A program made the translations under genes and the position numbers. Positions 1 through 64,000 of a stretch of DNA of 64,000 nt are shown here, in pieces. The stretch comes from Opitutaceae bacterium. GTDB taxonomy: Bacteria > Verrucomicrobiota > Verrucomicrobiia > Opitutales > Opitutaceae. The notes under the pieces are model-generated. The model was not told where the DNA came from, did no database searches, and saw nothing but the letters and a program-made list of their open reading frames with translations. The stretch is taken from positions 1-64,000 of the forward strand of contig JAEUGY010000016.1 of assembly GCA_016794625.1 (NCBI GenBank), given 5' to 3'. How positions within the stretch are numbered: the first letter of the stretch is position 1; every line of letters begins with the position of its first letter.

Positions 1-1814
1 CCGAAGCGGCGGGCGTACTGGCCGATGGACACCAGCAGCGGCATGGGATCGTCGTGCAGGGTGAGGCTTTCCAGTTTGAGCTCCTCGAGGCAGCGATCCC
101 CAAATTTTTCCAGATAGGCCTGGTAGCGGGCGGCGAACTCCGGTGCAGTCGGCACCCAGCGTTCGATCTCGGCGCGGGTGCCGGTGCAGAGCAGCGTCGT
201 GGCGGACACGTCGGCGGTGATGAGTGCGACGAGTTCACGCACGCGCTGGGCCGGTTCCGCGCTGATCATGCCGCCCTCACCGCAAAGCAGGTCGTTCTGC
301 AGGGAACCGTCGCGGTCATCGCACCAGCGGGCCGTCAGCTTCTTGGCGACGCCGTAGAAGATCATGGCGAAGAAGTCGTTCACCAGTGGCGCGTCCCACT
401 TCAGCAGAAGCTGGCGCTCCAGATCCCGGTAGTGCGCGGCCAGCTCGTCGGGACGCTGGTCCTCGAGGGCGACGGCGGGCGGAAGGAGCGCCGCGTTGAG
501 CCGCCGGTAGAAACGGGAGATTTGACGCGGGAGCGTGAGGTGATTGCGCAGCAGCCCGAAAGTCGCCCCGGTCAGCGCGAACGCGTCACGGATTTTCCCC
601 CACCGACCGACGGGCACGAGTTTCTCCAGCACTTCCGGCGGCAGCCCTTCCTTCACGCCCATCATCTGCTCCATGAAGCCGCGGTTGACGGAGAACCCCG
701 GCAGCAGGGCGAGCAGCCGGTACCAGCTGATCAGGTTGTAGAAGACCTGTCCCCGGATCAGCCCGAGCATGCGCGGAAAGAGATCGCGGTTCGCCTCCAC
801 CGTGCGCTCCGACACGCCCATCAGACGGGCGAATTCCCGGTAGACGGCTTCGTAAATGCTGCGGGCGAAGGAAAACGTCAGCGGTGTGGTGACCCCGCTG
901 TAGCTCTCGGCGATGTTGGCGTTGTCCCAGAGCGTCAACTCCCCGTCGGGATCGGCCAGCGGGCCGAGCGAGGTGATGGGACGCGATTGCAGCAGCCAGA
1001 TTTTGCCCCCGCTCAGCGCCCATTCGATATCCTGCGGACGCCCGAAGAACCGTGCGGTCGCCCGCGACAGCGCGGCCACGGTTTGGGCGTGCTCGTCGGT
1101 CAGCGCCGGGAGCGACCCCTTGGTCGGCGGCAGCGGGTGGGCGGCCAATCCCTCGGCGGAGCCCGGCGCGGCGAGATGGACCGTGGTCTTGCGGGCGATG
1201 GCGCGGTGCAGGACCCGGCCGTCGCGTCCGACGGTGAACGTATCCGCATCGCACTCACCCGAGACCAGCGACGATCCCAGCCCGAAGACCGCGGAGACGA
1301 TGGCATGGCCGCGATGCCCGCCGACCGGATCGGCACTGAAGGCCACGCCCGCCGAGTCGGCCTCGATCATGCGCTGTACGAGCACGGCGGTGGCGAGGGA
1401 CGATTCGGGCAGGCCCCGTTCCCGTCGGTAGGCGAGGATGCGCTCGCTGAAGCCCGAGCGCCAGACCGCCTCCACCTTTTCCAGCAGCCGGTCGAGCGGC
1501 ACGAAGAGATAACTGTCCAGCTGTCCCGCGAACGAGTGTTCGGCCCCGTCTTCGTCGACCGCGGATGAACGGACGGCAAAGAGCACCGGTTCCGTGGACA
1601 AGGCCCGGGCGGCGGCGAGAATGCCGTCGGCCATCCCCGCCTTGAGTTGGAACTCCGCGCCGATCCGGGAGGGCGGGAACGCCTCCGGCAGGATGACGAA
1701 CCACTCCGGGATGGGCAGGGCGGTGCCGCTCAGCCGCGCGAGCGCGCCGGCCTTGCCACCCAGCCGCGCGCCGGCGGGGATTCGGTCTTGGTGACGGATC
1801 AGGTGCGAGGTCAC
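1..1814 (-). CDS. PEP synthase / pyruvate phosphate dikinase-like protein (partial, runs off left edge)
   Basis: The minus-strand frame is open from GTG 1814 to the window edge (about 604 residues visible). The N-terminal ~320 residues have the ATP-grasp signature of PPDK_N proteins: GGKAGALARLS near the start, VRSSAVDEDGAEHSFAGQ, VQRMIEADSAGVAFSADP, and DIEWALSGGKIWLLQSRPIT. The helical middle region (AESYSGVTTPLTF, LIRGQVFYNLISWYRLL) is that of the PEP-synthase / rifampicin-phosphotransferase branch. The swivelling phospho-histidine domain would lie beyond the edge and cannot be checked. GTG 1814 is 6 bases from the stop of the UbiA gene, so the two are almost certainly cotranscribed. Family membership is clear. 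The acceptor (pyruvate, an antibiotic or a metabolite) is not known. A classical gluconeogenic PpsA would not be expected to sit behind a prenyltransferase. Confidence 0.85.
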   Translation of the reverse strand, partial: MTSHLIRHQDRIPAGARLGGKAGALARLSGTALPIPEWFVILPEAFPPSRIGAEFQLKAGMADGILAAARALSTEPVLFAVRSSAVDEDGAEHSFAGQLDSYLFVPLDRLLEKVEAVWRSGFSERILAYRRERGLPESSLATAVLVQRMIEADSAGVAFSADPVGGHRGHAIVSAVFGLGSSLVSGECDADTFTVGRDGRVLHRAIARKTTVHLAAPGSAEGLAAHPLPPTKGSLPALTDEHAQTVAALSRATARFFGRPQDIEWALSGGKIWLLQSRPITSLGPLADPDGELTLWDNANIAESYSGVTTPLTFSFARSIYEAVYREFARLMGVSERTVEANRDLFPRMLGLIRGQVFYNLISWYRLLALLPGFSVNRGFMEQMMGVKEGLPPEVLEKLVPVGRWGKIRDAFALTGATFGLLRNHLTLPRQISRFYRRLNAALLPPAVALEDQRPDELAAHYRDLERQLLLKWDAPLVNDFFAMIFYGVAKKLTARWCDDRDGSLQNDLLCGEGGMISAEPAQRVRELVALITADVSATTLLCTGTRAEIERWVPTAPEFAARYQAYLEKFGDRCLEELKLESLTLHDDPMPLLVSIGQYARRF

Positions 1815-1820
1815 GGGCGA

Positions 1821-2723
1821 CTAGGATTTGAGCCAAAGGGGAACGACGCCGAGCACCAAGTAGAGGGCGAGGGTCCAGACGCCCGAGAGCGTCTCGATCC
1901 GCTTGGACGCCTTGGGCTCGGGGGAGTGCAGGAAGGCGCGACCGCAGAGAGCCGCGACCACCAGGCAGGTTCCGAGCACTGCGAACAGCGGCGCGGCGAA
2001 GGCGATGCGCGCCCCCGCGAACCCGGCGCAGATGAGCGTCGCGCCCATCGCCGCCAGCCACGCCAGCACCGCGATGCGCGGACCCCAGAGCACCGAGTAG
2101 GTTTCGACGCCGGGTTCCTCCTGCCCGGGCGAGCGGATCTTGCGACCCAGTTCGATCACAATGCCGTTGCAGAAACTCGCCGCCAGAAACCAGAACAACC
2201 CGGGCGGCATCGTCCCTCCCGCGTACACCCAGTCGCACCCGGTCGCGAACCAGTCGACCAGCGGCATGATGGCCATGTGACTGAACAGATAGACCACCGG
2301 CCGGGCCTTCAGCCACGCGCGCACAAAAAACTCCCGGCTCATCAGGGCGAAATAGATCCAGGTGACGGCGAGCAGCCCGACCAGTTTCCAGCCGATGAGG
2401 AGGGCAAGGGCCAGCTGACCGACCGCCACGCCGACCCCGATCCAGGCGAGTTCGCGCAGGCGCACGAGGCCGCGTGGCACCGGGCGGTAGGGGCGGTATT
2501 TGGCGTCCTCTTCCTGATCCTTGAATTCGTCGGCGATACGCAGCAGCAGGAAGGAGCCGAGCGAGACCACAAACGCGACCGCGAACGAGCGCAGCGAAGG
2601 CGCCGTCGAGAACCCGCGCAGCAAGGCCGAGTAGCTCACCGCCGAGGCGCTGAACGCGAGGATCAGCGGGCCATGCGCGGCGAGAGGGAAACGCTCGCGC
2701 TGATAGATCCACCACCGGTTCAT
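1821..2723 (-). CDS. UbiA-family prenyltransferase
   Basis: This 300-residue integral membrane protein has about eight or nine hydrophobic helices. An Asp-rich loop reads RIADEFKDQEEDAKYRPYRP followed by VPRGLV, which matches the first prenyl-diphosphate/Mg-binding motif of UbiA enzymes and the usual conserved 'RP..rG' stretch. A second acidic, polar loop (ELGRKIRSPGQEEPG.ETY) lies around residue 195, where the second motif is expected. The family transfers prenyl groups to aromatic or other acceptors in the inner membrane. The substrate cannot be told from the sequence. The gene lies directly upstream of the PEP-synthase-like gene. It is separated from the HMG-CoA reductase gene by about 560 bases of repeat-rich DNA, so a common transcript is possible but unproven. 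Confidence 0.85.
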   Translation of the reverse strand: MNRWWIYQRERFPLAAHGPLILAFSASAVSYSALLRGFSTAPSLRSFAVAFVVSLGSFLLLRIADEFKDQEEDAKYRPYRPVPRGLVRLRELAWIGVGVAVGQLALALLIGWKLVGLLAVTWIYFALMSREFFVRAWLKARPVVYLFSHMAIMPLVDWFATGCDWVYAGGTMPPGLFWFLAASFCNGIVIELGRKIRSPGQEEPGVETYSVLWGPRIAVLAWLAAMGATLICAGFAGARIAFAAPLFAVLGTCLVVAALCGRAFLHSPEPKASKRIETLSGVWTLALYLVLGVVPLWLKS

Positions 2724-2957
2724 GCGGAAGGATTCGGATTAAGCGCGACGTCGCGGAGACGCGAAGGTCGGACGCGAAGAAGGCATCGACTCTGCATCCC
2801 GATGGGGGGCTGCCCCTTGCGGGCACGCCTGGCTTTGCAGACTGAATACCGTTGCATGGACGTGAGGTCCCAGGATGCCAGCAGGGTGTGGTTTTGGTTG
2901 CGCAGAGCGGTTGATCTTTCGACGCGAGGCGTGGCCGCGAGGGCCAGCCCTACAATG

Positions 2958-3061
2958 AGTGGGGTCGCCGACCCCGCGGAGGGGCGTGTTGCGTGTACAC
3001 ATCGGATCATGGAGGCGGGACCGGTGGGTCCCGTCGCGGCCTCAGCGAGGCCACCTCCAAC
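2958..3061 (+). repeat. Composite palindromic repeat A+B, copy 1
   Basis: Module A contains GGGGTCGCCGACCCC, a short hairpin. Module B contains two hairpins, GGGACCGGTGGGTCCC and GGCCTCAGCGAGGCC. The B end (CCACCTCCAAC) is complementary to the A start seen in other copies (GGTGGAGGTGGGG), so the whole element can fold on itself. The same arrangement recurs at 4766-4875 and, reversed, at 11574-11683. Confidence 0.85.
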
Positions 3062-3107
3062 GGAATCGTGTCTTGGCGCATCGTAGTGCGTTCCAAGGTC
3101 GGCGTTT

Positions 3108-3170
3108 GGTGGAGGTGGGGTCGCCGACCCCGCGGGGATTGGCGTCGCGTGAACACATCGGACCCTGGAG
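3108..3170 (+). repeat. Solo module A of the composite repeat
   Basis: It starts GGTGGAGGTGGGGTCGCC and continues into the same 'ggcgtcgcgtgaac' spacer found at 4796-4812. After this only a stub of module B (ctggaggagcagggcg) is left. It looks like a decayed composite element adjacent to copy 1. Confidence 0.75.
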
Positions 3171-3284
3171 GAGCAGGGCGTTTCCGGCGTCGGATGATAG
3201 AGCGGGTGCGCTGGCGCGCCCGCTCGAGGCGGTCCTAACCGACAGAATGTATCCATAGCGACCTACAATCGGTTGCTCCGCGCA

Positions 3285-4601
3285 TCATGTCGGTTCGTCG
3301 CCGGAAGGCGCTTCCGCGGCCGCCTTCCCGTTCTTCTGTCCCCGGGCGAGGCGGGCGTGGGCCTGGGTGAATTGACCGGCGGCGAGGGCGGCGATGATGG
3401 AGATTTCCCCGGCCAGCGCGAGGGCGGCGCAGACCTCGGAGAAGGCGCGGGCGTGGCCCGGGCCGGCGAGGCCGAGGATCTCCAGGCAGGCGCGCTGCGT
3501 GGGCAGCCCGGTGCCACCGCCCACCGTGCCGATGATCAAGTTGGGCAGCGTCACCGCGGCGTACAGTTCGCCCTCCGTCCCGACCTCGAAGCGGGTGACA
3601 CCGACCGCGGCTTCGGAGACACAGGCGGCGTCCTGCCCGCAGGCGATGAAGAGGGCGGTCAGGCCGTTCGAGTAGTGTCCCTGCACCCCAATTGTTCCGC
3701 TGAGCACGCCGCCGAGGGCGGACATGCGCCAGTAGTCCACCATCTTTTCCGGCGTGGTGTGGAGGTGGCGGGTGACCATTTTGCGGGAGATGCGCACCTC
3801 GGCGCTGACTTTGCGTCCGCGCACACCCTGGAGCGATTGGGCGCTGGCCTTCTTGTCGCCCGACATGTTGCTCTCGACGAAGAAATACTGCGGTTTCAGC
3901 GGGCACGCCGCGGCGATGTGGTCGCACACCGCCTGCGTGGCAATCGTCACCATGTTCTGCCCGGATGCATCGCCCGTGGTGAAATCGAACATCAGGTACA
4001 CATGATTGCCCTCGATGGCGAAACGCACGTCGAGCAGCCGACCGTGCCGCGTCGTGCCCTCGGCTGCGGCGCGCAGGTCCTCCATGTGCTGCAGGCACCA
4101 CTGCACGAAACTCCCCGCCTCAAGCAGCGTCCGGAAGGCGTAGGCCGGGGCCCGCGCCACGCCCTCATTGAGGATCAAGGTGGTGCAGCCCCCGGCGAGC
4201 GTCACCACACTCGCGCCGCGGTGATAACTCGCGACCAGTGCCGCCTCGGTCGTGGCCAGAGGCACGTAGTAATCGCCCTGGGCGCAGAGCCCGTTGACCC
4301 GCAGCGGCCCGGCCAGGCCCACGGGCAGGTTCACGGTGCCGATGAAGTTTTCGATGTTGCGGGCGTAAAGGTCATGACGGGACAGCGAGGCGGCGTCCGC
4401 AATCTCTGCCCGGGCCCCGGCGGCGTGTGGGATCAGCGCCCAGCGTTTTTCCACCACATCCGGGGATGATTGGGTGGCGAGCGGCACCCGCGGTGGCGAG
4501 GCGTGCTGTTTCGGAGCGAGCCGGCGGGCCAGTTCTTCGGGCGACAAGCCCGTCGAGAGGCGTTCCAGGTGATTCCGGGCCCGATCATGCGAGGCAGGCA
4601 T
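3285..4601 (-). CDS. Hydroxymethylglutaryl-CoA reductase (class I-like)
   Basis: This 438-residue enzyme is expected to reduce HMG-CoA to mevalonate. The class I blocks are in order: ENFIG..NLPVGLAGPL (84-100), ATTEA with the catalytic Glu near 119, GDASGQNM (210-217, where textbook class I enzymes have GDAMGMNM), SGDKKAS with the catalytic Lys at 250/251, GQDAA with the catalytic Asp at 324, and a C-terminal His at 415 (QFTQAHARL). All catalytic residues are present. ATG 4601 is preferred over GTG 4640 because homology starts well inside and the extra 13 residues look like untranslated leader. The gene is divergent from the sulfotransferase/P450/exporter operon. No other mevalonate gene is in the window, so this could be a dedicated supply step for a local product. 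Confidence 0.9.
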   Translation of the reverse strand: MPASHDRARNHLERLSTGLSPEELARRLAPKQHASPPRVPLATQSSPDVVEKRWALIPHAAGARAEIADAASLSRHDLYARNIENFIGTVNLPVGLAGPLRVNGLCAQGDYYVPLATTEAALVASYHRGASVVTLAGGCTTLILNEGVARAPAYAFRTLLEAGSFVQWCLQHMEDLRAAAEGTTRHGRLLDVRFAIEGNHVYLMFDFTTGDASGQNMVTIATQAVCDHIAAACPLKPQYFFVESNMSGDKKASAQSLQGVRGRKVSAEVRISRKMVTRHLHTTPEKMVDYWRMSALGGVLSGTIGVQGHYSNGLTALFIACGQDAACVSEAAVGVTRFEVGTEGELYAAVTLPNLIIGTVGGGTGLPTQRACLEILGLAGPGHARAFSEVCAALALAGEISIIAALAAGQFTQAHARLARGQKNGKAAAEAPSGDEPT

Positions 4602-4675
4602 GGCAGGTGTTAGGCGGAACGGGAGAGGCCCTTCAACCACGAAAGAAGGCCGGCCAGCCAGCCGGGGGCTGGCTG

Positions 4676-4711
4676 GAATGACGAATGACGAATTCCGAAT
4701 GACGAATGGCG
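4676..4711. repeat. AATGACGAA short tandem/inverted repeat
   Basis: The run gaatgacgaatgacgaattccgaatgacgaa contains three copies of the same 9-mer around a central gaattc palindrome. It lies in the untranslated gap between two divergent genes. Its function is unknown. Confidence 0.6.
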
Positions 4712-4765
4712 GAGGGAGCTGTAGGCCGGGACGTCATCACAAGTCTCGATCCGATGCCCACGCCC

Positions 4766-4875
4766 GGTGGAGGTGGGGTCGCCGACCCCGCAGGGATTGG
4801 CGTCGCGTGAAGAGAACGGACGACGGAGGCGGGACCGGTGGGTCCCGTCCCGGCCTCAACGAGGCCAGCTCCAAT
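4766..4875 (+). repeat. Composite palindromic repeat A+B, copy 2
   Basis: This complete element runs from GGTGGAGGTGGGGTCGCC to GGCCAGCTCCAATGG, with the A hairpin, the spacer ggcgtcgcgtgaa and both B hairpins. It overlaps the 5' part of a longer reading frame leading into the sulfotransferase. That is the reason the sulfotransferase start was moved downstream. Confidence 0.85.
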
Positions 4876-4942
4876 GGAAGGGGAAGGCAGTGGTTCCAGG
4901 AATTGCCTCGCCTCGGTCGGGGGGGCGCGTAACTCAGTCCGG

Positions 4943-6061
4943 ATGCGCGCCGCGCTCAAGCACCGCTGGAGCTTGTCCCATAACTACCTGGCCGGCATCA
5001 CTGCGGGCGCCTGGTGGCGGCTGTTGCGTGAGAACGACTTCGCGGTTTCTCCGGCTTACTGGCACCGGGCGGCGTTTATCTCGGTGACCAGCCTGCTCAA
5101 CGCCTGGTATGCCCGCCGCGAACGTCGCCGGTTTGGCGCCCTTGTTGCCGCGGCCCGGGTTCACCCGGAGCCGCTCTTCATCCTCGGGCACTGGCGCAGC
5201 GGCACGACCCACCTGCACAACCTGCTCGCCCTGGATGAGCGATTTGCCTTCGCCAACACCTACCAGGTGGTCAACCCGGCCACGTTTCTGACGACGGAGG
5301 ACGTGAACGCGAAGCGCTTTGCCTGGATGGTGCCGGCCAAGCGGTTGATGGACAATATGGCGCTGAGCTTTCAATCGCCTCAGGAGGAGGAATTTGCGCC
5401 AGCCTTGCTCTCCCTGCGCTCCCTTTACGTCGGCATGTCGTTCCCGCGCCGGATGGCGCATTATGAGCGTTTTCTGACCTTCGATCAGGCGACTCCGGCC
5501 GACGAGCAGGCGTGGAAGGCGGCGCACCTCGAGTTCACGCAAAAACTGTCCTACAAGTACGGTGGGCGTCCCCTGTTGTTGAAGTCGCCGCCCAATACCG
5601 CCCGCGTACGGATGCTGCGCGAGCTGTTTCCCCGGGCGCGGTTCGTGCACATCCATCGCGACCCCTACACCGTCTATCAAAGCCAGCTGAAGTTCTACGA
5701 CACCGTGCTCTGGCACACCTACCTCCAGCGACCGGATCGCACGCGGTTGGGCGATGAAATCCTCGCCCGGTACCGCACGGTCTTCGACGCCCTGTTCCGT
5801 GATGTGCCGTCGATTCCGGCGGGACAGTTCTGCGAGGTGTCGTTCGCGGAGCTCGAACAAGATCCCGTGGGCACGGTGGAACGCATCTATGCGACGCTGG
5901 GCATGGACGGATTCGCCCCGCTGCGCCCGAAACTCGAGACCTACGTGGGTTCGCTGCGGAACTACGAGAAAAACACCTTTGCGCCCCTCGACGAGCCGAC
6001 TCGCGCGAAGGTCCGTGCGGCGGCCGCCGCCTGTTTCGACCGCTGGGGCTATCCACGATGA
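4943..6061 (+). CDS. Sulfotransferase (Sulfotransfer_3 type)
   Basis: This 372-residue protein transfers sulfate from PAPS. The 5'-phosphosulfate loop FILGHWRSGTTHLHNLL is near residues 78-94, and the 3'-phosphate block RFVHIHRDPYTVYQSQ is near 233-248. LLLKSPPNTAR before the second block is also typical of the family. ATG 4943 was chosen because upstream in-frame codons lie in a repeat. A G-rich stretch sits about 17 bases upstream, so the ribosome site is weak. The stop overlaps the P450 start (ATGA), indicating translational coupling. The acceptor is likely a small hydroxylated lipid or terpenoid, given the neighbours, but this is inference. Confidence 0.85.
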   Translation: MRAALKHRWSLSHNYLAGITAGAWWRLLRENDFAVSPAYWHRAAFISVTSLLNAWYARRERRRFGALVAAARVHPEPLFILGHWRSGTTHLHNLLALDERFAFANTYQVVNPATFLTTEDVNAKRFAWMVPAKRLMDNMALSFQSPQEEEFAPALLSLRSLYVGMSFPRRMAHYERFLTFDQATPADEQAWKAAHLEFTQKLSYKYGGRPLLLKSPPNTARVRMLRELFPRARFVHIHRDPYTVYQSQLKFYDTVLWHTYLQRPDRTRLGDEILARYRTVFDALFRDVPSIPAGQFCEVSFAELEQDPVGTVERIYATLGMDGFAPLRPKLETYVGSLRNYEKNTFAPLDEPTRAKVRAAAAACFDRWGYPR

Positions 6062-7470
6062 AACGCGTGTCCCCCGACGCCCCCGACCGCCACGATCCAC
6101 CCGCAGCCGGGCGTGCGCCCAGCCCACCTGGCACCCGGGTTCTGGGCCACGCCCGGGCGTTCCAGCGCGATCCCTTGGGGTTCCTCCTCACCACGGCGCA
6201 GACCTGCGGGCCGGTGGCCCGGTTGAAACTCGGGCCGCTGACCTATCACCTCGTGTCGGATCCCACCCTGATTGCCGAGGTGCTGCAGGTCCGCCCCTCC
6301 AACTACCTGCGCGACACCCGCAGTTCCCGCCGCGTCCGGATGGTGACCGGGGAGAGCCTCCTGACCTCGGAAGGAACGGCCTGGCGACAGCAGCGTCAGG
6401 CCGTGCAGCCCATCTTCCATCACCGCAACCTGATGGACCTCGGTCGGACCATGCTGACGGTCGTCGACCAGGCCTGTGTGGGTTGGGAGCGCGCGGCGGC
6501 GACCGGGGCCACGCTCGACCTCGTGACCGAGATGAGCCGGTTGTCGTTTGCGGTCGCCGGGCGGTGCCTGCTCGGGGCGGAGGTTCAAGGTCGCGTCGGT
6601 GAGGTGGAGGCGGCGTTTCCTGTGCTGCTCGACGAGCTCTTTCGCCGCACGAGTGGGGTCGCCAATCTGCCGCTCTGGCTCCCCCTCCCGCGCCACCTTG
6701 CCTTCCGCCGCTCGCTGGCGGCGATCCACCGCATCGTGGCGGACATCATCGCCGACCGCCGTCGCGCCGGAGCCGGGTCGCGGCCGGCGACGGTGGACCT
6801 CCTGGGTTTGCTCCTGCAGGCGCGCACGGAACAAGGCGCGCTGCTCAGCGACGAGGACCTGCGCAACCATGTCGTCACGTTCCTGCTGGCGGGCCATGAG
6901 ACGACGGCGAGTGCGCTGACCTGGGCGTTTGCCCTCCTCGCGACCGCGCCTGCCGAGCTGGAGCACGTGCAGACCGAGCTGGATCGCGTGGCGTTCGATG
7001 CGCGTGAAACGGGAGCCATCGAAACCCTGCCGCAGCTGGAACAAATCAGTGCGGTGCTGCAGGAGACGCTCCGCCTGTATCCGTCGATCTGGATCGTCGA
7101 ACGGCGCGTGGTGGAGACGGACGATCTGGGGGGCTGGCGAATTCCCGCCGGCAGCGCGGTGGTGGTGGCGCCCTATGTCGTGCACCGCCAGCTTGGCCGC
7201 TGGGACCAGCCCGAGGTGTTCTGCCCGGCGCGATTTCGGACCAGTGAGCCGCCCCTGTTGCTGCGCGATGGTTATTTTCCCTTTGGCGCGGGACCGCACA
7301 CCTGCATCGGACAGCATTTCGCACTGATGGAGGCCAAGGTCATCCTGGCGACCCTGTTGTCGCGCTTCCGCGTGACCCTGCTGGAGGGCGCGCTGCCGGC
7401 GCCGGTGGGCGGCATCACCCTGCGACCCTCCGCGGCGGTGCCCATCCGGGTGGAACGGCGACGATCATGA
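6058..7470 (+). CDS. Cytochrome P450
   Basis: This 470-residue soluble-type P450 has the oxygen-binding I-helix AGHETTASALTWAF (about 280-293), the ExxR motif ETLRLYP, and the heme loop FPFGAGPHTCIG with the proximal Cys at 416. The overall pattern resembles the CYP4/CYP102-like bacterial group that often hydroxylates fatty acyl or isoprenoid chains. It overlaps both neighbours by 4 bases (sulfotransferase upstream, exporter downstream). No fused reductase is present, so external redox partners are needed and none is seen nearby. A hydroxylation followed by sulfation is the simplest pairing with the sulfotransferase. Confidence 0.92.
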   Translation: MKRVSPDAPDRHDPPAAGRAPSPPGTRVLGHARAFQRDPLGFLLTTAQTCGPVARLKLGPLTYHLVSDPTLIAEVLQVRPSNYLRDTRSSRRVRMVTGESLLTSEGTAWRQQRQAVQPIFHHRNLMDLGRTMLTVVDQACVGWERAAATGATLDLVTEMSRLSFAVAGRCLLGAEVQGRVGEVEAAFPVLLDELFRRTSGVANLPLWLPLPRHLAFRRSLAAIHRIVADIIADRRRAGAGSRPATVDLLGLLLQARTEQGALLSDEDLRNHVVTFLLAGHETTASALTWAFALLATAPAELEHVQTELDRVAFDARETGAIETLPQLEQISAVLQETLRLYPSIWIVERRVVETDDLGGWRIPAGSAVVVAPYVVHRQLGRWDQPEVFCPARFRTSEPPLLLRDGYFPFGAGPHTCIGQHFALMEAKVILATLLSRFRVTLLEGALPAPVGGITLRPSAAVPIRVERRRS

Positions 7471-9047
7471 GTGCACCCGCGACCCCTTCGCCTGGTCAGG
7501 ACTCCCGCCGCCCGCTCGCCCGATGGGTTCTGGTGACCTCCATCCTTGCCTCGAGCATGGCGTTCATCGATGGCACCGCGCTGAGCGTCGCGCTGCCCGC
7601 GCTGCAGTCCGATTTCGGAGCCACCGGAGCGAATCTCCTCTGGGTGACAAATGGGTTTTCGCTCCCGCTCGCGGCGCTGCTGCTCTTTGGCGGGGCGCTC
7701 GGGGACCACTACGGCCGGCGACGCACCTTCATGGCCGGGATTGGAGTGTTCATCGTTGCCTCCATGGCGTGCGGATTGGCGCCGACCGTCGAGGCGCTGA
7801 TCGCGGCGCGGGTGGCGCAGGGCGTCGGGGCGGCGATCATGATTCCCGGATCGCTCGCAATGATTTCCAGCTATTTTGGACCGGCCGAACGTGGCCGCGC
7901 GATTGGCACCTGGTCGGCGTTCAGCGTGCTGGCCACGACTCTGGGACCGGTGCTCGGAGGACTGCTCGCGGGCGCGAACCTCTGGCGCGGCGTCTTCTTC
8001 ATCAACCTGCCCCTCGCCCTCGGCGCCCTGGCGATCCTCGCGCTCAAGCTCCCGCCGGACGAAGACGCGGCGGCTGGACATCGACTCGACCTGCGGGGTG
8101 CGGTGACTGTGACGACGGGATTGGCCGCGCTCAACTTTGGGTTGATCCGGTGGTCGGAGCACAGCCTCGGCGATCTCTGGGTCTGGGGCCCGCTGGTCAC
8201 CGGCGTGCTGGGGTTGGGCCTGTTCGTGCTGACCCAGCTCAAGGGGAAACAACCCTTGCTTCCGCTGGGCATTTTCAGGAACCCGGTGCTGGCGGGTGCG
8301 AGCGTCGTCAGCTTCCTGTATTACACGGCGTTTCACGGGACGCTCTTTTTTCTGCCGCTCAATCTCATCCAAGTGCAGGGCTACAAACCGGCGATGGCGG
8401 GCCTCACCCAGGTGCCGCTCATGGTCCTGCTCATTGCCCTGTCGGCCATGGCGGGGCGCTGGGTCGACCGCAAGGGACCCCGCTGGCCCCTGACGGTGGG
8501 CAGCGGCATCACCGGAGTGGGACTCCTGCTCCTGGCTTTTCCCGGAGTGACCGCTGGGGCCGGTGAGTTTGCGTCCCGCTTTCTCCCAGGTCTGCTCGTG
8601 GTCGGTGTGGGTCTTGGACTCACGGCGACCCCGGTCAGCACCACGCTGATGACCTCGGTCGCCTCCGATCAACTCGGCCTCGCTTCGGGAATCAATAGCA
8701 GCCTCACCCGCCTCGCCGGGGTCTTCGCCATCGCCGTGCTCGGACCGCTGATGCTCGCGCTGTTTGCCCACGGGCTGACAGCGCGGGTGGGGCAGCTCGG
8801 ACTGCCCGCCGCGGCGGTCGAGCAGGTGACCCGCGACGCCGCGAAACTCGGCGCCACCCCGCTGCCGGCGGGACTGGACGCTCCCGCGGCGGCGGCGGTG
8901 CAGGCCGCGATCCAATGGGCCTTTGTCGATGCGTTTCGCTGGATGGTGGGGATCGCCGCCGGACTGTGCTGGATCGCGGCGATCGTGGCGGCGGTCGTTC
9001 TACGGCCGACAACGCCCGGCCCAGGGCGGAGTGGTTTCCGGACGTGA
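7467..9047 (+). CDS. MFS drug/metabolite exporter, DHA2 (14-TM) family
   Basis: This 526-residue membrane protein has the DHA2/EmrB-QacA hallmarks: motif D1 FIDGTALSVALPALQ, the A-type loop GALGDHYGRRRTF, ARVAQGVGAAIMIPGSLAMI, and motif C around GPVLGGLLAG. The length and number of hydrophobic stretches suit 14 helices. It starts inside the P450 stop (ATGA). Its place as the last gene of a sulfotransferase-P450 operon suggests export of the operon's product or self-resistance. The substrate is unproven. Confidence 0.88.
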   Translation: MSAPATPSPGQDSRRPLARWVLVTSILASSMAFIDGTALSVALPALQSDFGATGANLLWVTNGFSLPLAALLLFGGALGDHYGRRRTFMAGIGVFIVASMACGLAPTVEALIAARVAQGVGAAIMIPGSLAMISSYFGPAERGRAIGTWSAFSVLATTLGPVLGGLLAGANLWRGVFFINLPLALGALAILALKLPPDEDAAAGHRLDLRGAVTVTTGLAALNFGLIRWSEHSLGDLWVWGPLVTGVLGLGLFVLTQLKGKQPLLPLGIFRNPVLAGASVVSFLYYTAFHGTLFFLPLNLIQVQGYKPAMAGLTQVPLMVLLIALSAMAGRWVDRKGPRWPLTVGSGITGVGLLLLAFPGVTAGAGEFASRFLPGLLVVGVGLGLTATPVSTTLMTSVASDQLGLASGINSSLTRLAGVFAIAVLGPLMLALFAHGLTARVGQLGLPAAAVEQVTRDAAKLGATPLPAGLDAPAAAAVQAAIQWAFVDAFRWMVGIAAGLCWIAAIVAAVVLRPTTPGPGRSGFRT

Positions 9048-9108
9048 TGAATCAAGGAGGTGACCCCGCTTCTGAGTTAGCTGCCCCGATCTACGCCTTC
9101 TTGTCGGA

Positions 9109-9274
9109 GCGAAACGAGGTCTAGGGGCGGCCTGCCTCACAGTCGGTTGCGTGCCCCGTGGCTGACCCTTGGCGGAGCGAAACGAGGTCTGGGGGCGGAG
9201 GCGCCTTGTTGGCTGGTATTTGTCTTGGCTGAGAATTGCCAACACGAAGCCGAAGCCCCCAGACCTCGTTTCGC
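9109..9274. repeat. Local 20-bp repeats in direct and inverted orientation
   Basis: GCGAAACGAGGTCTGGGGGC at 9177-9196 recurs exactly inverted at 9255-9274. It also recurs in direct orientation with one mismatch at 9109-9128. The inverted pair could form a 20-bp stem with a 58-base loop, just upstream of another palindromic repeat at 9316-9365. The whole 9048-9499 gap has no convincing gene. Confidence 0.75.
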
Positions 9275-9315
9275 GGCTTCGCGCCTTCGCGTGAGACCTG
9301 CCGAGATAGGCGGTA

Positions 9316-9365
9316 AAGGCGGGACCGGTCGGTCCCGTCGCGGCCTCAGCGAGGCCACCTCCAAC
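9316..9365 (+). repeat. Solo module B of the composite repeat
   Basis: It has the hairpins GGGACCGGTCGGTCCC and GGCCTCAGCGAGGCC and the terminal CCACCTCCAAC. Module A is absent. Confidence 0.85.
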
Positions 9366-9499
9366 AGCCGACTCGAAGCCGGAACCCCCGGACCTCGCGG
9401 CTTCGCTTGACCCCGTCCGGTGGCGCTCGCGGAAGGAGGGCCAAACCCTTGCCATGGAGGGGTGCTCCTGATTACCCCTCTTATCGCCACCCACCCACT

Positions 9500-10078
9500 A
9501 TGAAACGTCTGTCCCTCCTGACCGCCACCTGCGCTCTGTTTCTCTCTGCTCTTCCCCTCGTTCAAGCCGCCCCGGAAGATCCCGCGCACAACGAACTGCG
9601 CGCCCTGCGAACCCAGATCATCGACGCGATCACCAAGGGCGATATCGACGCCGTGTTGACGCACGTGCACCCGAAGGTGGTGGTGACGTGGCAGAATGCC
9701 GAGGTCTGCCGCGGCGCGGCCGGACTCAAGGAGTTCTTCGAGCGCATGGGCCGGAAGTCGTTCAAGGGCTACAAAGTCCCACCCACGCCCGATGACCTGA
9801 CCCAGTTGTATGGGGGCGACATGGGCGTGTCGTTCGGCCATGTGGTCGGCCAATACACGCTGCTGGGCAAGGAGCTCGAATTCAAAAGCCGCTGGACCGC
9901 GACCCTCGTGAAGGAAAACGGCAAGTGGCTCCTCGCCAGCTACCACGTTTCGTTCAACGCGCTCGACAACCCCCTGCTCAATGCCGCGGAGAAGTCCCTC
10001 ATCTGGGTGGCCGCCGGCACCGGCGTGTTGGGCGTGCTGATCGGCGTGTTCCTTGGTCGCCGGAAACCGGCGGCCTGA
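9500..10078 (+). CDS. Secreted/anchored SnoaL-like (NTF2-fold) protein
   Basis: This 192-residue protein has a clean signal peptide (MKRLSLLTATCALFLSALPLVQA). The NTF2/DUF4440-like core contains ITKGDIDAVLTHVHPKVVVTWQNAE and W.ATLVKENGKWLLASYHVS. A C-terminal hydrophobic helix (WVAAGTGVLGVLIGVFLG) is followed by RRKP, so it is probably held in the inner membrane with the domain in the periplasm. The family covers small-molecule binding and isomerase folds, and no catalytic residues can be named. ATG 9500 is preferred over upstream codons because the signal peptide starts there. Confidence 0.7.
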   Translation: MKRLSLLTATCALFLSALPLVQAAPEDPAHNELRALRTQIIDAITKGDIDAVLTHVHPKVVVTWQNAEVCRGAAGLKEFFERMGRKSFKGYKVPPTPDDLTQLYGGDMGVSFGHVVGQYTLLGKELEFKSRWTATLVKENGKWLLASYHVSFNALDNPLLNAAEKSLIWVAAGTGVLGVLIGVFLGRRKPAA

Positions 10079-10136
10079 GCGCGTCCCCGCCACTCGCCGC
10101 TTGAAGGGGCGGGGCGCCAGCCTAGGGTCGGGTGCC

Positions 10137-11561
10137 ATGCGCTCACCTCTGGTCGGCCTGCGTTGCGCCCTCCTGCTGGCTGTTTTGCCGGCCCTCTTCG
10201 CGGCCGACACGGCGCGTCGGGGTCGCACGGAAACCGCGCTCGACCGCTATGTCGCGCAGCCGGATCCCAGTTTTCGCTGGACCAAGACCGCCGAGCTGAG
10301 CGATGGCACCGGCACTGCCTATGTCCTGGACCTCGTATCCCAGCACTGGCTCACCCCGGCCGAGGTGAACCGCACCGAGTGGCGGCACACGCTGATCATC
10401 ATCCGGCCCAACCAGGTCGACCACTCGACCGCGCTGCTCTCCCTTTCCGGAGGCTCGAACCTGCCCGGCCAGCCCCCGCGGCCGTCCCGCAGCCTGATCG
10501 AACTGGCGCGGGCGACCCGTTCGGTGGTGGTCGAACTCCGCCAGGTGCCCAACCAGCCGCTGATGTTCCACGGTGATGGCAAGGACCGGGTCGAGGATGA
10601 CCTGATCGCCTACACCTGGGTCCAGTATTTGAAGACCGGTGACGAACGCTGGCCCGCGCGCCTGCCCATGACCAAGGCGGCGGTCCGGGCGATGGACGCC
10701 GCCACGGCGTTTCTCGCCAGCGCCGAGGGGGGCGGTCTGACCGTCGACCGGTTTGTGGTCTCCGGCGGGTCGAAGCGCGGCTGGACCGCATGGACCACGG
10801 CCGCGGTTGATGCCCGTGTGGTCGGGCTGGCCCCGTTCGTCATCGACGTCCTCAACATCGAGGACTCGATCAAACACCACTACCGCGCCTATGGATTCTA
10901 TGCGCCGGCGGTGGGCGACTATGTGCGGCACGGCGTGCTCGACTGGCATGACACCCCGGAGGCTGCGGCGCTGTACACGATTGAAGACCCCTTCTTCTAT
11001 CGGGACCGGTTCACCCTGCCGAAACTCATGATCAACGCCGCGGGCGACCAATTCTTCCTGCCCGACTCGTCGCGCTTCTATTTCGCCGAGCTGCCCGGAC
11101 CGAAATTCCTGCGTTACATCCCCAATACCGATCACAGCCTGCGCAACACGGATGCCTTCCAGACGCTCACCGCGTGGCACCATGCGCTCCTGCACCAGAC
11201 ATCGCTGCCGGAGTTGACCTGGAGCCGCGGCGCCGACGGCAACCTCACCGTCACAAGCCGTACCCGGCCGGTCGCGGCCGTGTTCTGGCAGGCGCACAAT
11301 TCCAAGGCGCGGGACTTCCGGCTCGAGTCGCTCGGACCCGTCTGGACGTCGACCCCCGTCGAGGCCAATGGCGACACCTTTTCCGCGCGCATACCCACGC
11401 CCGCGGAGGGCTGGGCGGCCTGCTTCATGGAACTGACCTTTGACCTCGGTGGCCCGACTCCGCTCAAACTGACCACCGAGGTCGTGGTCAGCCCCGATAC
11501 CCTGCCGTTCCCGACACCCCCCGCGCCACAACCCAAGGGGTTTATCCGAAAAGACAGGTGA
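10137..11561 (+). CDS. PhoPQ-activated pathogenicity-related (PqaA-type) alpha/beta hydrolase
   Basis: This 474-residue protein starts at ATG 10137, where a signal peptide begins (MRSPLVGLRCALLLAVLPALFA). Family traits include DRYVAQPDPSFRW near the mature N-terminus, VEDDLIAYTWVQYL, and VVSGGSKRGWTAWTTAAVD with the likely nucleophile Ser. Also present are INAAGDQFFLPDSSRFYF and PNTDHSL with the likely catalytic Asp/His. The C-terminal ~130 residues form a beta-rich domain. The family is widespread in Verrucomicrobiota and Bacteroidota glycan loci but has no firmly known substrate. It is probably exported to the periplasm or cell surface. Confidence 0.85.
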   Translation: MRSPLVGLRCALLLAVLPALFAADTARRGRTETALDRYVAQPDPSFRWTKTAELSDGTGTAYVLDLVSQHWLTPAEVNRTEWRHTLIIIRPNQVDHSTALLSLSGGSNLPGQPPRPSRSLIELARATRSVVVELRQVPNQPLMFHGDGKDRVEDDLIAYTWVQYLKTGDERWPARLPMTKAAVRAMDAATAFLASAEGGGLTVDRFVVSGGSKRGWTAWTTAAVDARVVGLAPFVIDVLNIEDSIKHHYRAYGFYAPAVGDYVRHGVLDWHDTPEAAALYTIEDPFFYRDRFTLPKLMINAAGDQFFLPDSSRFYFAELPGPKFLRYIPNTDHSLRNTDAFQTLTAWHHALLHQTSLPELTWSRGADGNLTVTSRTRPVAAVFWQAHNSKARDFRLESLGPVWTSTPVEANGDTFSARIPTPAEGWAACFMELTFDLGGPTPLKLTTEVVVSPDTLPFPTPPAPQPKGFIRKDR

Positions 11562-11573
11562 CGACTCCGTTCC

Positions 11574-11683
11574 GTTGGAGCTGGCCTCGATGAGGCCGGG
11601 ACGGGACCACCGGTCCCGCCTCCGACGTCCGCTTTCATCACGCGACGCCCGTCCCCGCGAGGTCGGCGACCCCACCTCCACCG
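11574..11683 (-). repeat. Composite palindromic repeat A+B, copy 3 (reversed)
   Basis: Read on the minus strand, the order is module A, the cgtcgcgtga spacer and module B, as at 4766-4875. Its outer ends (GTTGGAG and CACCTCCACC) are near-complementary. It is followed at about 11775-11815 by a lone right arm of the accacggaatgcacgg hairpin repeat (ctctgtgcacgcggtgctctctgtggttaa), just before the sulfatase start. The gap 11562-11826 contains nothing else I recognise. Confidence 0.85.
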
Positions 11684-11826
11684 GACGGCGACTTCGAAGC
11701 GCGGTTACATTGACGCGCATCCGCAGCCGAGCCTTTGCCTTCGTGGGTAAGGCCTCTTCGTTCCGTTCTCCTGGAACTTCACTCTGTGCACGCGGTGCTC
11801 TCTGTGGTTAAACGGATCGCGTGAGG

Positions 11827-13305
11827 ATGAAATCCCTTTTTCTGATCGGTGTCGCCCTCTGCGTGGTCAGCGTGCAGGCCTTCGCGGCCGGCAAACCGCC
11901 CAACATCATCCTCATCATCACCGACGACCAGGGGTACGGCGATGTCTCGGCCCATGGCAATCCGATCCTCCAGACGCCCCAGCTCGATCGGCTGCATGCC
12001 GCCAGCGTGCGGTTTACGGACTTCCAGGTGAGCCCCACCTGCGCACCCACGCGTGCGGCGCTGCTCACGGGTCGCCATGAATTCAAGAATGGCATCACGC
12101 ACACCATCCTGGAGCGCGAGAGGCTCGCACCGGGTGCGGTGACGCTGGCCGAGGTGCTGCGTTCGGCGGGATATGCGACGGGGATTTTTGGCAAGTGGCA
12201 TTTGGGCGATGAGCCGGACTATCGGCCCGAGCGGCGTGGGTTTGATGAGGTGTTCATTCACGGCGGCGGCGGCATCGGCCAGACCTACCCGGGTTCGTGT
12301 GGCGACGCCCCCGGCAACACCTACTTCGATCCCGCCATTTACCACAATGGGGCGTTTGTGAAGACGAAAGGGTATTGTACCGACGTGTTCTTCCGCGAAG
12401 CCCTCCGCTGGATCGACCGGCAGGCGGACGCCGGAAAACCGTTTTATGCCCATGTCGCGACGAATGCGCCCCATACCCCCTTGCAAGTGAGACCCGAGGA
12501 CGAGGCGCGGTATGCGGACAAGGTCGCTGATCCAGCGACGGCCAAGTTTTTCGGCATGATCGCCAACATCGACGACAACCTCGGCCGGCTCCTGGACCAC
12601 CTGAAGGCCCGCGACCTCGAGCGCGACACCCTTGTGATCTTCATCACCGACAATGGAGGCACCGTCGGCACTCGCGTCTGGAATGCCGGGATGCGCGGAC
12701 AGAAGGTCACGCCGTGGCGGGGAGGGGTGCGCGCCGTGTCGTTCTGGTCATGGCCCGGTCGATTCGCGCCTGGCGATGTGGCCGCGTCCACCGCCCACCT
12801 CGATGTGTTTCCCACGCTCGCTACCCTGGCCGGGGCCCGCCTCGATGACCGCACCCGCGGGCAAATCGAAGGCCGGAGTCTGGTGCCGCTGCTCGACAAC
12901 CCCGGTGCGCCGTGGCCCGACCGCACCTTGGTCACCCATGTCGGCCGATGGCCGCGCGGCACATCCCCCGAAGCGTGGAAGTACAAGAATTGCGCGATCC
13001 GAGACGCGCGCTGGCGGATGGTGTCAATTGAGGGCGGTACATCGCCCGCGTGGCAGCTCTTTGACCTGCAGACCGATCCCGGCGAGCAGACAAACGTCGC
13101 CGCCCGTCACGCCCCGGTGGTCGAGCGTCTGGCCGCGGCCTATGAAGCCTGGTGGACTGACACCCGGCCCCTGCTCGTCAACGAGGACGCACCCCTCGCG
13201 TCCATGAATCCGCTCAAGGAATTGTATTGGAAACAGTTTGGCGGTGGCCCGAGCGCGGCGGACTTGGAGAAGATGGATTACGAGCGCTTCCGCAAGCCGA
13301 GGTAG
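11827..13305 (+). CDS. Sulfatase (S1 family, formylglycine-type)
   Basis: This 492-residue exported sulfatase has a signal peptide (MKSLFLIGVALCVVSVQAFA). The metal ligands are in IILIITDDQGYGD, and the activation motif CAPTR is at about residue 72, where the Cys becomes formylglycine. Other family blocks are GIFGKWHLGD and FITDNGGTVG. ATG 11827 is preferred to GTG 11821 because it gives a normal signal peptide. The stop is followed by no adjacent gene. It would remove sulfate from a glycan or other ester in the periplasm. An activating FGE or anSME enzyme is not present in the window. Confidence 0.9.
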   Translation: MKSLFLIGVALCVVSVQAFAAGKPPNIILIITDDQGYGDVSAHGNPILQTPQLDRLHAASVRFTDFQVSPTCAPTRAALLTGRHEFKNGITHTILERERLAPGAVTLAEVLRSAGYATGIFGKWHLGDEPDYRPERRGFDEVFIHGGGGIGQTYPGSCGDAPGNTYFDPAIYHNGAFVKTKGYCTDVFFREALRWIDRQADAGKPFYAHVATNAPHTPLQVRPEDEARYADKVADPATAKFFGMIANIDDNLGRLLDHLKARDLERDTLVIFITDNGGTVGTRVWNAGMRGQKVTPWRGGVRAVSFWSWPGRFAPGDVAASTAHLDVFPTLATLAGARLDDRTRGQIEGRSLVPLLDNPGAPWPDRTLVTHVGRWPRGTSPEAWKYKNCAIRDARWRMVSIEGGTSPAWQLFDLQTDPGEQTNVAARHAPVVERLAAAYEAWWTDTRPLLVNEDAPLASMNPLKELYWKQFGGGPSAADLEKMDYERFRKPR

Positions 13306-13749
13306 CGGAACGGGGAACCCGTTTCGTGCTTGAGATCGGAAAAACGCGGAGGCGCGAGGGAGCGGAGCTGCAGGCGGGGCGCCGAGCCCGCGACGATGCG
13401 ATGCATAGGGAAGGACGAAGCGTGAAGTGTGAGAGCTCAAATTTCCGACCTCCCCCCTCGGTAAGATCCGCACAGTTAGACAACCGTCTATCCGGACTGA
13501 TGGGTTACACTTTTGGGAGGCTATGCCCTTTGCGTCGTCGTATCGTTGCGCTTAACATCCGCTCCTGACTCAGACGCGTCGCCAAGCGTGAATAATGACG
13601 TCGTATTGTGCCCAAAGTTGTGCCACGACGGCACGCTCAAAGGCCGTCTGAGGGAGTGACTTTACCCGAATTCGTCCTCGTTGGGGAGGGGCCCTGCAAG
13701 ATGGCCGGTGATCAGCAGGTCACGAAACAGCTTCGAAAGCCGGCTCGAC
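13306..13749. other. Intergenic gap, nothing recognised
   Basis: No start with a plausible protein and no repeat family was found here. Part of it (13430-13600) is less GC-rich than the surroundings. It borders a broken defence gene, so it may be eroded foreign DNA. Confidence 0.4.
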
Positions 13750-14241
13750 TTACGGGCAACTGGGCGCAGTCGAGAAGTCGGGACGAACCAAATCCTCCGC
13801 GAGCAGATTGAAAACGGATTCTTCGTGCACGCTTCGGGCGTTCTGACGCATGCGTTTGCCCAGGGAAGGATCCCAGGGAGTCGCACCAGGCGTACCGGAG
13901 AAGACGATACCCTGAGCCGCTGACGCGAGGTAGGCCGCGGTGTCGTAGCGCCAGGGAAGTGCGCCGCCTTCGGCCATGGCGCGGCGAGCAATGACCAGGC
14001 CGTCCGGGTCGAAGTCGTCGTGGTAGTGGAGCCGGGCGCCGGCTGCACGACATTCCACAAGTCCGGTCCTGTTGAAGAATCGAAGCTCTTTCGAGTAACG
14101 AATACTACGCGACAGCGCGGATCCTCCTGGGTTACGCAGGTTTCCCGGCAGCGACGGAGAGTACGGATAGATTGCGTCTTGGGGCAACAGCCGGTCCGCG
14201 GTACCAGTCGGGTGGGCGGCGTCATCCACCCGCGCGCGCAA
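13750..14241 (-). pseudogene. C-terminal fragment of a JetD-like (TIGR02679 / DUF2399) protein, Wadjet type II
   Basis: About 120 residues match the C-terminal DUF2399 half of TIGR02679 proteins. GARLHYHDDFDPDGLVIARR corresponds to the family's 'YHGDFDWPG' block. It is followed by GALPWRYDTAAYL, a GTPGATPWDPSLGKRM block, and EESVFNLLAEDL near the natural C-terminus. Intact family members have an additional N-terminal half, which is missing. The first ~40 residues of the open frame do not look homologous. JetD is the nuclease subunit of the Wadjet anti-plasmid system, and none of the other three subunits is present. The fragment overlaps the regulator's 3' end by 20 bases. I read it as a remnant. 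Confidence 0.65.
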
Positions 14242-15292
14242 GTGACCTGCCCTTAACGAACTCAGGCAGCAGGCGAATCAGGGGTCGATCGGACCGCGGC
14301 GCCCGCAGGGCCTGTGCGAGCTTGTTGGCGAGTTTCGCAGGAGAGACAATGTAGTACGATACTTTGGGGACCAGAAGGTCCATGTACGGCTCCCATTCGG
14401 CCGAGACGAGTGAGATTTCCTGAGGGACCTTTACGCCACGCCCGATCACCTGGGTGAATACGGTCAAGGCGATCGCGGCGTTGCAGGTCACCAACGCGGT
14501 CGGCCGTGGATCCATGCGAAGAACCTGGTCCACTGTGTTGCTGATCTCCACCGGATCGCGTCCGACTTCACGCACAGTGAGCGTCGCCTGGTTGGATCGG
14601 GCGATGGTGGTCGCCAGATTGCGCTCAAGCTGTGCGTGGCCAGCGGCCGGGGACCGCGCTTGGAAGTAGACAATGCGCCGGTGTCCCAGTCCGAGCAGCG
14701 TATGGCCCACGTGCACACCGATCTCCGGCGAGGCGATCTCAACCGTAGGCAAGCCGATGCCCTCATGGTGCGATCCAGCCACGCAGGTAGGCATGGCCCG
14801 CCTCTCGAACCACTCCTGCATGGCCCGGGTGGAGGCGCAGAGCACCCACTCGTAGCCGGCATGTTTGCGGCACAGATTCTCCAGCGTCCGCGCCGGACTG
14901 GCACCGTAGGCCTTGGGACAGGCAACAATGAGGAGCTCGGTGTCCTCGCGATTCAGGACGATGCGCAGCTCGTCGATCCAGAGCGCGGGAAACACGCGCT
15001 CGCGCCAGAGAGGGCCCGGGAAGAGCAACGCAACTCGACGGGGACCTTGGCGAACGGGTTGCGGCAGGTTGCTGCGCATGATCTCGCAGGCCTTGCCCTG
15101 TGCGATACGGATCGCGCCGCTGTGCTCCAGCCGCGCGAGTGCTTCACGCAGGGTCCACCGGCTCACCCGAAACTGCTCGCTCAGCATACGCTCGCCCGGT
15201 AGGAACTTTTCCCACTGACCTGACTGTATCCGCTGGAGCAACGCCGCCTCGGTCTGCACGACGAGCGACTGGCGCTGCGGGAAAAGCTGCAT
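14222..15292 (-). CDS. Transcription regulator: GntR-type HTH with LacI-like sensor domain
   Basis: This 356-residue protein has an N-terminal winged helix of GntR type (residues ~5-75). It contains FLPGERMLSEQFRVSRWTLREALARLEHSGAI, and RIAQGKACEI follows it. A periplasmic-binding-protein-like sensor domain follows: RRVALLFPG, GHTLLGLGHRRIVYFQ, PTALVTCNAAIALTVFTQVIGRGVKVPQEISLVS. This AraR-like domain pairing responds to a sugar or glycan fragment. It is divergent from the TonB receptor at 15466, which with the downstream genes is its probable target. The 3' end abuts a broken gene but the frame is complete. Confidence 0.88.
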   Translation of the reverse strand: MQLFPQRQSLVVQTEAALLQRIQSGQWEKFLPGERMLSEQFRVSRWTLREALARLEHSGAIRIAQGKACEIMRSNLPQPVRQGPRRVALLFPGPLWRERVFPALWIDELRIVLNREDTELLIVACPKAYGASPARTLENLCRKHAGYEWVLCASTRAMQEWFERRAMPTCVAGSHHEGIGLPTVEIASPEIGVHVGHTLLGLGHRRIVYFQARSPAAGHAQLERNLATTIARSNQATLTVREVGRDPVEISNTVDQVLRMDPRPTALVTCNAAIALTVFTQVIGRGVKVPQEISLVSAEWEPYMDLLVPKVSYYIVSPAKLANKLAQALRAPRSDRPLIRLLPEFVKGRSLARAGG

Positions 15293-15341
15293 AAGCGCAG
15301 TTTTCTTGCCGCGCCTCCACTGTCAAGCCGCTCCCGGTCCC

Positions 15342-15362
15342 TGGTCAACCGCTCTGGTCAAC
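15342..15362. promoter_or_regulatory. Candidate operator: TGGTCAAC direct repeat
   Basis: TGGTCAAC occurs at 15342-15349 and again at 15355-15362 (13-base period) in the 173-base gap between the divergent regulator and TonB receptor. A weaker TGTCAAG lies at 15321. It is a plausible binding site for the adjacent regulator, though GntR proteins more often use inverted sites. Confidence 0.3.
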
Positions 15363-15465
15363 GTACCGGTGCGACCGGATTGAGTCGTTTCTTGGGACCG
15401 CTTTCCGTCACTCCGCAACGACATGCGGCGCACGGCGTCGCTTCCACCTCCACCTGGTCACCCCA

Positions 15466-17652
15466 ATGAGCCACCTGAAAATCACTCTCGCCGCGTCGAT
15501 GCCCCGCCGGCTGCTCGCGCTGCTGTCCTCAATCCTCTTTCCGTCCGTCTCGTCAGCGCAATCGATCGCTAGGGCGGAATCGCCGGTCGTGCTCTCGCCC
15601 TTCGTCGTGAACGACACCACGCAGGACGGCTATGCTTCTCGTCAGACACTTATCGGCAGTCGCTCCGCGAAGAGCTTGCTCGAAATCCCGGCAGGCGTAT
15701 CGATCATCAACAAGGAACTCATCTCGGACCTCGGAGCCGTACAGGTGAAGGACGCCATCCGCTTCGGCGCGAGTGGCGTTTCCCAGAACAACGGCTACCT
15801 GGACGACTTCAACTTTCGCGGCTTCCGTTCCGATTCGGTGCTGCGCAACGGCGTGCAAAAGCCGGCCAACCGGAACAATCCCATGTATGACGTGGAGCGC
15901 ATCGAGGTCATCAAGGGACCCGCCGCGATGCTCCTCGGCAACAACAGCTATCTCGGTGGGGCGGTCAACCTCATCACCGTGAAGCCCTCCGCCCAGACGA
16001 CGGGCACTGTCAAGGCCACCTATTCAACCGAGCATTCAATCCGCCTCGAGGCCAACCAGTCCGGCTCCGTCTACCGCAACGGAGACTTCAGCGCGCTCTA
16101 CCGCGTCACCGTCGGTGGACTGGACGGCAACCGCCAGCGCTCCATTGAGAGCCTCGAAGACCAGTTCCTCGGCGCGGGCGTCTCGGTCTACCTCAGTCCG
16201 ACACAGTCGGTCCATGTCAATGCTTACTACTACAAAGAGAACAGCTACACGTATCCAAACGATTTCATCGACCTCACCGCTACCGGCACCGCCCGCCTGA
16301 ACCAGTACTCGACCGAAGGGTTCAACGTAGCCCGGGAGAAGGATCTCTTCTGGAAGAGCACCGACGGCTACATCGATGTCCAGTACCTCACGAAGGTTAC
16401 GGAGAACAGCAACCTCCGCCTCTACTACTCGCACACCAACATCCGCGAAGACCGGCAGCACGTGCGCGGCATCTCAATCGCCGCCGACAACTACACGCTG
16501 AACCGCCAGGAAGTCCTGTTCGATATCGAGCGCATCAATCACAACTTCCAGGGCGACTTCCTGCATAAACTGCAGCTGCGCGGCGCCACTGTTGACACGA
16601 CGATCGGCGCCGACGGTGTACTCCAGTACAGCCGCGAGGGCCTTTCGATCAACACGCCGGCCGCCCTGGACACGCGCAATCCGAGCTACGCCTCCGACGA
16701 CGCCTTCTTCTCCGTGGCGCGTCCCGGCGCCGGGCTCCCGCACCGTGACGGTGACTCGCGCAACCGCCCGCAAGCCTTTTCGCACTACGTACAGGAGAAC
16801 GTCAGCCTCTGGCAGGATCGGGTCATCATGGTGGGCGGCCTACGCTGGTTCCAACCGGGCGGCTACAACGAGAACTTCCTCACCAAGATCTCGACCAAGC
16901 GCGACGCCCGCACCTTCCGCGTGCACAAGTACGGCATCGTCTTGAAGCCCCTGCCCTCCGTCTCGGTCTACTACACCGATGCCGAAAACATTTTCCTCCA
17001 GACCGGCTTCGCCGACCGCGTCGTGAACAACGACCAGCTCGGCGCCCCGGCGGGCAACCAGGAGGGCAAGCTTGAGGAGTTCGGTTTGAAGTTCGACCAC
17101 CGGTTCAGCGAAGCCTTCGCGGTTTTCGGCAGCCTGGCTCACTTCAAGATGAGCCTGACCAATATCAAGACCCAGGGTCTTCTGCCCAGCGGCAACATTG
17201 GCCAGATCATCTCGCTGGAGGATCGCTCCAAGGGCTGGGAATTCGAGTTCGGCGCCAGTCTCAAGACGGATCTCGGCCGCTTCGATCTCCTTGGCACGTA
17301 CGCGGATGGCGACTCGTCGACCGCGGCGAATCGCGCCCTCCAGGCCGCCGATTTCGCCCCGCGCAAGGCGAGCGCACTCCTTAAGTACTCCCACCCGGTC
17401 GGCACCGCCAACCACCTGTACGTTGGCGCCGGCGCTATGGACCAAAACGCCAAGCGCAACAGCATCTATTACGTCGATTACCCTCTCACGACGCATGCTT
17501 TCGCCGGCTACCGCCTGGGCAAGCGCTGGGACTTCCAGCTGAACCTCGATAACCTCTCGGACAAGCGCTACATCCTGCAGGTCGTCACGCCGGGCCTCGT
17601 GAGCGCCTCGCAGGGCTTCTCCGCCCGCTTCTCGACCCAGTTCCGCTGGTAG
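15466..17652 (+). CDS. TonB-dependent outer-membrane receptor
   Basis: This 728-residue receptor has a signal peptide ending near SVSSAQS. The motif VVLSPFVVNDTT sits where the TonB box lies in enteric receptors. The plug domain contains SARSLLEIPAGVSIINKELI, NGYLDDFNFRGF and VERIEVIKGPAAMLLG. The beta-barrel ends GFSARFSTQFRW with the expected aromatic C-terminal residue. No STN signalling domain is present. It is the first gene downstream of the divergent regulator and probably imports a glycan fragment or nonulosonate for this locus. Confidence 0.9.
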   Translation: MSHLKITLAASMPRRLLALLSSILFPSVSSAQSIARAESPVVLSPFVVNDTTQDGYASRQTLIGSRSAKSLLEIPAGVSIINKELISDLGAVQVKDAIRFGASGVSQNNGYLDDFNFRGFRSDSVLRNGVQKPANRNNPMYDVERIEVIKGPAAMLLGNNSYLGGAVNLITVKPSAQTTGTVKATYSTEHSIRLEANQSGSVYRNGDFSALYRVTVGGLDGNRQRSIESLEDQFLGAGVSVYLSPTQSVHVNAYYYKENSYTYPNDFIDLTATGTARLNQYSTEGFNVAREKDLFWKSTDGYIDVQYLTKVTENSNLRLYYSHTNIREDRQHVRGISIAADNYTLNRQEVLFDIERINHNFQGDFLHKLQLRGATVDTTIGADGVLQYSREGLSINTPAALDTRNPSYASDDAFFSVARPGAGLPHRDGDSRNRPQAFSHYVQENVSLWQDRVIMVGGLRWFQPGGYNENFLTKISTKRDARTFRVHKYGIVLKPLPSVSVYYTDAENIFLQTGFADRVVNNDQLGAPAGNQEGKLEEFGLKFDHRFSEAFAVFGSLAHFKMSLTNIKTQGLLPSGNIGQIISLEDRSKGWEFEFGASLKTDLGRFDLLGTYADGDSSTAANRALQAADFAPRKASALLKYSHPVGTANHLYVGAGAMDQNAKRNSIYYVDYPLTTHAFAGYRLGKRWDFQLNLDNLSDKRYILQVVTPGLVSASQGFSARFSTQFRW

Positions 17653-17740
17653 GATACCGAAAGCGTGGATGGGCCCGCTCCCGCGCGGTTCATCCGCGCC
17701 GGGAGTGGACCTTTCGTCGGAGTTTCGCATCCTGGCGCAC

Positions 17741-18730
17741 ATGAGGCTCCCGCTTCCCGCATGGCCCGCGTTCGCCTTCGGTTGTCTGGCACTCATGGCG
17801 GCCAACGCCGCGCCGCCGGCCTGGGAAAAACTGCCGGATTTGCCGCAGTCGACCGGTGGGGCGGCCGCAGGGCTCTTGGACGGACAGGTCACGCTTATCG
17901 GCGGCGCGACGTGGCGTGACGGCCGGAAAATCTGGCTGGCGACCGCCCAGCGATTCGACGATCATGCGCGCCGCTGGACCGCGGCAGACCTCCTGACCGA
18001 GCCGCATGCGCACGGGCTGGTCGCCGTCTACGGCGGCCGGCTGCTACTGCTCGGTGGCACGACTGGGACGCGACCGTTTGCGGGGATCTGGAGCCTCGGT
18101 CCAGGCGGCGAGGTGCAACGGACGGAGGCTGGTTTGCCAGAGGCGGCCGTCATCAGCACCGGAGCTCAGGTCGGGATGAAGCTGATCTTTGCCGGTGGCA
18201 CCGATGACGTCGCCAACATGCGGGCATTCACGGATCGGGCCCATTCCTTCGACCTTGCTTCAGGTAGGTTGAGTCCGTTGCCACCCTATCCGCCGGGACC
18301 CTTCGGTTTGGCGGCAGCCGCGGCCCTGGGCGGCGAGCTTCTCGTCTTCGGCGGCGCGGCGTGGGACCGCAACGCCGACCGGCTCACCGATCTCGCAGAC
18401 GCGCAGGCTTTCGACCCGCGGTCCGTCCGCTGGCGCGCTCTGCGTCCGCTCCCGGTCGCTACCCGAGGCGCCACCGCCCTCGCGCTGGATGAACGCTGGA
18501 TCTACGTCGCTGGAGGCTATGCAGCCGCCGACGGCTTCACGGCACGCGCTTGGTTGTATGACGGCCGGACCGACACCTACCGGGACGCCCCGTCGCTGCC
18601 CGTGCGAAGCGTTGTGACCCTGCTCGTGGCGCACGGCCAGGTTTATTGTCTCGGCGGCGAGGATCGGCCTCAACACCGCAGTGCGGAGGCCCATCGCATC
18701 GCCCTGGACGCCCTCCGGCCGGCGCGCTAA
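17741..18730 (+). CDS. Kelch-repeat propeller protein, N-acetylneuraminate epimerase (NanM)-like
   Basis: This 329-residue exported protein has a signal peptide from ATG 17741 (MRLPLPAWPAFAFGCLALMAANA). It has about six kelch-type blades with repeated 'GG' plus aromatic signatures: LPQSTGGAAAGLLDGQVTLIGGA, LLLLGGTTG, LIFAGGTDD, LLVFGGAAWD, IYVAGGYAA, YCLGGEDRP. The layout (WEKLPDLPQ start, periplasmic location) matches NanM-type sialic-acid mutarotases, which convert alpha- to beta-Neu5Ac. The nearby lyase and sialidases support this. Kelch folds are reused widely, so the exact reaction is inference. Confidence 0.7.
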   Translation: MRLPLPAWPAFAFGCLALMAANAAPPAWEKLPDLPQSTGGAAAGLLDGQVTLIGGATWRDGRKIWLATAQRFDDHARRWTAADLLTEPHAHGLVAVYGGRLLLLGGTTGTRPFAGIWSLGPGGEVQRTEAGLPEAAVISTGAQVGMKLIFAGGTDDVANMRAFTDRAHSFDLASGRLSPLPPYPPGPFGLAAAAALGGELLVFGGAAWDRNADRLTDLADAQAFDPRSVRWRALRPLPVATRGATALALDERWIYVAGGYAAADGFTARAWLYDGRTDTYRDAPSLPVRSVVTLLVAHGQVYCLGGEDRPQHRSAEAHRIALDALRPAR

Positions 18731-18736
18731 GTGCGG

Positions 18737-19522
18737 TTAGAGCGCCGTATACCCGCCGTCAACGGCGAGATTGGCGCCCGTGATGTAGCGGGCCCCGTCG
18801 CTCAGCATGAACACAACGGGCGGGCCAAGATCGTCCTCCCCAGCCATGCGACGCAGGAAGGTCTTGCGGCTGTAGCGGCGAACGAACTCCTCTGGCTGGT
18901 CGTAGTGGAAGCCGCCGGGCGACACCGCATTGACCCGGACGCCGCGCGGCCCGAACTGGGCGGCGAAGAAGCGCGTGAGGTTAAGCATGCCGGCCTTGTG
19001 GAAAAAATAGTCCGGCGCCGTCTGCAGCCCAAGGCCCTCGTAGAGCGTGAAGTCCGGTCCGACCATGCCCTGGATCGAACTGATGTTGACAATGCTCCCA
19101 CCGCCGCGTTCGGCCATGTGCTCGGCAAACGCCCGGGAAATCGCGAACAGTCCCGTCGCATTGGTCGCCATCGATGCCGCCCAGGCGCTGACAGGCGCGT
19201 CGGGACTGCGCATGGGCCTCGCCACCGCGTTGTTCACCAGTCCGTCGATCCGGCCATACTCGCTCACCAGGCGGTCGCGGAGGGCGAGGACGGATTCCTC
19301 GCTCTCCTGGTCGAGCGTGACGGCTTGGACGGAGTGGCCGGCGTCACGCTCGGCCTGCGCAACCGCCTCGAGGGCGGCCTGATTGCGGGCGGCAATGACC
19401 AGTGTCGCCCCGGCACGGGCCAGGTAACGGGTTAGGCCGCGGCCATAGATGCCAGCGCCGCCCGTGAGCAGCACCACCTTGCCGGCGAGGGAAAAAGGGG
19501 AGGAGGAGTTAGACGGAACCAT
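18737..19522 (-). CDS. Short-chain dehydrogenase/reductase
   Basis: This 261-residue SDR has the nucleotide-binding motif TGGAGIYGRGL, the NNAV block (LVNNAVARP), catalytic Ser in NISSIQG, and Tyr/Lys in DYFFHKAG (YxxxK). SPGGF and a C-terminal GANLAVDGGY are also present. ATG 19522 was chosen because the family N-terminus (LAGKVVLLTGG) follows within about 12 residues. A much longer open frame upstream is not SDR-like. It converges on the kelch gene (6-base gap) and is divergent from the propeller operon. The substrate is probably a sugar acid or sugar alcohol of the locus. Confidence 0.88.
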   Translation of the reverse strand: MVPSNSSSPFSLAGKVVLLTGGAGIYGRGLTRYLARAGATLVIAARNQAALEAVAQAERDAGHSVQAVTLDQESEESVLALRDRLVSEYGRIDGLVNNAVARPMRSPDAPVSAWAASMATNATGLFAISRAFAEHMAERGGGSIVNISSIQGMVGPDFTLYEGLGLQTAPDYFFHKAGMLNLTRFFAAQFGPRGVRVNAVSPGGFHYDQPEEFVRRYSRKTFLRRMAGEDDLGPPVVFMLSDGARYITGANLAVDGGYTAL

Positions 19523-19675
19523 GGAGTGGTGGCATCCTAGGGCGAAGCGCCGGGCGACCGAACGCGGATAAATCTGGTCAGCGGGCCAAACCAGCACCGC
19601 TGGTGCGCGAACCTGAGCAGTGACGTCGCCTTGCTGGTGCAGGGTTCTGCCCGCAGCCTCATCGTCCATCACCCC

Positions 19676-21364
19676 ATGCCTATGATCCTCTCCCGCTTTG
19701 GTGTTGTCCGCCTTCTTGTTTTTTCGCTGAGCGCGACCGCCTCGTTCGCCGGTGCGCTCGATGCCCGGCACTGGCAGCTGTTCATCGACGACTTTGCCGT
19801 GGCGTGCTCGACCGGGCTCGACCGGATCGTGCATCACCCGAAGCCACGCGGCGTGGTGATCGCGAACGACCGGCCCTGGGAGTCGAAAGGGGTTGCGCCG
19901 TACTACGTGGGCCGCAAAGACGACGGCACCTTCTTCTGCATCTACGATGCCATCTACTGGGTACCCGATCCGGAGGGGAAGATCGTGCGCAACGGCCGGG
20001 TGCAGCGCGACCGGGCGCAACAGTACGTCGAGGAAATCGCGTATGCTACAAGCAAAGACGGTATCCATTGGGAGAAACCCGAACTAGGCCTCATCGAGGG
20101 ACCGACCGGAATCGATTGGAAGGTGTTTCCGCCCTTCCCGTCTCCGACCGGATCGGACAAGCGCAACAACCTAGGCGTGCCTTTCATGCTCGCGGACCTG
20201 GGCGGGTTCGGAAACGTCACCGACCCGGCCAAGCGCTACGCCGTGTGGAGCGGGGGGCAGGCCTACTTTTCTCCGACCGTGCCCGACTTCATTGGCGATC
20301 CGCAGTGGCGGTCGAAGCTCACTCCTACCGGGGGCACATTCAGCACTCGCGAACACGTCCTGCATTTCTGGGACGATGCCGCCGCAGAATGGGTCGCGCT
20401 TGTCCAGAACACGACGCCCCGCTGGCTGCCGTCGCGGGTGATTGCTCGTTTCGCCTCGAAGGATCTGAAGACCTGGCGCTCGGACGTGGCACTGCAGCCC
20501 GACTCTCTCGATTCGCACGAACCCAACGATTACGAGGAGCCCATGTTCCTCACCCCCTTTTACACCGAAGGTGTCGTGCTCGGCACGCTCGGCTGGCTAC
20601 ACACGGACCGCACTACCCCCGACGGCGGGCCGGTGATGGCGGCGAGCGGAGGTCCGGCCAAGGTCTGGCCCTGGCCGACCAACGACGCCTATCCCTTTGC
20701 CTGGCCCTGGTCACGCAAGGGCCCCAACGACATGCGCATCACGATCAGCCGCGATGGCGGCCGCACCTGGGACCGCGTGTCGAGTCGCGAGGCGTGGATT
20801 CCGCACGGCCGTGAGGAAGATAGCTACGACCGGCTTGTGCTAAAGGCCCCGTCGCCACCCGTGCGGGTGGGCGACGAGGATTGGTTCTACGTCGGAGTCT
20901 GGGATGGGGATCACCTTACCACCCGCGCCGACGCCGCGCAGAGCACCTACTATCATGACCGGCTGTGCCGCGGGCAGATCGCGCTCTACACGCAAAAGCG
21001 CAACCGCTACGTGAGCCTCCGGGCGCGCACTCAGGTCGAGACACTCATCACGAAGCCCTTTGTGCTCCAGGGAGACCGGATCCAGCTGAACGTCGATGCC
21101 AGCCGCGGCCGCGTGCGCGTCGCCGTGGCGGAGTACAAGCCGGTGCTTACCCTCAAGGATTCCACGCTCAGCACTGACCCGCATCTCCTCGAACAGAACG
21201 CGCTGCCGGGCTTCGGCCGAGATGACTGCACGCCCGTGCGTACGAACCACATCGAACACACGGTTGAGTTCAAGGGCGGCACGCTGGACGCGTGGCGGGG
21301 GCGCGAAGTCGTCCTCTTCATTGAGCTCCACGATGCCAATCTTTACGGATTCCGTACGCGATGA
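19676..21364 (+). CDS. Exported five-bladed beta-propeller protein (GH32/GH43-like fold), paralogue 1
   Basis: This protein has about 562 residues, with a signal peptide (LSRFGVVRLLVFSLSATASFAG). It contains the recurring signature TSKDGIHWEKPELG shared with the two other propeller proteins nearby, VHHPKPRGVVIANDRPWE near the N-terminus, and ISRDGGRTW late. The C-terminal ~100 residues form a beta-sandwich-like domain (RIQLNVDASRGRVRVAV). Members resemble glycosidases of the five-bladed superfamily, but the catalytic acids cannot be placed with confidence. The stop overlaps the next start (ATGA at 21361), so the pair is coupled. It is probably periplasmic or secreted glycan processing. Confidence 0.7.
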   Translation: MPMILSRFGVVRLLVFSLSATASFAGALDARHWQLFIDDFAVACSTGLDRIVHHPKPRGVVIANDRPWESKGVAPYYVGRKDDGTFFCIYDAIYWVPDPEGKIVRNGRVQRDRAQQYVEEIAYATSKDGIHWEKPELGLIEGPTGIDWKVFPPFPSPTGSDKRNNLGVPFMLADLGGFGNVTDPAKRYAVWSGGQAYFSPTVPDFIGDPQWRSKLTPTGGTFSTREHVLHFWDDAAAEWVALVQNTTPRWLPSRVIARFASKDLKTWRSDVALQPDSLDSHEPNDYEEPMFLTPFYTEGVVLGTLGWLHTDRTTPDGGPVMAASGGPAKVWPWPTNDAYPFAWPWSRKGPNDMRITISRDGGRTWDRVSSREAWIPHGREEDSYDRLVLKAPSPPVRVGDEDWFYVGVWDGDHLTTRADAAQSTYYHDRLCRGQIALYTQKRNRYVSLRARTQVETLITKPFVLQGDRIQLNVDASRGRVRVAVAEYKPVLTLKDSTLSTDPHLLEQNALPGFGRDDCTPVRTNHIEHTVEFKGGTLDAWRGREVVLFIELHDANLYGFRTR

Positions 21365-22770
21365 GAACCTTGGGACTCGCCATCCTTCTCGCCGCGACGG
21401 TCCTGGCCGCAGACCCCGCCGCCCCGGGCCGCACGCGCCTGCTCCTCGATGATCGAGTCGTCGATCGCGCGGAGCGGGTTTCGCTCCGCGTCACGCCGGC
21501 CGTGAAGCATCCGGCCAATCCGCTTTTTGCCGAGGACCGGCCGTGGGAAGTCCGGTTTGACAATGTATATCCCAACATCGATTTCGACGCGGCGACCGGA
21601 ATCTACCGCTGTTGGTACAGCCCGTTCATCGTCGATGAACTAACCTCGGGCACCGTCGCGGCGCAGCGGGACACCGTGACCTACCGTTCGACGCCGACCC
21701 GGGAAATGGGCGTGGCCCTCGCCACCTCGCCGGACGGGATCCGCTGGCAGAAACCGGAACTCGGGGCCGTCGATTTCGGCGGCGGCCGCGCCAACAACCT
21801 TGTGCTGCGCAGTATACACGGCGCGGGCGTCCTGCACGACCGCGACGAGCGCGATCCCGCCCGGCGTTACAAGATGTTTGCCGGCGAGCAGGTGCCAGGG
21901 CGGAAGCGGCGCTTCGCCGTCGCGTTCTCACCGGATGGAGTGCGATGGGGTGATCCGATCATCTGCCCCGAAATCGGTGTCGAGGGTGATACTCACAACG
22001 TGGCGTTCTGGGCCCCCGAACTCGGACGCTATGTCGGCATCACCCGTCGCTGGCTGGCGGGTGAACGGCTGGTCATGCGCACCGAAAGCGCGGATTTCAT
22101 TCGCTGGACTCCGGCGACGGAGGTCATGCGCGGCGATCTTATCAATCAGACCTACGCCCTCACCGTCTTCCCTTATGCGGGCGCCTACCTCGGCTTTGTC
22201 ATGGTCATGAACCAGCAGACGGATCGCGTGCAGTGCGAACTGGCCTGGAGCCCCGATACGGTGCACTGGCGCCGCATCGATTCCGGCCGGCCCCTCCTCG
22301 CGAATGGCTCAATCCCTGGTGCCTACGACTGGGGTTGTGTCTACGCGGGCACCGGCCCGGTCGTCGTCGGGGACGATATCCGGATCTACTACGGCGCCTC
22401 GAACGGACCACACACGGGCTGGAGGGCGGGATTCCTCGCCCTGGCGACCGTGGCCCGCGGGCGCTTTGCCGGCTATGTGGCAGCGGAGCGCGAGGGCATG
22501 GTCACAACGTCCCCTTTCCGGCCGGAAGGCGCGACACTGACGCTGAATCTGGCGGCCTCCGCCGGCGAAGTGCGGGTGGAGGTGCTGGCCGCGGACGGCA
22601 GTCCGCTCCCGGCCTACGCGGGCTCTAACGCCGCGGTCGTGCGCGGCGACGGGCTGGACCAGGCGGTGACTTGGCCGGCCCAGCCCGATCTGTCGGCGCT
22701 GCGCAACACTCCCGTCCGCCTTCGGTTCCACCTGCGCAATGCGACGTTGTTTGCGTTCACGGTCCGTTGA
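21361..22770 (+). CDS. Exported five-bladed beta-propeller protein, paralogue 2
   Basis: This 469-residue protein has a short signal peptide (MRTLGLAILLAATVLAAD). Shared blocks with its neighbours include VKHPANPLFAEDRPWE, TSPDGIRWQKPELG and RRYKMFAGEQ, plus a C-terminal domain LTLNLAASAGEVRVEVLAADG. It is translationally coupled to the preceding paralogue. The same kind of C-terminal domain in all three suggests an ancient duplication within the locus. The specific hydrolase activity is unknown. Confidence 0.7.
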   Translation: MRTLGLAILLAATVLAADPAAPGRTRLLLDDRVVDRAERVSLRVTPAVKHPANPLFAEDRPWEVRFDNVYPNIDFDAATGIYRCWYSPFIVDELTSGTVAAQRDTVTYRSTPTREMGVALATSPDGIRWQKPELGAVDFGGGRANNLVLRSIHGAGVLHDRDERDPARRYKMFAGEQVPGRKRRFAVAFSPDGVRWGDPIICPEIGVEGDTHNVAFWAPELGRYVGITRRWLAGERLVMRTESADFIRWTPATEVMRGDLINQTYALTVFPYAGAYLGFVMVMNQQTDRVQCELAWSPDTVHWRRIDSGRPLLANGSIPGAYDWGCVYAGTGPVVVGDDIRIYYGASNGPHTGWRAGFLALATVARGRFAGYVAAEREGMVTTSPFRPEGATLTLNLAASAGEVRVEVLAADGSPLPAYAGSNAAVVRGDGLDQAVTWPAQPDLSALRNTPVRLRFHLRNATLFAFTVR

Positions 22771-22857
22771 TACAGCCGCGCGTGTGGACCGAGGGAGTTG
22801 ATCCAGGGCCACGCTCGCGCGTCATCCAAAGAGGGGCAAGCCGACAGGTCAACGGGC

Positions 22858-24102
22858 TCAAGCCGTTGCAGACACTTCCGCGCATCGTCGCTGTAACGGG
22901 TTGACAGTGTTCGCCACGAGGATTTCGCGGCATTCGGCGACAAGGGCCTCAAGCGTTCCCGTGTATCTATACTGTTTCATGAGCGCTGGTACCCACTGCT
23001 GACCGAATCGTACATGCAGGGTCTCATCCATGATGTCCCAGAGAACGGCCTCCGCCGAATGCAGGTCGCCCCGCGCCAGGTGGCGGCGGTAGGTGGCGTG
23101 CTTGTATTTGAAGGAGTCGGCCTCGATCACATAGGTCAGCACGCAGTAGCGCCGAAGCGGGTCAACCAGCTGACGCCAGGCGTAGTTGGCGACCGTGTGG
23201 GGGAAATCCGTCACGGCGTACCCGAGGTCGCGGAGCCGCATCTCGCCCATCGCCGAATGTCGCTCCTCATCGTAACAATGGCGGGCGACGTCATGATAGA
23301 ACTCCCATTCCATGCCCTCGGCCTCCCAAAGCAGGCTGCCCAGTGTTTCAACTGCCTGCATCTCCTGCGTGTAATTGAAGAACTGAAAACGCACCTGGCC
23401 AGCGTCGTCGTCCTCGGGGGGCAGCGGGATGCCGGCGAGGCTGAGTTGGAAGCGCTCGTCGCGATGGGCCCGACCGAAGGGCAGGCGGGTCACGCCGTAC
23501 CCAGGCGGCGGAGTCGCGTCGAGTCCGGCGGGCACCGGCTCGTGCCCCAGGACGCCGCCGGCAGCGGCCAGCAGCCGCGTGGCATGGCCGGTCCAGCGCT
23601 CAAGGCGGGCCCGCGCCTCTTCACTCTGGGCGAGCAGCGGCACCGCCTCGCGCGCCCACGCGACTTGAGCTTCCTTTTCGGGCAACAGGTGCCGGAGGAT
23701 CGTGCGGGTGGGTGCGTCAAGAATCGCGTTGGTTTGTTCGAGCAGGCGGGCATAGGCGGAGGCCAGCGCGGGTTTGAGGACGAGGTAAAGGCCGCCGAGG
23801 AACTCGTAGTCCTCCAACGCGAGGGAGAGTCCATGTATCAGCCGGGCGGGTCCGTCGCCCACGTCGCGATCAGCATTGGCAACGCGCAGTTCCCACAGGC
23901 GGGTACGAAGCGCGCGGCTGTGCTCGGCGTCTTCCCACAGGTGAACACCGAGTTGGTGCTTGGCCTCCCAGCGCGCGACGCCCGGAAGCCAGCCCCCGAG
24001 GACGCGGGCGGAGAGGATCTCGATCGCCTGGAGGCGTTTCAGGGTGTCAATGACAGCCTGGGCGTCCAGCCGGACATGAATGGAAGGCAGGAAGGTGGAC
24101 AT
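22858..24102 (-). CDS. Ferritin-like diiron-fold protein of unknown function
   Basis: This 414-residue protein is mostly alpha-helical. Metal-ligand-like pairs are HLWEDAEHSRALR near residue 60, ALEDYEF near 98, EWEFYHDVARHCYDEERHSAMGEM around 265-285, and DETLHVRFGQQW near 360. The ExxH pairs suit a carboxylate-bridged di-iron site in the ferritin-like superfamily (oxygenases, hydroxylases). It starts 7 bases after the lyase stop, so it belongs to the same minus-strand operon. A redox or hydroxylation step on a sialic-acid-like sugar is conceivable (inference). I do not recognise a named subfamily. Confidence 0.65.
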   Translation of the reverse strand: MSTFLPSIHVRLDAQAVIDTLKRLQAIEILSARVLGGWLPGVARWEAKHQLGVHLWEDAEHSRALRTRLWELRVANADRDVGDGPARLIHGLSLALEDYEFLGGLYLVLKPALASAYARLLEQTNAILDAPTRTILRHLLPEKEAQVAWAREAVPLLAQSEEARARLERWTGHATRLLAAAGGVLGHEPVPAGLDATPPPGYGVTRLPFGRAHRDERFQLSLAGIPLPPEDDDAGQVRFQFFNYTQEMQAVETLGSLLWEAEGMEWEFYHDVARHCYDEERHSAMGEMRLRDLGYAVTDFPHTVANYAWRQLVDPLRRYCVLTYVIEADSFKYKHATYRRHLARGDLHSAEAVLWDIMDETLHVRFGQQWVPALMKQYRYTGTLEALVAECREILVANTVNPLQRRCAEVSATA

Positions 24103-24109
24103 GCGTGAT

Positions 24110-25042
24110 TTAGGCGCGCCGAGCAGCCGCCAGGGCTGGGTGAAATGCGGTTGCGTGGAGATCCCGGCGCAGGCGGACCTGGGCGGCCCGCGAGAGCGGA
24201 CGCAACGGGGCGCGCACGGGGCCGCAGTCGATGCCGCTCACCAGGCCCATGATCGCCTTGTTGGCCGGCAGACCGCCGTGGCGGTTCAGGCAGTGGATGA
24301 GGGTGCGCGCGGCCGCCTGCCAGCGGCGCGCGGCCGGGAGGTCGTTGGCGTCGAAGGCGGAGAGCAGGCGTTGGTAGAGCGGACTGGCGTAGTTGTAGGT
24401 ACTGCCGACCGCACCCCGGGCGCCAAGGGCGAGGTAGGCGAGGAGAAACTCGTCCCGGCCGGCGAGCACACTGCGGCGATCCACGGCAAGCGCGAGGGTG
24501 TCGGCGAAGTCCACGAGATCGCCGTGTGTGAACTTGATGCCGGCGTAGGTCGGCAGCCGGCGCACGGCTTCGGCGTGAAACCGCGCCATGGGAAAGTCGA
24601 CGCCGGTCATCGACGGCATGTGATAGTAGTAGAACGGCAGGCGGGGAGCGGCGGCGGCGACGAAGCCGCACCAGTCGACCAGGGCATCGAGGTCGCCGGG
24701 CCGGAAGAACGACGGGGCGAGCGCAGCGATGGCATCGGCACCCGCGTCCTGTGCATGGCAGGCCAGGACACGGCTGTCGCTCGCCGCATTGTGCCCGACG
24801 TGGACAATGACGGCCAGCGACGCCGGTCGGTGTCGGCACCAGGCCTCGGTCACCCGCTGGCGCTCGACGGTGCTGAGCGATGCACCTTCTCCCGTCGTAC
24901 CGCCAATAAAGGCTCCGCGCACGCCGTCGGTTGCCAGGTGCTTCGCGTAGTGGCGGATGGGTGACAGATTGAGGCGGCCGTCGGCGTGAAAAGGAGTGAA
25001 GGGAGCGGCGATGAGGCCTTCGAACGGAGCTGGGAGTTTCAT
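24110..25042 (-). CDS. N-acetylneuraminate lyase-like aldolase (DHDPS/NAL family)
   Basis: This 310-residue TIM-barrel aldolase has GGTTGEGASLSTVER at 47-61, the NAL-type block FYYYHMPSMTGVDF (137-150, with the catalytic Tyr), and the Schiff-base Lys at about 170 in GIKFTHGDL. The YYYHxPxxTGV form marks sialic-acid lyases rather than dihydrodipicolinate synthases. It would split N-acetylneuraminate (or a close relative) into N-acetylmannosamine and pyruvate in the cytoplasm. It lies between the ferritin-like gene and a propeller gene on one strand. nanE, nanK, nagA and nagB are not in the window. Confidence 0.85.
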   Translation of the reverse strand: MKLPAPFEGLIAAPFTPFHADGRLNLSPIRHYAKHLATDGVRGAFIGGTTGEGASLSTVERQRVTEAWCRHRPASLAVIVHVGHNAASDSRVLACHAQDAGADAIAALAPSFFRPGDLDALVDWCGFVAAAAPRLPFYYYHMPSMTGVDFPMARFHAEAVRRLPTYAGIKFTHGDLVDFADTLALAVDRRSVLAGRDEFLLAYLALGARGAVGSTYNYASPLYQRLLSAFDANDLPAARRWQAAARTLIHCLNRHGGLPANKAIMGLVSGIDCGPVRAPLRPLSRAAQVRLRRDLHATAFHPALAAARRA

Positions 25043-25130
25043 GGCAGGGGTCTGATCCCTTAGGCTGCGCCGCGGACGGCGTCGCGCAACGGACGCGAAC
25101 CGCTTTGCCCAGCGAACCAGTGACCGCAGG

Positions 25131-25274
25131 TCAGGGGGCTTTCAGAAATCCGTAACGGATCAGCAACTCCCTGACAAAAATGGACTTGTCCAGGGGAGCG
25201 ATGTCCGGACGGCGGAAGATGAGATGCACGGCGCGCTCAGGCAACGCTGCGGCGGCGAGTTCGGAAACTGTCAT
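25131..25274 (-). CDS. Small hypothetical protein coupled to the propeller gene
   Basis: This 47-residue frame starts at ATG 25274 inside the TGA stop of the upstream propeller gene (ATGA) and ends 88 bases before the lyase start. It has a charged, helix-forming sequence (MTVSELAAAALPERAVHLIF... FVRELLIRYGFLKAP) without a signal peptide. The coupling is the main support. I recognise no family, and it could equally be a chance frame or a decayed C-terminus. Confidence 0.4.
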   Translation of the reverse strand: MTVSELAAAALPERAVHLIFRRPDIAPLDKSIFVRELLIRYGFLKAP

Positions 25275-26986
25275 GGTGCGAGGTAAAGGGCGTAGATCCG
25301 GAGGGAACTGCGTAGCGGACCTGTCATGGTAGCTCGGATACGAAATGGCTGGTCGGGCAGGTCGATGACGGCGGAGCCGCTGGCAAAGGTCACGGGCTGG
25401 CGCAAACCGGAGCGCGTGACCGTGGCCCCAGCGGAGGAGGCGTAGGCAGCCAACGGGCGGTTCCACGCGTCGAGCAGCTCGACGTGCACGGGGGAATCGG
25501 GGCCCGCTCCCTCAAGATTCAACGACAGTCGAACGGGACGCGTCGCGGCGATCGGCGCGGAAATCAGGATGCCATCCCGGTCGGGATTGCGCAGCGAGAG
25601 GAAGCCGAAACGGTCACGGTCGAGCACGAGAAGACCAACCCCGCCTTCGCGGGGAAAACCCAGGCCGGAGTTGCGACCGGCGCCCTGGTCCGTGGGAGCC
25701 CCATACCAGATGTAGGTCCTGTCGCCGACATTCTCAAAGCCGTCTCCCTGGCCGAGGCCACTATGGTCCCAGTCGCGTCCACGCTCGCCGACGGTGGAGA
25801 ATTCGAAATTGGGCAGCGGCTCGCGGAAATGAACGCCGTCGTTGCTGATCAGGAGACCGAGCGGATGAGTCGTCTTGCGCCAGTCGGAGTCGCCGTGCCA
25901 GAGACCGGTGAGGCCGATGAGGACGTTGCCGCGGTGCCAGGCGCTGATGCCTTCGTGCGTTTGCTCGTTGGCGTAGGCAACCTCGTTGCTGCCATGCGGC
26001 CGCTCAGGATTCCAGTTGGCCGGACGATTGAACTGACCTTCGCGATGGAACGCGAGGGCCGGTGACGGACTCCAGTTCACGAGGTCGGGAGAGCTGAAGA
26101 CCATGACATGGCGGCCATAGGGCTTGCGGGCGGGGAATTCCGAGCGCGAGCCCTGGCCGGTCAGGTAGTAGAGTCCGCGCCACCGGTAGAACCCCGAGCC
26201 CTCGATCCGAGCCGGCAGGCTCGGAGGCGGAGCGTCGGGCCGTTTGAGGGCGGCGGTGATCTCGTCGGCCACGCGCCAGCGAAGGCCGTCCGCACTGTAG
26301 AGCGGAACATAACCACCGCCAACCGCCAGGGCGGGCTCGAGCCGGTCCTTCAGGGCACCGAAGCTGACGAGGCGCGGCATCATCTTGAAACGCCGCGTCG
26401 GGTCTGGCTCATTCGGCTCGTAACGGACGATCACGTGGTAGCCCTTGAAGCCTGGCGGGAGCTCGATGAGGTTGTTGTCCTTGCTGCCACGGAAATCGAC
26501 GAGACCAAGGTTGGGTTTGACCCAGTTCACACCATCCGCGCTCTCGGCGTAGGCAAACCAATAGCTGCGGCCGTCGTTGACGAGGGGTCCGCCGTTTGGC
26601 TGGTCGGCGAAGGCCCCGAAGTCCATCGCCACGTACCACATCTTGAATTTTCCCTCATGTCGGACGACGCTGCCAAAGTAGCGAACCTGCCATTCATCGG
26701 GCTGGCCGGGGCGTCCGATGGTGAGTACGGGATTGGCCGGATGTTTGGCCGGCGTTTCCAGGCCGAGCGTGAGATTGCTTGAGTAGGGAATGGCATGGTC
26801 GTCGAAGGCGAAGAGCACCGCTTCGTCCGCCTCGCCTGGATCCGGAGGCATGAGCGGGGTGAACCCGACCGAGATCGCCGAAGAAGGCCCGGCCAGCAGC
26901 CAGGGCGTCGTGGGAGTCCCTTCACCCAAGGCGAGGGCGGCTGCGAAGTGGGCTGTGAGCAGGGTGAAACGTCTGGTGGGAACCAT
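25271..26986 (-). CDS. Exported five-bladed beta-propeller protein, paralogue 3
   Basis: This 571-residue protein starts at ATG 26986, where a signal peptide begins (MVPTRRFTLLTAHFAAALALG). Signatures shared with paralogues 1 and 2 are KHPANPVLTIGRP, ESADGVNWVKPNLGLVDFRG and a C-terminal beta domain (VRLSLNLEGAGPDSPVHVELLD). Additional blades include YSADGLRWRVA, FSSPDLVNWSPSP and LISNDGVHF. It is divergent from the MFS carrier and probably heads the minus operon with the small frame, lyase and ferritin-like gene. It is likely a glycosidase of the five-bladed superfamily. The bond specificity is unknown. Confidence 0.7.
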   Translation of the reverse strand: MVPTRRFTLLTAHFAAALALGEGTPTTPWLLAGPSSAISVGFTPLMPPDPGEADEAVLFAFDDHAIPYSSNLTLGLETPAKHPANPVLTIGRPGQPDEWQVRYFGSVVRHEGKFKMWYVAMDFGAFADQPNGGPLVNDGRSYWFAYAESADGVNWVKPNLGLVDFRGSKDNNLIELPPGFKGYHVIVRYEPNEPDPTRRFKMMPRLVSFGALKDRLEPALAVGGGYVPLYSADGLRWRVADEITAALKRPDAPPPSLPARIEGSGFYRWRGLYYLTGQGSRSEFPARKPYGRHVMVFSSPDLVNWSPSPALAFHREGQFNRPANWNPERPHGSNEVAYANEQTHEGISAWHRGNVLIGLTGLWHGDSDWRKTTHPLGLLISNDGVHFREPLPNFEFSTVGERGRDWDHSGLGQGDGFENVGDRTYIWYGAPTDQGAGRNSGLGFPREGGVGLLVLDRDRFGFLSLRNPDRDGILISAPIAATRPVRLSLNLEGAGPDSPVHVELLDAWNRPLAAYASSAGATVTRSGLRQPVTFASGSAVIDLPDQPFRIRATMTGPLRSSLRIYALYLAP

Positions 26987-27233
26987 GGTGTTGGGGTCGA
27001 GCGTAAAACGGGCGGTGGTAGGATGTCCGAAAGCCGACGTGCGCCCGTGGCGGAGCGTTTTCAGCGTCAGCCTGTCGAGTCCCACCTCAAGGGTTGGGTT
27101 CAGGTTCGTTGTCCAAACCAGCGAGGGTTCCCGGTAGTCCGCGCCTCCGCGTTTCTCCGACGCGGGTGCCGGCGCAGGCGGTGCGGAAAGATTGAGTTCG
27201 TCGTGCGTTCGCGGAAGGCTGGTCACCTCCTGC

Positions 27234-28466
27234 ATGAAACCTGAACCGGAACTCAACACCGGCGCGGACGATGCCTCCCGCACCGTTTTCGCGGTGCTGT
27301 TCGCGATCAGTTTCTCCCATCTGCTCAATGATGCGATCCAGGCGCTGCTGCCCTCGATCTATCCGATGCTGAAGGCGAACTATGACCTGAGCTTCAGCCA
27401 GCTGGGCCTGATCACGTTTGCCTTCCAGGGGACCGCTTCCTTGCTTCAGCCGGCCGTGGGCTGGATCACAGACCGGCGCTCGCTGCCCTACTCACTACCG
27501 GTCGGCATGGGACTCACGCTGGCCGGACTGGTCGCCGTCGCCTACGCCGGTGACTTTGCCCACATTCTCACAGCGGCCATGCTCGTGGGGGCGGGGTCCG
27601 CCATTTTCCATCCCGAGGCGTCCCGCATCGCTTACATGGCGGCTGGCCGCCGGCGCGGCCTGGCACAGTCCGTCTTCCAGGTGGGCGGAAATACCGGCAG
27701 CGCCCTCGGCCCCCTGCTGGCGGCGCTGGTGGTGATGCCGCGGGGACAACACGCGGTGCTGGCGTTCTGTGTGCTCGCCTTGGTCGGGGTGGTCGTGCTC
27801 TGGCGGGTGGGACGCTGGCACCGTCAAAATCCGCACCGCCTCCGCCCCCGAAGCCGGGGAACGGCGGCCCGAGGGACGCCGGCGCGCCCGGGGGTGACCC
27901 GACGCCGCGTGGTGCTGGCCGTCGGGGTCCTGATCGTGCTCGTCTTCTCCAAGTACGTCTACCTGGCGTCACTGACGAGCTACTACACCTTTTACCTGAT
28001 CGACCGGTTCGGCGTGAGTGTGCAGCACGCCCAGTACCTGCTTTTCCTCCTGCTCGCGGCGGTGGCGGCCGGGACCATTGCCGGCGGACCGGTCGGCGAC
28101 CGGGTGGGACGCAAGCGTGTCATCTGGTTCTCGATCCTGGGTGTCGCGCCGTTCTCGCTCGCGCTGCCCCACGCCGGCCTCGTACTCACGGCCGTACTCA
28201 GCGTGGTGATCGGACTCGTCCTCGCCTCGGCCTTTTCGGCCATCCTCGTATATGCCCAGGAACTCATGCCGGGCAACGTGGGCATGGTCGCCGGACTCTT
28301 CTTCGGCCTTGCCTTCGGCATCGCCGGACTGGGGTCCGCGGTGCTCGGGAAGATCGCGGACCACACGGGCATCGCCTTTGTCTTTCAGCTCTGTGCCTGG
28401 CTTCCGCTGCTCGGACTGCTCACCGTGCTCCTGCCCAACCTTGAAGCGCGGGACGGCGACGGCTAG
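27234..28466 (+). CDS. MFS transporter, Fsr (fosmidomycin-resistance)-like
   Basis: This 410-residue protein has about 12 transmembrane helices. The start FSHLLNDAIQALLPSIYPML and the block SFSQLGLITFAFQGTASLLQP are typical of the Fsr subgroup. Also seen are GSAIFHPEASRIAYMAAG, FQVGGNTGSALGPLL and the central loop GGPVGDRVGRKR. Known members export fosmidomycin or other small acids. Inside a sialic-acid locus it could instead take up or export an acidic sugar, but no sequence feature decides this. ATG 27234 avoids 14 extra residues that overlap the divergent gene's leader. Confidence 0.82.
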   Translation: MKPEPELNTGADDASRTVFAVLFAISFSHLLNDAIQALLPSIYPMLKANYDLSFSQLGLITFAFQGTASLLQPAVGWITDRRSLPYSLPVGMGLTLAGLVAVAYAGDFAHILTAAMLVGAGSAIFHPEASRIAYMAAGRRRGLAQSVFQVGGNTGSALGPLLAALVVMPRGQHAVLAFCVLALVGVVVLWRVGRWHRQNPHRLRPRSRGTAARGTPARPGVTRRRVVLAVGVLIVLVFSKYVYLASLTSYYTFYLIDRFGVSVQHAQYLLFLLLAAVAAGTIAGGPVGDRVGRKRVIWFSILGVAPFSLALPHAGLVLTAVLSVVIGLVLASAFSAILVYAQELMPGNVGMVAGLFFGLAFGIAGLGSAVLGKIADHTGIAFVFQLCAWLPLLGLLTVLLPNLEARDGDG

Positions 28467-28557
28467 GGCGTTCCGCGAGGTTGGGTTTCTGATGATCCGA
28501 GTGAGCTCGGGCCTTCAGACGTGAAACGGGTGCCCCATTCGCGCCACCACGGAGACA

Positions 28558-28580
28558 TGGCCGCGAGGGCCAACCCTGCA
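28558..28580. repeat. Short hairpin repeat TGGCCGCGAGGGCCA
   Basis: The 15-mer TGGCCGCGAGGGCCA plus the following 'ACCCTGCA' recurs at 2932-2952 with two changes in the tail. It sits between two convergent genes (MFS and sialidase), where a terminator-like hairpin would be expected. No U-run follows. Confidence 0.5.
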
Positions 28581-28656
28581 GGATAGGATTGCAGATTTGC
28601 GTCGAACCACACCGACCCGCAGGGGGGAGGTGGTCCGGACGTCCGAGATTGGCACT

Positions 28657-29898
28657 TTACTCTTCACTCTTCGCACCTCGCCCCTGTGGACGCAAAGGCA
28701 GTTCCCAGCGCGCCTGTCGAAGCTGGGCGTGACGGTCGTCGGCCGGGGCCTCGTACCAAATCGTCACGAGCTGGCCGTCGGGTCGTTCCACGGTGCTCGG
28801 ATACCCGAGATCCCAATTGGGGGCGTCCGTGGTGAGGAAAAACTCCTCGGACCACGAGGTGCCGTGGTCGCGGCTGGCCTTGGCGCGAATGCCCAGCGGC
28901 GGTGTGCGCGAGCCGTACGTGGCAAGCAGCGTCCCATCGCGGAGGCGAAGCAGGTGAGAGGGGTAGCCGGCCGCGACCCAGCGGGGCTTCGACCAGGTGC
29001 GGCCGCCGTCGGTGGAGTGAGTCTGGAGGGTGTCCTGGACCACGCCCCGGGGTGTCTCTCGTTTGTCCCTCACGTGCACGAGCAGGGATCCGTCGGCGGC
29101 CTCGACGGAGTGGAGTTCTCCGGCGCGCACGGGAAGGTCGGCGAGATGGGTCCAGGTGAGTCCGTCGTCCGAGGAACTCCAGGCGGCCGACTTCTTGCCG
29201 TCGCCCGCCGCATAGAACACCCGTCCGTCATGAAGCGCGATCGGGCCATGGGGGCAGTATCCCGGCGCGGCGTAGCGGGCGGACCAGGTGCGTCCTCCGT
29301 CCGTGGAGCGCACCAGCCAGGGGCCGACGTCGCTCTGGCGTTCCTGCTGCGTCGCGCCGGTCTCGGCTAGTCGCCAGCGGGCGAGGTTGGCCTCGAGTTC
29401 GGCGCCGTACACCTTGGCCAGCAGACGCGAGGGATTCCTCAGATGCTGCTGGTAGGCGATGGAGGTGAAGAAGGAGGCCAGCAGCACGCCGCTCCTGGTC
29501 TCCACGATTCCGGAATCACGATCATCGCTCAGACTGTCCACGAGGGTGCGGGGCCAGCTCCAGGATTCTCCGCCGTCGTCGGACACCATCAGGTCGAGGC
29601 GACCGAAGGGACACACGTGGTAGTCACGACCCCCCGAATAAACGAGCAACAGCCTCCCGCTGCGCGAGGCGGTCACCGTGGCCCATCCGTGGTAGTAGCC
29701 GGGCTGGTGGCTGATGATCTTCACCTCGCGCAAGCGCGGGGTGATGCGCTCGCCGGATGAAGGCAGCGGATCCGGCACGGCGGCCTGCCGGGCGCCGGCG
29801 GCCGGATTGATCCCGCTTTCGTCGAGCGGTGCGGCGGAGCGGAGGGTGAGTTCGGCGCAGGCGGCGGCGAGCAGCAGCGCGAATCGGTCGGGTCTCAT
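28657..29898 (-). CDS. Exo-sialidase (Asp-box/BNR), copy 2
   Basis: This 413-residue six-bladed propeller has a signal peptide (MRPDRFALLLAAACAELTLRSAA). It has five Asp-box motifs: SDDGGESWSW, STDGGRTWSA, SSDDGLTWTH, STDGGRTWSK and SRDHGTSWSE. The C-terminal LGYPSTVERPDGQLVTIWYE corresponds to the usual catalytic Tyr block of sialidases. ATG 29898 overlaps the stop of the first sialidase (ATGA), so both are one operon. It would release terminal sialic acid or a related nonulosonate outside the cytoplasm, feeding the lyase. Some Asp-box proteins act on other sugars. Confidence 0.8.
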   Translation of the reverse strand: MRPDRFALLLAAACAELTLRSAAPLDESGINPAAGARQAAVPDPLPSSGERITPRLREVKIISHQPGYYHGWATVTASRSGRLLLVYSGGRDYHVCPFGRLDLMVSDDGGESWSWPRTLVDSLSDDRDSGIVETRSGVLLASFFTSIAYQQHLRNPSRLLAKVYGAELEANLARWRLAETGATQQERQSDVGPWLVRSTDGGRTWSARYAAPGYCPHGPIALHDGRVFYAAGDGKKSAAWSSSDDGLTWTHLADLPVRAGELHSVEAADGSLLVHVRDKRETPRGVVQDTLQTHSTDGGRTWSKPRWVAAGYPSHLLRLRDGTLLATYGSRTPPLGIRAKASRDHGTSWSEEFFLTTDAPNWDLGYPSTVERPDGQLVTIWYEAPADDRHAQLRQARWELPLRPQGRGAKSEE

Positions 29899-31016
29899 GG
29901 CCGGGCGGGCACCTCCCAGATGGCCACTCCCATGTGGTAACGCTCGTGATTCTCGGCCCGTTTGGAATAGTAGGCGGTGACGATGCGTCCGTCGCCGCGT
30001 TGAATGCTGCTCGGATACCCACAGTCCCAATCGAGCGAGCGCGCCAGCCGGATCGGGGTGCCCCAGGTCAGTCCATCATCGCTGCTCAGGCGGGCCAGCA
30101 CGCCATGCTGATCCTTCACCCGGCTGCCGTAGGTCATGAGGAGGCGCCCGTCGGCGAGGCGCACGAGGTGGCCGGGGATCTGATTGCGCTCCGTGACCCG
30201 CTGCGGCCCCTGCCAGGTCCGTCCGTCGTCGTCGCTGCGAAACAACTCCAGCGCGTCGATCCGCGCGGCCGCGAGCCAGCGGGTCCCGCCGAGATGGACC
30301 AGGGCCGTCTCGTTGTGTCGGGAGCTGATCAGGGAGGTGGGAGTCCACGTGCGACCGTCGTCGTCGCTGCGAAAGTGCCACACGCTGTAGTGGGGCTTGG
30401 TCCGGGTGCTCTTTGTTGGATCGCGGTACTCGCCGGCGTACGCGGTGGTGTGCAGCGCGCCATCGTCCCCGCGCAGAATCGGACCGAAGGGAATGTAGTC
30501 CGTCCATCCAGGCTGCGCGCGCGGCACGCCGTCGGACTGCGTCCAGGTACGGCCGCCGTCCCTGGAGCGGGCCACGCGCATCGGCACAGTGCTGTCCCGG
30601 AAGATGTTCTGCTTCGGCCGCTCGGGCTGCTTCTCATCCGTCCAGCCGGAGCAGAGTACGATGGGCTCGCCGTTGCCGGCCACGCCGGCGGCGACATTCA
30701 TGCGCACGGTCTTGGGGTCATTGGTCACCGGGTAGCCGCGCTTCTCCCAGCGCTCGCCGTCGACGCTGGTCCATGCCTCGATCATGCCTTCCATCTGTCC
30801 GTGGCTGGGGCGGTTGTGGATGACCGCGAGCAGCGTGCCGTCCGGCATCCGGCTGAGATTCGGCCAGGCGCAGACATTGTCGACCGCGACATAGCGGACG
30901 ACCGAGGGAGGAGCCACCTCGGCGGGGATGTCGTCCGCGGCGGTCAGCCGCGGCAGGAGGGCGAACGCGAGAGCGATGCCGAGACGGCGGGAGAGGGAGT
31001 CGATCGGTAGGTGCAT
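29895..31016 (-). CDS. Exo-sialidase (Asp-box/BNR), copy 1
   Basis: This 373-residue exported protein starts at ATG 31016 (signal peptide SLSRRLGIALAFALLPRLTAA). Asp-box motifs are SRDGGRTWTQ, SDDDGRTWTP, SDDDGRTWQG and SSDDGLTWGT. LDWDCGYPSSIQRGDGRIVTAYYS at the C-terminus parallels copy 2 and likely bears the nucleophilic Tyr region. It lies 28 bases after the stop of the STN-containing TonB receptor, so receptor and sialidases probably share a transcript. The two sialidases are clear paralogues with different N-termini. Confidence 0.8.
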   Translation of the reverse strand: MHLPIDSLSRRLGIALAFALLPRLTAADDIPAEVAPPSVVRYVAVDNVCAWPNLSRMPDGTLLAVIHNRPSHGQMEGMIEAWTSVDGERWEKRGYPVTNDPKTVRMNVAAGVAGNGEPIVLCSGWTDEKQPERPKQNIFRDSTVPMRVARSRDGGRTWTQSDGVPRAQPGWTDYIPFGPILRGDDGALHTTAYAGEYRDPTKSTRTKPHYSVWHFRSDDDGRTWTPTSLISSRHNETALVHLGGTRWLAAARIDALELFRSDDDGRTWQGPQRVTERNQIPGHLVRLADGRLLMTYGSRVKDQHGVLARLSSDDGLTWGTPIRLARSLDWDCGYPSSIQRGDGRIVTAYYSKRAENHERYHMGVAIWEVPARP

Positions 31017-31044
31017 GGATTCGGGGAAAGGGATAAGAGGGCGT

Positions 31045-34000
31045 TTAGAAGCGTCCGCGCACACCCACCGTGAAGAGCGTGCCGGCGAACTGCAGGACGT
31101 CGAATTTCGCGTGCGACGGGGTGTCGGGCGACCAGGTGCCGCGGCGCAGCGGAGCGCCGGTCAGGTTGCGAACATCACCATAGAGTGAATACCGACGCGA
31201 AAGCATGACGTCGAAGGCGAGGTCGATCCGGGTCTGGGGGGCGTAGAAACTGTAGCTGCCGGGGCGAACCGTCGCGCTCGAGGCGACCGAGGCCAGGCGT
31301 CGGGTTCCGGTGTAGTTGACGGAGAGGCGGGCGTTGAAGCGCGGCCGCGAGAAACTGGCCCCCCAGTTGCCGTTGCGGGAGGTAAAGCCCGAGAAGTCGT
31401 TCTCATTCGGCCCGCTCAGGTCCATCGACGTGAGGTTCCCGAAGATCTGCGTGCCGCGGGCCCAGTGCGGAAGGAAGGTGAGGGCGTGGCGGTACTCGAC
31501 CTCGATCCCGCTGATCGTCGCCTCGCCGCCGTTGCGCTTGGTGATGATCTCGTAGTTGAGATAGTCGTCGGGAAGGCCGGCGGCCTCCAGCGCCTCCGGG
31601 GACGCGGGCAGGCGAGTCGTGTTGAAGAAGTCGGTGATGTCCTTGCGAAAGCCGCTCACGGTGAAGAACACATCGCGCACGCCGTAGAGTTCGAGACTCA
31701 CGTCGAAGTTGTCCGCCGTCCACGGGCGCAGCGCGGAGTTGATCACCGTGATGGTGCGGTTCCCGTCCGTCGCCCCGGGATCGGTGATCGTCACTCCGGG
31801 GATGATTTCGTTGAAATTGGGGCGCCCGATGGTGCGGGCGTAGGCGGCGCGGGCCAAAATCCGGGAGGTCAGGGTGTAGCTGGTGTTGAGGCTCGGGTAG
31901 AGGCCGTCGTAGCTGTTGTCCGACCGCGCGCCTCGCTTGACGTACTGGAGACGGGCGTTGTCGAGGGCCACGGTGGTGATGCGGATGGGCCGACCGGCCG
32001 CGTCGAGGATGAGATTGCCGTTCGCGTCCTGCCGATATGTGCGCCGGATGTCGTTCAGTCCGCCTTCACCCTGGTCGCGGGTGTGTTCGTAGCGCGCGCC
32101 GGCGACGATCCACAGGCGGTTGTCGAGCAGCTTGGCGTCGAGACGGAGATAGCCGGCGGAGATGGTCTCCTCGATCTCCTTTGTCAGATTGGACTCGCTG
32201 ACGTGCGCGGCGGTCTGGTCGAGGACGAACCACGAGGGATTGGCGTCGGCCAGTTTCTTCAGCTTGTCGAGACTGAGGTAGCGTACGCGCACTGGCTGGC
32301 CGTTGATGTCGGTGTAGAAGTTGACGCGGGAGAACGCCTCCGGCACCAGATCGTAGTTGCCGGCGATCTGGGCCGCGGTGCCTCCGGGAGGGGTGAAGGC
32401 CCAGCTTTTGGCGCCCGCCTCGGTCTCGTTGTTCTTGTTGCTGACCGAGCCTCCGACCTTGAGCGTGAGCGGAATGCGCCCGTGAAATTCGCGGCTCACA
32501 TTCACGTTGGCCCGCATCAGCCGGTCGCTGATCGTCTGCTCCGCGCTGCCGGCGCTGACTAGGCTGTGCTTCGTGCCGTCGTAGAGGTCGACGGCGGTGC
32601 CGGCGCGGTTGAGCGCGGCCTGCGCGGGGGCGGACCGCGATTCGGGGTCCGAGAAATCGGAGCGCAGCACGAGCTGCTGGATGCGGGCGCTGAGACTGCC
32701 GAAGAAGCCGTCGGAGACGTCGGTGAACTCGAATTTCGAGTTCGAATGGCTGATGCTCGTGTCGGTGCTCCACTCCCGCCCCTGAAAACGATGTCCGACG
32801 GTGAAGAGCGCGAGCGTCTTGTATTGGTTGTTTCCTGACGCAGCCATCGTGGCGGTGCCGACGCCGGTGGCTGCGCCCTGGCTGAACGAGGCGTCGCCGG
32901 TGTAGCCGGTGCCGAAGGAGGTGGTGATGGGGTTCTGGCGGGTGAAGATGTCCTGGTTCGAGTAGGAGGCGCTGAAGGTCAGCGTGTGATCGGGAAAGAC
33001 CTTCCAGTCGGCCTTGAAGGCGGTGAGCAGTTTTTCCTCGCCGAAGGGGAGATGATTGAGGTTTTCGGAGGTCTTCAGACCGCGGACCTTGTCCCAGCCG
33101 GGCCGGCGGAAGTCCCAGTCCGTGTAGCGCTGGGACTTGCTGAGGGAGAGGGTGAGCCCGAGGGAGCGGTTGACCGGGTAGAGGTAGGAGAGGTTCACCG
33201 CGGGATTGACGCGGTTCATGTCGGACTTTGCATCGGGTCCGTCGGAGCGACTGAAGATGCCGCCAGGTCCGCCGTCGCTGAAGCCGGAGGGTGTGGTGTA
33301 GGTGGCGAAGGCGTTGTAGGAGAAAAGTGGTTGCTTCCGGCTGAAGGCGCTCTTGGTGATCATGTTGATCGAGCCGCCCACGGCGTTGGCGGGCAGGTCG
33401 GGCGTGGGCACCTTGGTGATTTCGATGCGGTCGATGTTGCCGGCGGCGGCCAGGCCGAGATCGGCGGCGCGACCCGACACCCCGGAGGAGGCCACTTCGG
33501 CGCCGTCGGTCATGACCAGCGTGCCGCTGTTCGGCATCCCCCGGATGGAGGCGAAGGCGGGCGACTGGGGGTTGAGGTCGAGCGCGATGCCCGGAACGAA
33601 CTTCAGGTGCTCGCCGACGTTGCCTTCGCCCATGTCCTCCTCGAGCGCGATCACGTTTTTCAGATTGGGGGCGTTCTGCCGTTCCTGCAGGGCCACGCCC
33701 TGGCTGGTGAGTTCGCGTTCCTGGACGGTGAAGGCCTCCAGCCGAACAACATCGCTGGTCGCGGAGCGGGAGGCGCGGAGGGAAAGTTCGAAGTCGGCCT
33801 TGGCGGTGGTGCCTGCGCGCAGGGTGATGGGCAGGCTCTGCGGTGCGAATCCGGCAAAGGAGGCGATGAGCTGGACGGTTCCCGCGGGAACGTTGGCCAG
33901 GCGATAGAAGCCTTCGTCGTTGGTGAAGGCCTGCAGCTTGGTTCCCGCCACCGTGACGCGTGCGTTGTTGAGGTAGTTTCCGCTTGTGACGTTGAGCACC

Positions 34001-34485
34001 CGTCCCTCGAGGGTGCCGGTGGCCGAAGGCGCGGCGGGGTCGGCCCCGAGGGCCGGAGTCGGCGGGGCGGCCGCGGAGTTCGCCACCGGTGTCGATGCCG
34101 GAGCGGTGGAGGTGGCGGTCTCGCGGTTGACCACGAAGGCGCCGCTGCGATCGTCCTGGACGGCGGTGAGTCCGGTGCCGCGGAGCATGTGGCGGAGCGC
34201 GTCCGCCGGTGCGTACTCCCCCTTGACCGCATGGGTGCGAATGCCGGCCACCGCCTCGGCGTCCATGATCAGACCGCGTCCGGACTGCGAGGAGAACACC
34301 TTGAGCGTGTTTTCGGCAACGCCGGCTGGGACATCGAACGAACGGCGCGCCGGTGCTGCCACCGGAAGGGCGCCCTGGGCCGGCAGGGAAGGCGTGACTG
34401 CGAGGAACACGGCCGCGAGCGCAGCCGAGGGCAGGAGGCACCGGAGGAGGTCCGCCGGACGGAAAAGCGTGGTGACAACGGTCAT
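31045..34485 (-). CDS. TonB-dependent receptor with STN and carboxypeptidase-like domains
   Basis: This 1146-residue receptor has, in order: a signal peptide, an STN signalling domain (RSFDVPAGVAENTLKVF ... VKGEYAPADALRHMLRGTG, ~45-115), and a carboxypeptidase-regulatory-like domain (LEGRVLNVTSGNYLNNARVT ... GFYRLANVPAG, ~155-230). The motif VVRLEAFTVQE stands in place of the TonB box, followed by a plug with IDRIEITKVPTPDLPANAVG and a barrel ending TLFTVGVRGRF. An STN domain plus adjacent FecR and ECF sigma indicates ligand-triggered signalling to the sigma factor. With the sialidases downstream, its cargo is probably a sialylated glycan. Confidence 0.9.
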   Translation of the reverse strand: MTVVTTLFRPADLLRCLLPSAALAAVFLAVTPSLPAQGALPVAAPARRSFDVPAGVAENTLKVFSSQSGRGLIMDAEAVAGIRTHAVKGEYAPADALRHMLRGTGLTAVQDDRSGAFVVNRETATSTAPASTPVANSAAAPPTPALGADPAAPSATGTLEGRVLNVTSGNYLNNARVTVAGTKLQAFTNDEGFYRLANVPAGTVQLIASFAGFAPQSLPITLRAGTTAKADFELSLRASRSATSDVVRLEAFTVQERELTSQGVALQERQNAPNLKNVIALEEDMGEGNVGEHLKFVPGIALDLNPQSPAFASIRGMPNSGTLVMTDGAEVASSGVSGRAADLGLAAAGNIDRIEITKVPTPDLPANAVGGSINMITKSAFSRKQPLFSYNAFATYTTPSGFSDGGPGGIFSRSDGPDAKSDMNRVNPAVNLSYLYPVNRSLGLTLSLSKSQRYTDWDFRRPGWDKVRGLKTSENLNHLPFGEEKLLTAFKADWKVFPDHTLTFSASYSNQDIFTRQNPITTSFGTGYTGDASFSQGAATGVGTATMAASGNNQYKTLALFTVGHRFQGREWSTDTSISHSNSKFEFTDVSDGFFGSLSARIQQLVLRSDFSDPESRSAPAQAALNRAGTAVDLYDGTKHSLVSAGSAEQTISDRLMRANVNVSREFHGRIPLTLKVGGSVSNKNNETEAGAKSWAFTPPGGTAAQIAGNYDLVPEAFSRVNFYTDINGQPVRVRYLSLDKLKKLADANPSWFVLDQTAAHVSESNLTKEIEETISAGYLRLDAKLLDNRLWIVAGARYEHTRDQGEGGLNDIRRTYRQDANGNLILDAAGRPIRITTVALDNARLQYVKRGARSDNSYDGLYPSLNTSYTLTSRILARAAYARTIGRPNFNEIIPGVTITDPGATDGNRTITVINSALRPWTADNFDVSLELYGVRDVFFTVSGFRKDITDFFNTTRLPASPEALEAAGLPDDYLNYEIITKRNGGEATISGIEVEYRHALTFLPHWARGTQIFGNLTSMDLSGPNENDFSGFTSRNGNWGASFSRPRFNARLSVNYTGTRRLASVASSATVRPGSYSFYAPQTRIDLAFDVMLSRRYSLYGDVRNLTGAPLRRGTWSPDTPSHAKFDVLQFAGTLFTVGVRGRF

Positions 34486-34562
34486 GGTCGCGAGTAAGAC
34501 TCGTCGACGACGCGGAGTCTTTACGCTCCCGCAAAAAAATTCACGGGTCCCCGCCCGCGGAG

Positions 34563-35609
34563 CTAGCGCAGGCGCAGCCGAATCCCGTCGGGCGCGGGCT
34601 GCGCCTCGAGACGGAAGCCGGTTTGGAGCAGCCGGATGAACCCCTCGACATCATTCACCCAATAGATGCCGCTCAGCCGGATGGCGGCGGCGGCGTGGTC
34701 CGACACGATCAGCGGGGGCCGGCCTTCGCGATTGAAGTAGGTGACCGCTTCGCCGAGCGGAATGTTGGTGAATTCCACCCGCTGTTCCCGCCAGGCTAGC
34801 AGGGAATCCCGATCGCGGGCCGTGACCACGGCGACCTTGCCCGGCCCGGGATTGCCGGCGGTGTCGAGGGGCACGCGCACGCGGGAATTGGCCTCGAGCA
34901 GAAGTTGTTCGGGCGGCGTCGGCGCATCGACGATCGAAGGCGATTGTCCGCCAGGGCCGGATCCAGGCGGAGCGGATTCGGTCGGCTTCTGCACCGCGAC
35001 ACGGCCCTCTGTCACGAGCACGGCGATCTCGGCCTCGTCATAGCGGACGGAGAAGACGGTTCCGACGGCCCGGACAGCGACCTCGCCGGCGGTCACGATG
35101 AACGGGCGCTTTGTGTCGTGCGCCACCTGAAACAGTGCCTCGCCGCCGAGCAGGGTGACTGCGCGGGTGTCGGGCGAGAAGGAGACGCGGATTTCCGCGC
35201 CCGCATTCAGCTCCACGGTCGTGCCATCGGGGAGCGTGCGCAGATCCGGCCGCGCGGTGACCGCGAGGGAGCGGGCGGTGGGGACGAGCGGGGTGGTGGG
35301 ACGGTTGAAGGAGATCCAAGCCACACCCACGAGCAAGAGTGCGAGCCCGGCGGCGGCGAGGCTCTGGTGGCGACGGCGACGACGGGTGGCGCGGCGATTC
35401 AGGCGGTCGACCGCGGCCGCGCCCAGGCCGGTGTGGGCGGGAAAGGCCACGGTGCGGAGAGTCGATTCAAACTCGGCGTACGCGGCGGCGTGCCGGGGGT
35501 CGGCCGCCACCCAGGCTTGAAACGCGGCCTCCTCGGCGGGCGAGAGCGGAGCGCAGTGTCGTGCCGCCCAGGAGGCGGCTTGGTCTTCGATTGAGGAGGA
35601 AGGCGTCAC
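34563..35609 (-). CDS. FecR-type anti-sigma/transmembrane sensor
   Basis: This 348-residue protein starts at GTG 35609, which overlaps the sigma-factor stop (GTGA). The N-terminal cytoplasmic part carries the FecR_N motif (AASWAARHCAPLSPAEEAAFQAW, AADPRHAAAYAEFE). One membrane helix (LAAAGLALLLVGVAWISF) follows, then the periplasmic FecR domain (RTLPDGTTVELNAGAEIRV, GEALFQVAHDTKRPFIV, AVGTVFSVRYD). The C-terminal STN-like domain (PLGEAVTYFNREGRPPLIV) contacts the receptor's STN domain in the Fec paradigm. It lies between the sigma gene and the receptor, the classic order. Confidence 0.9.
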   Translation of the reverse strand: MTPSSSIEDQAASWAARHCAPLSPAEEAAFQAWVAADPRHAAAYAEFESTLRTVAFPAHTGLGAAAVDRLNRRATRRRRRHQSLAAAGLALLLVGVAWISFNRPTTPLVPTARSLAVTARPDLRTLPDGTTVELNAGAEIRVSFSPDTRAVTLLGGEALFQVAHDTKRPFIVTAGEVAVRAVGTVFSVRYDEAEIAVLVTEGRVAVQKPTESAPPGSGPGGQSPSIVDAPTPPEQLLLEANSRVRVPLDTAGNPGPGKVAVVTARDRDSLLAWREQRVEFTNIPLGEAVTYFNREGRPPLIVSDHAAAAIRLSGIYWVNDVEGFIRLLQTGFRLEAQPAPDGIRLRLR

Positions 35610-36157
35610 GGCTGGGCTCCGCGCTCCTTGAGGTAGTCGCGGCATCTTTTCATTCCGCGGGCGATCTGCACGTACACCGTGTTCTCGGAAAGCTCCAGCC
35701 GGCGGGCGATCTCCGCGGGGGCGATACGCTGGAGCAGGGCGAGTTGGAGGATTTCGCGACACCTTCCCGGCAGCTGATCGACGGCCTCGACGGCGAGTTC
35801 GAAGCGCTGCCGCAGATCGGCCAGCTCCGCCGCATTGCGTTCGCTGGCGAGCAGGTTCCATTCGGGCAGATCGCTGAGAGGGACGTCCGAGTAGAATTTG
35901 CGCCGCCGGAAGAGCGTGAGCGCGGTATTGCGCGCGATGGTGAAAAAGTAGGAACGGGCCGACGCCACGCGTCCGGCGGCGCCGGCCCGCAGCAGTTTCA
36001 GGTAGGATTCCTGAACGACGTCGTCGGTTTCGACCGAGGGAAAATGAGCCTGCAGGTAGTGGCGCAGCGCCGGTTCATGGGGACGCACCTCCTCCGAGAG
36101 CCAGCGGCTCTGCTCGGGTGCGGGAACCGGTTCGGAAGCGGAGAAGATCGAGCCCAC
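35606..36157 (-). CDS. ECF sigma factor (FecI-like)
   Basis: The call is about 183 residues from GTG 36157, a normal ECF length. Region 2 contains LRHYLQAHFPSVETDDVVQESYLKLL and YFFTIARNTALTLFRRRK. Region 4 contains LPGRCREILQLALLQRIAPAEIARRLELSENTVYVQIARGMKRC. An open frame extends further upstream to 36376, but its residues are not sigma-like. A GGAGG lies 13 bases before GTG 36157, so the start is tentative. It is expected to direct transcription of the receptor-sialidase operon when FecR releases it. Confidence 0.85.
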   Translation of the reverse strand: MGSIFSASEPVPAPEQSRWLSEEVRPHEPALRHYLQAHFPSVETDDVVQESYLKLLRAGAAGRVASARSYFFTIARNTALTLFRRRKFYSDVPLSDLPEWNLLASERNAAELADLRQRFELAVEAVDQLPGRCREILQLALLQRIAPAEIARRLELSENTVYVQIARGMKRCRDYLKERGAQP

Positions 36158-36358
36158 GGCGGACGAAGCGCCTCCATCCGAAAGGCGAAAGGCCGTCCGC
36201 TGACAAGGGATTTCTTCCGACGAGACCGCCCCACACCGGTTCGCGGTCGACCCTTTGCCGAGCCGCGGCGGCAGTCTGCCGAGCGAGTGAGGACGCGTCA
36301 AAACCCCGCGGCGCGCAGCCCCCCGCCGCGCCCGGCCCCGCAGCGGAACCGAAGTACC

Positions 36359-36401
36359 AACCCGGCGAAGTGTCATCCGGCAGATGACACTTCGCCGGGT
36401 T
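36359..36401. repeat. Perfect 19-bp inverted repeat, 5-base loop
   Basis: Left arm AACCCGGCGAAGTGTCATC (36359-36377), loop CGGCA, right arm GATGACACTTCGCCGGGTT (36383-36401). No mismatch. It is not followed by a T-run on either strand, so it is not a standard terminator. It could be an operator, a mobile-element end or a structured RNA element. Confidence 0.85.
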
Positions 36402-36510
36402 GCTGGCGCCGGTCAACGGCTGGGCGCGGCGGCTTCGGGGCGGATGGCGCGGCCGTTTGCAACTCGGCGGTGTCGCTCAGGTGCCATCGTGCGTGCGTTG
36501 CACCGAAGTC

Positions 36511-36539
36511 TGTGCGGAATCGGCCGCAGCGGTCATATC
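36511..36539 (+). promoter_or_regulatory. Putative sigma promoter block, shared with 41610-41638
   Basis: TGTGCGG-nn-TCGG-n7-GGTCATATC lies 14 bases before ATG 36553. The same letters with identical spacing lie 14 bases before the intact paralogue at 41652. This suggests a conserved -35/-10 pair, perhaps autoregulated. Confidence 0.5.
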
Positions 36540-36552
36540 CTAGGCAGACACG

Positions 36553-37534
36553 ATGCCGACCGATGCCGAACTCCTGCAGCGTTATGTCGACCAACATAAA
36601 GAGGGTGCCTTCGGGGCGATCGTCGGCCGGTACTTGGGACTGGTCCACGGCTCGGCCTGCCGCCGCCTCGGTCCCCGCGTCCATCTCGCCGAGGACGTCT
36701 GCCAGCGGGTCTTCACCCACCTCGCGGCGCGCTCCCGGCCTCTTCCACCATCCGGCCCTGGGAGCGTGGCTGCATCGCTGCACCCGCAACCTCAGCCTGG
36801 AGATCCTGCGCAAGAAACACCGGGTGGAGAAACTCGCGCAGTCCGTCACCTCGATAAGCAATCCTTCGACTCCACCCGAGCCGAGCATCGAATGGGAACG
36901 CGTCCGCCCCCTGCTCGACGAGGCCATTGATCGCTTGCCGGAGAGCGACCATGAGATCGTCCTGCTGCGATACTTTGGCGGTCTCTCCTTTGCCGAAGCG
37001 GGTTAGCGGTTGCGTCTCAAGGGGAACATTGCTCGCAGGCGCGCCACGCGCGCGCTCGACCGGCTGCGGGACAACCTCGCGACGCGCGGGGTGGACTCGT
37101 CCGCCGCCGCGCTGGCCAGCCCTGTCCTCGCCGCCGTGGTTTGGCAGGCGGTGCCCCAGACCCTCAGCTCGGCCGAACTTGCCATGCTTCGCACCGAAAA
37201 CGAACGGATCAACCGAATCGTCCGCGTGGAAACGCTGCCGGAGCGTGCGCGGGTGGTTACTCAGGCGGCCGCCGCCCACAGCGCCGCCCGCAGCGCCTCT
37301 GCGCCGGAGCGGAGTCTCCCCTCAGCCGCAGCGGAGCCGGCGGCGGGTGCGAAGTCTCCCTCCGGCGCAGACCGCAGTATCCGTGGCCATACGTTTCACG
37401 GTCAGGACACCGTAGCGAACGCCGGCCTGAGTTTTGCCTACGCGAGTGACGCCACCGACGGCGACGTCTATGAGGATCCTTTCCGCGACGTGGCAAACCA
37501 ACCGGACTGGTTCGGATGCTCGGGCACAAGATAG
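36553..37534 (+). pseudogene. Decayed paralogue of the membrane-tethered sigma factor
   Basis: It begins MPTDAELLQRYVDQ like the intact gene at 41652. It shifts frame near 36725 (the homologous HPALGAWLHRCTRN block continues in the next frame). It meets a TAG at 37004-37006 in place of a conserved codon (FAEAG-stop-RLRLKGN), and continues in that frame with RATRALDRLRDNLATRGVDSSAAAL. Compared with the intact copy, the Ala/Gly-rich stretch and membrane segment before VVWQAVP are deleted. The C-terminal domain breaks off after SFAYASDATDGD. At least one frameshift, one stop, one deletion and a truncation show it is dead. It is transcribed towards the TonB receptor gene, as a leftover of a duplicated regulatory module. 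Confidence 0.85.
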
Positions 37535-37882
37535 GTGCCTTGTTCCGCTCCGCGGCTGCGCGCTGCCGGCATGGCGGCGATCGCCCGTCTTTTCTTGACC
37601 CCGACTGAACCGCTTTCGACCGGGCACATCTGCCAAGACCCCTCGTCCGAAACCGCCCAAGGGTGACCTCTTGCATCCTATACCGCTTGTTAGGAGGGAT
37701 TTATGGTCAGCGATGCGATCGTGCCACCCGGACGAAGCGTGTCAGGGACCACCGGTTTTTCACCTTAGTATCCCGGCAGTATTGGTCAGTTCGAGGGGTT
37801 GTTTTGGCTGCTCCGCCAGTGCTATGCTGGGGGGTGAGAGGGGGTCAAAACTCCATTTGAGCCCGCCTCATTTTCTACCCCT
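37535..37882. other. Leader region of the large TonB receptor
   Basis: These 348 bases contain no gene. They hold a candidate promoter (37799-37828) and an untranslated leader of roughly 45-50 bases. I looked for a cobalamin riboswitch and saw no conserved box. Confidence 0.4.
37799..37828 (+). promoter_or_regulatory. Candidate housekeeping promoter of the TonB receptor gene
   Basis: TTGTTT (37799-37804), an 18-base spacer and TATGCT (37823-37828) with an extended TGC before it. The start codon follows at 37883. Assigned by eye. Confidence 0.4.
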
Positions 37883-40800
37883 ATGAAAACAGCCTACTCC
37901 CTGTTGTCTCGGCGCGCCGTTCGCTGGATGGCCGTCTTGGCGCTTGTCCCGGCCCTTACGCCCGCGCTCGCGCTGGCCCAGCTGGCCCCTCCCGCTTCCA
38001 AGACCGAGGAAACCACCGCTCCGGCCCCGGGTGCGAAACCCAAGACGGTGCCGATCGAGCCGGCGGTCGCCAAACAATCCGAGGAGACCTTGGTGGAGCT
38101 TTCGCCGTTCGAAGTGGTGGCTGACACCACCGGATACTTTCAGTCGAACTCGATGTCGGGCACCCGTCTCAATTCGAAGATCGAAGACCTGGGTCAGTCG
38201 ATCACGGTCATGACCAAGGAGCAGATGTCGGACTTTGCGATGCTCGACATCAATGACGTGTTCGACCACATGGCGAGCACCGAGGGCACCGGATCCTACT
38301 CCGAGTTCGTCACCGACCGCACCGGCGCGGTGGTCGACAATGTCGCCCTCAGCCCGAACACGGCCAATCGCGTGCGCGGCATCGGCAGCAGCAACATCGC
38401 CTTCAACAACATCGCGACGACCGGCCGCGTGCCCGTCGATCCGCTCTGGATGGATTCGCTCGAGCTGAGTCGCGGACCGAATGCCAATATCTTCGGCCTC
38501 GGCAACGCCTCCGGCACCGTCAACCAGGTGCCCGCCACCGCGAATTTGTCCCGTGACTTCACCAAGGCTGAACTCCGCGTCGACAGTTACGGCGGCTGGC
38601 GTGGCTCCCTCGATGTGAACCGCCGGGTGTTGAAGGACAAGCTGGCTGTACGGGCGAGTTATGCGGAACAGCACATCGGTTTTGTCCGCAAGCCCTCGGG
38701 CGAAGACGTCCGCCGCCTGAGCCTCCAGGTCAAGTACCAGCCCTTCAAGAACACCACCCTCTCGGCTTCCTGGTACGGCTACAAGAACACGGCGGTGCGA
38801 CCGAACTTCACCACGCCGCGCGACTACTATACGGATTGGCTCGAGGCGGGCAGGCCCATGTGGAATCCGGTCACCCGTCTGGTGACGTTTGCCGACGGCC
38901 GGATCATGGGCAACGGCAATGTCGTTGGATCCACCACACCCTACACCGCCACGCCGTCCATCTTCACCGGTGGTGCGGAGAGCCGTTCACCGTTCCAGAT
39001 CGGCGCCCCGGGTGAAGCGCCCTATTGGACGATGGCGCGTTACACCGCCAATCCGGCGACGCCGGCGGGTAACAACTTTTCCACCACCGACCCCTTTGCC
39101 TCCGCCGCTTCGGGCATCGGTCTCTTGACCATGGGGGCGTCGGATACCTTCACGGCCACCCAGCAGCCGCTGTACAACTCCGTCGCTCGTCCCATCGCGG
39201 ACAAGGGGCTCTACGACTGGACCGACATCAACCTGATGGGCAACAGCAAAGCGTGGGACGACGTCGACACCTACATGGCCCAGCTCGACCAGATCTTTTT
39301 GAACAGCGCCCGGCAGACCCTGGCGGCCCAGGCCACCTTCATGCGCGAGGATGCCAAGCGCATCGAGAACCAGCCCATGGGCGTGGCCAGCGTAAACAGC
39401 AACGTCGGCCAGATGCAGCCCGACGTGAACTCCCACTACCTGGACGGCACGCCGAACCCCTATGCCGGCCGTCCCTACCTGCGGAGCAGCGAGCCCTTCC
39501 TCCGCGTCCGGCCCATGCTGTGGGAAACCGCCCGCGCCCAGGCGGTCTATCGCTTCGATTTCAGCCAGAACGACGGTTTCACGAGGTGGTTCGGCACGCA
39601 GCAGGTCCTTGGCTACTATGAATACAAGGATCAGCAAAGCCGCCAGTACCACTACCGGCACACCTCGCTCGGCAAGGACAAGGCCTGGCAGCAGAAGTAT
39701 GCCAATACGCTGCTCGGCACGCAGACGGTGACCAACATCAATCCCCAATACCTGATCAACGGCACCTCCATCGTCCCGGGCAACTACACGCGGGTCAACG
39801 AACAGTACTATGTCGGCAGTACGCCCGGTGGCGGCATCCAGTATGCCCCGAGCTATTTCCCCGAGGGCATCAGCCTTCCCTTTGTCTGGGGTCCGTCGGC
39901 CACGGCGATGATCCGGGACGTGTCCCCCATCGGCTGGTCTCCGGCTCCCGGTGGCGGTCTTTCCAATGTCAACACCGTGGTCAAGACCACGGGCGGGCTG
40001 CTTCAGAGCACGTTCCTGAACGGCAAGCTCGTGGGCACGTTCGGCCGGCGCAAGGACAAGGTGTTTGACCGCAATGCCCCCTTTGCGACCCTGACCTCGG
40101 ATCTCCGGGATTACGACTTCGATGCCTCCGCCGCGTGGAACCCCGCGTGGCGTATGGCCCAAGGCACGACAAGCTCGTTCTCGGTGGTCGCCCGTCCGTT
40201 CAAGGACTTCCGGTCCCTCCGGTCGCGGGCCGAGAGCGGCAGCGGCATCGGCCGCTTCCTCGCCGAGGCCGCCACTGGTCTGTCGCTGACCTACAACAAG
40301 TCCGACAACTTCATCGCCCAGGGGCCGGCCTACGATCTCTTCCTCAAGCAGCTTCCGAATCAGACCGGCACGAGCAAAGACCTTGGCTTCTGGCTGACCT
40401 TGCTGGATGCGAAGCTCTCCATCCGCTACACCAACTTCGTGACCAATCAGCTCAATCTGCGCAACGGAGACATCTCCACGATGGCTCAGCGCATCCTGCG
40501 CTATGAGGGCTTTGTCGCCAACGACGCCTGGAACCTGCGGAGCCAGGCCACCGCCTGGCTGAACGGTCTCGGCACCGGCGGCACCGCCACCAATGAGCAG
40601 ATCGCCGCGGCCATCAAGATGCCGATTGAGCAGTACAATGGGTTGCGGACGATCGGCGCCAACGGCACCTACGCCGCGGTCAACGATGCGGAGTCGAAGG
40701 GACATGAGTTGGAAATCAACTACAACCCGACCAAGTATTGGACCGTCAGCGCCTCGGTCACGAAGACCCAATCGATCAACACGGCGGCGGGTGCGGCCGT

Positions 40801-41512
40801 CGACGAGTACATCGCCGCCCGCATGCCGGTCTGGACCACCCTGGAGGATCCGCGTTACACCCAGACGACCGCGACGATCAATGGTGTCACCACCCCGATC
40901 AACGCCACCAACATCCCGACCGGAGCCACGGGCAAGCTGCTCTGGTGGAACATCCTGGGAACGACCTTCAGCAGCGGGCCCACGGGGGCCGGCTACAACG
41001 CCACCAACTCGGCGGCGACGAATTTCGCCGGCAACGTCAATGCCCCGATGGCCGTCTTCCGCGCCCTGATCGGCCGCCCGCGGCCGCAGATCCGCGAGTA
41101 TTCGGCCAAGCTGAGCACCCGGTACAATCTGGCTGGCTTCAGCGACAACAAGATCATCAAGGCCATGAGCGTGGGTGGTTCCGTGCGCTACGCCAGCAAG
41201 GGCTCCATCGGGTTCTACGGCCTCGGCTACACGGAAAACATGGACCTGACACTCCCGGCCAATCGTATTCTAGCACTCGACCCCAACCGGCCGATCTACT
41301 CGCCCGCCGAGACCTACGTTGACATGTTCGTCACCTACAGCACGAAACTCTTCAACGACAAGGTCCGCGCCCGGTTCCAGCTCAACGTGAAGAACCTGCA
41401 GGAGAACGGGGGAGGGCTCCAGGCGACCGGTGCGTTCTTCGACGGAAAGGCTCAAACCTACCGCATTGTCGACCCGCGTCAGTTTGTCCTGTCCGCTTCA
41501 TTCGACCTCTAA
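37883..41512 (+). CDS. Large TonB-dependent outer-membrane receptor
   Basis: This 1209-residue receptor has a signal peptide (VLALVPALTPALALAQ), a Pro/Ala/Lys-rich linker and VELSPFEVVADTTGYF at the TonB-box position. The plug contains TRLNSKIEDLGQSITVMTKEQM, NRVRGIGSSNIAFNNI and LELSRGPNANIFGLGNASGTVN. A very long barrel ends with RQFVLSASFDL. There is no STN domain, so signalling through FecR is unlikely. It is followed by an intrinsic terminator and then a sigma factor with a membrane segment. Large receptors of this form are typical of Opitutaceae and usually import oligosaccharides. The ligand is unknown. Confidence 0.9.
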   Translation: MKTAYSLLSRRAVRWMAVLALVPALTPALALAQLAPPASKTEETTAPAPGAKPKTVPIEPAVAKQSEETLVELSPFEVVADTTGYFQSNSMSGTRLNSKIEDLGQSITVMTKEQMSDFAMLDINDVFDHMASTEGTGSYSEFVTDRTGAVVDNVALSPNTANRVRGIGSSNIAFNNIATTGRVPVDPLWMDSLELSRGPNANIFGLGNASGTVNQVPATANLSRDFTKAELRVDSYGGWRGSLDVNRRVLKDKLAVRASYAEQHIGFVRKPSGEDVRRLSLQVKYQPFKNTTLSASWYGYKNTAVRPNFTTPRDYYTDWLEAGRPMWNPVTRLVTFADGRIMGNGNVVGSTTPYTATPSIFTGGAESRSPFQIGAPGEAPYWTMARYTANPATPAGNNFSTTDPFASAASGIGLLTMGASDTFTATQQPLYNSVARPIADKGLYDWTDINLMGNSKAWDDVDTYMAQLDQIFLNSARQTLAAQATFMREDAKRIENQPMGVASVNSNVGQMQPDVNSHYLDGTPNPYAGRPYLRSSEPFLRVRPMLWETARAQAVYRFDFSQNDGFTRWFGTQQVLGYYEYKDQQSRQYHYRHTSLGKDKAWQQKYANTLLGTQTVTNINPQYLINGTSIVPGNYTRVNEQYYVGSTPGGGIQYAPSYFPEGISLPFVWGPSATAMIRDVSPIGWSPAPGGGLSNVNTVVKTTGGLLQSTFLNGKLVGTFGRRKDKVFDRNAPFATLTSDLRDYDFDASAAWNPAWRMAQGTTSSFSVVARPFKDFRSLRSRAESGSGIGRFLAEAATGLSLTYNKSDNFIAQGPAYDLFLKQLPNQTGTSKDLGFWLTLLDAKLSIRYTNFVTNQLNLRNGDISTMAQRILRYEGFVANDAWNLRSQATAWLNGLGTGGTATNEQIAAAIKMPIEQYNGLRTIGANGTYAAVNDAESKGHELEINYNPTKYWTVSASVTKTQSINTAAGAAVDEYIAARMPVWTTLEDPRYTQTTATINGVTTPINATNIPTGATGKLLWWNILGTTFSSGPTGAGYNATNSAATNFAGNVNAPMAVFRALIGRPRPQIREYSAKLSTRYNLAGFSDNKIIKAMSVGGSVRYASKGSIGFYGLGYTENMDLTLPANRILALDPNRPIYSPAETYVDMFVTYSTKLFNDKVRARFQLNVKNLQENGGGLQATGAFFDGKAQTYRIVDPRQFVLSASFDL

Positions 41513-41531
41513 GGGACGAATCATCCCGAAC

Positions 41532-41568
41532 ATCGCCGTCATCCTCGTGGGTGACGGCGATTTTTTTT
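41532..41568 (+). terminator. Intrinsic terminator after the TonB receptor
   Basis: Stem ATCGCCGTCA / TGACGGCGAT (41532-41541 and 41552-41561) with a 10-base loop, followed by a run of eight T. It sits 19 bases after the receptor stop and ends that transcript before the sigma gene. Confidence 0.9.
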
Positions 41569-41609
41569 GCCGTAGCACCAGCGTTCGCGCCTGAATTTTT
41601 AGGAAATTC

Positions 41610-41638
41610 TGTGCGGTGTCGGGCTTCGGGGTCATATC
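41610..41638 (+). promoter_or_regulatory. Putative sigma promoter block, shared with 36511-36539
   Basis: TGTGCGG-nn-TCGG-n7-GGTCATATC lies 14 bases before ATG 41652 and is spaced exactly as in front of the decayed paralogue. Confidence 0.5.
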
Positions 41639-41651
41639 TCTGTGAGACCTG

Positions 41652-43091
41652 ATGCCAACCGATGCCGAACTCCTGCAGCGCTACGTGGACCAGCAGGACG
41701 AGACTGCCTTTGCGGCGATCGTCAGCCGGTACCTCGGCTTGGTCCATGGATCGGCGTGCCGTCGTTTGGGATCGCGGGCCCATCTCGCCGAAGACGTGTG
41801 CCAGCGGGTCTTCGCCGCCCTGGCCCGCCGCGCGGCCGGGCTCGTCGACCACCCCGCCTTGGGTGCATGGCTGCACCGCTGCACCCGCAACATCAGTTTC
41901 GAGCTGCTGCGCGGCGAGCAGCGGGTCGAAAAGCTCGCGCAGTCCGTCCTTTCGATGAGCGATGCTCCCTCTATGCCCGAACCGCCGGTCGACTGGGAGC
42001 GGCTTCGACCGCTGCTCGACGAGGCCATCGACCGGTTGAAAGAGAGTGATCGCGAGATCGTGGTCCTGCGCTACTTTGGCGGCCTCTCCTTTGCGGAGGT
42101 GGGCCGACGCTTGCGTCTCAAGGAGAACACCGCGCGCATGCGGGCCACCCGCGCTCTCGACCGACTGCGGGAGAACCTGGCGCTTCGGGGGGTCGACTCC
42201 TCCGCCGCTGCGCTCGGTGCCTTGCTGGCGAGCCCCGCACTTTCTGCCGCGCCTGGCGGGCTGGCTGCGAGCGTGGCGGCCGGCGCGATCGCCCAGGTGC
42301 CGACGGGCCTGGCGGCGGGCGCCGCCACGTTCTTTATGACCAGCAAAATCGTTGGACCGATCGTGAGCGCGGGTCTCGCCGCGGCCCTGACCGCCGTGGT
42401 TTGGCAGGCGGTGCCCCGGGCCGTGGGCTCAGTCGAGCTCGCCGCGCTGCGTGCCGAAAACGAGAGAATCAACCGGATCGTTCGCGTCGACACCCTGCCC
42501 GAGCGGGTGCAGGCCATCGCTCAGGCGGCCGCGGCGCGCAGCGCCGCACGCAGCGCCACCGTGGCGGCGCGGAGTCAACCGGCCCCCGCACCGTCGTCGG
42601 CCGGGGCGGCGGGTCCGACGTCCCCGCCCGGCGTTCCCCGTAGTATCCGAGGACATACCTTTCATGGCCAGAACACCGCACTCAACGCCGGCCGGAGCTT
42701 CGCTTACGCAAGCGACGCCACCGATGTCGATCTGCTTTCCAAACTGCTCTGGTTCGAGCCCGAGCAGCGCCGGCGCGCGTCGGAGATCCTGGCGACGATG
42801 CCGGCATCCCTGCGCGCCGAGTATTCCACGCCGGAGTTGTTCTACGCGCTGGTCATTGCAGCCGATGCCCTGATTTATCCGCCACCGGGCCCCGACACCT
42901 TTGCGAACTTCACCGCCGTGGAACTCAGCCCGGGTCGGGTCGCCATGCGCCGGAAGGGATCGGATCGCAATTTCCACGAGTACCAGCTGACACCCGAGGG
43001 CTGGAAGTTCGTCATGCCCGCGGTGGGAGTCGAACGCTGGCCCAACAACCTGAACAATGAACTGCTGGTCCGGCTCAGTCGCCAGCCGTGA
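41652..43091 (+). CDS. Sigma-70 family factor fused to a membrane segment and C-terminal domain
   Basis: This 479-residue protein has an ECF sigma N-terminus: region 2 with GSRAHLAEDVCQRVFAAL and HPALGAWLHRCTRNISFELL, region 4 with LKESDREIVVLRYFGGLSFAEVGRRLRLKENTARMR. An Ala/Gly-rich stretch and a hydrophobic helix (GPIVSAGLAAALTAVVWQAVP, ~235-257) follow, then a coiled-coil-like piece (ELAALRAENERINRIVRV). The ~180-residue C-terminal domain (RSIRGHTFHGQNTALNAG ... FANFTAVELSPGRVAMRR, TPEGWKFVMPAVGV) would lie outside the cytoplasm. A sigma factor carrying its own sensor may not need a separate anti-sigma factor. The stop overlaps the next start (GTGA). Confidence 0.85.
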   Translation: MPTDAELLQRYVDQQDETAFAAIVSRYLGLVHGSACRRLGSRAHLAEDVCQRVFAALARRAAGLVDHPALGAWLHRCTRNISFELLRGEQRVEKLAQSVLSMSDAPSMPEPPVDWERLRPLLDEAIDRLKESDREIVVLRYFGGLSFAEVGRRLRLKENTARMRATRALDRLRENLALRGVDSSAAALGALLASPALSAAPGGLAASVAAGAIAQVPTGLAAGAATFFMTSKIVGPIVSAGLAAALTAVVWQAVPRAVGSVELAALRAENERINRIVRVDTLPERVQAIAQAAAARSAARSATVAARSQPAPAPSSAGAAGPTSPPGVPRSIRGHTFHGQNTALNAGRSFAYASDATDVDLLSKLLWFEPEQRRRASEILATMPASLRAEYSTPELFYALVIAADALIYPPPGPDTFANFTAVELSPGRVAMRRKGSDRNFHEYQLTPEGWKFVMPAVGVERWPNNLNNELLVRLSRQP

Positions 43092-43777
43092 TTGCCATGC
43101 GCTCCCCGCTGAAACGCTCTGTCCTGACGGGTGTGCTCGCCGCCTTGCTCGCCGCGACCGGCCTGTACCTCCATGACCGTCGCACCGGGGCCGAAGCCGC
43201 CCGTCTGCGTTCGGAAAACCAGCGCCTGCTCGCCGCGCTCGGCCCGACGGGCGTGACTTCCGCGCCGGCGGCCCAAGAAGCCGGAGCCCCGGACCGGGAG
43301 CGGGCCGCGCCCCGGCCGGACGTGCGCCGCCCCGTGGTGATTCCAGGTCCCTATCGCGATGAAGGCCAGTCCACGCCGCAGGCCACCCTGCAGACCATCG
43401 CCTGGGCGCTCGACTCCGCCGACCTCGAGCGGGTCAAGGACCTGGTGATGTTTGAGAACCCTTCCGCACGCGAGAAAGTGGTCGCGATGCTGCAGTCCCT
43501 TCCGCCCGAGTCCCGGGCACTCTGGCCGACTCCGGAGGATATGGCTGCTTCCGTGATGATCTCCGACGGCATCCACCGACCGTATCCGGCGGCGTCGATC
43601 CTTCAGCTTTCCGAGGTCGAGACCCTCGCCCCGGACCGCGCCCGCCTGCGACTCCCCGGTTCGAGACTCGATGGAGGCATCTACCAGAAGGCCGGCAACG
43701 GATGGCGCTTCGTCATCCTGGAGAAGGCCATCGACGCCTACCTCGCCCAGCACGCCCGGGCAAAGCCCGCACCCTGA
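43088..43777 (+). CDS. Membrane-anchored partner of the fused sigma factor, unknown function
   Basis: The call is 229 residues from GTG 43088 (ATG 43097 also possible). The layout is one N-terminal membrane helix (SVLTGVLAALLAATGLYL), a short coiled coil (AEAARLRSENQRLLAAL), a Pro-rich linker and a C-terminal domain. The end ETLAPDRARLRLPGSRLDGG...GNGWRFVILEKAID resembles the end of the sigma protein (AVELSPGRVAMRRKGSDRN...EGWKFVMPAVG), so the two share a homologous extracytoplasmic domain. The 4-base overlap implies joint synthesis, possibly as a hetero-oligomer through the coiled coils. I recognise no named family. Confidence 0.7.
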   Translation: MIAMRSPLKRSVLTGVLAALLAATGLYLHDRRTGAEAARLRSENQRLLAALGPTGVTSAPAAQEAGAPDRERAAPRPDVRRPVVIPGPYRDEGQSTPQATLQTIAWALDSADLERVKDLVMFENPSAREKVVAMLQSLPPESRALWPTPEDMAASVMISDGIHRPYPAASILQLSEVETLAPDRARLRLPGSRLDGGIYQKAGNGWRFVILEKAIDAYLAQHARAKPAP

Positions 43778-43861
43778 TACGCCGGCCTGCCCGGCGGGTC
43801 GTCGTTCAACGGATCGGGCGACGGTGGAACGTGGAGGCGGTGACGCCCGGTTTGTATCCCA

Positions 43862-44914
43862 TCAAGCCTGGATGCGCAGCGGTCGGGATCGGAGTGTCGG
43901 GCCGTCCACCCAGACGGCTTCGACCAGCAGTTCCTTCAAATGCAGGGGCAGATTGCGTTCACCGGCCAAGAGGAGCTGCGCCAGAAGATCCACCGCCGCG
44001 GCGCCGGTTTCCCGGGGCCGCTGGTCCAGCCCGGCGAAGTTACCCGGCTCCGTGCAGCGATCCAGGTGGAAGAACCCGACCTCCTGCGGCACGCGCAGCC
44101 CCATGCGTTCCAGCCAGGACACCAGCTCGGACCGCAGGCCGATCACCACGTCGGGGCGCTGGCTCTGGACCCAGGCGACGAAATCGCCTTCCTTCCAACC
44201 GCGCAGGATGAGAGGTTCCACCCGATCCGCGGCTACGATCTTCGGGTGGTGCATCACGAGGGGTGCAAGCCAGAGGCCCGAGGTCTTGATGTTTTGGTGC
44301 TCCTGCAGGACGATGCCGAGCCGGCGATAGCCCATCGACTCCAGCTTCGCAATCACCTGCACCATGGCGCGGTAGTGGTTCGACACCGCACACGGTATCG
44401 GCAGGTCGGGGTAGGGCACTCCGATCTTGGTGGCGGCAAAGTGCTGCCAGTCGAGTCGGGGCGACTCCGGAAGGCCGGGTGTCGGGCCGACAACGACGCC
44501 TCCAATCCCCCGGGCCCGCAGGATCTGCGTCAGTCGGCGCAAGCTGAGTCCCGGTTCGTCTGCCCAAAATGCCTCCAACCGGTAACCGAGCTCTCCCGCC
44601 CGCGCCTGGGCCCCTTCGAAAAACCCGACGTACGTGAGATGCTCGCGCCAGGCGGTGGGGGTTGGACCAAAAACCAGGTAGGCCAGCGTGCCGCCGGACG
44701 AGGATCGTCCCAGGCCTCGCATCCGCCGCATCATTTCACTTACCAGCGGGTTGGTGCGATAGCCTGCCTTTGCCGCCACGCGCTGGATGCGGCGGATGGT
44801 ATCGGCCGGCAGGAGGTGACTCTTCCGCAACGCTCGCGAAACCGTCGACGTCGAGCAGCCGGCGCTGGCTGCGATCGTTGCCAGCGTGGGGGTACGCTTG
44901 GGGTCCTTGGCCAT
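43862..44914 (-). CDS. LacI-family transcription regulator
   Basis: About 350 residues (ATG 44914 preferred; ATG 44932 would add six). The N-terminal LacI helix-turn-helix is PTLATIAASAGCSTSTVSRALRKSHLLPADTIRRIQ with the hinge YRTNPLVSEMMRRMR. The sensor domain has GTLAYLVFGPTP, GFFEGAQARAGELGYRLEAF, RGIGGVVVGPTP and YRRLGIVLQEHQN. The C-terminal FFHLDRCTEPGNFAGLDQRP corresponds to the region around the effector pocket. It is divergent from a small secreted protein gene. The effector is likely a sugar. Confidence 0.9.
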   Translation of the reverse strand: MAKDPKRTPTLATIAASAGCSTSTVSRALRKSHLLPADTIRRIQRVAAKAGYRTNPLVSEMMRRMRGLGRSSSGGTLAYLVFGPTPTAWREHLTYVGFFEGAQARAGELGYRLEAFWADEPGLSLRRLTQILRARGIGGVVVGPTPGLPESPRLDWQHFAATKIGVPYPDLPIPCAVSNHYRAMVQVIAKLESMGYRRLGIVLQEHQNIKTSGLWLAPLVMHHPKIVAADRVEPLILRGWKEGDFVAWVQSQRPDVVIGLRSELVSWLERMGLRVPQEVGFFHLDRCTEPGNFAGLDQRPRETGAAAVDLLAQLLLAGERNLPLHLKELLVEAVWVDGPTLRSRPLRIQA

Positions 44915-44973
44915 GGTCTCCGTCGAGTCCACCGCGGCCCTTCCCCCTGCGCGAGCCTATTGTCCCCGCTCGA

Positions 44974-44986
44974 TGCAACCCTTGCA
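44974..44986. promoter_or_regulatory. Candidate LacI-type operator TGCAA-CCC-TTGCA
   Basis: This is a perfect 5-bp inverted repeat around three bases, 60 bases upstream of the regulator start and in the divergent gap to 45119. LacI operators commonly have a TG.AA...TT.CA form of 14 bases. This one is 13, so the call is tentative. Confidence 0.35.
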
Positions 44987-45118
44987 GGAGACCGGACGGC
45001 CACGGTCCTGGTCCGGCCCCGCTGACCGTCGTCTTGCTCCGGTTCGGCGGACGGGCTTTGCGGTGGACTCGTGGAGGGAACTTTCTCCTGGTGGCACCTC
45101 TCCAAACGTCGTTCCACC

Positions 45119-45655
45119 GTGAAGTCCCCCTCCTTTTCCCTTTGCCTCGCGGCGTGCTGGATGACGGGGATGCTCGGGTCCGTCGCTTTCGCCCAAGGCC
45201 GATCCAAGACCTCCGAGCACATTTCGGCGGCAATCCGCGCTGGAATCCCGGCCTACTCCCCGACGGCCGCTCCCGTCGCGCCGCCCGTGGCCCCGGGGAC
45301 AATTGAGATGGATCCCTTTGTGGTGGAGGAGGATGAGGTCAAGACGCCCACGGAAAAGGAAAGTCAGACGAAGGACGCCCTCGCCCGGACGCTCCGGAAG
45401 CGGTACCCGGGCGCCAGCCTCAAGGGACAGGACCCGGTGCAAAGCGTCCTTCCCAACTACGCCGCGACCATGTACCGGGACGACGAGCGTCTGGCCAAGC
45501 TCACCCGTCTCCAGGACATCGCGACCGGCCTCCGCGCCAAGGGTGACCCCGCAGCCGCCCAAGCCCTGAAGAGGGAACTGCAGCGCTCCTTCATCCGTCG
45601 CCCGGACGCACTGACTGAGGGCATGGATCGGTCGGTCAATGCCTGGCGGAACTGA
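45119..45655 (+). CDS. Small secreted protein with a receptor-like '[LM][SD]PFxV' motif
   Basis: This 178-residue protein starts at GTG 45119, where a signal peptide begins (VKSPSFSLCLAACWMTGMLGSVAFAQ). The mature part contains IEMDPFVVEEDEVKTPTEKE, very like the motif after the signal peptide of the TonB receptors at 15466 (VVLSPFVVND) and 37883 (VELSPFEVVAD). The rest is helical and charged (DALARTLRKRYPGASLKGQDP, ERLAKLTRLQDIATGLRAKG) without a barrel. It might be a soluble periplasmic protein recognised by a TonB homologue, or a degenerate receptor fragment. It is divergent from the LacI regulator. Confidence 0.65.
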   Translation: MKSPSFSLCLAACWMTGMLGSVAFAQGRSKTSEHISAAIRAGIPAYSPTAAPVAPPVAPGTIEMDPFVVEEDEVKTPTEKESQTKDALARTLRKRYPGASLKGQDPVQSVLPNYAATMYRDDERLAKLTRLQDIATGLRAKGDPAAAQALKRELQRSFIRRPDALTEGMDRSVNAWRN

Positions 45656-45730
45656 CTCCCGTCATCCCGCCGTGGTGGGGAGGGCTCTGGCGCCTGGGCC
45701 AAACGAACGGAGAGGTTCTCTCCCGTTTGG

Positions 45731-46171
45731 CTAGGGCAGGCGCATGACTTGTTCCAAGCTGCGCCACTGTTCGCCGGCGGGGGTGCCCGGCAAACGAATC
45801 TGGCAGGCATCGGTCAGCGGCCACCACCGGTCGCGCGTGGTGGGGTCGCCCCCGATCGAGGCGAAGTCGGACTCCGGGTCGGTGCCGATGTACTCGAAGT
45901 GGCTGAAGAGGTAGCGTCGGCCCGCGATCTCGGTGACGAAGATGTTGAAATTGCGAATGTTGGCTCGATGGATGGCAGCGACGACCTCGGGCCAGACCTG
46001 CGCGTGCAGCTCGCGGTACGTTTTCTCCTTGGAAGGGTCGAGACCCACCATCGAAGCGTAGAACTTGACCGGCGCGCGAGCGGCCTCGGCCGGTGCGGGG
46101 TTGGAAGGGCCGAAGACCGGGCCGACGGCGGGCAGGGTTGTGGGTTCGGCAGGTAGGGCGGGCTTGGTCAC
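45731..46171 (-). CDS. L-rhamnose mutarotase (RhaM/DUF718-like)
   Basis: This 146-residue protein contains the RhaM fold signature: KEKTYRELHAQVWPEVVAAI, a conserved RNFNIFV strand, and YLFSHFEYIGTDPESDFASIG. The block TRDRWWPLTDACQIRLP follows. His in ELHAQVW and the WW pair match the sugar-binding residues of the family. The N-terminal ~35 residues are a low-complexity Pro/Ala extension, so the true start may be further inside. It would interconvert alpha- and beta-rhamnose in the cytoplasm. No other rhamnose gene is nearby. Confidence 0.85.
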   Translation of the reverse strand: MTKPALPAEPTTLPAVGPVFGPSNPAPAEAARAPVKFYASMVGLDPSKEKTYRELHAQVWPEVVAAIHRANIRNFNIFVTEIAGRRYLFSHFEYIGTDPESDFASIGGDPTTRDRWWPLTDACQIRLPGTPAGEQWRSLEQVMRLP

Positions 46172-46929
46172 GGTAGGAGAGACAAGGGAGGCCAGCCCAT
46201 GCTGAATTGCCGGAAGGTCAAGGGGTCAGTCGATCGAAGGTGGACGTGCCCGACCGGGGCCATCTCGATCTGGAGCCGGTGTCCGTACCTCTGACGAGCC
46301 TTGGGTCCATGCGCGCTCAAACCGGGATCGCCTGTCGCGAACGTGAAGCCCAGCCCGCAGGGTCGCCGACCCATAAGCGCTAACTTGAGAAACAACGAGG
46401 TAACGAACACTTCAGTGGGCGTTGCATGCATGGAGGGCGGCGCTCCGTCGACGCCGGTTGCGCGTTGCGTTGGCCGAGAGCGTGCGGACGCAGGGTTGCA
46501 GCGTTCGTCCCCCGGCGTCGACGGAGCGACGCCCTCCACCCGAGCCAATCCGGCGTAGCTTCAGTCGCACTGAGGGCTCCCCCTGCTTTTCATGTTAACG
46601 CCTATAGGTCGCCGACCCCAGCATGATGGCGGGAACTCCCATACAGCGGTCGCTGGCGTGGTCGGCCGCGATGTTTGCCTTCTTTCTGCTGTATTTTACT
46701 GTTACTTACACGCCTACCTACGATTGAGATCGGATCCCCGTGGAAAGGCAGGAGGGCCCGGACGGCATGGCGCCGGTTGCTCACCGCGGCGATCGTCGTC
46801 GCGACCCCGGAAACACCGACGCACCAGGTGCACACGGTCGTCGAGGAGTGCCGGAAGAGCCGGGTCTCCGTGGTCTATATTGCATACGTGGAGTCGTGAC
46901 ACTTCCGGTGCGTGCGGTACCGCTGTCCT
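46172..46929. other. Intergenic region with a MITE-like inverted repeat, no gene accepted
   Basis: It contains fragments of module A (46364-46375 and 46605-46615, gtcgccgacc) and the long inverted repeat at 46432-46537. The stretch 46660-46740 is less GC-rich and reads poorly as protein. Open frames at 46592-46957 have no recognisable domain. Confidence 0.45.
46432..46537. repeat. MITE-like element with 26-bp terminal inverted repeats
   Basis: Left end 46432-46457 and right end 46512-46537 are reverse complements with one mismatch (GGAGGGCGGCGCTCCGTC against GGAGGGCGTCGCTCCGTC, both continuing GACGCCGG). The interior is 54 bases without coding content. No clear target-site duplication was seen at the ends. 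Confidence 0.75.
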
Positions 46930-48795
46930 TCAACGAGGCGAAGCCGGCAGCTCGTAGATCTCGACCAGCGTCGTGCCGGTGCTGGTACCGACGCCGGTGA
47001 CGTGGACGGTGTAGCTGCCGGGGGCGAGCCCGACGACACAGGCTGCGTCCTTGGAGGTCGGGGCGGCAAAAGGGAAGGCGCCTGCGCTTGTGAAGGTGGT
47101 GGTGAGGGCGGACGTGCCGCCCCAGGTGTCGTTGGCGGCGATCAGGGTGGAGGCGGCGTTGAAGAGCTCGAGTTTCGGATCGGCGAGCCCGTCCGACAAG
47201 CCGAGCGGGGCGAGCGACGGACCGGCGGCGCGGAGAAGAACGGGCTTGAGCGCTCCCGGCTGACCCTCGACGACGAAACCGGCGATGAGGCGGCCTCCAG
47301 CTCCCAGCCGGGCGCGCGCCGAGAGGTTGGTGAGACGCCCCGACCCGTTGCCGGCGTCATAGAGCTCGGCGAGGGCTTCGCCAGCCGTCGCCGGAGAGAC
47401 CGGTGTGATCACCCCGGTGTAGCCGCCCGGAGTCAGGGGCGCGGTGAGCACGGCATCGCGGCTGCCGGTGGCGAGCGGGAAGGCGCCGACGGCGCGGCCA
47501 TCGACGATCGTCCAGTTGTCGCTGGCAGCGATCGAAGTTGAACCACGGAAGAGCGTGAGCATGGGGTCGACGAGGGCGTTGGCCACGCCGAAGGGTGTCA
47601 GGGCCGGGCCGATACCGCGCACGAGGATGATCCGGTCGCCGCCCCCGAGGGTGAAGCCGGCGATGAGGGGGGCGTCGCCGAGTCCGGCCGTGCCGCGGAC
47701 CGAGAGGTTGGCGAGGCGTGCGGCCGCATCGTCGGACGAGGGTGCGGCGGAATCGACGATCGCGCGGAGCGCGGCCTGCATGCGCGTGACGTACGGACGG
47801 ACGACGGGACCTTGGTCGAGCACGAGAAACGCGGCGGCGATGCGGCGGGAGGGGTCGATCCACGAGGTGAAACCAAAGGCCCCGGCGGCGCTCGCCTGCA
47901 GGGTCTGACCGTTGGCGTCGATGAGATCGATCCACGTGCCGAGGCCGTAGCGGGTCGGACCGAAGGCCGGGCTGTTGATGACCGGGAGACCGGCGACGTG
48001 GTCGCGCTGCATCTCCCGCACCGAGGCTTCGGTGAGCACCCGCCGGCCGTTGTGGATGCCGCGGTTGACGAGCATCTGGGCGAACGTGGCGTAGTCTCCG
48101 AGGTTGCAGCGCGCGCCGCCGGCGATCCGGGGGTTGGAGTTCGTACGATAGGGTGGCAGCAGCGCCACGGTGGTGAAGTCGACCCGCGTCAGGCCCAGCG
48201 GTCCGGTGATCTTTTCCTGGAACACCTGGTCCCAGGACTTGCCGGTGGCGACCTCCACGCAGCGCCCCGCCACCTGCATGGAGAGACCCCCGTAGGCGAA
48301 CTGGCCCCCGGGCGGGCCGATCAAGGGAATCTGAGCGATGAGGTCCGCGGACTGGGCCAGTGTGATGGAGCTGTTCGAAAGGGCGTCATTTTCCTCCGAT
48401 CCGGGCAGTCCGGACGTGTGGGAGAAGCATTGGCGCAAGGTGATGTCGGCATAACCCGGCTTATTGAAGCTCGGGATGTACTTGGAGACCTTGTCGTCGA
48501 GGGACAGGCTGCCGTCGTCCACCAAAGCCATGAGCACCGCGGCGGAGAGGGTTTTCGACGCGGAGGCGATGGGCACCAAGGTGTTGGCCGTGTAGGTGCC
48601 GAAGAACCGCTCGTACACCGGCTGCCCATCGATGAGCACGCGCAGCGACGCTCCCCGCAGATCGAGGGCGGCGCTGGCCTCTTGGACGACGGCTGTGAGT
48701 GGTGTAAAGTCATACGCAGGCGTCGCTTGGACGAAACCGGGTCGGATGATGCCACCCACCAGAAGCACCAACGTGGAAAGACGTGCAAAGGACAT
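46930..48795 (-). CDS. Beta-lactamase-fold serine hydrolase with two C-terminal repeat domains
   Basis: This 621-residue exported protein has a signal peptide (LSTLVLLVGGIIRPGFVQA). The class-C beta-lactamase/esterase domain has SASKTLSA (SxxK nucleophile), QFAYGGLSM at the position of the Y-x-N motif (Asn replaced by Gly), and HTSGLPG. After ~365 residues come two homologous ~115-residue domains. They begin ARLANLSVRGTAGLGDAPLIAG and GRLTNLSARARLGAGGRLIAG, each with a 'RxxGPxLxPxG' block. Such repeats end many secreted Opitutaceae proteins and may attach them to the cell surface (inference). The target is probably an ester or peptide. Confidence 0.85.
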   Translation of the reverse strand: MSFARLSTLVLLVGGIIRPGFVQATPAYDFTPLTAVVQEASAALDLRGASLRVLIDGQPVYERFFGTYTANTLVPIASASKTLSAAVLMALVDDGSLSLDDKVSKYIPSFNKPGYADITLRQCFSHTSGLPGSEENDALSNSSITLAQSADLIAQIPLIGPPGGQFAYGGLSMQVAGRCVEVATGKSWDQVFQEKITGPLGLTRVDFTTVALLPPYRTNSNPRIAGGARCNLGDYATFAQMLVNRGIHNGRRVLTEASVREMQRDHVAGLPVINSPAFGPTRYGLGTWIDLIDANGQTLQASAAGAFGFTSWIDPSRRIAAAFLVLDQGPVVRPYVTRMQAALRAIVDSAAPSSDDAAARLANLSVRGTAGLGDAPLIAGFTLGGGDRIILVRGIGPALTPFGVANALVDPMLTLFRGSTSIAASDNWTIVDGRAVGAFPLATGSRDAVLTAPLTPGGYTGVITPVSPATAGEALAELYDAGNGSGRLTNLSARARLGAGGRLIAGFVVEGQPGALKPVLLRAAGPSLAPLGLSDGLADPKLELFNAASTLIAANDTWGGTSALTTTFTSAGAFPFAAPTSKDAACVVGLAPGSYTVHVTGVGTSTGTTLVEIYELPASPR

Positions 48796-48930
48796 GACGT
48801 ACGAGAAAGGTGATGTGATTCGAAAGGTTCACCGGTCTCAACGCACGAGCGCGAGATTGGTTTCCAAATCCCTTTAGGGCCGGCTCTCGCGGCCGCGCCA
48901 TCGCGCCTCCGCGTGAAGAGATGGGAGAAC

Positions 48931-49128
48931 TCTAGGCCGCGAGAAAATCCGGGGAAGCGGCCTTCGGGTCAGCCCCGAACCGCTGTGGTGACAGTCGGAG
49001 GAGTGAACCACAGAATGCACGGAGTGCACGGAATGGGACCGAGGAGGGAGGGTGGGAGGGATTGGACTCCGTGTGTTCCGTGCACTCTGTGGTTAAAAAG
49101 GACTCGGCTTGAAGAGAGGGGAGAGCGG
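48931..49128 (+). repeat. Long direct repeat unit 1 with ~90-bp hairpin
   Basis: The unit starts aggccgcgagaaaatccggg, passes gcggccttcgggtcagcc, and ends with a hairpin at 49005-49097. In the hairpin, GAACCACAGAATGCACGGAG pairs with CTCCGTGTGTTCCGTGCACT plus CTGTGGTT. Copies 2-4 lie downstream of the toxin gene. The gap 48796-49234 holds this unit and the solo B module only. Confidence 0.85.
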
Positions 49129-49178
49129 ACGCGGGACCATTTGGTCCCGTCGCGGCCTCAGCGAGGCCGCCTACCACG
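49129..49178 (+). repeat. Solo module B of the composite repeat
   Basis: It has the hairpins GGGACCATTTGGTCCC and GGCCTCAGCGAGGCC, ending GCCTACCACGG. The first hairpin's loop differs from the 3-kb copies but keeps the pairing. Confidence 0.8.
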
Positions 49179-49213
49179 GGACTGCGGACATGGCTCTTGA
49201 CGCTGGTGAATGA

Positions 49214-49233
49214 GTGATACAGTTATGTATCAC
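49214..49233. promoter_or_regulatory. Palindromic operator directly before the antitoxin start
   Basis: GTGATAC-AGTTAT-GTATCAC is a perfect 7-bp inverted repeat that ends one base before ATG 49235. A TTGACG (49197-49202) upstream could be the -35 element. The position fits autoregulation by the antitoxin and leaves no room for a ribosome site, so the mRNA may be leaderless. Confidence 0.5.
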
Positions 49234-49234
49234 C

Positions 49235-49486
49235 ATGCCTGCAACTGCCACCATCCGCGATCTTCGCAATCGGTTCCCCAAGATCCGCAGGCTGGTTGAG
49301 GCGGAGGGCGAGGTGCTTCTTTCCGAGAGCGGCCACACCAAGTATCGTCTCGTGCTCCACACGGAGCCCCCGGCCAGACCCGCACCGCCGGTGGATTATT
49401 GGGCGCGTCTCACCGCCCACCAACCGGTGTCATTGACCGCCGCGCAATCTCAGGCCTTGCACGACGACAACCGTGGCGACCGCTAG
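49235..49486 (+). CDS. Antitoxin of a type II toxin-antitoxin pair (Phd/YefM-like)
   Basis: This 83-residue protein has an N-terminal DNA-binding fold of Phd/VapB type: TATIRDLRNRFPKIRRLVEAEGEVLLSESGHTKYRLVL. The C-terminus is Pro-rich then acidic (SLTAAQSQALHDDNRGDR) and would wrap around the toxin. ATG 49235 gives the family N-terminus. GTG 49214 upstream lies in the operator palindrome. It overlaps the toxin start by 14 bases. Confidence 0.8.
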   Translation: MPATATIRDLRNRFPKIRRLVEAEGEVLLSESGHTKYRLVLHTEPPARPAPPVDYWARLTAHQPVSLTAAQSQALHDDNRGDR

Positions 49487-49928
49487 TCCGTACTACGTCG
49501 ACCCGAGCGCGCTGCTGAAGCTCTACCTGCATGAGCCAGAGTCGCGGGCCATGGCGGCGTGGCGGGCCAAGACCCGGGGGCCACTCTTCGTTACCCACCA
49601 CGGTCGAGTTGAGTTGATCAACGGGCTTGGCCTCGCCGCCCACCGGGGATTTCTCACGTCCGCCGCGTTTGATGCCGCACTGGCCGCACTCGACGACGAT
49701 TTTGAGCAAGGCCGCTACGCCACCGCCGACCTTCTCTGGCGCGCCGTGCTCAAGCGCGCCGCCGACCTTTCTCGCGCCCAGACGCCCCTGCTCGGTACCC
49801 GCTCACTCGATGTGTTGCACGTGGCCAGCGCTCTCGAACTCGGCCTCAAGCGGTTTGTGACGTTTGATGTCCGCCAGCGTCAACTTGCCCTCGCTGCCGG
49901 GTTGAAGGTCATTCTGCCCGCAGCCTAG
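49473..49928 (+). CDS. PIN-domain toxin (VapC-like)
   Basis: This 151-residue PIN ribonuclease has the first catalytic Asp in YYVDPSALLKLYLHEPES (residue ~10), a Glu in HHGRVELINGL, and a further Asp in TRSLDVLHVASALELG. The last acidic strand is RFVTFDVRQRQLALAAGLKV. It would cleave RNA when not held by the antitoxin. It starts at GTG 49473 within the antitoxin gene. Its stop codon lies in the first bases of repeat unit 2, which may mean the cassette ends exactly at a repeat junction. Confidence 0.85.
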   Translation: MATASPYYVDPSALLKLYLHEPESRAMAAWRAKTRGPLFVTHHGRVELINGLGLAAHRGFLTSAAFDAALAALDDDFEQGRYATADLLWRAVLKRAADLSRAQTPLLGTRSLDVLHVASALELGLKRFVTFDVRQRQLALAAGLKVILPAA

Positions 49929-50460
49929 GCCGCGGGAGAATCTGCGGGTCAGCCCCGAACCGCTGTGGTGACAGTCGGAGGAGTGAACCACGGAATGCAC
50001 GGAGTGCACGGAATCGGACTGAGGAGGAAGGATGGGAGGGATTGGACTCCGTGTGCTCCGTGCACTCTGTGGTTAAGTAAGACTCCGCGTTTAGAGTGGA
50101 GAGAACGGAGGCCGCGGGAAAATCCTGGGAGGCGGTCTGCCGGTCGGAGGATTGAACCACGGAATGCACGGAATCGGACCGAGGAGGGAGGGTGGAAGGG
50201 ATTGGACTCCGTGTGCTCCGTGCACTCTGTGGTTAAAAAGGACTCGGGTTGAAGGTAGGGGAGAACGGAGGCCGGTGGAAAATCCGGGGAAGCGGCCTTC
50301 GGGTCAGCCCCGAACCGCTGTGGTGCCGGTCGGAGGAGTGAACCACGGAATGCACGGAGTGCACGGAATGGGACCGAGGAGGGAGGGTGGGAGGGTTTGG
50401 ACTCTGTGTGTTCCGTGCACTCTGTGGTTAAAAAGGACTCGGGTTGAAGAGAGGGGAGAG
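49926..50460 (+). repeat. Long direct repeat units 2-4 with ~85-90-bp hairpins
   Basis: Three further copies of the unit at 48931 are found here. Hairpins lie at 49985-50077, 50154-50237 (one GGAGTGCACG block missing) and 50340-50431. Each is preceded by 'ggccgcgg(g)aaaatc...gg' and a 'gtcggagga(g)t' spacer. The last ends in a worn module B at about 50461-50500. The gap 49929-50606 contains nothing else. Confidence 0.85.
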
Positions 50461-50606
50461 CGGAGGCGGGACCGCTTGGCCCAGCCGTCGGCCTCGTTCG
50501 CTGCTAAGACGCAGGAGCAGGCACAACCTTTACGCGTCCGGGAAATTGGCGGGCGATGGCTTGCGCGGCGAGCTGGGCAGGGGTAGGGCTTCGGCTGCTT
50601 CCGCGC

Positions 50607-51188
50607 ATGTCGCCGCCGCCCACGAGTCCCGTTCCGGATGAAGTCCCCGCTGTCGGCGCCGGGGCGCTTTCGGGGGAACGTACCGATTGGTTCACCGCGG
50701 AAGTGCAGCCGCACGGGCCGCACCTGAAGTCCTACCTGCACCGTCACTTTCCGGCGGTGCGCGATGTCGATGATGTCGTGCAGGAGTCGTTCCTGCGCCT
50801 CTGGCGGGCGCATGCAGTCAATCCGATCGTTTCGGCCAAGGCGTTCCTCTTCACGGTCGCCCGACGCATTGCGTTGGACCTGGTCCGGCGCGACCGGCGT
50901 TCCCCGTTCATCGCCGTGAGGGACCTGGACGGCCTGTTTGTGCTGGATCACGCCCCGGATGGCGGCACCGCGGCCAATCGCGCGATGGAACTCCAGCTCA
51001 TGATCGAGGCCGTGGAGTCGTTGCCGGCGCGTTGTCGCGAGATTTTCATTCTTTGTCAGATCGAGGGGCTGCCGCAGCGGGAGGTCGCCGCCCGGCTTGG
51101 CCTTTCGGAAAACACAATCGCGGTCCAGTCCGCGCGTGGTTTGCAAAAATGTGAGAGTTATGTCCGCCAGCGTCTCCTTCAGCCATGA
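50607..51188 (+). CDS. ECF sigma factor (FecI-like)
   Basis: This protein has 193 residues from ATG 50607 (17 more codons are open upstream but not sigma-like). Region 2: LKSYLHRHFPAVRDVDDVVQESFLRLWRAH and KAFLFTVARRIALDLVRRDRR. Region 4: LPARCREIFILCQIEGLPQREVAARLGLSENTIAVQSARGLQKC. The stop overlaps the FecR start (ATGA). The gene order sigma-FecR-receptor is the Fec signalling layout. Confidence 0.9.
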   Translation: MSPPPTSPVPDEVPAVGAGALSGERTDWFTAEVQPHGPHLKSYLHRHFPAVRDVDDVVQESFLRLWRAHAVNPIVSAKAFLFTVARRIALDLVRRDRRSPFIAVRDLDGLFVLDHAPDGGTAANRAMELQLMIEAVESLPARCREIFILCQIEGLPQREVAARLGLSENTIAVQSARGLQKCESYVRQRLLQP

Positions 51189-52207
51189 AACCCCGGTCTT
51201 CCCGTTCATTACCGGTTGATGAAGCCGCAGCGCAGTGGGCCATCCGCCAACGCGAAGGGCTCGATCCGGCGGCGCAGTGTGAGTTCCTGGTCTGGTTGGA
51301 GGAGCCGGGCCATCGTGAGGCCTATGGTCGGCTGGGTGGCATGGCCGAGGCGCTGGACCGGGCGCGCGCGACGGGAGCGGCCACGGCACTGGTCACGCAA
51401 CTGCGCGCCCGTCAGCGTCGCCGACGACGCTGGCGCGGAGGGATCCTGGCCGCTGCCGCCAGTCTGGCGCTGGTGGCGGGTCTGTGGTTCGGGCCTCCGG
51501 GTCCGGCGGCGCCCTCCGGCGTCGAAAGCCCGGTCGCGCAGTTTGAGCCCCTGCGTCGCCTGCCCGATGGTTCGATTGTCGAGTTGCGACCAGGCGCCGA
51601 ACTCGCAGTGCGTTTTGATGCGCAGACGCGCCTCGTCGAATTGAGCCGGGGCGAGGCGCTGTTCCGCGTGGAGAAGGATCCGGCCCGTCCTTTCATTGTG
51701 CGCGCCGGCGGCCTCGACGTGCGGGCGGTGGGCACCGCCTTCAACGTCAGGCTCGAGGCTGCTTCCGTCGAGGTGTTGGTCACCGAGGGTCGCGTGCATG
51801 TGCTGGATACGGAGCGGCGGCGCTCGGTGCTGCCGGCGGACGACGGGGGGGCCGAGGCGCCCCTGCTCCTGCCGGGGCAGCGCTGCGTGATTGCGCTCAC
51901 CGCCGAGGGTGCCCCGGCCAGCGAACCTCCCCGGGTGGAGGTGATGCGTCCCGAGCAGGTGCGCGAGGTGCTCGCGTGGCGGCTGCCGCGGCTCGATTTT
52001 GACGGCGTGCGCCTCGGGGCGGCGGTGGATCAGTTGAATGCCCAGAACCGGCTCCAACTCCGGCTGGCCGAGCCGGCGCTCGCCGACCTGCGCTTGAGCG
52101 GCACGTTCTCGCCGGACGACCCGGAAACCTTCGCGCGGCTGGTCGCGGCGACCTTTGGGCTGAACCTTCAGGCGAATGCCACGGTGATCGTGCTCGCGCG
52201 CGAATGA
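51185..52207 (+). CDS. FecR-type anti-sigma/transmembrane sensor
   Basis: This 340-residue protein has the cytoplasmic FecR_N region (DEAAAQWAIRQREGLDPAAQCEF, EEPGHREAYGRL), a membrane helix (GILAAAASLALVAGLWFG) and the FecR domain (RLPDGSIVELRPGAELAVRF, GEALFRVEKDPARPFIVRAG, AVGTAFNVRLE). The C-terminal STN-like domain is LDFDGVRLGAAVDQLNAQNRLQL. It is coupled to the sigma gene and lies 73 bases before the receptor start. Confidence 0.9.
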   Translation: MKPRSSRSLPVDEAAAQWAIRQREGLDPAAQCEFLVWLEEPGHREAYGRLGGMAEALDRARATGAATALVTQLRARQRRRRRWRGGILAAAASLALVAGLWFGPPGPAAPSGVESPVAQFEPLRRLPDGSIVELRPGAELAVRFDAQTRLVELSRGEALFRVEKDPARPFIVRAGGLDVRAVGTAFNVRLEAASVEVLVTEGRVHVLDTERRRSVLPADDGGAEAPLLLPGQRCVIALTAEGAPASEPPRVEVMRPEQVREVLAWRLPRLDFDGVRLGAAVDQLNAQNRLQLRLAEPALADLRLSGTFSPDDPETFARLVAATFGLNLQANATVIVLARE

Positions 52208-52280
52208 GCGTGGTGAACGCGCTCGCTCGTTGCGGTGCGTAAAGGTTCCGGCCGCTGCGGCGTCTCAGGAATGCCACACC

Positions 52281-55200
52281 ATGATTGTCCATCGTCACCT
52301 TCCGCTGCCGCCACTCCTGCTGCTGCTGGTCCTGTCCTTGCTCGCGGGCCTGGTTCCGCTCGTCGCCGCCGAAACCTCTTCTCCGCGAAAGTTCGACGTG
52401 CCCGCGGGTTCCGCCGAACGGACGTTGCGCCAGTTTTCCGCCCAGGCCGGCGTCGAGCTCATCTATTCCACCGACGCGGTGAAGGGCGTGGCGACGCGCG
52501 CCGTGCGGGGCGAGCTGAGCGCTGTGAACGCGCTGGAGCAGATGCTGGCGGATACCCCCTTGCGTCTCGTCAAGGATGCCAAACCCGGTGCCTTTGCCAT
52601 CCGGCGGGAGGTTGCGGTCGACCCAAACGCCCCAAGCCGCCTCGCTGATGCGACGGCGGCGGACACCGGCCGGGCCAAGGTCACCTCGGGCGCCCTGCAA
52701 CTCGAAGACGTTCTGGTCACCGGCTCTCGCCTGCCGCTCAACTCCGGCGAGCAGCCCTCGCAACCGGTGCTCAGCTACACCTCCCGCGACATCGAGCGCA
52801 GCGGCGCCACCACCCTCGGTCAGTTCTGGCAGTACATCCCAGCTTTGAGCACCGGGGCGACCGGCGACCAATCGAGGTCCGCCACGGGTGACTTCAGTGG
52901 AGGCCAGGCGTCGTCCACGTCCAACCGCACCTTCGCCACGATCCGCGGCGGCACCGGCTTCACCAGCACGCTCATGCTCGTCGACGGCAAGCGGGTGCCT
53001 CGCACCAACCAGCAGCAGGGCGGCTCGCTCGGCCAGGATCTGGGCGGCATCCCGCTCTCCGCCATCGAGCGCATCGACGTGCTGCTCGACGGCGCCAGCG
53101 CCATTTACGGGGCCGACGCCATGGGCGGCGTCATCAACGTCATCCTGAAGAAGCGATATTCCGGCACCGAGGTTCGCTTCACCTACGACAACACCTTTGA
53201 CAAGGATGCCGGCCAGTGGACCGCGAGTCTCTCGCACGGTTTCTCCTCCGGCAAGTGGTCCGGGCTCGTGACGCTCGCGAACACCGAGAACAACATCATG
53301 CTCCTGGTCGACCGCGACCAGACCCGCAGCTTCGACCGCACCCTCTACGGTGGCACCTCGACGGGCAGCTTCGGCATCTACCGCATCGGCCAGACAGGCA
53401 GCGTGAGTGTGGCGAGCGGCACCTTGCCTGGCCTCGCCTCCAACTACGCGGCCATACCGGCGAACTCGAATGGCCAGAATCTCACGGTCGCCACGTTCGG
53501 CTCGTCGGGCGCTCCGACGATCGATGCGTCGCCGGGCGAGATGGGCGCGACCGCCTACATCAAGCAGCGCAGCGGCTTCTTCCGCCTCGCCTATGATCAC
53601 AACGAACACCTCCGGATCGAGGGCACGACGCGCCTCAGCCACAACTACCAGCAAGACAACGGGGTTTACCGTCGCGCCCTGAATCTGAACCTCCCGGCCA
53701 CGTATCCCGGCAATCCGTTCGGTGTTCCCATCCGCCTGCAGAAGCTGTTCTACGACCTTCCGCGCCTGGTCAAGGCGGCGGATTCGCGGAACAACGAGTT
53801 CGCACTCACCGCCTCCGGCAAACTCTTCTCCGACTGGCGCTATGAGACGGGCGTGAACTTTGCGCGCACCGTGGCCAAGGACCTCCCGGCACGGCTGGGC
53901 AACGGCGCCTACGGCGTCGCCAACCTGCAGGTGGCCGCCCTCAATGCCGCGATTGCCGCGGGTCGCGCTCCCGTGTTGATTTACGACAGCAGCCGGCAGT
54001 CGCCCAACACCGCGACGAATCTCGACGAGTTCTTCGTCAACTCGGCACCCCTTGTGCTGAGCGATGACTCGCAGATCTGGACTTATTCGTCGCAGGCCAA
54101 CGGCACGGTCTACGACTGGGCGGGCGGCCCCATCCGGCTCGCGCTTGGTGCGGAGTACCGAGAAGAGTACTACGACTCTCCGGATGCGTTGAACGTCAGC
54201 ATCCTGCCCGGCGCGAATCGCACGATGAGCGCCTTCTACGCCGAACTCGGCGTTCCGCTCGTTCGCCCCGAATGGAAACTGCCCCTGCTGAACCGGCTCG
54301 ATTTTAACTACGCGATGCGCCGCGAGGGCACACCGTCGGGCGACGCGAACACGCCGCGCTACGGTCTCGCGTGGCGTCCGCAGTCCTGGATCATTGTCCG
54401 CGCTTCGCAAGGCGAAGGCTTCCGTGCGCCGAACCTGTTCCAGACGAATCGCCCGCCCACGTCATTTCAGCTCCCGGCGTCCGCGCTCGACCAGCCGATT
54501 GACCCCCTCCGCGGCAACGAGAATTTCCTCGGCCGCGTTCTCACGTACGTCGGCGGCGGCAACCCGAACCTCAAGCCGGAGCGCTCGAAGACCGAGACCT
54601 ACGGGGTGGTGGTGGACGTGCCCAAGGTCACCGGCCTTCAGCTCTCCTTCGACCATTTTGACAACGAAACCTACGATCTCGTTGGCAGTGTCTCCGGGTT
54701 CCCGACCCTCTTCGCCTACGCTCCGCAGGCGATCCTCCGCGGCCCCAACCTGCCGGGCGACCCGGCCGGCTGGCCGGGGCCGATCACCGGCGTCAATTTG
54801 AGCGGCGCCAATCTCAGCCTGTTCCGCAGCGCCGGCTATGACTTTGGCGTGAAGTGGACCCGGGCGACGTCGCTGGGCGAGTTTACCTTTACGTCGAACG
54901 GCAACCGGATCCTATCGACAGAGACGCGCCTCTTCGCGGGGTCCGCCCCCGTGGCGGCGGTGAACAAGCGGTTCCAGCAAATGCGCGTGACCAGCTCGCT
55001 CCGCTGGAGGCGGGGTCCATGGGAAGCGGGTCTCATCCACCTCTACGGCGGCCGGGTCTGGGTGACCTCCGGCAACGAAGCCCTAGCACCCTCGCGCTAC
55101 ACCGACCCGGCCGACCGCTGGGACGTGAGCGCGAGCTATGACTTCGCGCACGGCCGCGGATCGGCCGGCGCGGAGGGACCCTGGTGGCGGCGGATGCTGC

Positions 55201-55337
55201 GCAGCTCACGCGTGGGAGTCTCCGTGATTGACGCGCTTAACGACGAACCGCCGCTCGACGTGAACGGCTTCGCCAACACCACCATCATCGATCCGCGCCT
55301 GCGCCGCTACATCATCGACGTCTCGACGCGCTTTTGA
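52281..55337 (+). CDS. TonB-dependent receptor with STN signalling domain
   Basis: This 1018-residue receptor starts at ATG 52281 (signal peptide LPPLLLLLVLSLLAGLVPLVAA). The STN domain (RKFDVPAGSAERTLRQFSAQ ... VRGELSAVNALEQMLADTP) is followed by ALQLEDVLVTGSRLP at the TonB-box position. The plug contains RSGATTLGQFWQYIPAL and IDVLLDGASAIYGADAMGGV. The barrel ends RRYIIDVSTRF. STN plus adjacent FecR and sigma predicts ligand-triggered transcription. A TlpA-like thioredoxin follows in the same transcript. The ligand is unknown. Confidence 0.92.
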   Translation: MIVHRHLPLPPLLLLLVLSLLAGLVPLVAAETSSPRKFDVPAGSAERTLRQFSAQAGVELIYSTDAVKGVATRAVRGELSAVNALEQMLADTPLRLVKDAKPGAFAIRREVAVDPNAPSRLADATAADTGRAKVTSGALQLEDVLVTGSRLPLNSGEQPSQPVLSYTSRDIERSGATTLGQFWQYIPALSTGATGDQSRSATGDFSGGQASSTSNRTFATIRGGTGFTSTLMLVDGKRVPRTNQQQGGSLGQDLGGIPLSAIERIDVLLDGASAIYGADAMGGVINVILKKRYSGTEVRFTYDNTFDKDAGQWTASLSHGFSSGKWSGLVTLANTENNIMLLVDRDQTRSFDRTLYGGTSTGSFGIYRIGQTGSVSVASGTLPGLASNYAAIPANSNGQNLTVATFGSSGAPTIDASPGEMGATAYIKQRSGFFRLAYDHNEHLRIEGTTRLSHNYQQDNGVYRRALNLNLPATYPGNPFGVPIRLQKLFYDLPRLVKAADSRNNEFALTASGKLFSDWRYETGVNFARTVAKDLPARLGNGAYGVANLQVAALNAAIAAGRAPVLIYDSSRQSPNTATNLDEFFVNSAPLVLSDDSQIWTYSSQANGTVYDWAGGPIRLALGAEYREEYYDSPDALNVSILPGANRTMSAFYAELGVPLVRPEWKLPLLNRLDFNYAMRREGTPSGDANTPRYGLAWRPQSWIIVRASQGEGFRAPNLFQTNRPPTSFQLPASALDQPIDPLRGNENFLGRVLTYVGGGNPNLKPERSKTETYGVVVDVPKVTGLQLSFDHFDNETYDLVGSVSGFPTLFAYAPQAILRGPNLPGDPAGWPGPITGVNLSGANLSLFRSAGYDFGVKWTRATSLGEFTFTSNGNRILSTETRLFAGSAPVAAVNKRFQQMRVTSSLRWRRGPWEAGLIHLYGGRVWVTSGNEALAPSRYTDPADRWDVSASYDFAHGRGSAGAEGPWWRRMLRSSRVGVSVIDALNDEPPLDVNGFANTTIIDPRLRRYIIDVSTRF

Positions 55338-55352
55338 CACCGCCCGTTCACC

Positions 55353-56369
55353 ATGAAAACGACACTCTCCACTCTCGTCAGCCTGCTCCTCCTCGCCGCC
55401 AGCATCGTCAAGGCTGATACGGCTCCGGGCGCTCCGGCGGATGCCGCAGGCCGCGACCTGCAGGCGATTCGGGACTTCCTCCGCGACAGCAGCCAGCAGG
55501 TTAACCAAAAACAGACCCCGCTCGAGATGGAGCAACGGCTGGAGGAGTTGTTTGGCCGCTTGCGGGATATGGGCACGGCGTTCATCACCCGGCATCCGAA
55601 CGACCCTCGCCGCTGGATCATCATCGACCTGCTGCAGCCCTTTGGCCCGCGCTTTGTCACGGACTGGGGGCCGCTCGACGAGGAGGGCCGGCCGGTGAAG
55701 CCGGTGGTCGACGAGGCCGCGGCTGCCGCCTGGAAGGCCCAGGTCCTCGCCTGGAAAGCTGACCTGGCGAAGGCGACGGATGTGCCCGAGGAGGTGCATC
55801 AGCGGAAGGCCGAGCGGGAAGCTCAGCTCGCCCGGATGGAGGCGAGGGGCCGGGAGTTCGCGGAGAAATCGCGCACCGGTCGCATCGCTCCCGATTTCCC
55901 CATGATCGACGTCGATGGAAAGCCGGTCCGCCTGGCCGATTTTGCGGGCAAGGTCGTGGTGCTTGATTTCTGGGCGACGTGGTGCGGCCCGTGCATGGCC
56001 GCGATGCCGCACACCGAAGCGGTGGCCGCGCGGTACAAGGACCAGGGCGTGGTGGTCATCGGTTCCTGCACGAACGACACACGCGACAAGTTCGAGAAAT
56101 GGGTCCGTGCCAACGCCGCAAAGTACCCGAACATTGTCTGGACGTTCGACCCTTTGGAGCGTTCCCCGGAGCGCGCGTCGGTGAAACAGTATGAGGTGCT
56201 CGGCATCCCGACGCAGTTCGTCATCGATCGCCAGGGCCGCCTGGTTGATGGCGTCTTGGGTTATCACCCGGACAAGCCGCTGCTCGAAGCCGGCCTGGCT
56301 CGCGCTGGAATTCGCGTGGATGCCGCCGTGCTCGCCGCCGGGTCGGACGCCCCGCGGACCGCCCCGTGA
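55353..56369 (+). CDS. TlpA/ResA-type thioredoxin-like exported protein
   Basis: This 338-residue protein has a signal peptide (MKTTLSTLVSLLLLAASIVKA). A helical N-terminal half of ~180 residues rich in charged residues (LEMEQRLEELFGRLRDMG) comes before the thioredoxin domain. That domain reads APDFPMIDVDGKPVRLADFAGKVVVLDFWATWCGPC, with the CGPC active site near residue 212. The cis-Pro region is GIPTQFVIDRQGRLVDGV. It would act as a membrane-associated or periplasmic disulfide reductant. It lies 15 bases after the receptor gene, so it is part of that operon. The role of the long N-terminal part is unknown. Confidence 0.88.
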   Translation: MKTTLSTLVSLLLLAASIVKADTAPGAPADAAGRDLQAIRDFLRDSSQQVNQKQTPLEMEQRLEELFGRLRDMGTAFITRHPNDPRRWIIIDLLQPFGPRFVTDWGPLDEEGRPVKPVVDEAAAAAWKAQVLAWKADLAKATDVPEEVHQRKAEREAQLARMEARGREFAEKSRTGRIAPDFPMIDVDGKPVRLADFAGKVVVLDFWATWCGPCMAAMPHTEAVAARYKDQGVVVIGSCTNDTRDKFEKWVRANAAKYPNIVWTFDPLERSPERASVKQYEVLGIPTQFVIDRQGRLVDGVLGYHPDKPLLEAGLARAGIRVDAAVLAAGSDAPRTAP

Positions 56370-56404
56370 GCGGGTCTGAGTGATCGGGAGGGGGAAGGGC
56401 CTTC

Positions 56405-56454
56405 GGACGCGGGACCGCTTGGTCCCGTCGCAGCCTCAGCGAGGCCGCCTACAA
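56405..56454 (+). repeat. Solo module B of the composite repeat
   Basis: It has the hairpins GGGACCGCTTGGTCCC and GCCTCAGCGAGGC, ending GCCTACAAG. It sits between two convergent genes. Confidence 0.8.
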
Positions 56455-56526
56455 GTGCGAGAGCCTGCCTGTGCGGTAGGCGCGGGTGTTGCTTCTATGG
56501 TGGATACGCGTCTGAAGGATTCTGAG

Positions 56527-58044
56527 CTAGAGGCCGGGTTTCCTCACGTCGGCGGTGCGGATCGGGCCGGGGCGGTGGATGCTCAACGCGTGGGTCGAGG
56601 CGCCGGGTGGGGTGCCGCGCTGGAATCCAGGAAATTTGCGGCCGGTCGCGTAGTCGGTGTCGGGCGGGGTGGGGTGTTCGGGGACGGAATCGCCGGTCTC
56701 CGCCTGCCATTGATCCATGGCTTGGCGCAGGAAGGCCGCGACCGCGGCCGATCCGGGGCGGTCGATGAGGTTGTGTTCCTGGTTCGGGTCGGCCCGGACG
56801 TCGTAGAGTTCCTCGGCCGGACGGACTTTTTGGAAAATGTCGGCCTGCACGGGCGTCAGGGTGCCGGCGGCATAGCCGGCCTTGAGCGCGTCCGCACTGG
56901 GATTGTAGAAGGTCTCGGAGGCTCCGGGTGCCCAGCGTTCCGGGTACGCATTTCTCAAATACGCGTAGTCCCCGTGGCGCACGAGGCGGATGTGGGTGGT
57001 GAAGTTGTGCCAGTTGCGCTCGGCGAACGCGAAGTCGCGGACCGGGGTGCGGGGTGTCCGGAAGAGCGGGGTGAGGCTCACGCCTTGAAAACTCGCCGGC
57101 CGGGCGAGGCCCGCCAGTTCCAGCACGGTCGGACCGAGGTCGATCGAACTGACCAGCGCGTCGACCACGCCGGGATCGCCCAGCGTCTTGGGGAGGCGGA
57201 TGATCAGGGGCGTGAGCACACCCGCCTCGTACACCTGGGTCTTTGCGCGTGGAAAGGGGCGTCCTTGGTCGGAGAGAAACAGGATCACGGTCTGCTCCAA
57301 CACACCCTGGCGGCGCAGCTCCTCCATGACCTGACCGACGTGGTGGTCCAGGCGGTGGATCTCGTCGTAGTAGGACGCGAGGTCCTGTCGCGTTTCGGGA
57401 GTGTCGAGGAGTTCCGGGGGCACCGTCACCTCGGCTGGCGCATGCCGGCCGGCGAAGTCATCGGCATCCCAAACGCGATGGGCATCATGGGCGGCCAGCC
57501 AGAGGAAGAAGGGTCGGTCAGCCGGGCGGTTGCGCAGGCGGTGCAACCACTGTTCCTCGCCGCCGTAGCCGCCTTTGCCGGGCACCGGCTCGCCGTCACC
57601 GCTGACCTCAAACGCCGCCTCGGCCGGTCCGACGACGCGTTGGACCCCTTGGTTGGCCTGGGTTCCGAAATGCGCCTTGCCGGCGTGCGCCGTGAAGTAA
57701 CCGAAATTGCGGAGGAGCTGCGGAAAGAGCGCGAGGCCGCCCGGCAGCGCGCCGTGCAGCTCCGCCGCGGTCTCGAGGTTGTGCGGGTAGCGGGAGGTCA
57801 GCAGGCTGCAGCGGCTCGGGCTGCAACTGGTGGCGGTCACGTAGGCACGGGTGAACCGCAGGCTCTCGCGCGCGAGGCGGTCGAGGTGCGGGGTGCGCAC
57901 GCCCCGGTTCCCATAACACCCCAAGTCGGCCGCACTGATGTCATCGCCGATGATGAGGACGAAATTGGGACGCATGGCCTGGGCGTTGAAGGTGAACGTG
58001 CAGAGGACCAGCAGGGTCGTGAGGACGAGCGGAGAGCAGTTCAC
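56527..58044 (-). CDS. Sulfatase (S1 family)
   Basis: This 505-residue exported sulfatase has a signal peptide (LVLTTLLVLCTFTFNAQA), metal site PNFVLIIGDDISAADLGCYG, and activation motif CSPSR (TSCSPSRCSLLTS) with the Cys that becomes formylglycine. Also present are HAGKAHFGT and FLSDQGRPFPRAKTQVYEAG. It is the last gene of the minus-strand operon, overlapping the upstream propeller gene by 4 bases (ATGA). It probably removes sulfate from oligosaccharides released by the lyase in the same operon. Confidence 0.9.
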   Translation of the reverse strand: MNCSPLVLTTLLVLCTFTFNAQAMRPNFVLIIGDDISAADLGCYGNRGVRTPHLDRLARESLRFTRAYVTATSCSPSRCSLLTSRYPHNLETAAELHGALPGGLALFPQLLRNFGYFTAHAGKAHFGTQANQGVQRVVGPAEAAFEVSGDGEPVPGKGGYGGEEQWLHRLRNRPADRPFFLWLAAHDAHRVWDADDFAGRHAPAEVTVPPELLDTPETRQDLASYYDEIHRLDHHVGQVMEELRRQGVLEQTVILFLSDQGRPFPRAKTQVYEAGVLTPLIIRLPKTLGDPGVVDALVSSIDLGPTVLELAGLARPASFQGVSLTPLFRTPRTPVRDFAFAERNWHNFTTHIRLVRHGDYAYLRNAYPERWAPGASETFYNPSADALKAGYAAGTLTPVQADIFQKVRPAEELYDVRADPNQEHNLIDRPGSAAVAAFLRQAMDQWQAETGDSVPEHPTPPDTDYATGRKFPGFQRGTPPGASTHALSIHRPGPIRTADVRKPGL

Positions 58045-59162
58045 GGCTGGGACGGGTAGGGCGGAAGGGAGGTGCGCAGGCTGGCGATTCCGAGGCCGGC
58101 TTCTCCGGCGAGCGAGTAGAGCAGCCAGGCCGTTTCGCCTTCGCGCCAGACCGTCGGGTCGCGCAGCTCGCGCACGCGGTTGTCGCCATACTTGATCGTG
58201 CTGCCGCCGCGCGAGTAGGCCAGCGGCAGGTCAGTGCCTTCCCAGGTCCGCTCGGGCTGGAGCACCTCGACCACTCCGCGTGCTTTCCACGTTTCCGGGG
58301 CGCCCGTCAGGTTGACGACGGTGCAGAGGATGCGTTCCGGGCGGTGGCCGACGCAGGAGAAATAGATGAACAGGTGGTCCCGGTACACATCGAGTCCCAC
58401 ATGCCGGATCCCATACCGCGCCTCGCCGCTGGTCGGCCGGCCGGCCGCCGGCGGGGCGCCGGGTTCACCGCGCAGCGCCGGATCGACGGCATCCTCGATC
58501 TCCGGCCCGATGATGTTCACCACGGGTTCAAAGGGCTCGCCGAGCTTCTTCGCCCGTCGAAGCAGACCGGTGTGGTTCAATCCATACCAGACGCCGCCGT
58601 GTCGAAAGACGCGGAGGTAGGCGGGACCGACGATCGTGCCGAGGTCGGTGAAGGAAAGCCCGTCGCGGGAGACCGCCACGGACGTGACCTGCGGTCCGCC
58701 GCCAAGCGGCACACCGTGACAGAAGAGAAAAATCTGGCGGGTCTCCTCGTCGATCACCGCCTCCGGCGAGGCAATGTGGCCCCGCAGGGCGCGCTGTCCC
58801 GCGATGGGCAAGACGCCGCCCGGATGCAGGGTCCATGGACCCTCCGGACGATCCGCGAACGCGAGCCGGATGTACTTGCCGTCGTGGTGAGCAAAATACA
58901 GGTGGTAGCGGCCGCCCGGCCGGGCCACCCAGGACGGCATTCGAATGAGCGAGGGTCCGTTGATGCTCAGGCCTTCGTCACCCGGGAGCATGGCGGGCGT
59001 GATCAGGGGCGACTCGAGCACGCGGGTGGCAGTGATGGTAGGCGGCGACGCGGCCGCCCGGCCCACACCGGGGAAGAGTGGACCGATCAAGGCGGTCCAG
59101 CCAAGGCAGACCAGGGAGTACCGAAGCGAAATGGCACGGAGTGGCGTGAGGAAGGTCGGCAT
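58041..59162 (-). CDS. Exported five-bladed propeller protein, glycan-active-like
   Basis: This 373-residue protein starts at ATG 59162 (signal peptide ends near GVGRAAA). Repeated blades include YHLYFAHHDGKYIRLAFADRPEGPW, IFLFCHGVP, VAVSRDGLSFTDLG, HLFIYFSCVGHRPERIL and LRDPTVWREGETAWLLYSLAGE. It resembles the GH43/GH32-type superfamily but is distinct from the three sialic-acid-locus propellers. Possible catalytic acids cannot be assigned by eye. It is coupled to both neighbours: ATGA with the sulfatase downstream, and 25 bases from the lyase upstream. Confidence 0.7.
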   Translation of the reverse strand: MPTFLTPLRAISLRYSLVCLGWTALIGPLFPGVGRAAASPPTITATRVLESPLITPAMLPGDEGLSINGPSLIRMPSWVARPGGRYHLYFAHHDGKYIRLAFADRPEGPWTLHPGGVLPIAGQRALRGHIASPEAVIDEETRQIFLFCHGVPLGGGPQVTSVAVSRDGLSFTDLGTIVGPAYLRVFRHGGVWYGLNHTGLLRRAKKLGEPFEPVVNIIGPEIEDAVDPALRGEPGAPPAAGRPTSGEARYGIRHVGLDVYRDHLFIYFSCVGHRPERILCTVVNLTGAPETWKARGVVEVLQPERTWEGTDLPLAYSRGGSTIKYGDNRVRELRDPTVWREGETAWLLYSLAGEAGLGIASLRTSLPPYPSQP

Positions 59163-59187
59163 GGAAGGGGCGGGACGGTCGGTGAGA

Positions 59188-61581
59188 TCAGGGCAGGCGC
59201 GAAACCTCGACTCGCCGGCCGTCGTCCGGCAGACGCACCCTCCAGCCGGCCACTTCGGCTCCGCCGGGAATGGCTCGCACCGCGGGCTTGGCCGCGTCGC
59301 GTTTTGAGACCTGGAGGACCGTGACAAACCGGGCGGAGCGTGCGGACGGAGGTGTGACCTTGAGGTGCCATTGATCCGGGAGCGGTTCCTTCTTGCCCTT
59401 CCGCCAGTAGATCGCGGGCACGTCGAAACCGGTGCGCTGGGCGTAGGTGAGGCCGGCCGGAGCGAGAAAGGAAAGCCGGGCCTCACTCCGTTCACCTTTC
59501 ACGTGGACCCGGTTTTCGGCGGGCTCGATGTCCATGCGGTTCGCCGCGTGCAGCAGCCAGTCGAAGCGACGCTCGGTCCCGCCCGCCGCCACGGCGTCGT
59601 CAAAAATCACATACGTCTGCACCGCCGCGCCGCGCAGCCAGACGACATGACGGTCGAAACGATCGAGACGCGCCTCCTTGTAGGCCGGGGCGGCGTCTCC
59701 CACGAAGTACACCCAGTCCGGATGCTGTTCAAAGTGACTGACCTGGGCGTAGCCGGTGGTGCCGCCCCAGGTCTGGCCGGTGCCGTCGACCAGCAGCGTG
59801 GAGTGAGCCTTGGTCTGCACGTACCACTCCTGCCGGTGGGGATCCCCGGTCGGCGTGTAGTAGCCGGAATCGAGCAGCAGGTGCTCGTTGTAGGCGATGA
59901 CGTGGAAACTGTTCTGGTCGGCATGGGCATGACCGTTTCCGCCGTAGGGGCTGGCATGGAAGATCAGACGCACATTCTCCTGCGGCTCGGCGAGGTGGGA
60001 GTGGAGGAAGACGGTGCCGGTGTCGGCGAAGAGCCGGGCGGGCGGCAGCGACGACAGGGGGATCGGTGCGACCTTCGGAGGGACGGACCAGCGCAGGTAC
60101 TCCGAGACCGTGTAAGCGAGGTCATCCTCCGGCACGGCCGCGGCATAGGCGGCGGCGTGGCCGTTGCCGTACAGCTCCGCCATGCGCAGCGCCGCGATCC
60201 GGGCCTTGCCGCCGGGCGCGGGCCGCACTTCGGGATCGTTTGGACCGGGATTGGCGTCACCGAGCTGGGTCTGCCGGCTGCCCGGCGGGAACGAATAAAT
60301 CAGGAAGTAGGGATTGGCGCGGAACCACGGATTGCCCTCCTCCAGCCGCAGGCCGAAGGCTGAGCGGAACACGTCGAGTGTATTCAACCCGGGGATCATG
60401 CCGAGGTCGTGATAGTAGCGGGGGCCCTCCTGCGATCCGCCGTCGTCACCGCCGTACCACGGGTACATCGCGACAAAGGACTTGAGGGCGAGCTCGACCC
60501 ACGGACGGGCGACCGCCTCCTCGCGGGCGACGGCCAGCGCGCCGACCATCGCGTCGAAGAACCCGTGCTGCCAGGCGTGGGCGCGCATGAGCTCGAGCGG
60601 CGCCCGGCGCATTTTGTCGAAGATCGGGGTGGCGCGGGCGACAATGGCGGCGCGGATCGCCCGTCGCTCGTCCAACGTCAGCTCGGCGTGGAGTAGATCG
60701 TAGATGACCGCGAGATCGTGCACCAGGAGGGCGTTGCCGAAGTCGACATTGGCGCGGTCGCGTCCGGTGTTGCCGTCGGTGATGAAACCGGCGGGATCGA
60801 AACTCGCGACCAGCGCCGCCCGCTTTCTCACGGCCTCCAGCAGCCAGGGTTCTCCGGTGGCGAGCCACAGCCAGGCCCCATCGACGGCGGGCTGTGAAGC
60901 GGCGATCGAGGCGGCTTTCGACGCCCAGACACGTTTCTTCCGCTCCTGCGATTCCGGACCGAGCGGATCGACGTCGTCCGCCACTTGGGACTCGAAGCTC
61001 TCCAGCGAAAAGGGTTCGAGCAGTCGCTTCCGGGTTTTCTCCCTCCAACGCTCCAGGCCAGGGCCCAGGCGCCGGGCGTTTTCCTTGAAGGCCGGCAGAT
61101 CCGCGGCGCGCAGATAGATGCGTGGATGGGAATCCGGCAGGCGCGCGATCCAATCGGACCACGGTGCGATCGGCCAGCGCGGCAGCTCCGCGGAAATCGT
61201 GAACGACTCGGGACCCACCCAGTCCTTGGCTGCGGGCCCGTCCGCCCGGACCCGCCAGTACCACTGCCCCGGAGCGAAGGGTTCGAGCGGCCGGAAGAAG
61301 AGGTCGCTGACGATCTCCGTGCGCGCGTCCTTGAAGGTGGCGTCGCGCGAAAACTCCAGGCGAAACACCGTGCCCTCGTCGTCCTTGGCCGGCCAGCGGA
61401 ACGTCGGCGGATTGAGCTGGAGCGGACTCGCGGCGAATGGATCGAGGCGGACCGGCTTGCTCTGCACCAGAAACTCCGGGACCGCCGCGTGCGCGCCGGC
61501 GGCGAGCAGGCCGGCCAGTAGAACCGTGCGCACGGCGCCGATTGCGGAAGGGAAGATGCGAAGAAGGAAGGAGGAGCTCAT
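59188..61581 (-). CDS. Heparinase II/III-like polysaccharide lyase
   Basis: This protein has 797 residues from ATG 61581 (signal peptide FPSAIGAVRTVLLAGLLAAGAHA). The N-terminal ~140 residues form a beta-sandwich (DUF4962-like: LNPPTFRWPAKDDEGTVFRLEFS, GQWYWRVRADG). An alpha-toroid follows (HPRIYLRAADLPAFKENARRLG, HAWQHGFFDAMVGALAVA), with GGDDGGSQEGPRYYHDLG. The C-terminal heparinase II/III beta domain contains YGGNGHAHADQNSFHVIAYN. It would cleave uronic-acid polysaccharides such as heparin/heparan-like, alginate or ulvan-like chains by beta-elimination. It lies 7 bases after the upstream sulfatase gene. Confidence 0.88.
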   Translation of the reverse strand: MSSSFLLRIFPSAIGAVRTVLLAGLLAAGAHAAVPEFLVQSKPVRLDPFAASPLQLNPPTFRWPAKDDEGTVFRLEFSRDATFKDARTEIVSDLFFRPLEPFAPGQWYWRVRADGPAAKDWVGPESFTISAELPRWPIAPWSDWIARLPDSHPRIYLRAADLPAFKENARRLGPGLERWREKTRKRLLEPFSLESFESQVADDVDPLGPESQERKKRVWASKAASIAASQPAVDGAWLWLATGEPWLLEAVRKRAALVASFDPAGFITDGNTGRDRANVDFGNALLVHDLAVIYDLLHAELTLDERRAIRAAIVARATPIFDKMRRAPLELMRAHAWQHGFFDAMVGALAVAREEAVARPWVELALKSFVAMYPWYGGDDGGSQEGPRYYHDLGMIPGLNTLDVFRSAFGLRLEEGNPWFRANPYFLIYSFPPGSRQTQLGDANPGPNDPEVRPAPGGKARIAALRMAELYGNGHAAAYAAAVPEDDLAYTVSEYLRWSVPPKVAPIPLSSLPPARLFADTGTVFLHSHLAEPQENVRLIFHASPYGGNGHAHADQNSFHVIAYNEHLLLDSGYYTPTGDPHRQEWYVQTKAHSTLLVDGTGQTWGGTTGYAQVSHFEQHPDWVYFVGDAAPAYKEARLDRFDRHVVWLRGAAVQTYVIFDDAVAAGGTERRFDWLLHAANRMDIEPAENRVHVKGERSEARLSFLAPAGLTYAQRTGFDVPAIYWRKGKKEPLPDQWHLKVTPPSARSARFVTVLQVSKRDAAKPAVRAIPGGAEVAGWRVRLPDDGRRVEVSRLP

Positions 61582-61588
61582 GGGGCGT

Positions 61589-63046
61589 TTATTGTCCACC
61601 GCCACCACCGCCCCCGCGGGGAGGCGTGGTGATGCGTTCGAAGGCCCGGGGAGCGACGTCCTGGTCGAGGAGTGTCTCCACCAGGGAGTCACCATGGGTG
61701 CGACCAAAGCGCCGGAGTCGTTCCCGGTGTTCGAGGAGGACGGTCCGGTAGCCCGGATCGCGCGCCAGGTCGACCATTTCGCCGGGGTCGTTGATCAGAT
61801 CGACCAGTGATTCCCGCTGCTCGCCGTGCACATAGACGCAGTACTTGTACCGGTCCGTGCGCACCATCCGTCCTTCGGTCACGGGTACGAAGTCGCCGAC
61901 AAATCCACCCTGCGACATGTGGTTGCTCGAGATCACCTCGTCGGTCCAGGCCGGCACCGGCCGTCCCTCGACCAGCGGCCGCAGGCTGGTGCCGGGCAGC
62001 TTGGCCGGGCGCTGCCCGCCCGCGAAGTCGAGCATCGTGGGGAAGAGTGAGATCCCGACATTGACCAGCCGGTCGTCGGTGCGCGCGGTGGATTGGCCTG
62101 GGGCGCTGATGATCAAGGGGACGCGCACAGACTCCTCGTAGAACACCGTTTTCTGCGCCAGCCCATGGGCGCCGACACATTCACCATGGTCGCTGACAAA
62201 CACGATCAAGGTGTTTTCCTCGAGTCCGCTCTCGTGGAGGGCGGTGAGCACGCGGCCGATTTCCGCGTCGACCTTTTCGACCAGGCGGTAGTACCCCCAG
62301 CGCATGGCCTGCCAGATCGACGGCGAGAAGTTACCCACGGGAAACAGCCGGCGATTGGCGTGATAACCCTGGCGGATCAGCGTCATTGTATCCGGCTCGC
62401 CCACCGGGTGTCCCAGGTTGGTCGGCGGCGGCGGCTGCGCGGCCAGGGCCGGCGGCTCGCCGATCGGACCATTCGACAGGGGTTGGCCGCGCGTGTACTC
62501 GGCGATGTTGTGCGGATTGAGGAAACTCACCACGAGCAAGAACGGCTTCGGTTGGGGCGTGCGGAGAAATGCGACGGCGCGATCCGCGGAGACCGTGTCC
62601 TTTTGCTGGGGATCGAGCTCCTGAAACCCATGCGTTTCCGGCTTCTTCACGTCGTAGCTCAGATGCCACTTGCCAAAGTAGGCCGTGCGGTAACCGGCCC
62701 GCTCGAAGGTGGTGCCGAGGGTGGGGAACTCCGCCGGGTCCAGCGTCCGGCCGGAGCGCATGTCGGCGTTGTCGGAGATCTTTGTCTCGTGCGGAAAGCG
62801 ACCGGTGAAGATCGAGTTCCGGGCCGGCATGCAGAGCGGATTCGGTGCGTAGGCCCGGGAAAAATACGTTCCCCGGGCGGCGAGGCGGTCGAGGGCCGGT
62901 GTGCGCAGGTAACGGTCGCCCTGGCGAAAGCTCATCGCGTCCGCCATCTGCTGGTCGGTCATGATGAAGAGCACGTTCGGCGGTGCCGCCGCGACGACCG
63001 GGCCGGCCAGGACAACGAGGGACAGCAGGAGCAGGTTCTTCATCAA
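61589..63046 (-). CDS. Sulfatase (S1 family)
   Basis: This 485-residue exported sulfatase has a signal peptide (MMKNLLLLSLVVLAGPVVAA), PNVLFIMTDQQMADAM, activation motif CMPAR (PLCMPARNSIFTG), AYFGKWHLSYD and FVSDHGECVGAHGL. It overlaps the TonB receptor stop by 4 bases. The C-terminus is unusual, ending TTPPRGGGGGGGQ, a glycine run with no known role. It is a second sulfatase in this operon with a different specificity class from the one at 56527. Confidence 0.9.
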   Translation of the reverse strand: MMKNLLLLSLVVLAGPVVAAAPPNVLFIMTDQQMADAMSFRQGDRYLRTPALDRLAARGTYFSRAYAPNPLCMPARNSIFTGRFPHETKISDNADMRSGRTLDPAEFPTLGTTFERAGYRTAYFGKWHLSYDVKKPETHGFQELDPQQKDTVSADRAVAFLRTPQPKPFLLVVSFLNPHNIAEYTRGQPLSNGPIGEPPALAAQPPPPTNLGHPVGEPDTMTLIRQGYHANRRLFPVGNFSPSIWQAMRWGYYRLVEKVDAEIGRVLTALHESGLEENTLIVFVSDHGECVGAHGLAQKTVFYEESVRVPLIISAPGQSTARTDDRLVNVGISLFPTMLDFAGGQRPAKLPGTSLRPLVEGRPVPAWTDEVISSNHMSQGGFVGDFVPVTEGRMVRTDRYKYCVYVHGEQRESLVDLINDPGEMVDLARDPGYRTVLLEHRERLRRFGRTHGDSLVETLLDQDVAPRAFERITTPPRGGGGGGGQ

Positions 63047-64000
63047 AAGCGGGTGCTGGCGGAGAGCGTGAATTCGCGCGGATTCGTCCAGTTCAGACCA
63101 CCACCCAGGTTCTTTTCGTCCGAGACATTGTTGAGATTGGCGCTCAGGGAAACACGGCGGCCGGCCAGGGTCAGGGGGTAACGGACCAGGAGATCAAAGC
63201 GGTGACTGGCGCCGGTTTTGATCAACGCGGTCAGCAGGTACCCGCCATCCCAGCGCAAACCCCCGCCGAGTTCCAGCCCCTTTGCCGGGCCGCTGGGGAC
63301 GACGTACTTGGTCCACACATTGAAGGTTTCCTCGGGGGTGAGCGTGAACGGTGTCCCGATGCGGGTGGGGTCCTGGGCGGCGGTCGTCTCGCTCTGCCAC
63401 AGCCAGGTATAGGTGAGCAGCACCTGCCAGGCGTTGGTGGGGTTGTAGGCGATGTCGGCCTCGAAGCCCTGGACCGTTTCGGTATTGCCAAAGAAGAACA
63501 ACGGACTGCGCCCGACCTGGGCCTCGCGCACGGTGTCGCGGGTTGCGGTGTTGGAGCGCTCGATTTCAAAGAGCGAGAGGGTGGCGGCCAGCCGGCGCTC
63601 AAACGCGTCGGCCTTGATCCCGATTTCATAGCCCGCGCCCTCGACAGGGCCGGCGGCGTTGCCGTCGGCGTCGACCTGGTTCTGCGGTTCCAGGGACTGG
63701 CTGTAGGTGGCAAACACGGACCACTCCGGATTCAGCTTGTAGAGGAGCGCGAACTGGGGAGTCACGCGGTCCTGCACGATGCTGTCGGCCGTCGCAATGG
63801 CTGGCAGGCTGTCCCACGCGAGGGTGCGGCGGATCTGCGTGTAGCGGGCGCCGGCCATCACCTTGAGCCGGGCGGACATCAGGTCCACCGTGTCGATCAG
63901 GTAGTAGGCGTTGGAGATTTCCTTGATGCGCCGGTTGTCGTTCCAGACCCCGTCGGCGGTGCGGTTGCCGATGCCCTCGAGCAGCGCCAGGCCCTTGAGC
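63043..64000 (-). CDS. TonB-dependent receptor, C-terminal part (runs off right edge)
   Basis: Only the last ~318 residues of the barrel are visible. Typical strands are ARLKVMAGARYTQIRRTL, YKLNPEWSVFATYSQSLEPQ, GYEIGIKADAFERRLAATLSL and the C-terminal FTLSASTRF. The frame stays open to position 64000. As the first gene seen of the sulfatase-lyase operon, it probably imports sulfated oligosaccharides. The plug and any STN domain are outside the window. Confidence 0.88.
   Translation of the reverse strand, partial: LKGLALLEGIGNRTADGVWNDNRRIKEISNAYYLIDTVDLMSARLKVMAGARYTQIRRTLAWDSLPAIATADSIVQDRVTPQFALLYKLNPEWSVFATYSQSLEPQNQVDADGNAAGPVEGAGYEIGIKADAFERRLAATLSLFEIERSNTATRDTVREAQVGRSPLFFFGNTETVQGFEADIAYNPTNAWQVLLTYTWLWQSETTAAQDPTRIGTPFTLTPEETFNVWTKYVVPSGPAKGLELGGGLRWDGGYLLTALIKTGASHRFDLLVRYPLTLAGRRVSLSANLNNVSDEKNLGGGLNWTNPREFTLSASTRF

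Follow-up and report, generated by a model that had tools for sequence, protein, structure and literature searches.

The HMG-CoA reductase-like (HMGR-like), UbiA and "PEP synthase" genes at the start of our window, a stretch of 64,000 nucleotides from an Opitutaceae bacterium, are genes 1-3 of a conserved seven-gene cassette. Its order is HMGR-like reductase, UbiA, rifampin-phosphotransferase-like enzyme, DUF3419 (BtaA-like) protein, CdsA-like membrane protein, tandem GNAT and OleC-like AMP ligase. We suggest, with a probability of about one half, that this cassette makes an amino-ether membrane lipid. The HMGR-like enzyme would reduce a non-HMG acyl thioester to an alcohol, and a P450 and a sulfotransferase would decorate the product. 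The original prediction was a prenyl or terpenoid metabolite locus. A dedicated pathway was indeed found, but the gene set is larger than the predicted one, and lipid rather than terpenoid chemistry is suggested because of four further genes (DUF3419, CdsA-like, GNAT and AMP ligase). No description of the cassette was found in the open-access literature that we searched, most subscription papers lying outside it.

All six genes originally described within 9 kb are present and placed as described, although they form two divergent transcription units rather than one run. The minus strand carries the 5′ two thirds of the rifampin-phosphotransferase-like gene (annotated as PEP synthase; 1..1814, PPDK_N), the gene of a UbiA-superfamily membrane transferase (1821..2723, PF01040) and the HMGR-like ORF (3285..4640, read from 4640 to 3285; PF00368). 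The conserved start methionine of the HMGR-like protein is residue 14, which places its likely start at about 4601. The window starts at base 1 of its contig (C68), within the rifampin-phosphotransferase-like gene, which is therefore cut. The gene continues on contig C42 of the same genome, whose final stretch holds its remainder (L043:16682-17656), repeats codons of the C68 start and carries the remaining operon genes. The 561-base gap between UbiA and HMGR (2724..3284) has no recognised gene and carries copies of an interspersed palindromic repeat; an ORF inside it had no Pfam match. One palindromic repeat copy is also present in the divergent intergenic region (4641..4939), in which a consensus scan revealed no sigma-70-like promoter.

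The plus strand carries genes for a PAPS-type sulfotransferase (Sulfotransfer_3; ORF 4838..6061, likely start about 4940; PF13469, 120.7 bits), a cytochrome P450 (6058..7470, PF00067) and a DHA2-type MFS exporter (7467..9047, PF07690). Both of the 4-base overlaps said to join them are real and read ATGA. The sulfotransferase has the 5′ and 3′ PAPS-binding motifs (RSGTT and HRDP), and a PHROGs search with it returned nothing. The P450 has the heme-Cys loop (FGAGPHTCIG), the ExxR motif (ETLR) and the I-helix signature (AGHETT). The DHA2 protein scored 221.6 bits on TIGR00711, against a cut-off of 230.2.

Among the 49 loci studied, 18 had all seven cassette genes, and many others end at contig ends. 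Complete cassettes were observed in Verrucomicrobiota, Gammaproteobacteria, Geobacter and, carried by a plasmid, Alphaproteobacteria, and incomplete ones in loci of Cyanobacteria, Planctomycetota and Nitrospirota. Alkalilimnicola ehrlichii, Geotalea toluenoxydans and Roseinatronobacter sp. S2 are named, culturable carriers; on the Roseinatronobacter plasmid the seven genes are contiguous across the record start. There is mostly one gene order, with blocks rearranged in L032, L033, L075, L077 and L080. UbiA was present in 25 of the 30 fetched HMGR loci, so their pairing does not reflect chance. It directly followed HMGR in 24 of the 30, and two of the five loci without UbiA are contig ends within 80 bases. 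In the phylum sample, 15 of 387 genomes had a cassette-type HMGR (398 bits or more), and all 15 were among the 21 genomes with the CdsA-like gene. MFS-PlsC-AMP ligase proteins flank two loci (L013 and L075), and a PLD-family gene precedes HMGR in two others (L017 and L040), which adds to the case for lipid chemistry. Among the flanking genes, those of the Aas-like, PLD, radical SAM and MBL types were rejected as core members because they occurred in few loci only. The six window genes were found together in only one other locus (L016). Thus, when gene neighbourhoods were compared, the predicted six-gene set hardly recurred, but its leftward three genes were widely conserved and its sulfotransferase-P450 pair tracked the cassette across genomes.

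In both samples, the close sulfotransferase subfamily and the P450 were confined to genomes with the CdsA-like gene of the cassette. The sulfotransferase (57% identity or more) occurred in 4 of the 387 phylum-sample genomes, and all four had the CdsA-like gene (chance about 6.5e-6, kinship ignored). In the family sample it occurred in 3 of 150 genomes, again all with the CdsA-like gene, which was sought in eight chosen genomes of that sample only; the genome of the window is counted in both samples. Because of this confinement, the P450 and the sulfotransferase likely oxidise and sulfate the cassette product. In favour of the two divergent units being instead unrelated neighbours, the pair stands apart from the cassette in G097, G310 and G380 and is absent from most cassette loci. 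However, five loci link the pair to the cassette, and they come from Gammaproteobacteria, Opitutaceae and one further family of Verrucomicrobiota; together with the co-occurrence in both samples this makes mere adjacency quite unlikely. The DHA2 exporter adjoins the pair only in close relatives (the window, L016 and L078).

The window HMGR scored 323.8 bits on TIGR00533 and did not reach the cut-off of 441.8. It keeps the Glu, Lys, Asp and His that have catalytic roles in HMGR. All four are present in 41 of 42 cassette-type sequences, the remaining one being gapped at His866. The cassette type shares the fold of Class I HMG-CoA reductase and retains Glu559, Lys691, Asp767 and His866 as well as Asp690, Lys692 and Asn755. 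It differs from Class I enzymes in its operon and at M657, which is Gln in 42 of 42 cassette sequences, whereas ordinary HMGRs of the phylum have His. In the window HMGR, Ser684 is replaced by Glu and Lys735 by Met. Among the non-redundant aligned cassette-type sequences, 36 of 36 had Glu at 684 and Met, Val or Ile at 735. By contrast, both Ser684 and Lys735 were retained in 24 of 24 sequences of the ordinary group, which comprises 20 sequences from the phylum, two from Streptomyces mevalonate operons, and human and archaeal ones. Six related genomes hold both HMGR types, the ordinary one with Ser and Lys. One branch separated the two types with an SH-aLRT of 96 in a quick tree in which long branches were flagged. 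According to PMC9500038, Lys735 forms a salt bridge with the HMG carboxylate, and Ser684 makes a polar contact in the statin complex. Two residues holding the HMG moiety are thus missing in the cassette HMGR, and its sequence predicts a substrate different from HMG-CoA.

Dxr and IspE were found in the genome of the window, which indicates the MEP route. A PF01154 search of this genome gave no match for HMG-CoA synthase (HMGS), while 7 of 14 control genomes were positive. PF00288 matched no more than two genes, the GHMP kinases IspE and galactokinase; both were above the NCBIfam cut-offs for these enzymes and below that for mevalonate kinase. Mevalonate kinase, phosphomevalonate kinase and the decarboxylase of the GHMP type were not found in this genome, which is 95% complete. 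A complete housekeeping mevalonate pathway at other sites of the genome, which would have refuted the original prediction, was not found, since neither HMGS nor GHMP kinases of the mevalonate type turned up. The suggestion that the HMGR locus has a dedicated function in an MEP-using organism was borne out, as the locus belongs to a co-inherited pathway.

The "PEP-synthase-like" enzyme does have the ATP and His-swivel domains, but lacks the C-terminal pyruvate/PEP domain. A true PEP synthase was rejected, since 7 of 7 full-length relatives had only PPDK_N and the mobile (His-swivel) domain. The C42 part of the window's gene encodes the mobile domain only, with the His motif GSLLSHSAIVARE. Rifampin phosphotransferase (Rph), PigC and RedH likewise consist of an ATP domain, a middle part and a C-terminal His swivel. 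The best PDB match was 5fbs, named PEP synthase there, which we take to be rifampin phosphotransferase. However, the L023 protein scored 830.5 on NCBIfam PRK06241.2-2, against a cut-off of 883, and was far under the cut-offs of Rph, PigC and RedH; the cassette enzyme, unlike them, is found with UbiA. In UbiA, Asp-rich motif 1 was present in 9 of 9 sequences (DExKDxxxD, compared with NDYADRKFD of E. coli UbiA), and motif 2 was replaced by E-x-x-R-K-[IV] in all nine.

The window's own genome has the DUF3419 gene (PF11899, 231.5 bits). DUF3419 is the BtaA family, common to the cassette and to BtaA/BtaB synthesis of the betaine lipid DGTS, which it predicts in algae according to PMC6642084. In contrast to BtaA/BtaB, the seven cassette families include no BtaB-type N-methyltransferase and the cassette has six extra enzymes; a rhizobial-plasmid DUF3419 protein was just 26-28% identical. 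A Foldseek search with the CdsA-like protein, barely covering its second half, gave no match at E 0.001 or better. This protein may share the membrane fold of CTP-dependent prenol/dolichol kinases or CDP-DAG synthases and may be akin to phytol kinases (VTE5/VTE6); no tool supported that kinship or a resemblance to VTE6/DUF92. The GNAT has the tandem-GNAT fold (match 7q3a, E 1.3e-15), and amine acylation is therefore plausible. For the putative OleC-like ligase of the cassette, PRK09274 was the best NCBIfam model, with scores of 390-412 bits where the cut-off is 478. Unlike in OleC systems (olefin beta-lactone synthetase), the seven cassette families include no OleA, OleB or OleD partner.

Beside the observed features (gene content, order, spread, co-occurrence, the absence of HMGS and of GHMP kinases of the mevalonate type, and the HMGR replacements), we infer the pathway steps in the following order. 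The DUF3419 protein would transfer the 3-amino-3-carboxypropyl group of SAM to a lipid hydroxyl. The AMP ligase would activate a carboxylate, and the HMGR-like enzyme would reduce it to an alcohol with two NADPH. The GNAT would acylate the amine, the CdsA-like protein (perhaps prenol-kinase-like) and the rifampin-phosphotransferase-like enzyme would phosphorylate hydroxyls, and UbiA would transfer a group from a phosphorylated donor. The P450 and sulfotransferase would then decorate the product and, in Opitutaceae, DHA2 would export it. In a narrower version, which we consider unlikely, ether-linked sphingoid analogues would be the product of the cassette, which would have spread horizontally. 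A BtaA-type homoserine ether of a lipid alcohol would be the intermediate, and HMGR-fold reduction of its activated carboxylate would yield a 2-amino-4-alkoxy-butanol long-chain base. There, the Glu in place of Ser684 would hold the substrate ammonium, and the GNAT would N-acylate the base, to which a phosphate or, in the lineage of the window, a hydroxyl and a sulfate group would be added. On this version the reductase would be the first of its fold known to use a substrate other than HMG-CoA.

HMGR had originally been assigned to prenyl supply, making mevalonate for a prenylated, oxidised and sulfated terpenoid. The HMGR fold and catalytic residues would allow this, UbiA adjoins HMGR, and two unusual kinase-like genes are in the same operon; the rifampin-phosphotransferase-like and CdsA-like enzymes would be needed as replacements of mevalonate kinases. 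However, S684 and K735 are replaced, HMGS and the mevalonate-type GHMP enzymes leading to IPP were not found in the genome, MEP genes are present, and the six relatives hold both HMGR types. Therefore, prenyl supply is probably wrong and such a terpenoid pathway unlikely. The lack of a detected route from mevalonate to IPP would fit mevalonate as an acyl building block, made by HMGR, activated by the AMP ligase and coupled to an amine by the GNAT of the same operon. Its model is the fungal fusarinine siderophores, in which SidI and SidF activate mevalonate and couple it to an amine. We consider this very unlikely, because the HMGR replacements and the missing HMGS count against it as well, and the ligase and GNAT persist in cassettes without HMGR (L080 and L081). 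It is also conceivable, if somewhat improbable, that the ligase activates an isoprenoid acid and the HMGR-like enzyme turns it into a prenol. This prenol would become a prenyl diphosphate through the CdsA-like protein together with another kinase, and UbiA would attach it to the aminolipid. UbiA motif 1, the apparent CdsA-like fold, the OleC-like ligase and the hydrophobic residues in place of K735 are consistent with this route. However, UbiA motif 2 is altered, Glu at 684 is odd with a purely hydrophobic substrate, and no tool supported the phytol-kinase kinship of the CdsA-like protein.

An "HMG-CoA reductase" annotation is taken as evidence for the mevalonate pathway, and the cassette clade would correct such annotations. 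In this large HMGR clade the reduction machinery is kept and two substrate-clamp residues are swapped, with a host that uses the MEP route and both types in six related genomes. The clade may explain 'orphan' HMGRs, those of Vibrio included. On the amino-ether lipid reading, the cassette would represent a mobile route to a lipid, with sulfation as an optional branch.

Window 1-9047 was occupied by two divergent units, as revealed by ORF and profile searches, and all six genes named in the original prediction were present as observed. The leftward unit comprised an HMGR-like gene (PF00368, 379 bits), a UbiA gene (PF01040) and, third in order, a gene for a PEP-synthase-like (PPDK_N) protein, which was truncated because the window begins at base 1 of contig C68. 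In the rightward unit, a Sulfotransfer_3 gene came first, followed by genes for a P450 and for a DHA2 transporter, with two ATGA overlaps connecting the three. In the same genome (6.4 Mb, 127 contigs), the remainder of the truncated third leftward gene lay at the end of contig C42 (locus L043), together with DUF3419, membrane protein, GNAT and AMP ligase genes. The ends of the two contigs overlap in identical codons of the third gene. One cassette is split between the window and L043.

A PhoPQ_related protein gene lay downstream of the rightward unit in the window (10053-11558) and in a relative, G123 (L078:5211-6635). We also observed an interspersed, intergenic palindromic repeat, GGGACCGGTnGGTCCCGTC plus GGCCTCnnnGAGGCC, frequently with a GTGGGGTCGCCGACCCCGC hairpin, at window 2959-3065, 3089-3171, 4747-4879, 9317-9365, 11563-11702 and 56411-56428. 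It is REP-like, with 36 genome-wide matches at no more than one mismatch versus none for the reversed control.

Scanning species genomes with the window's HMGR protein gave 30 loci. Of these, 25 also contained UbiA, which immediately followed HMGR in 24; the PEP-synthase-like gene was present in 22. An all-against-all comparison of the ORFs revealed four additional downstream families: DUF3419, the membrane protein (CdsA-like; no match in a Pfam search), GNAT and an AMP ligase whose closest NCBIfam model was PRK09274/OleC. The complete seven-gene set was found in 18 of the 49 loci examined, and contig ends truncated many of the remainder. It was complete in Opitutaceae and other Verrucomicrobiota, in Gammaproteobacteria (e.g. 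Alkalilimnicola, Thiodiazotropha and Halothiobacillaceae), in Geobacter and on a Roseinatronobacter plasmid. The plasmid had the seven in identical order; its HMGR spans the record start and is unannotated in the feature table, and the other six are annotated as UbiA, PEP/pyruvate-binding, DUF3419, two hypothetical proteins and AMP-binding. Five or six of the genes occurred in Cyanobacteria (L019, L021), a planctomycete (L032) and a nitrospirote (L033).

Among 150 Opitutaceae genomes, HMGR was found in seven; in an eighth, G123, the DUF3419-to-GNAT portion lay on a short contig and the HMGR search gave no match. Among 387 genomes of the phylum, 72 had HMGR matches, which fell into two groups: cassette-type (at least 398 bits; 15 genomes) and ordinary (at most 216 bits; 63 genomes), with six genomes holding both. 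The CdsA-like gene was present in 21 genomes, including all 15 with cassette-type HMGR. Two of the other six (L080, L081) keep the remaining six genes together. In G320, the CdsA-like gene and HMGR were separate, with no further cassette gene within the stretches read.

Comparison with the human and archaeal structures showed the catalytic residues Glu559, Lys691, Asp767 and His866 to be retained. We aligned 76 HMGRs, 42 of them cassette-type (tblastn above 330 bits plus loci labelled cassette, some ending before the next gene). Ser684, an HMG contact, was replaced by Glu in all 42, and the contact Lys735 by Met (28), Val (9) or Ile (5). After seven near-copies were dropped, all 36 cassette-type sequences were altered at these sites, and Ser and Lys were retained in 24 of the 33 others: the human and archaeal enzymes, two Streptomyces enzymes in complete mevalonate operons and 20 of the same phylum (21 of its 63 ordinary HMGRs were examined, one being a near-copy). 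The other nine, solitary or differently placed HMGR-like proteins from Vibrio, Photobacterium, Sphingobacterium, Akkermansiaceae, Alteromonas, one Streptomyces and Sinorhizobium, did not keep the Ser684/Lys735 pair. Eleven split, partial or frameshifted loci were omitted and examined separately; site 684 was Glu in eight of the nine covering it and Trp in the frameshifted L016, and site 735 was Met or Val wherever covered. The second copies in the genomes with both kinds (G160, G163, G202, G293, G320 and G488) had Ser and Lys in all six cases. In a quick tree, a single branch divided ordinary from cassette HMGRs (SH-aLRT 96), and the Vibrio and Photobacterium proteins nested within the gammaproteobacterial cassette HMGRs. 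With these replacements beside intact catalytic residues, the reduction machinery is kept and part of the HMG clamp is gone. Caution is needed on the clamp loss, since Asp690, Lys692 and Asn755 are retained and the position directly before 735 is Arg, Gln, Lys, Glu or His.

Some HMGR-like genes lay outside the cassette. Those on Vibrio/Photobacterium replicons (L082, L083, L084) had Asp684 and Met735, and the stretches read around them contained no further gene of the cassette; the V. fluvialis gene lies between yccS (two small genes intervening) and modCBA. In Sphingobacterium (L038:2356-5551, L039:9815-13012), a related gene with the same altered pocket lies in a different lipid operon, where genes for a CDP-alcohol phosphatidyltransferase, a CTP transferase (as scanned in L039) and a short CdsA-like protein follow it. 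An Alteromonas macleodii plasmid variant (L089:1-6026; Ala684, Tyr735) shares its run with AMP-binding, iron-containing redox enzyme family and SDR genes, and a Sinorhizobium plasmid gene (L085:4552-9261) lies within an acyl-CoA carboxylase gene run. The weaker-scoring HMGR occurred alone in 57 of the 387 phylum genomes; the 15 read keep Ser684 and Lys735, so the mevalonate route may operate in several of the phylum's families.

The original prediction assigned the HMGR to mevalonate and prenyl supply. Searches of the genome found Dxr and no mevalonate pathway. HMGS was absent; the same HMGS search was positive in seven of 14 control genomes. Only two GHMP kinases were present. One passed the NCBIfam cut-off for IspE (171.2 vs 138.7); the other passed that for galactokinase (246 vs 226.65) and fell below that for mevalonate kinase (70.2 vs 163.05). 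As the genome is 95% complete, a missed mevalonate gene is possible but unlikely. With no HMGS or mevalonate-type GHMP kinase found and two HMG-clamp residues replaced, the proposed supply is probably wrong.

In all seven full-length relatives, the PEP-synthase-like protein had an ATP domain and a C-terminal His swivel, and in none a pyruvate domain. Its closest PDB entry was 5fbs, which we take to be rifampin phosphotransferase, and NCBIfam also names Rph, RedH and PigC. The first half of the CdsA-like protein was closest, at a modest match, to the CDP-DAG synthetase fold, and the GNAT protein had a tandem-GNAT fold. The UbiA kept acidic motif 1, with E-x-x-R-K-[IV] at the motif 2 site (9/9). 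Phospholipid genes flanked a few loci only: L013 and L075 encoded MFS-PlsC-AMP-ligase proteins there, and L017 and L040 encoded PLD-family proteins ahead of HMGR. The DUF3419 protein belongs to the BtaA family; one study that put the family to the test (PMC6642084) detected DGTS in 20 of 21 DUF3419-positive algae. We infer that the cassette product is an aminolipid, its substrates and step order being guesses. Its synthesis would involve aminocarboxypropyl transfer, activation of a carboxylate that the HMGR-like enzyme would reduce to an alcohol, N-acylation, phosphorylation and a step by UbiA. On a Rhizobium plasmid (L146:1677-5155), a distant DUF3419 gene adjoins three genes, encoding a 'CoF synthetase', an MBL-fold protein and a hypothetical protein; together they may form a further uncharacterised DUF3419 pathway.

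The sulfotransferase and P450 adjoin the cassette in the window, L016, L023, L027 and L071, and lie away from it in G097, G310 and G380. The P450 gene followed the sulfotransferase in all nine loci where the latter had at least 48% identity; the window, L016 and L078 were the only loci in which DHA2 was seen next to the pair. Sulfotransferases of at least 57% identity occurred in four of the 387 genomes, each of which had the CdsA-like gene as well; by counting, and ignoring kinship, the chance of this is 6.5e-6. Four weaker matches (32-40%) were in genomes lacking that gene, with no P450 within about 1.5 kb. Of the 150 Opitutaceae genomes, three had the sulfotransferase, and each of these had the CdsA-like gene too; the family search for the latter gene covered eight chosen genomes. 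Given this co-occurrence and linkage, the rightward unit is best read as oxidising and sulfating the cassette product. A single pathway from all parts, as originally proposed, holds in outline, its mevalonate and prenyl supply being the probable exception.

Literature searches returned no description of this cassette. It is a cross-phylum cassette with an HMGR-fold enzyme minus two HMG-clamp residues, which makes the finding more interesting than the original prediction stated.
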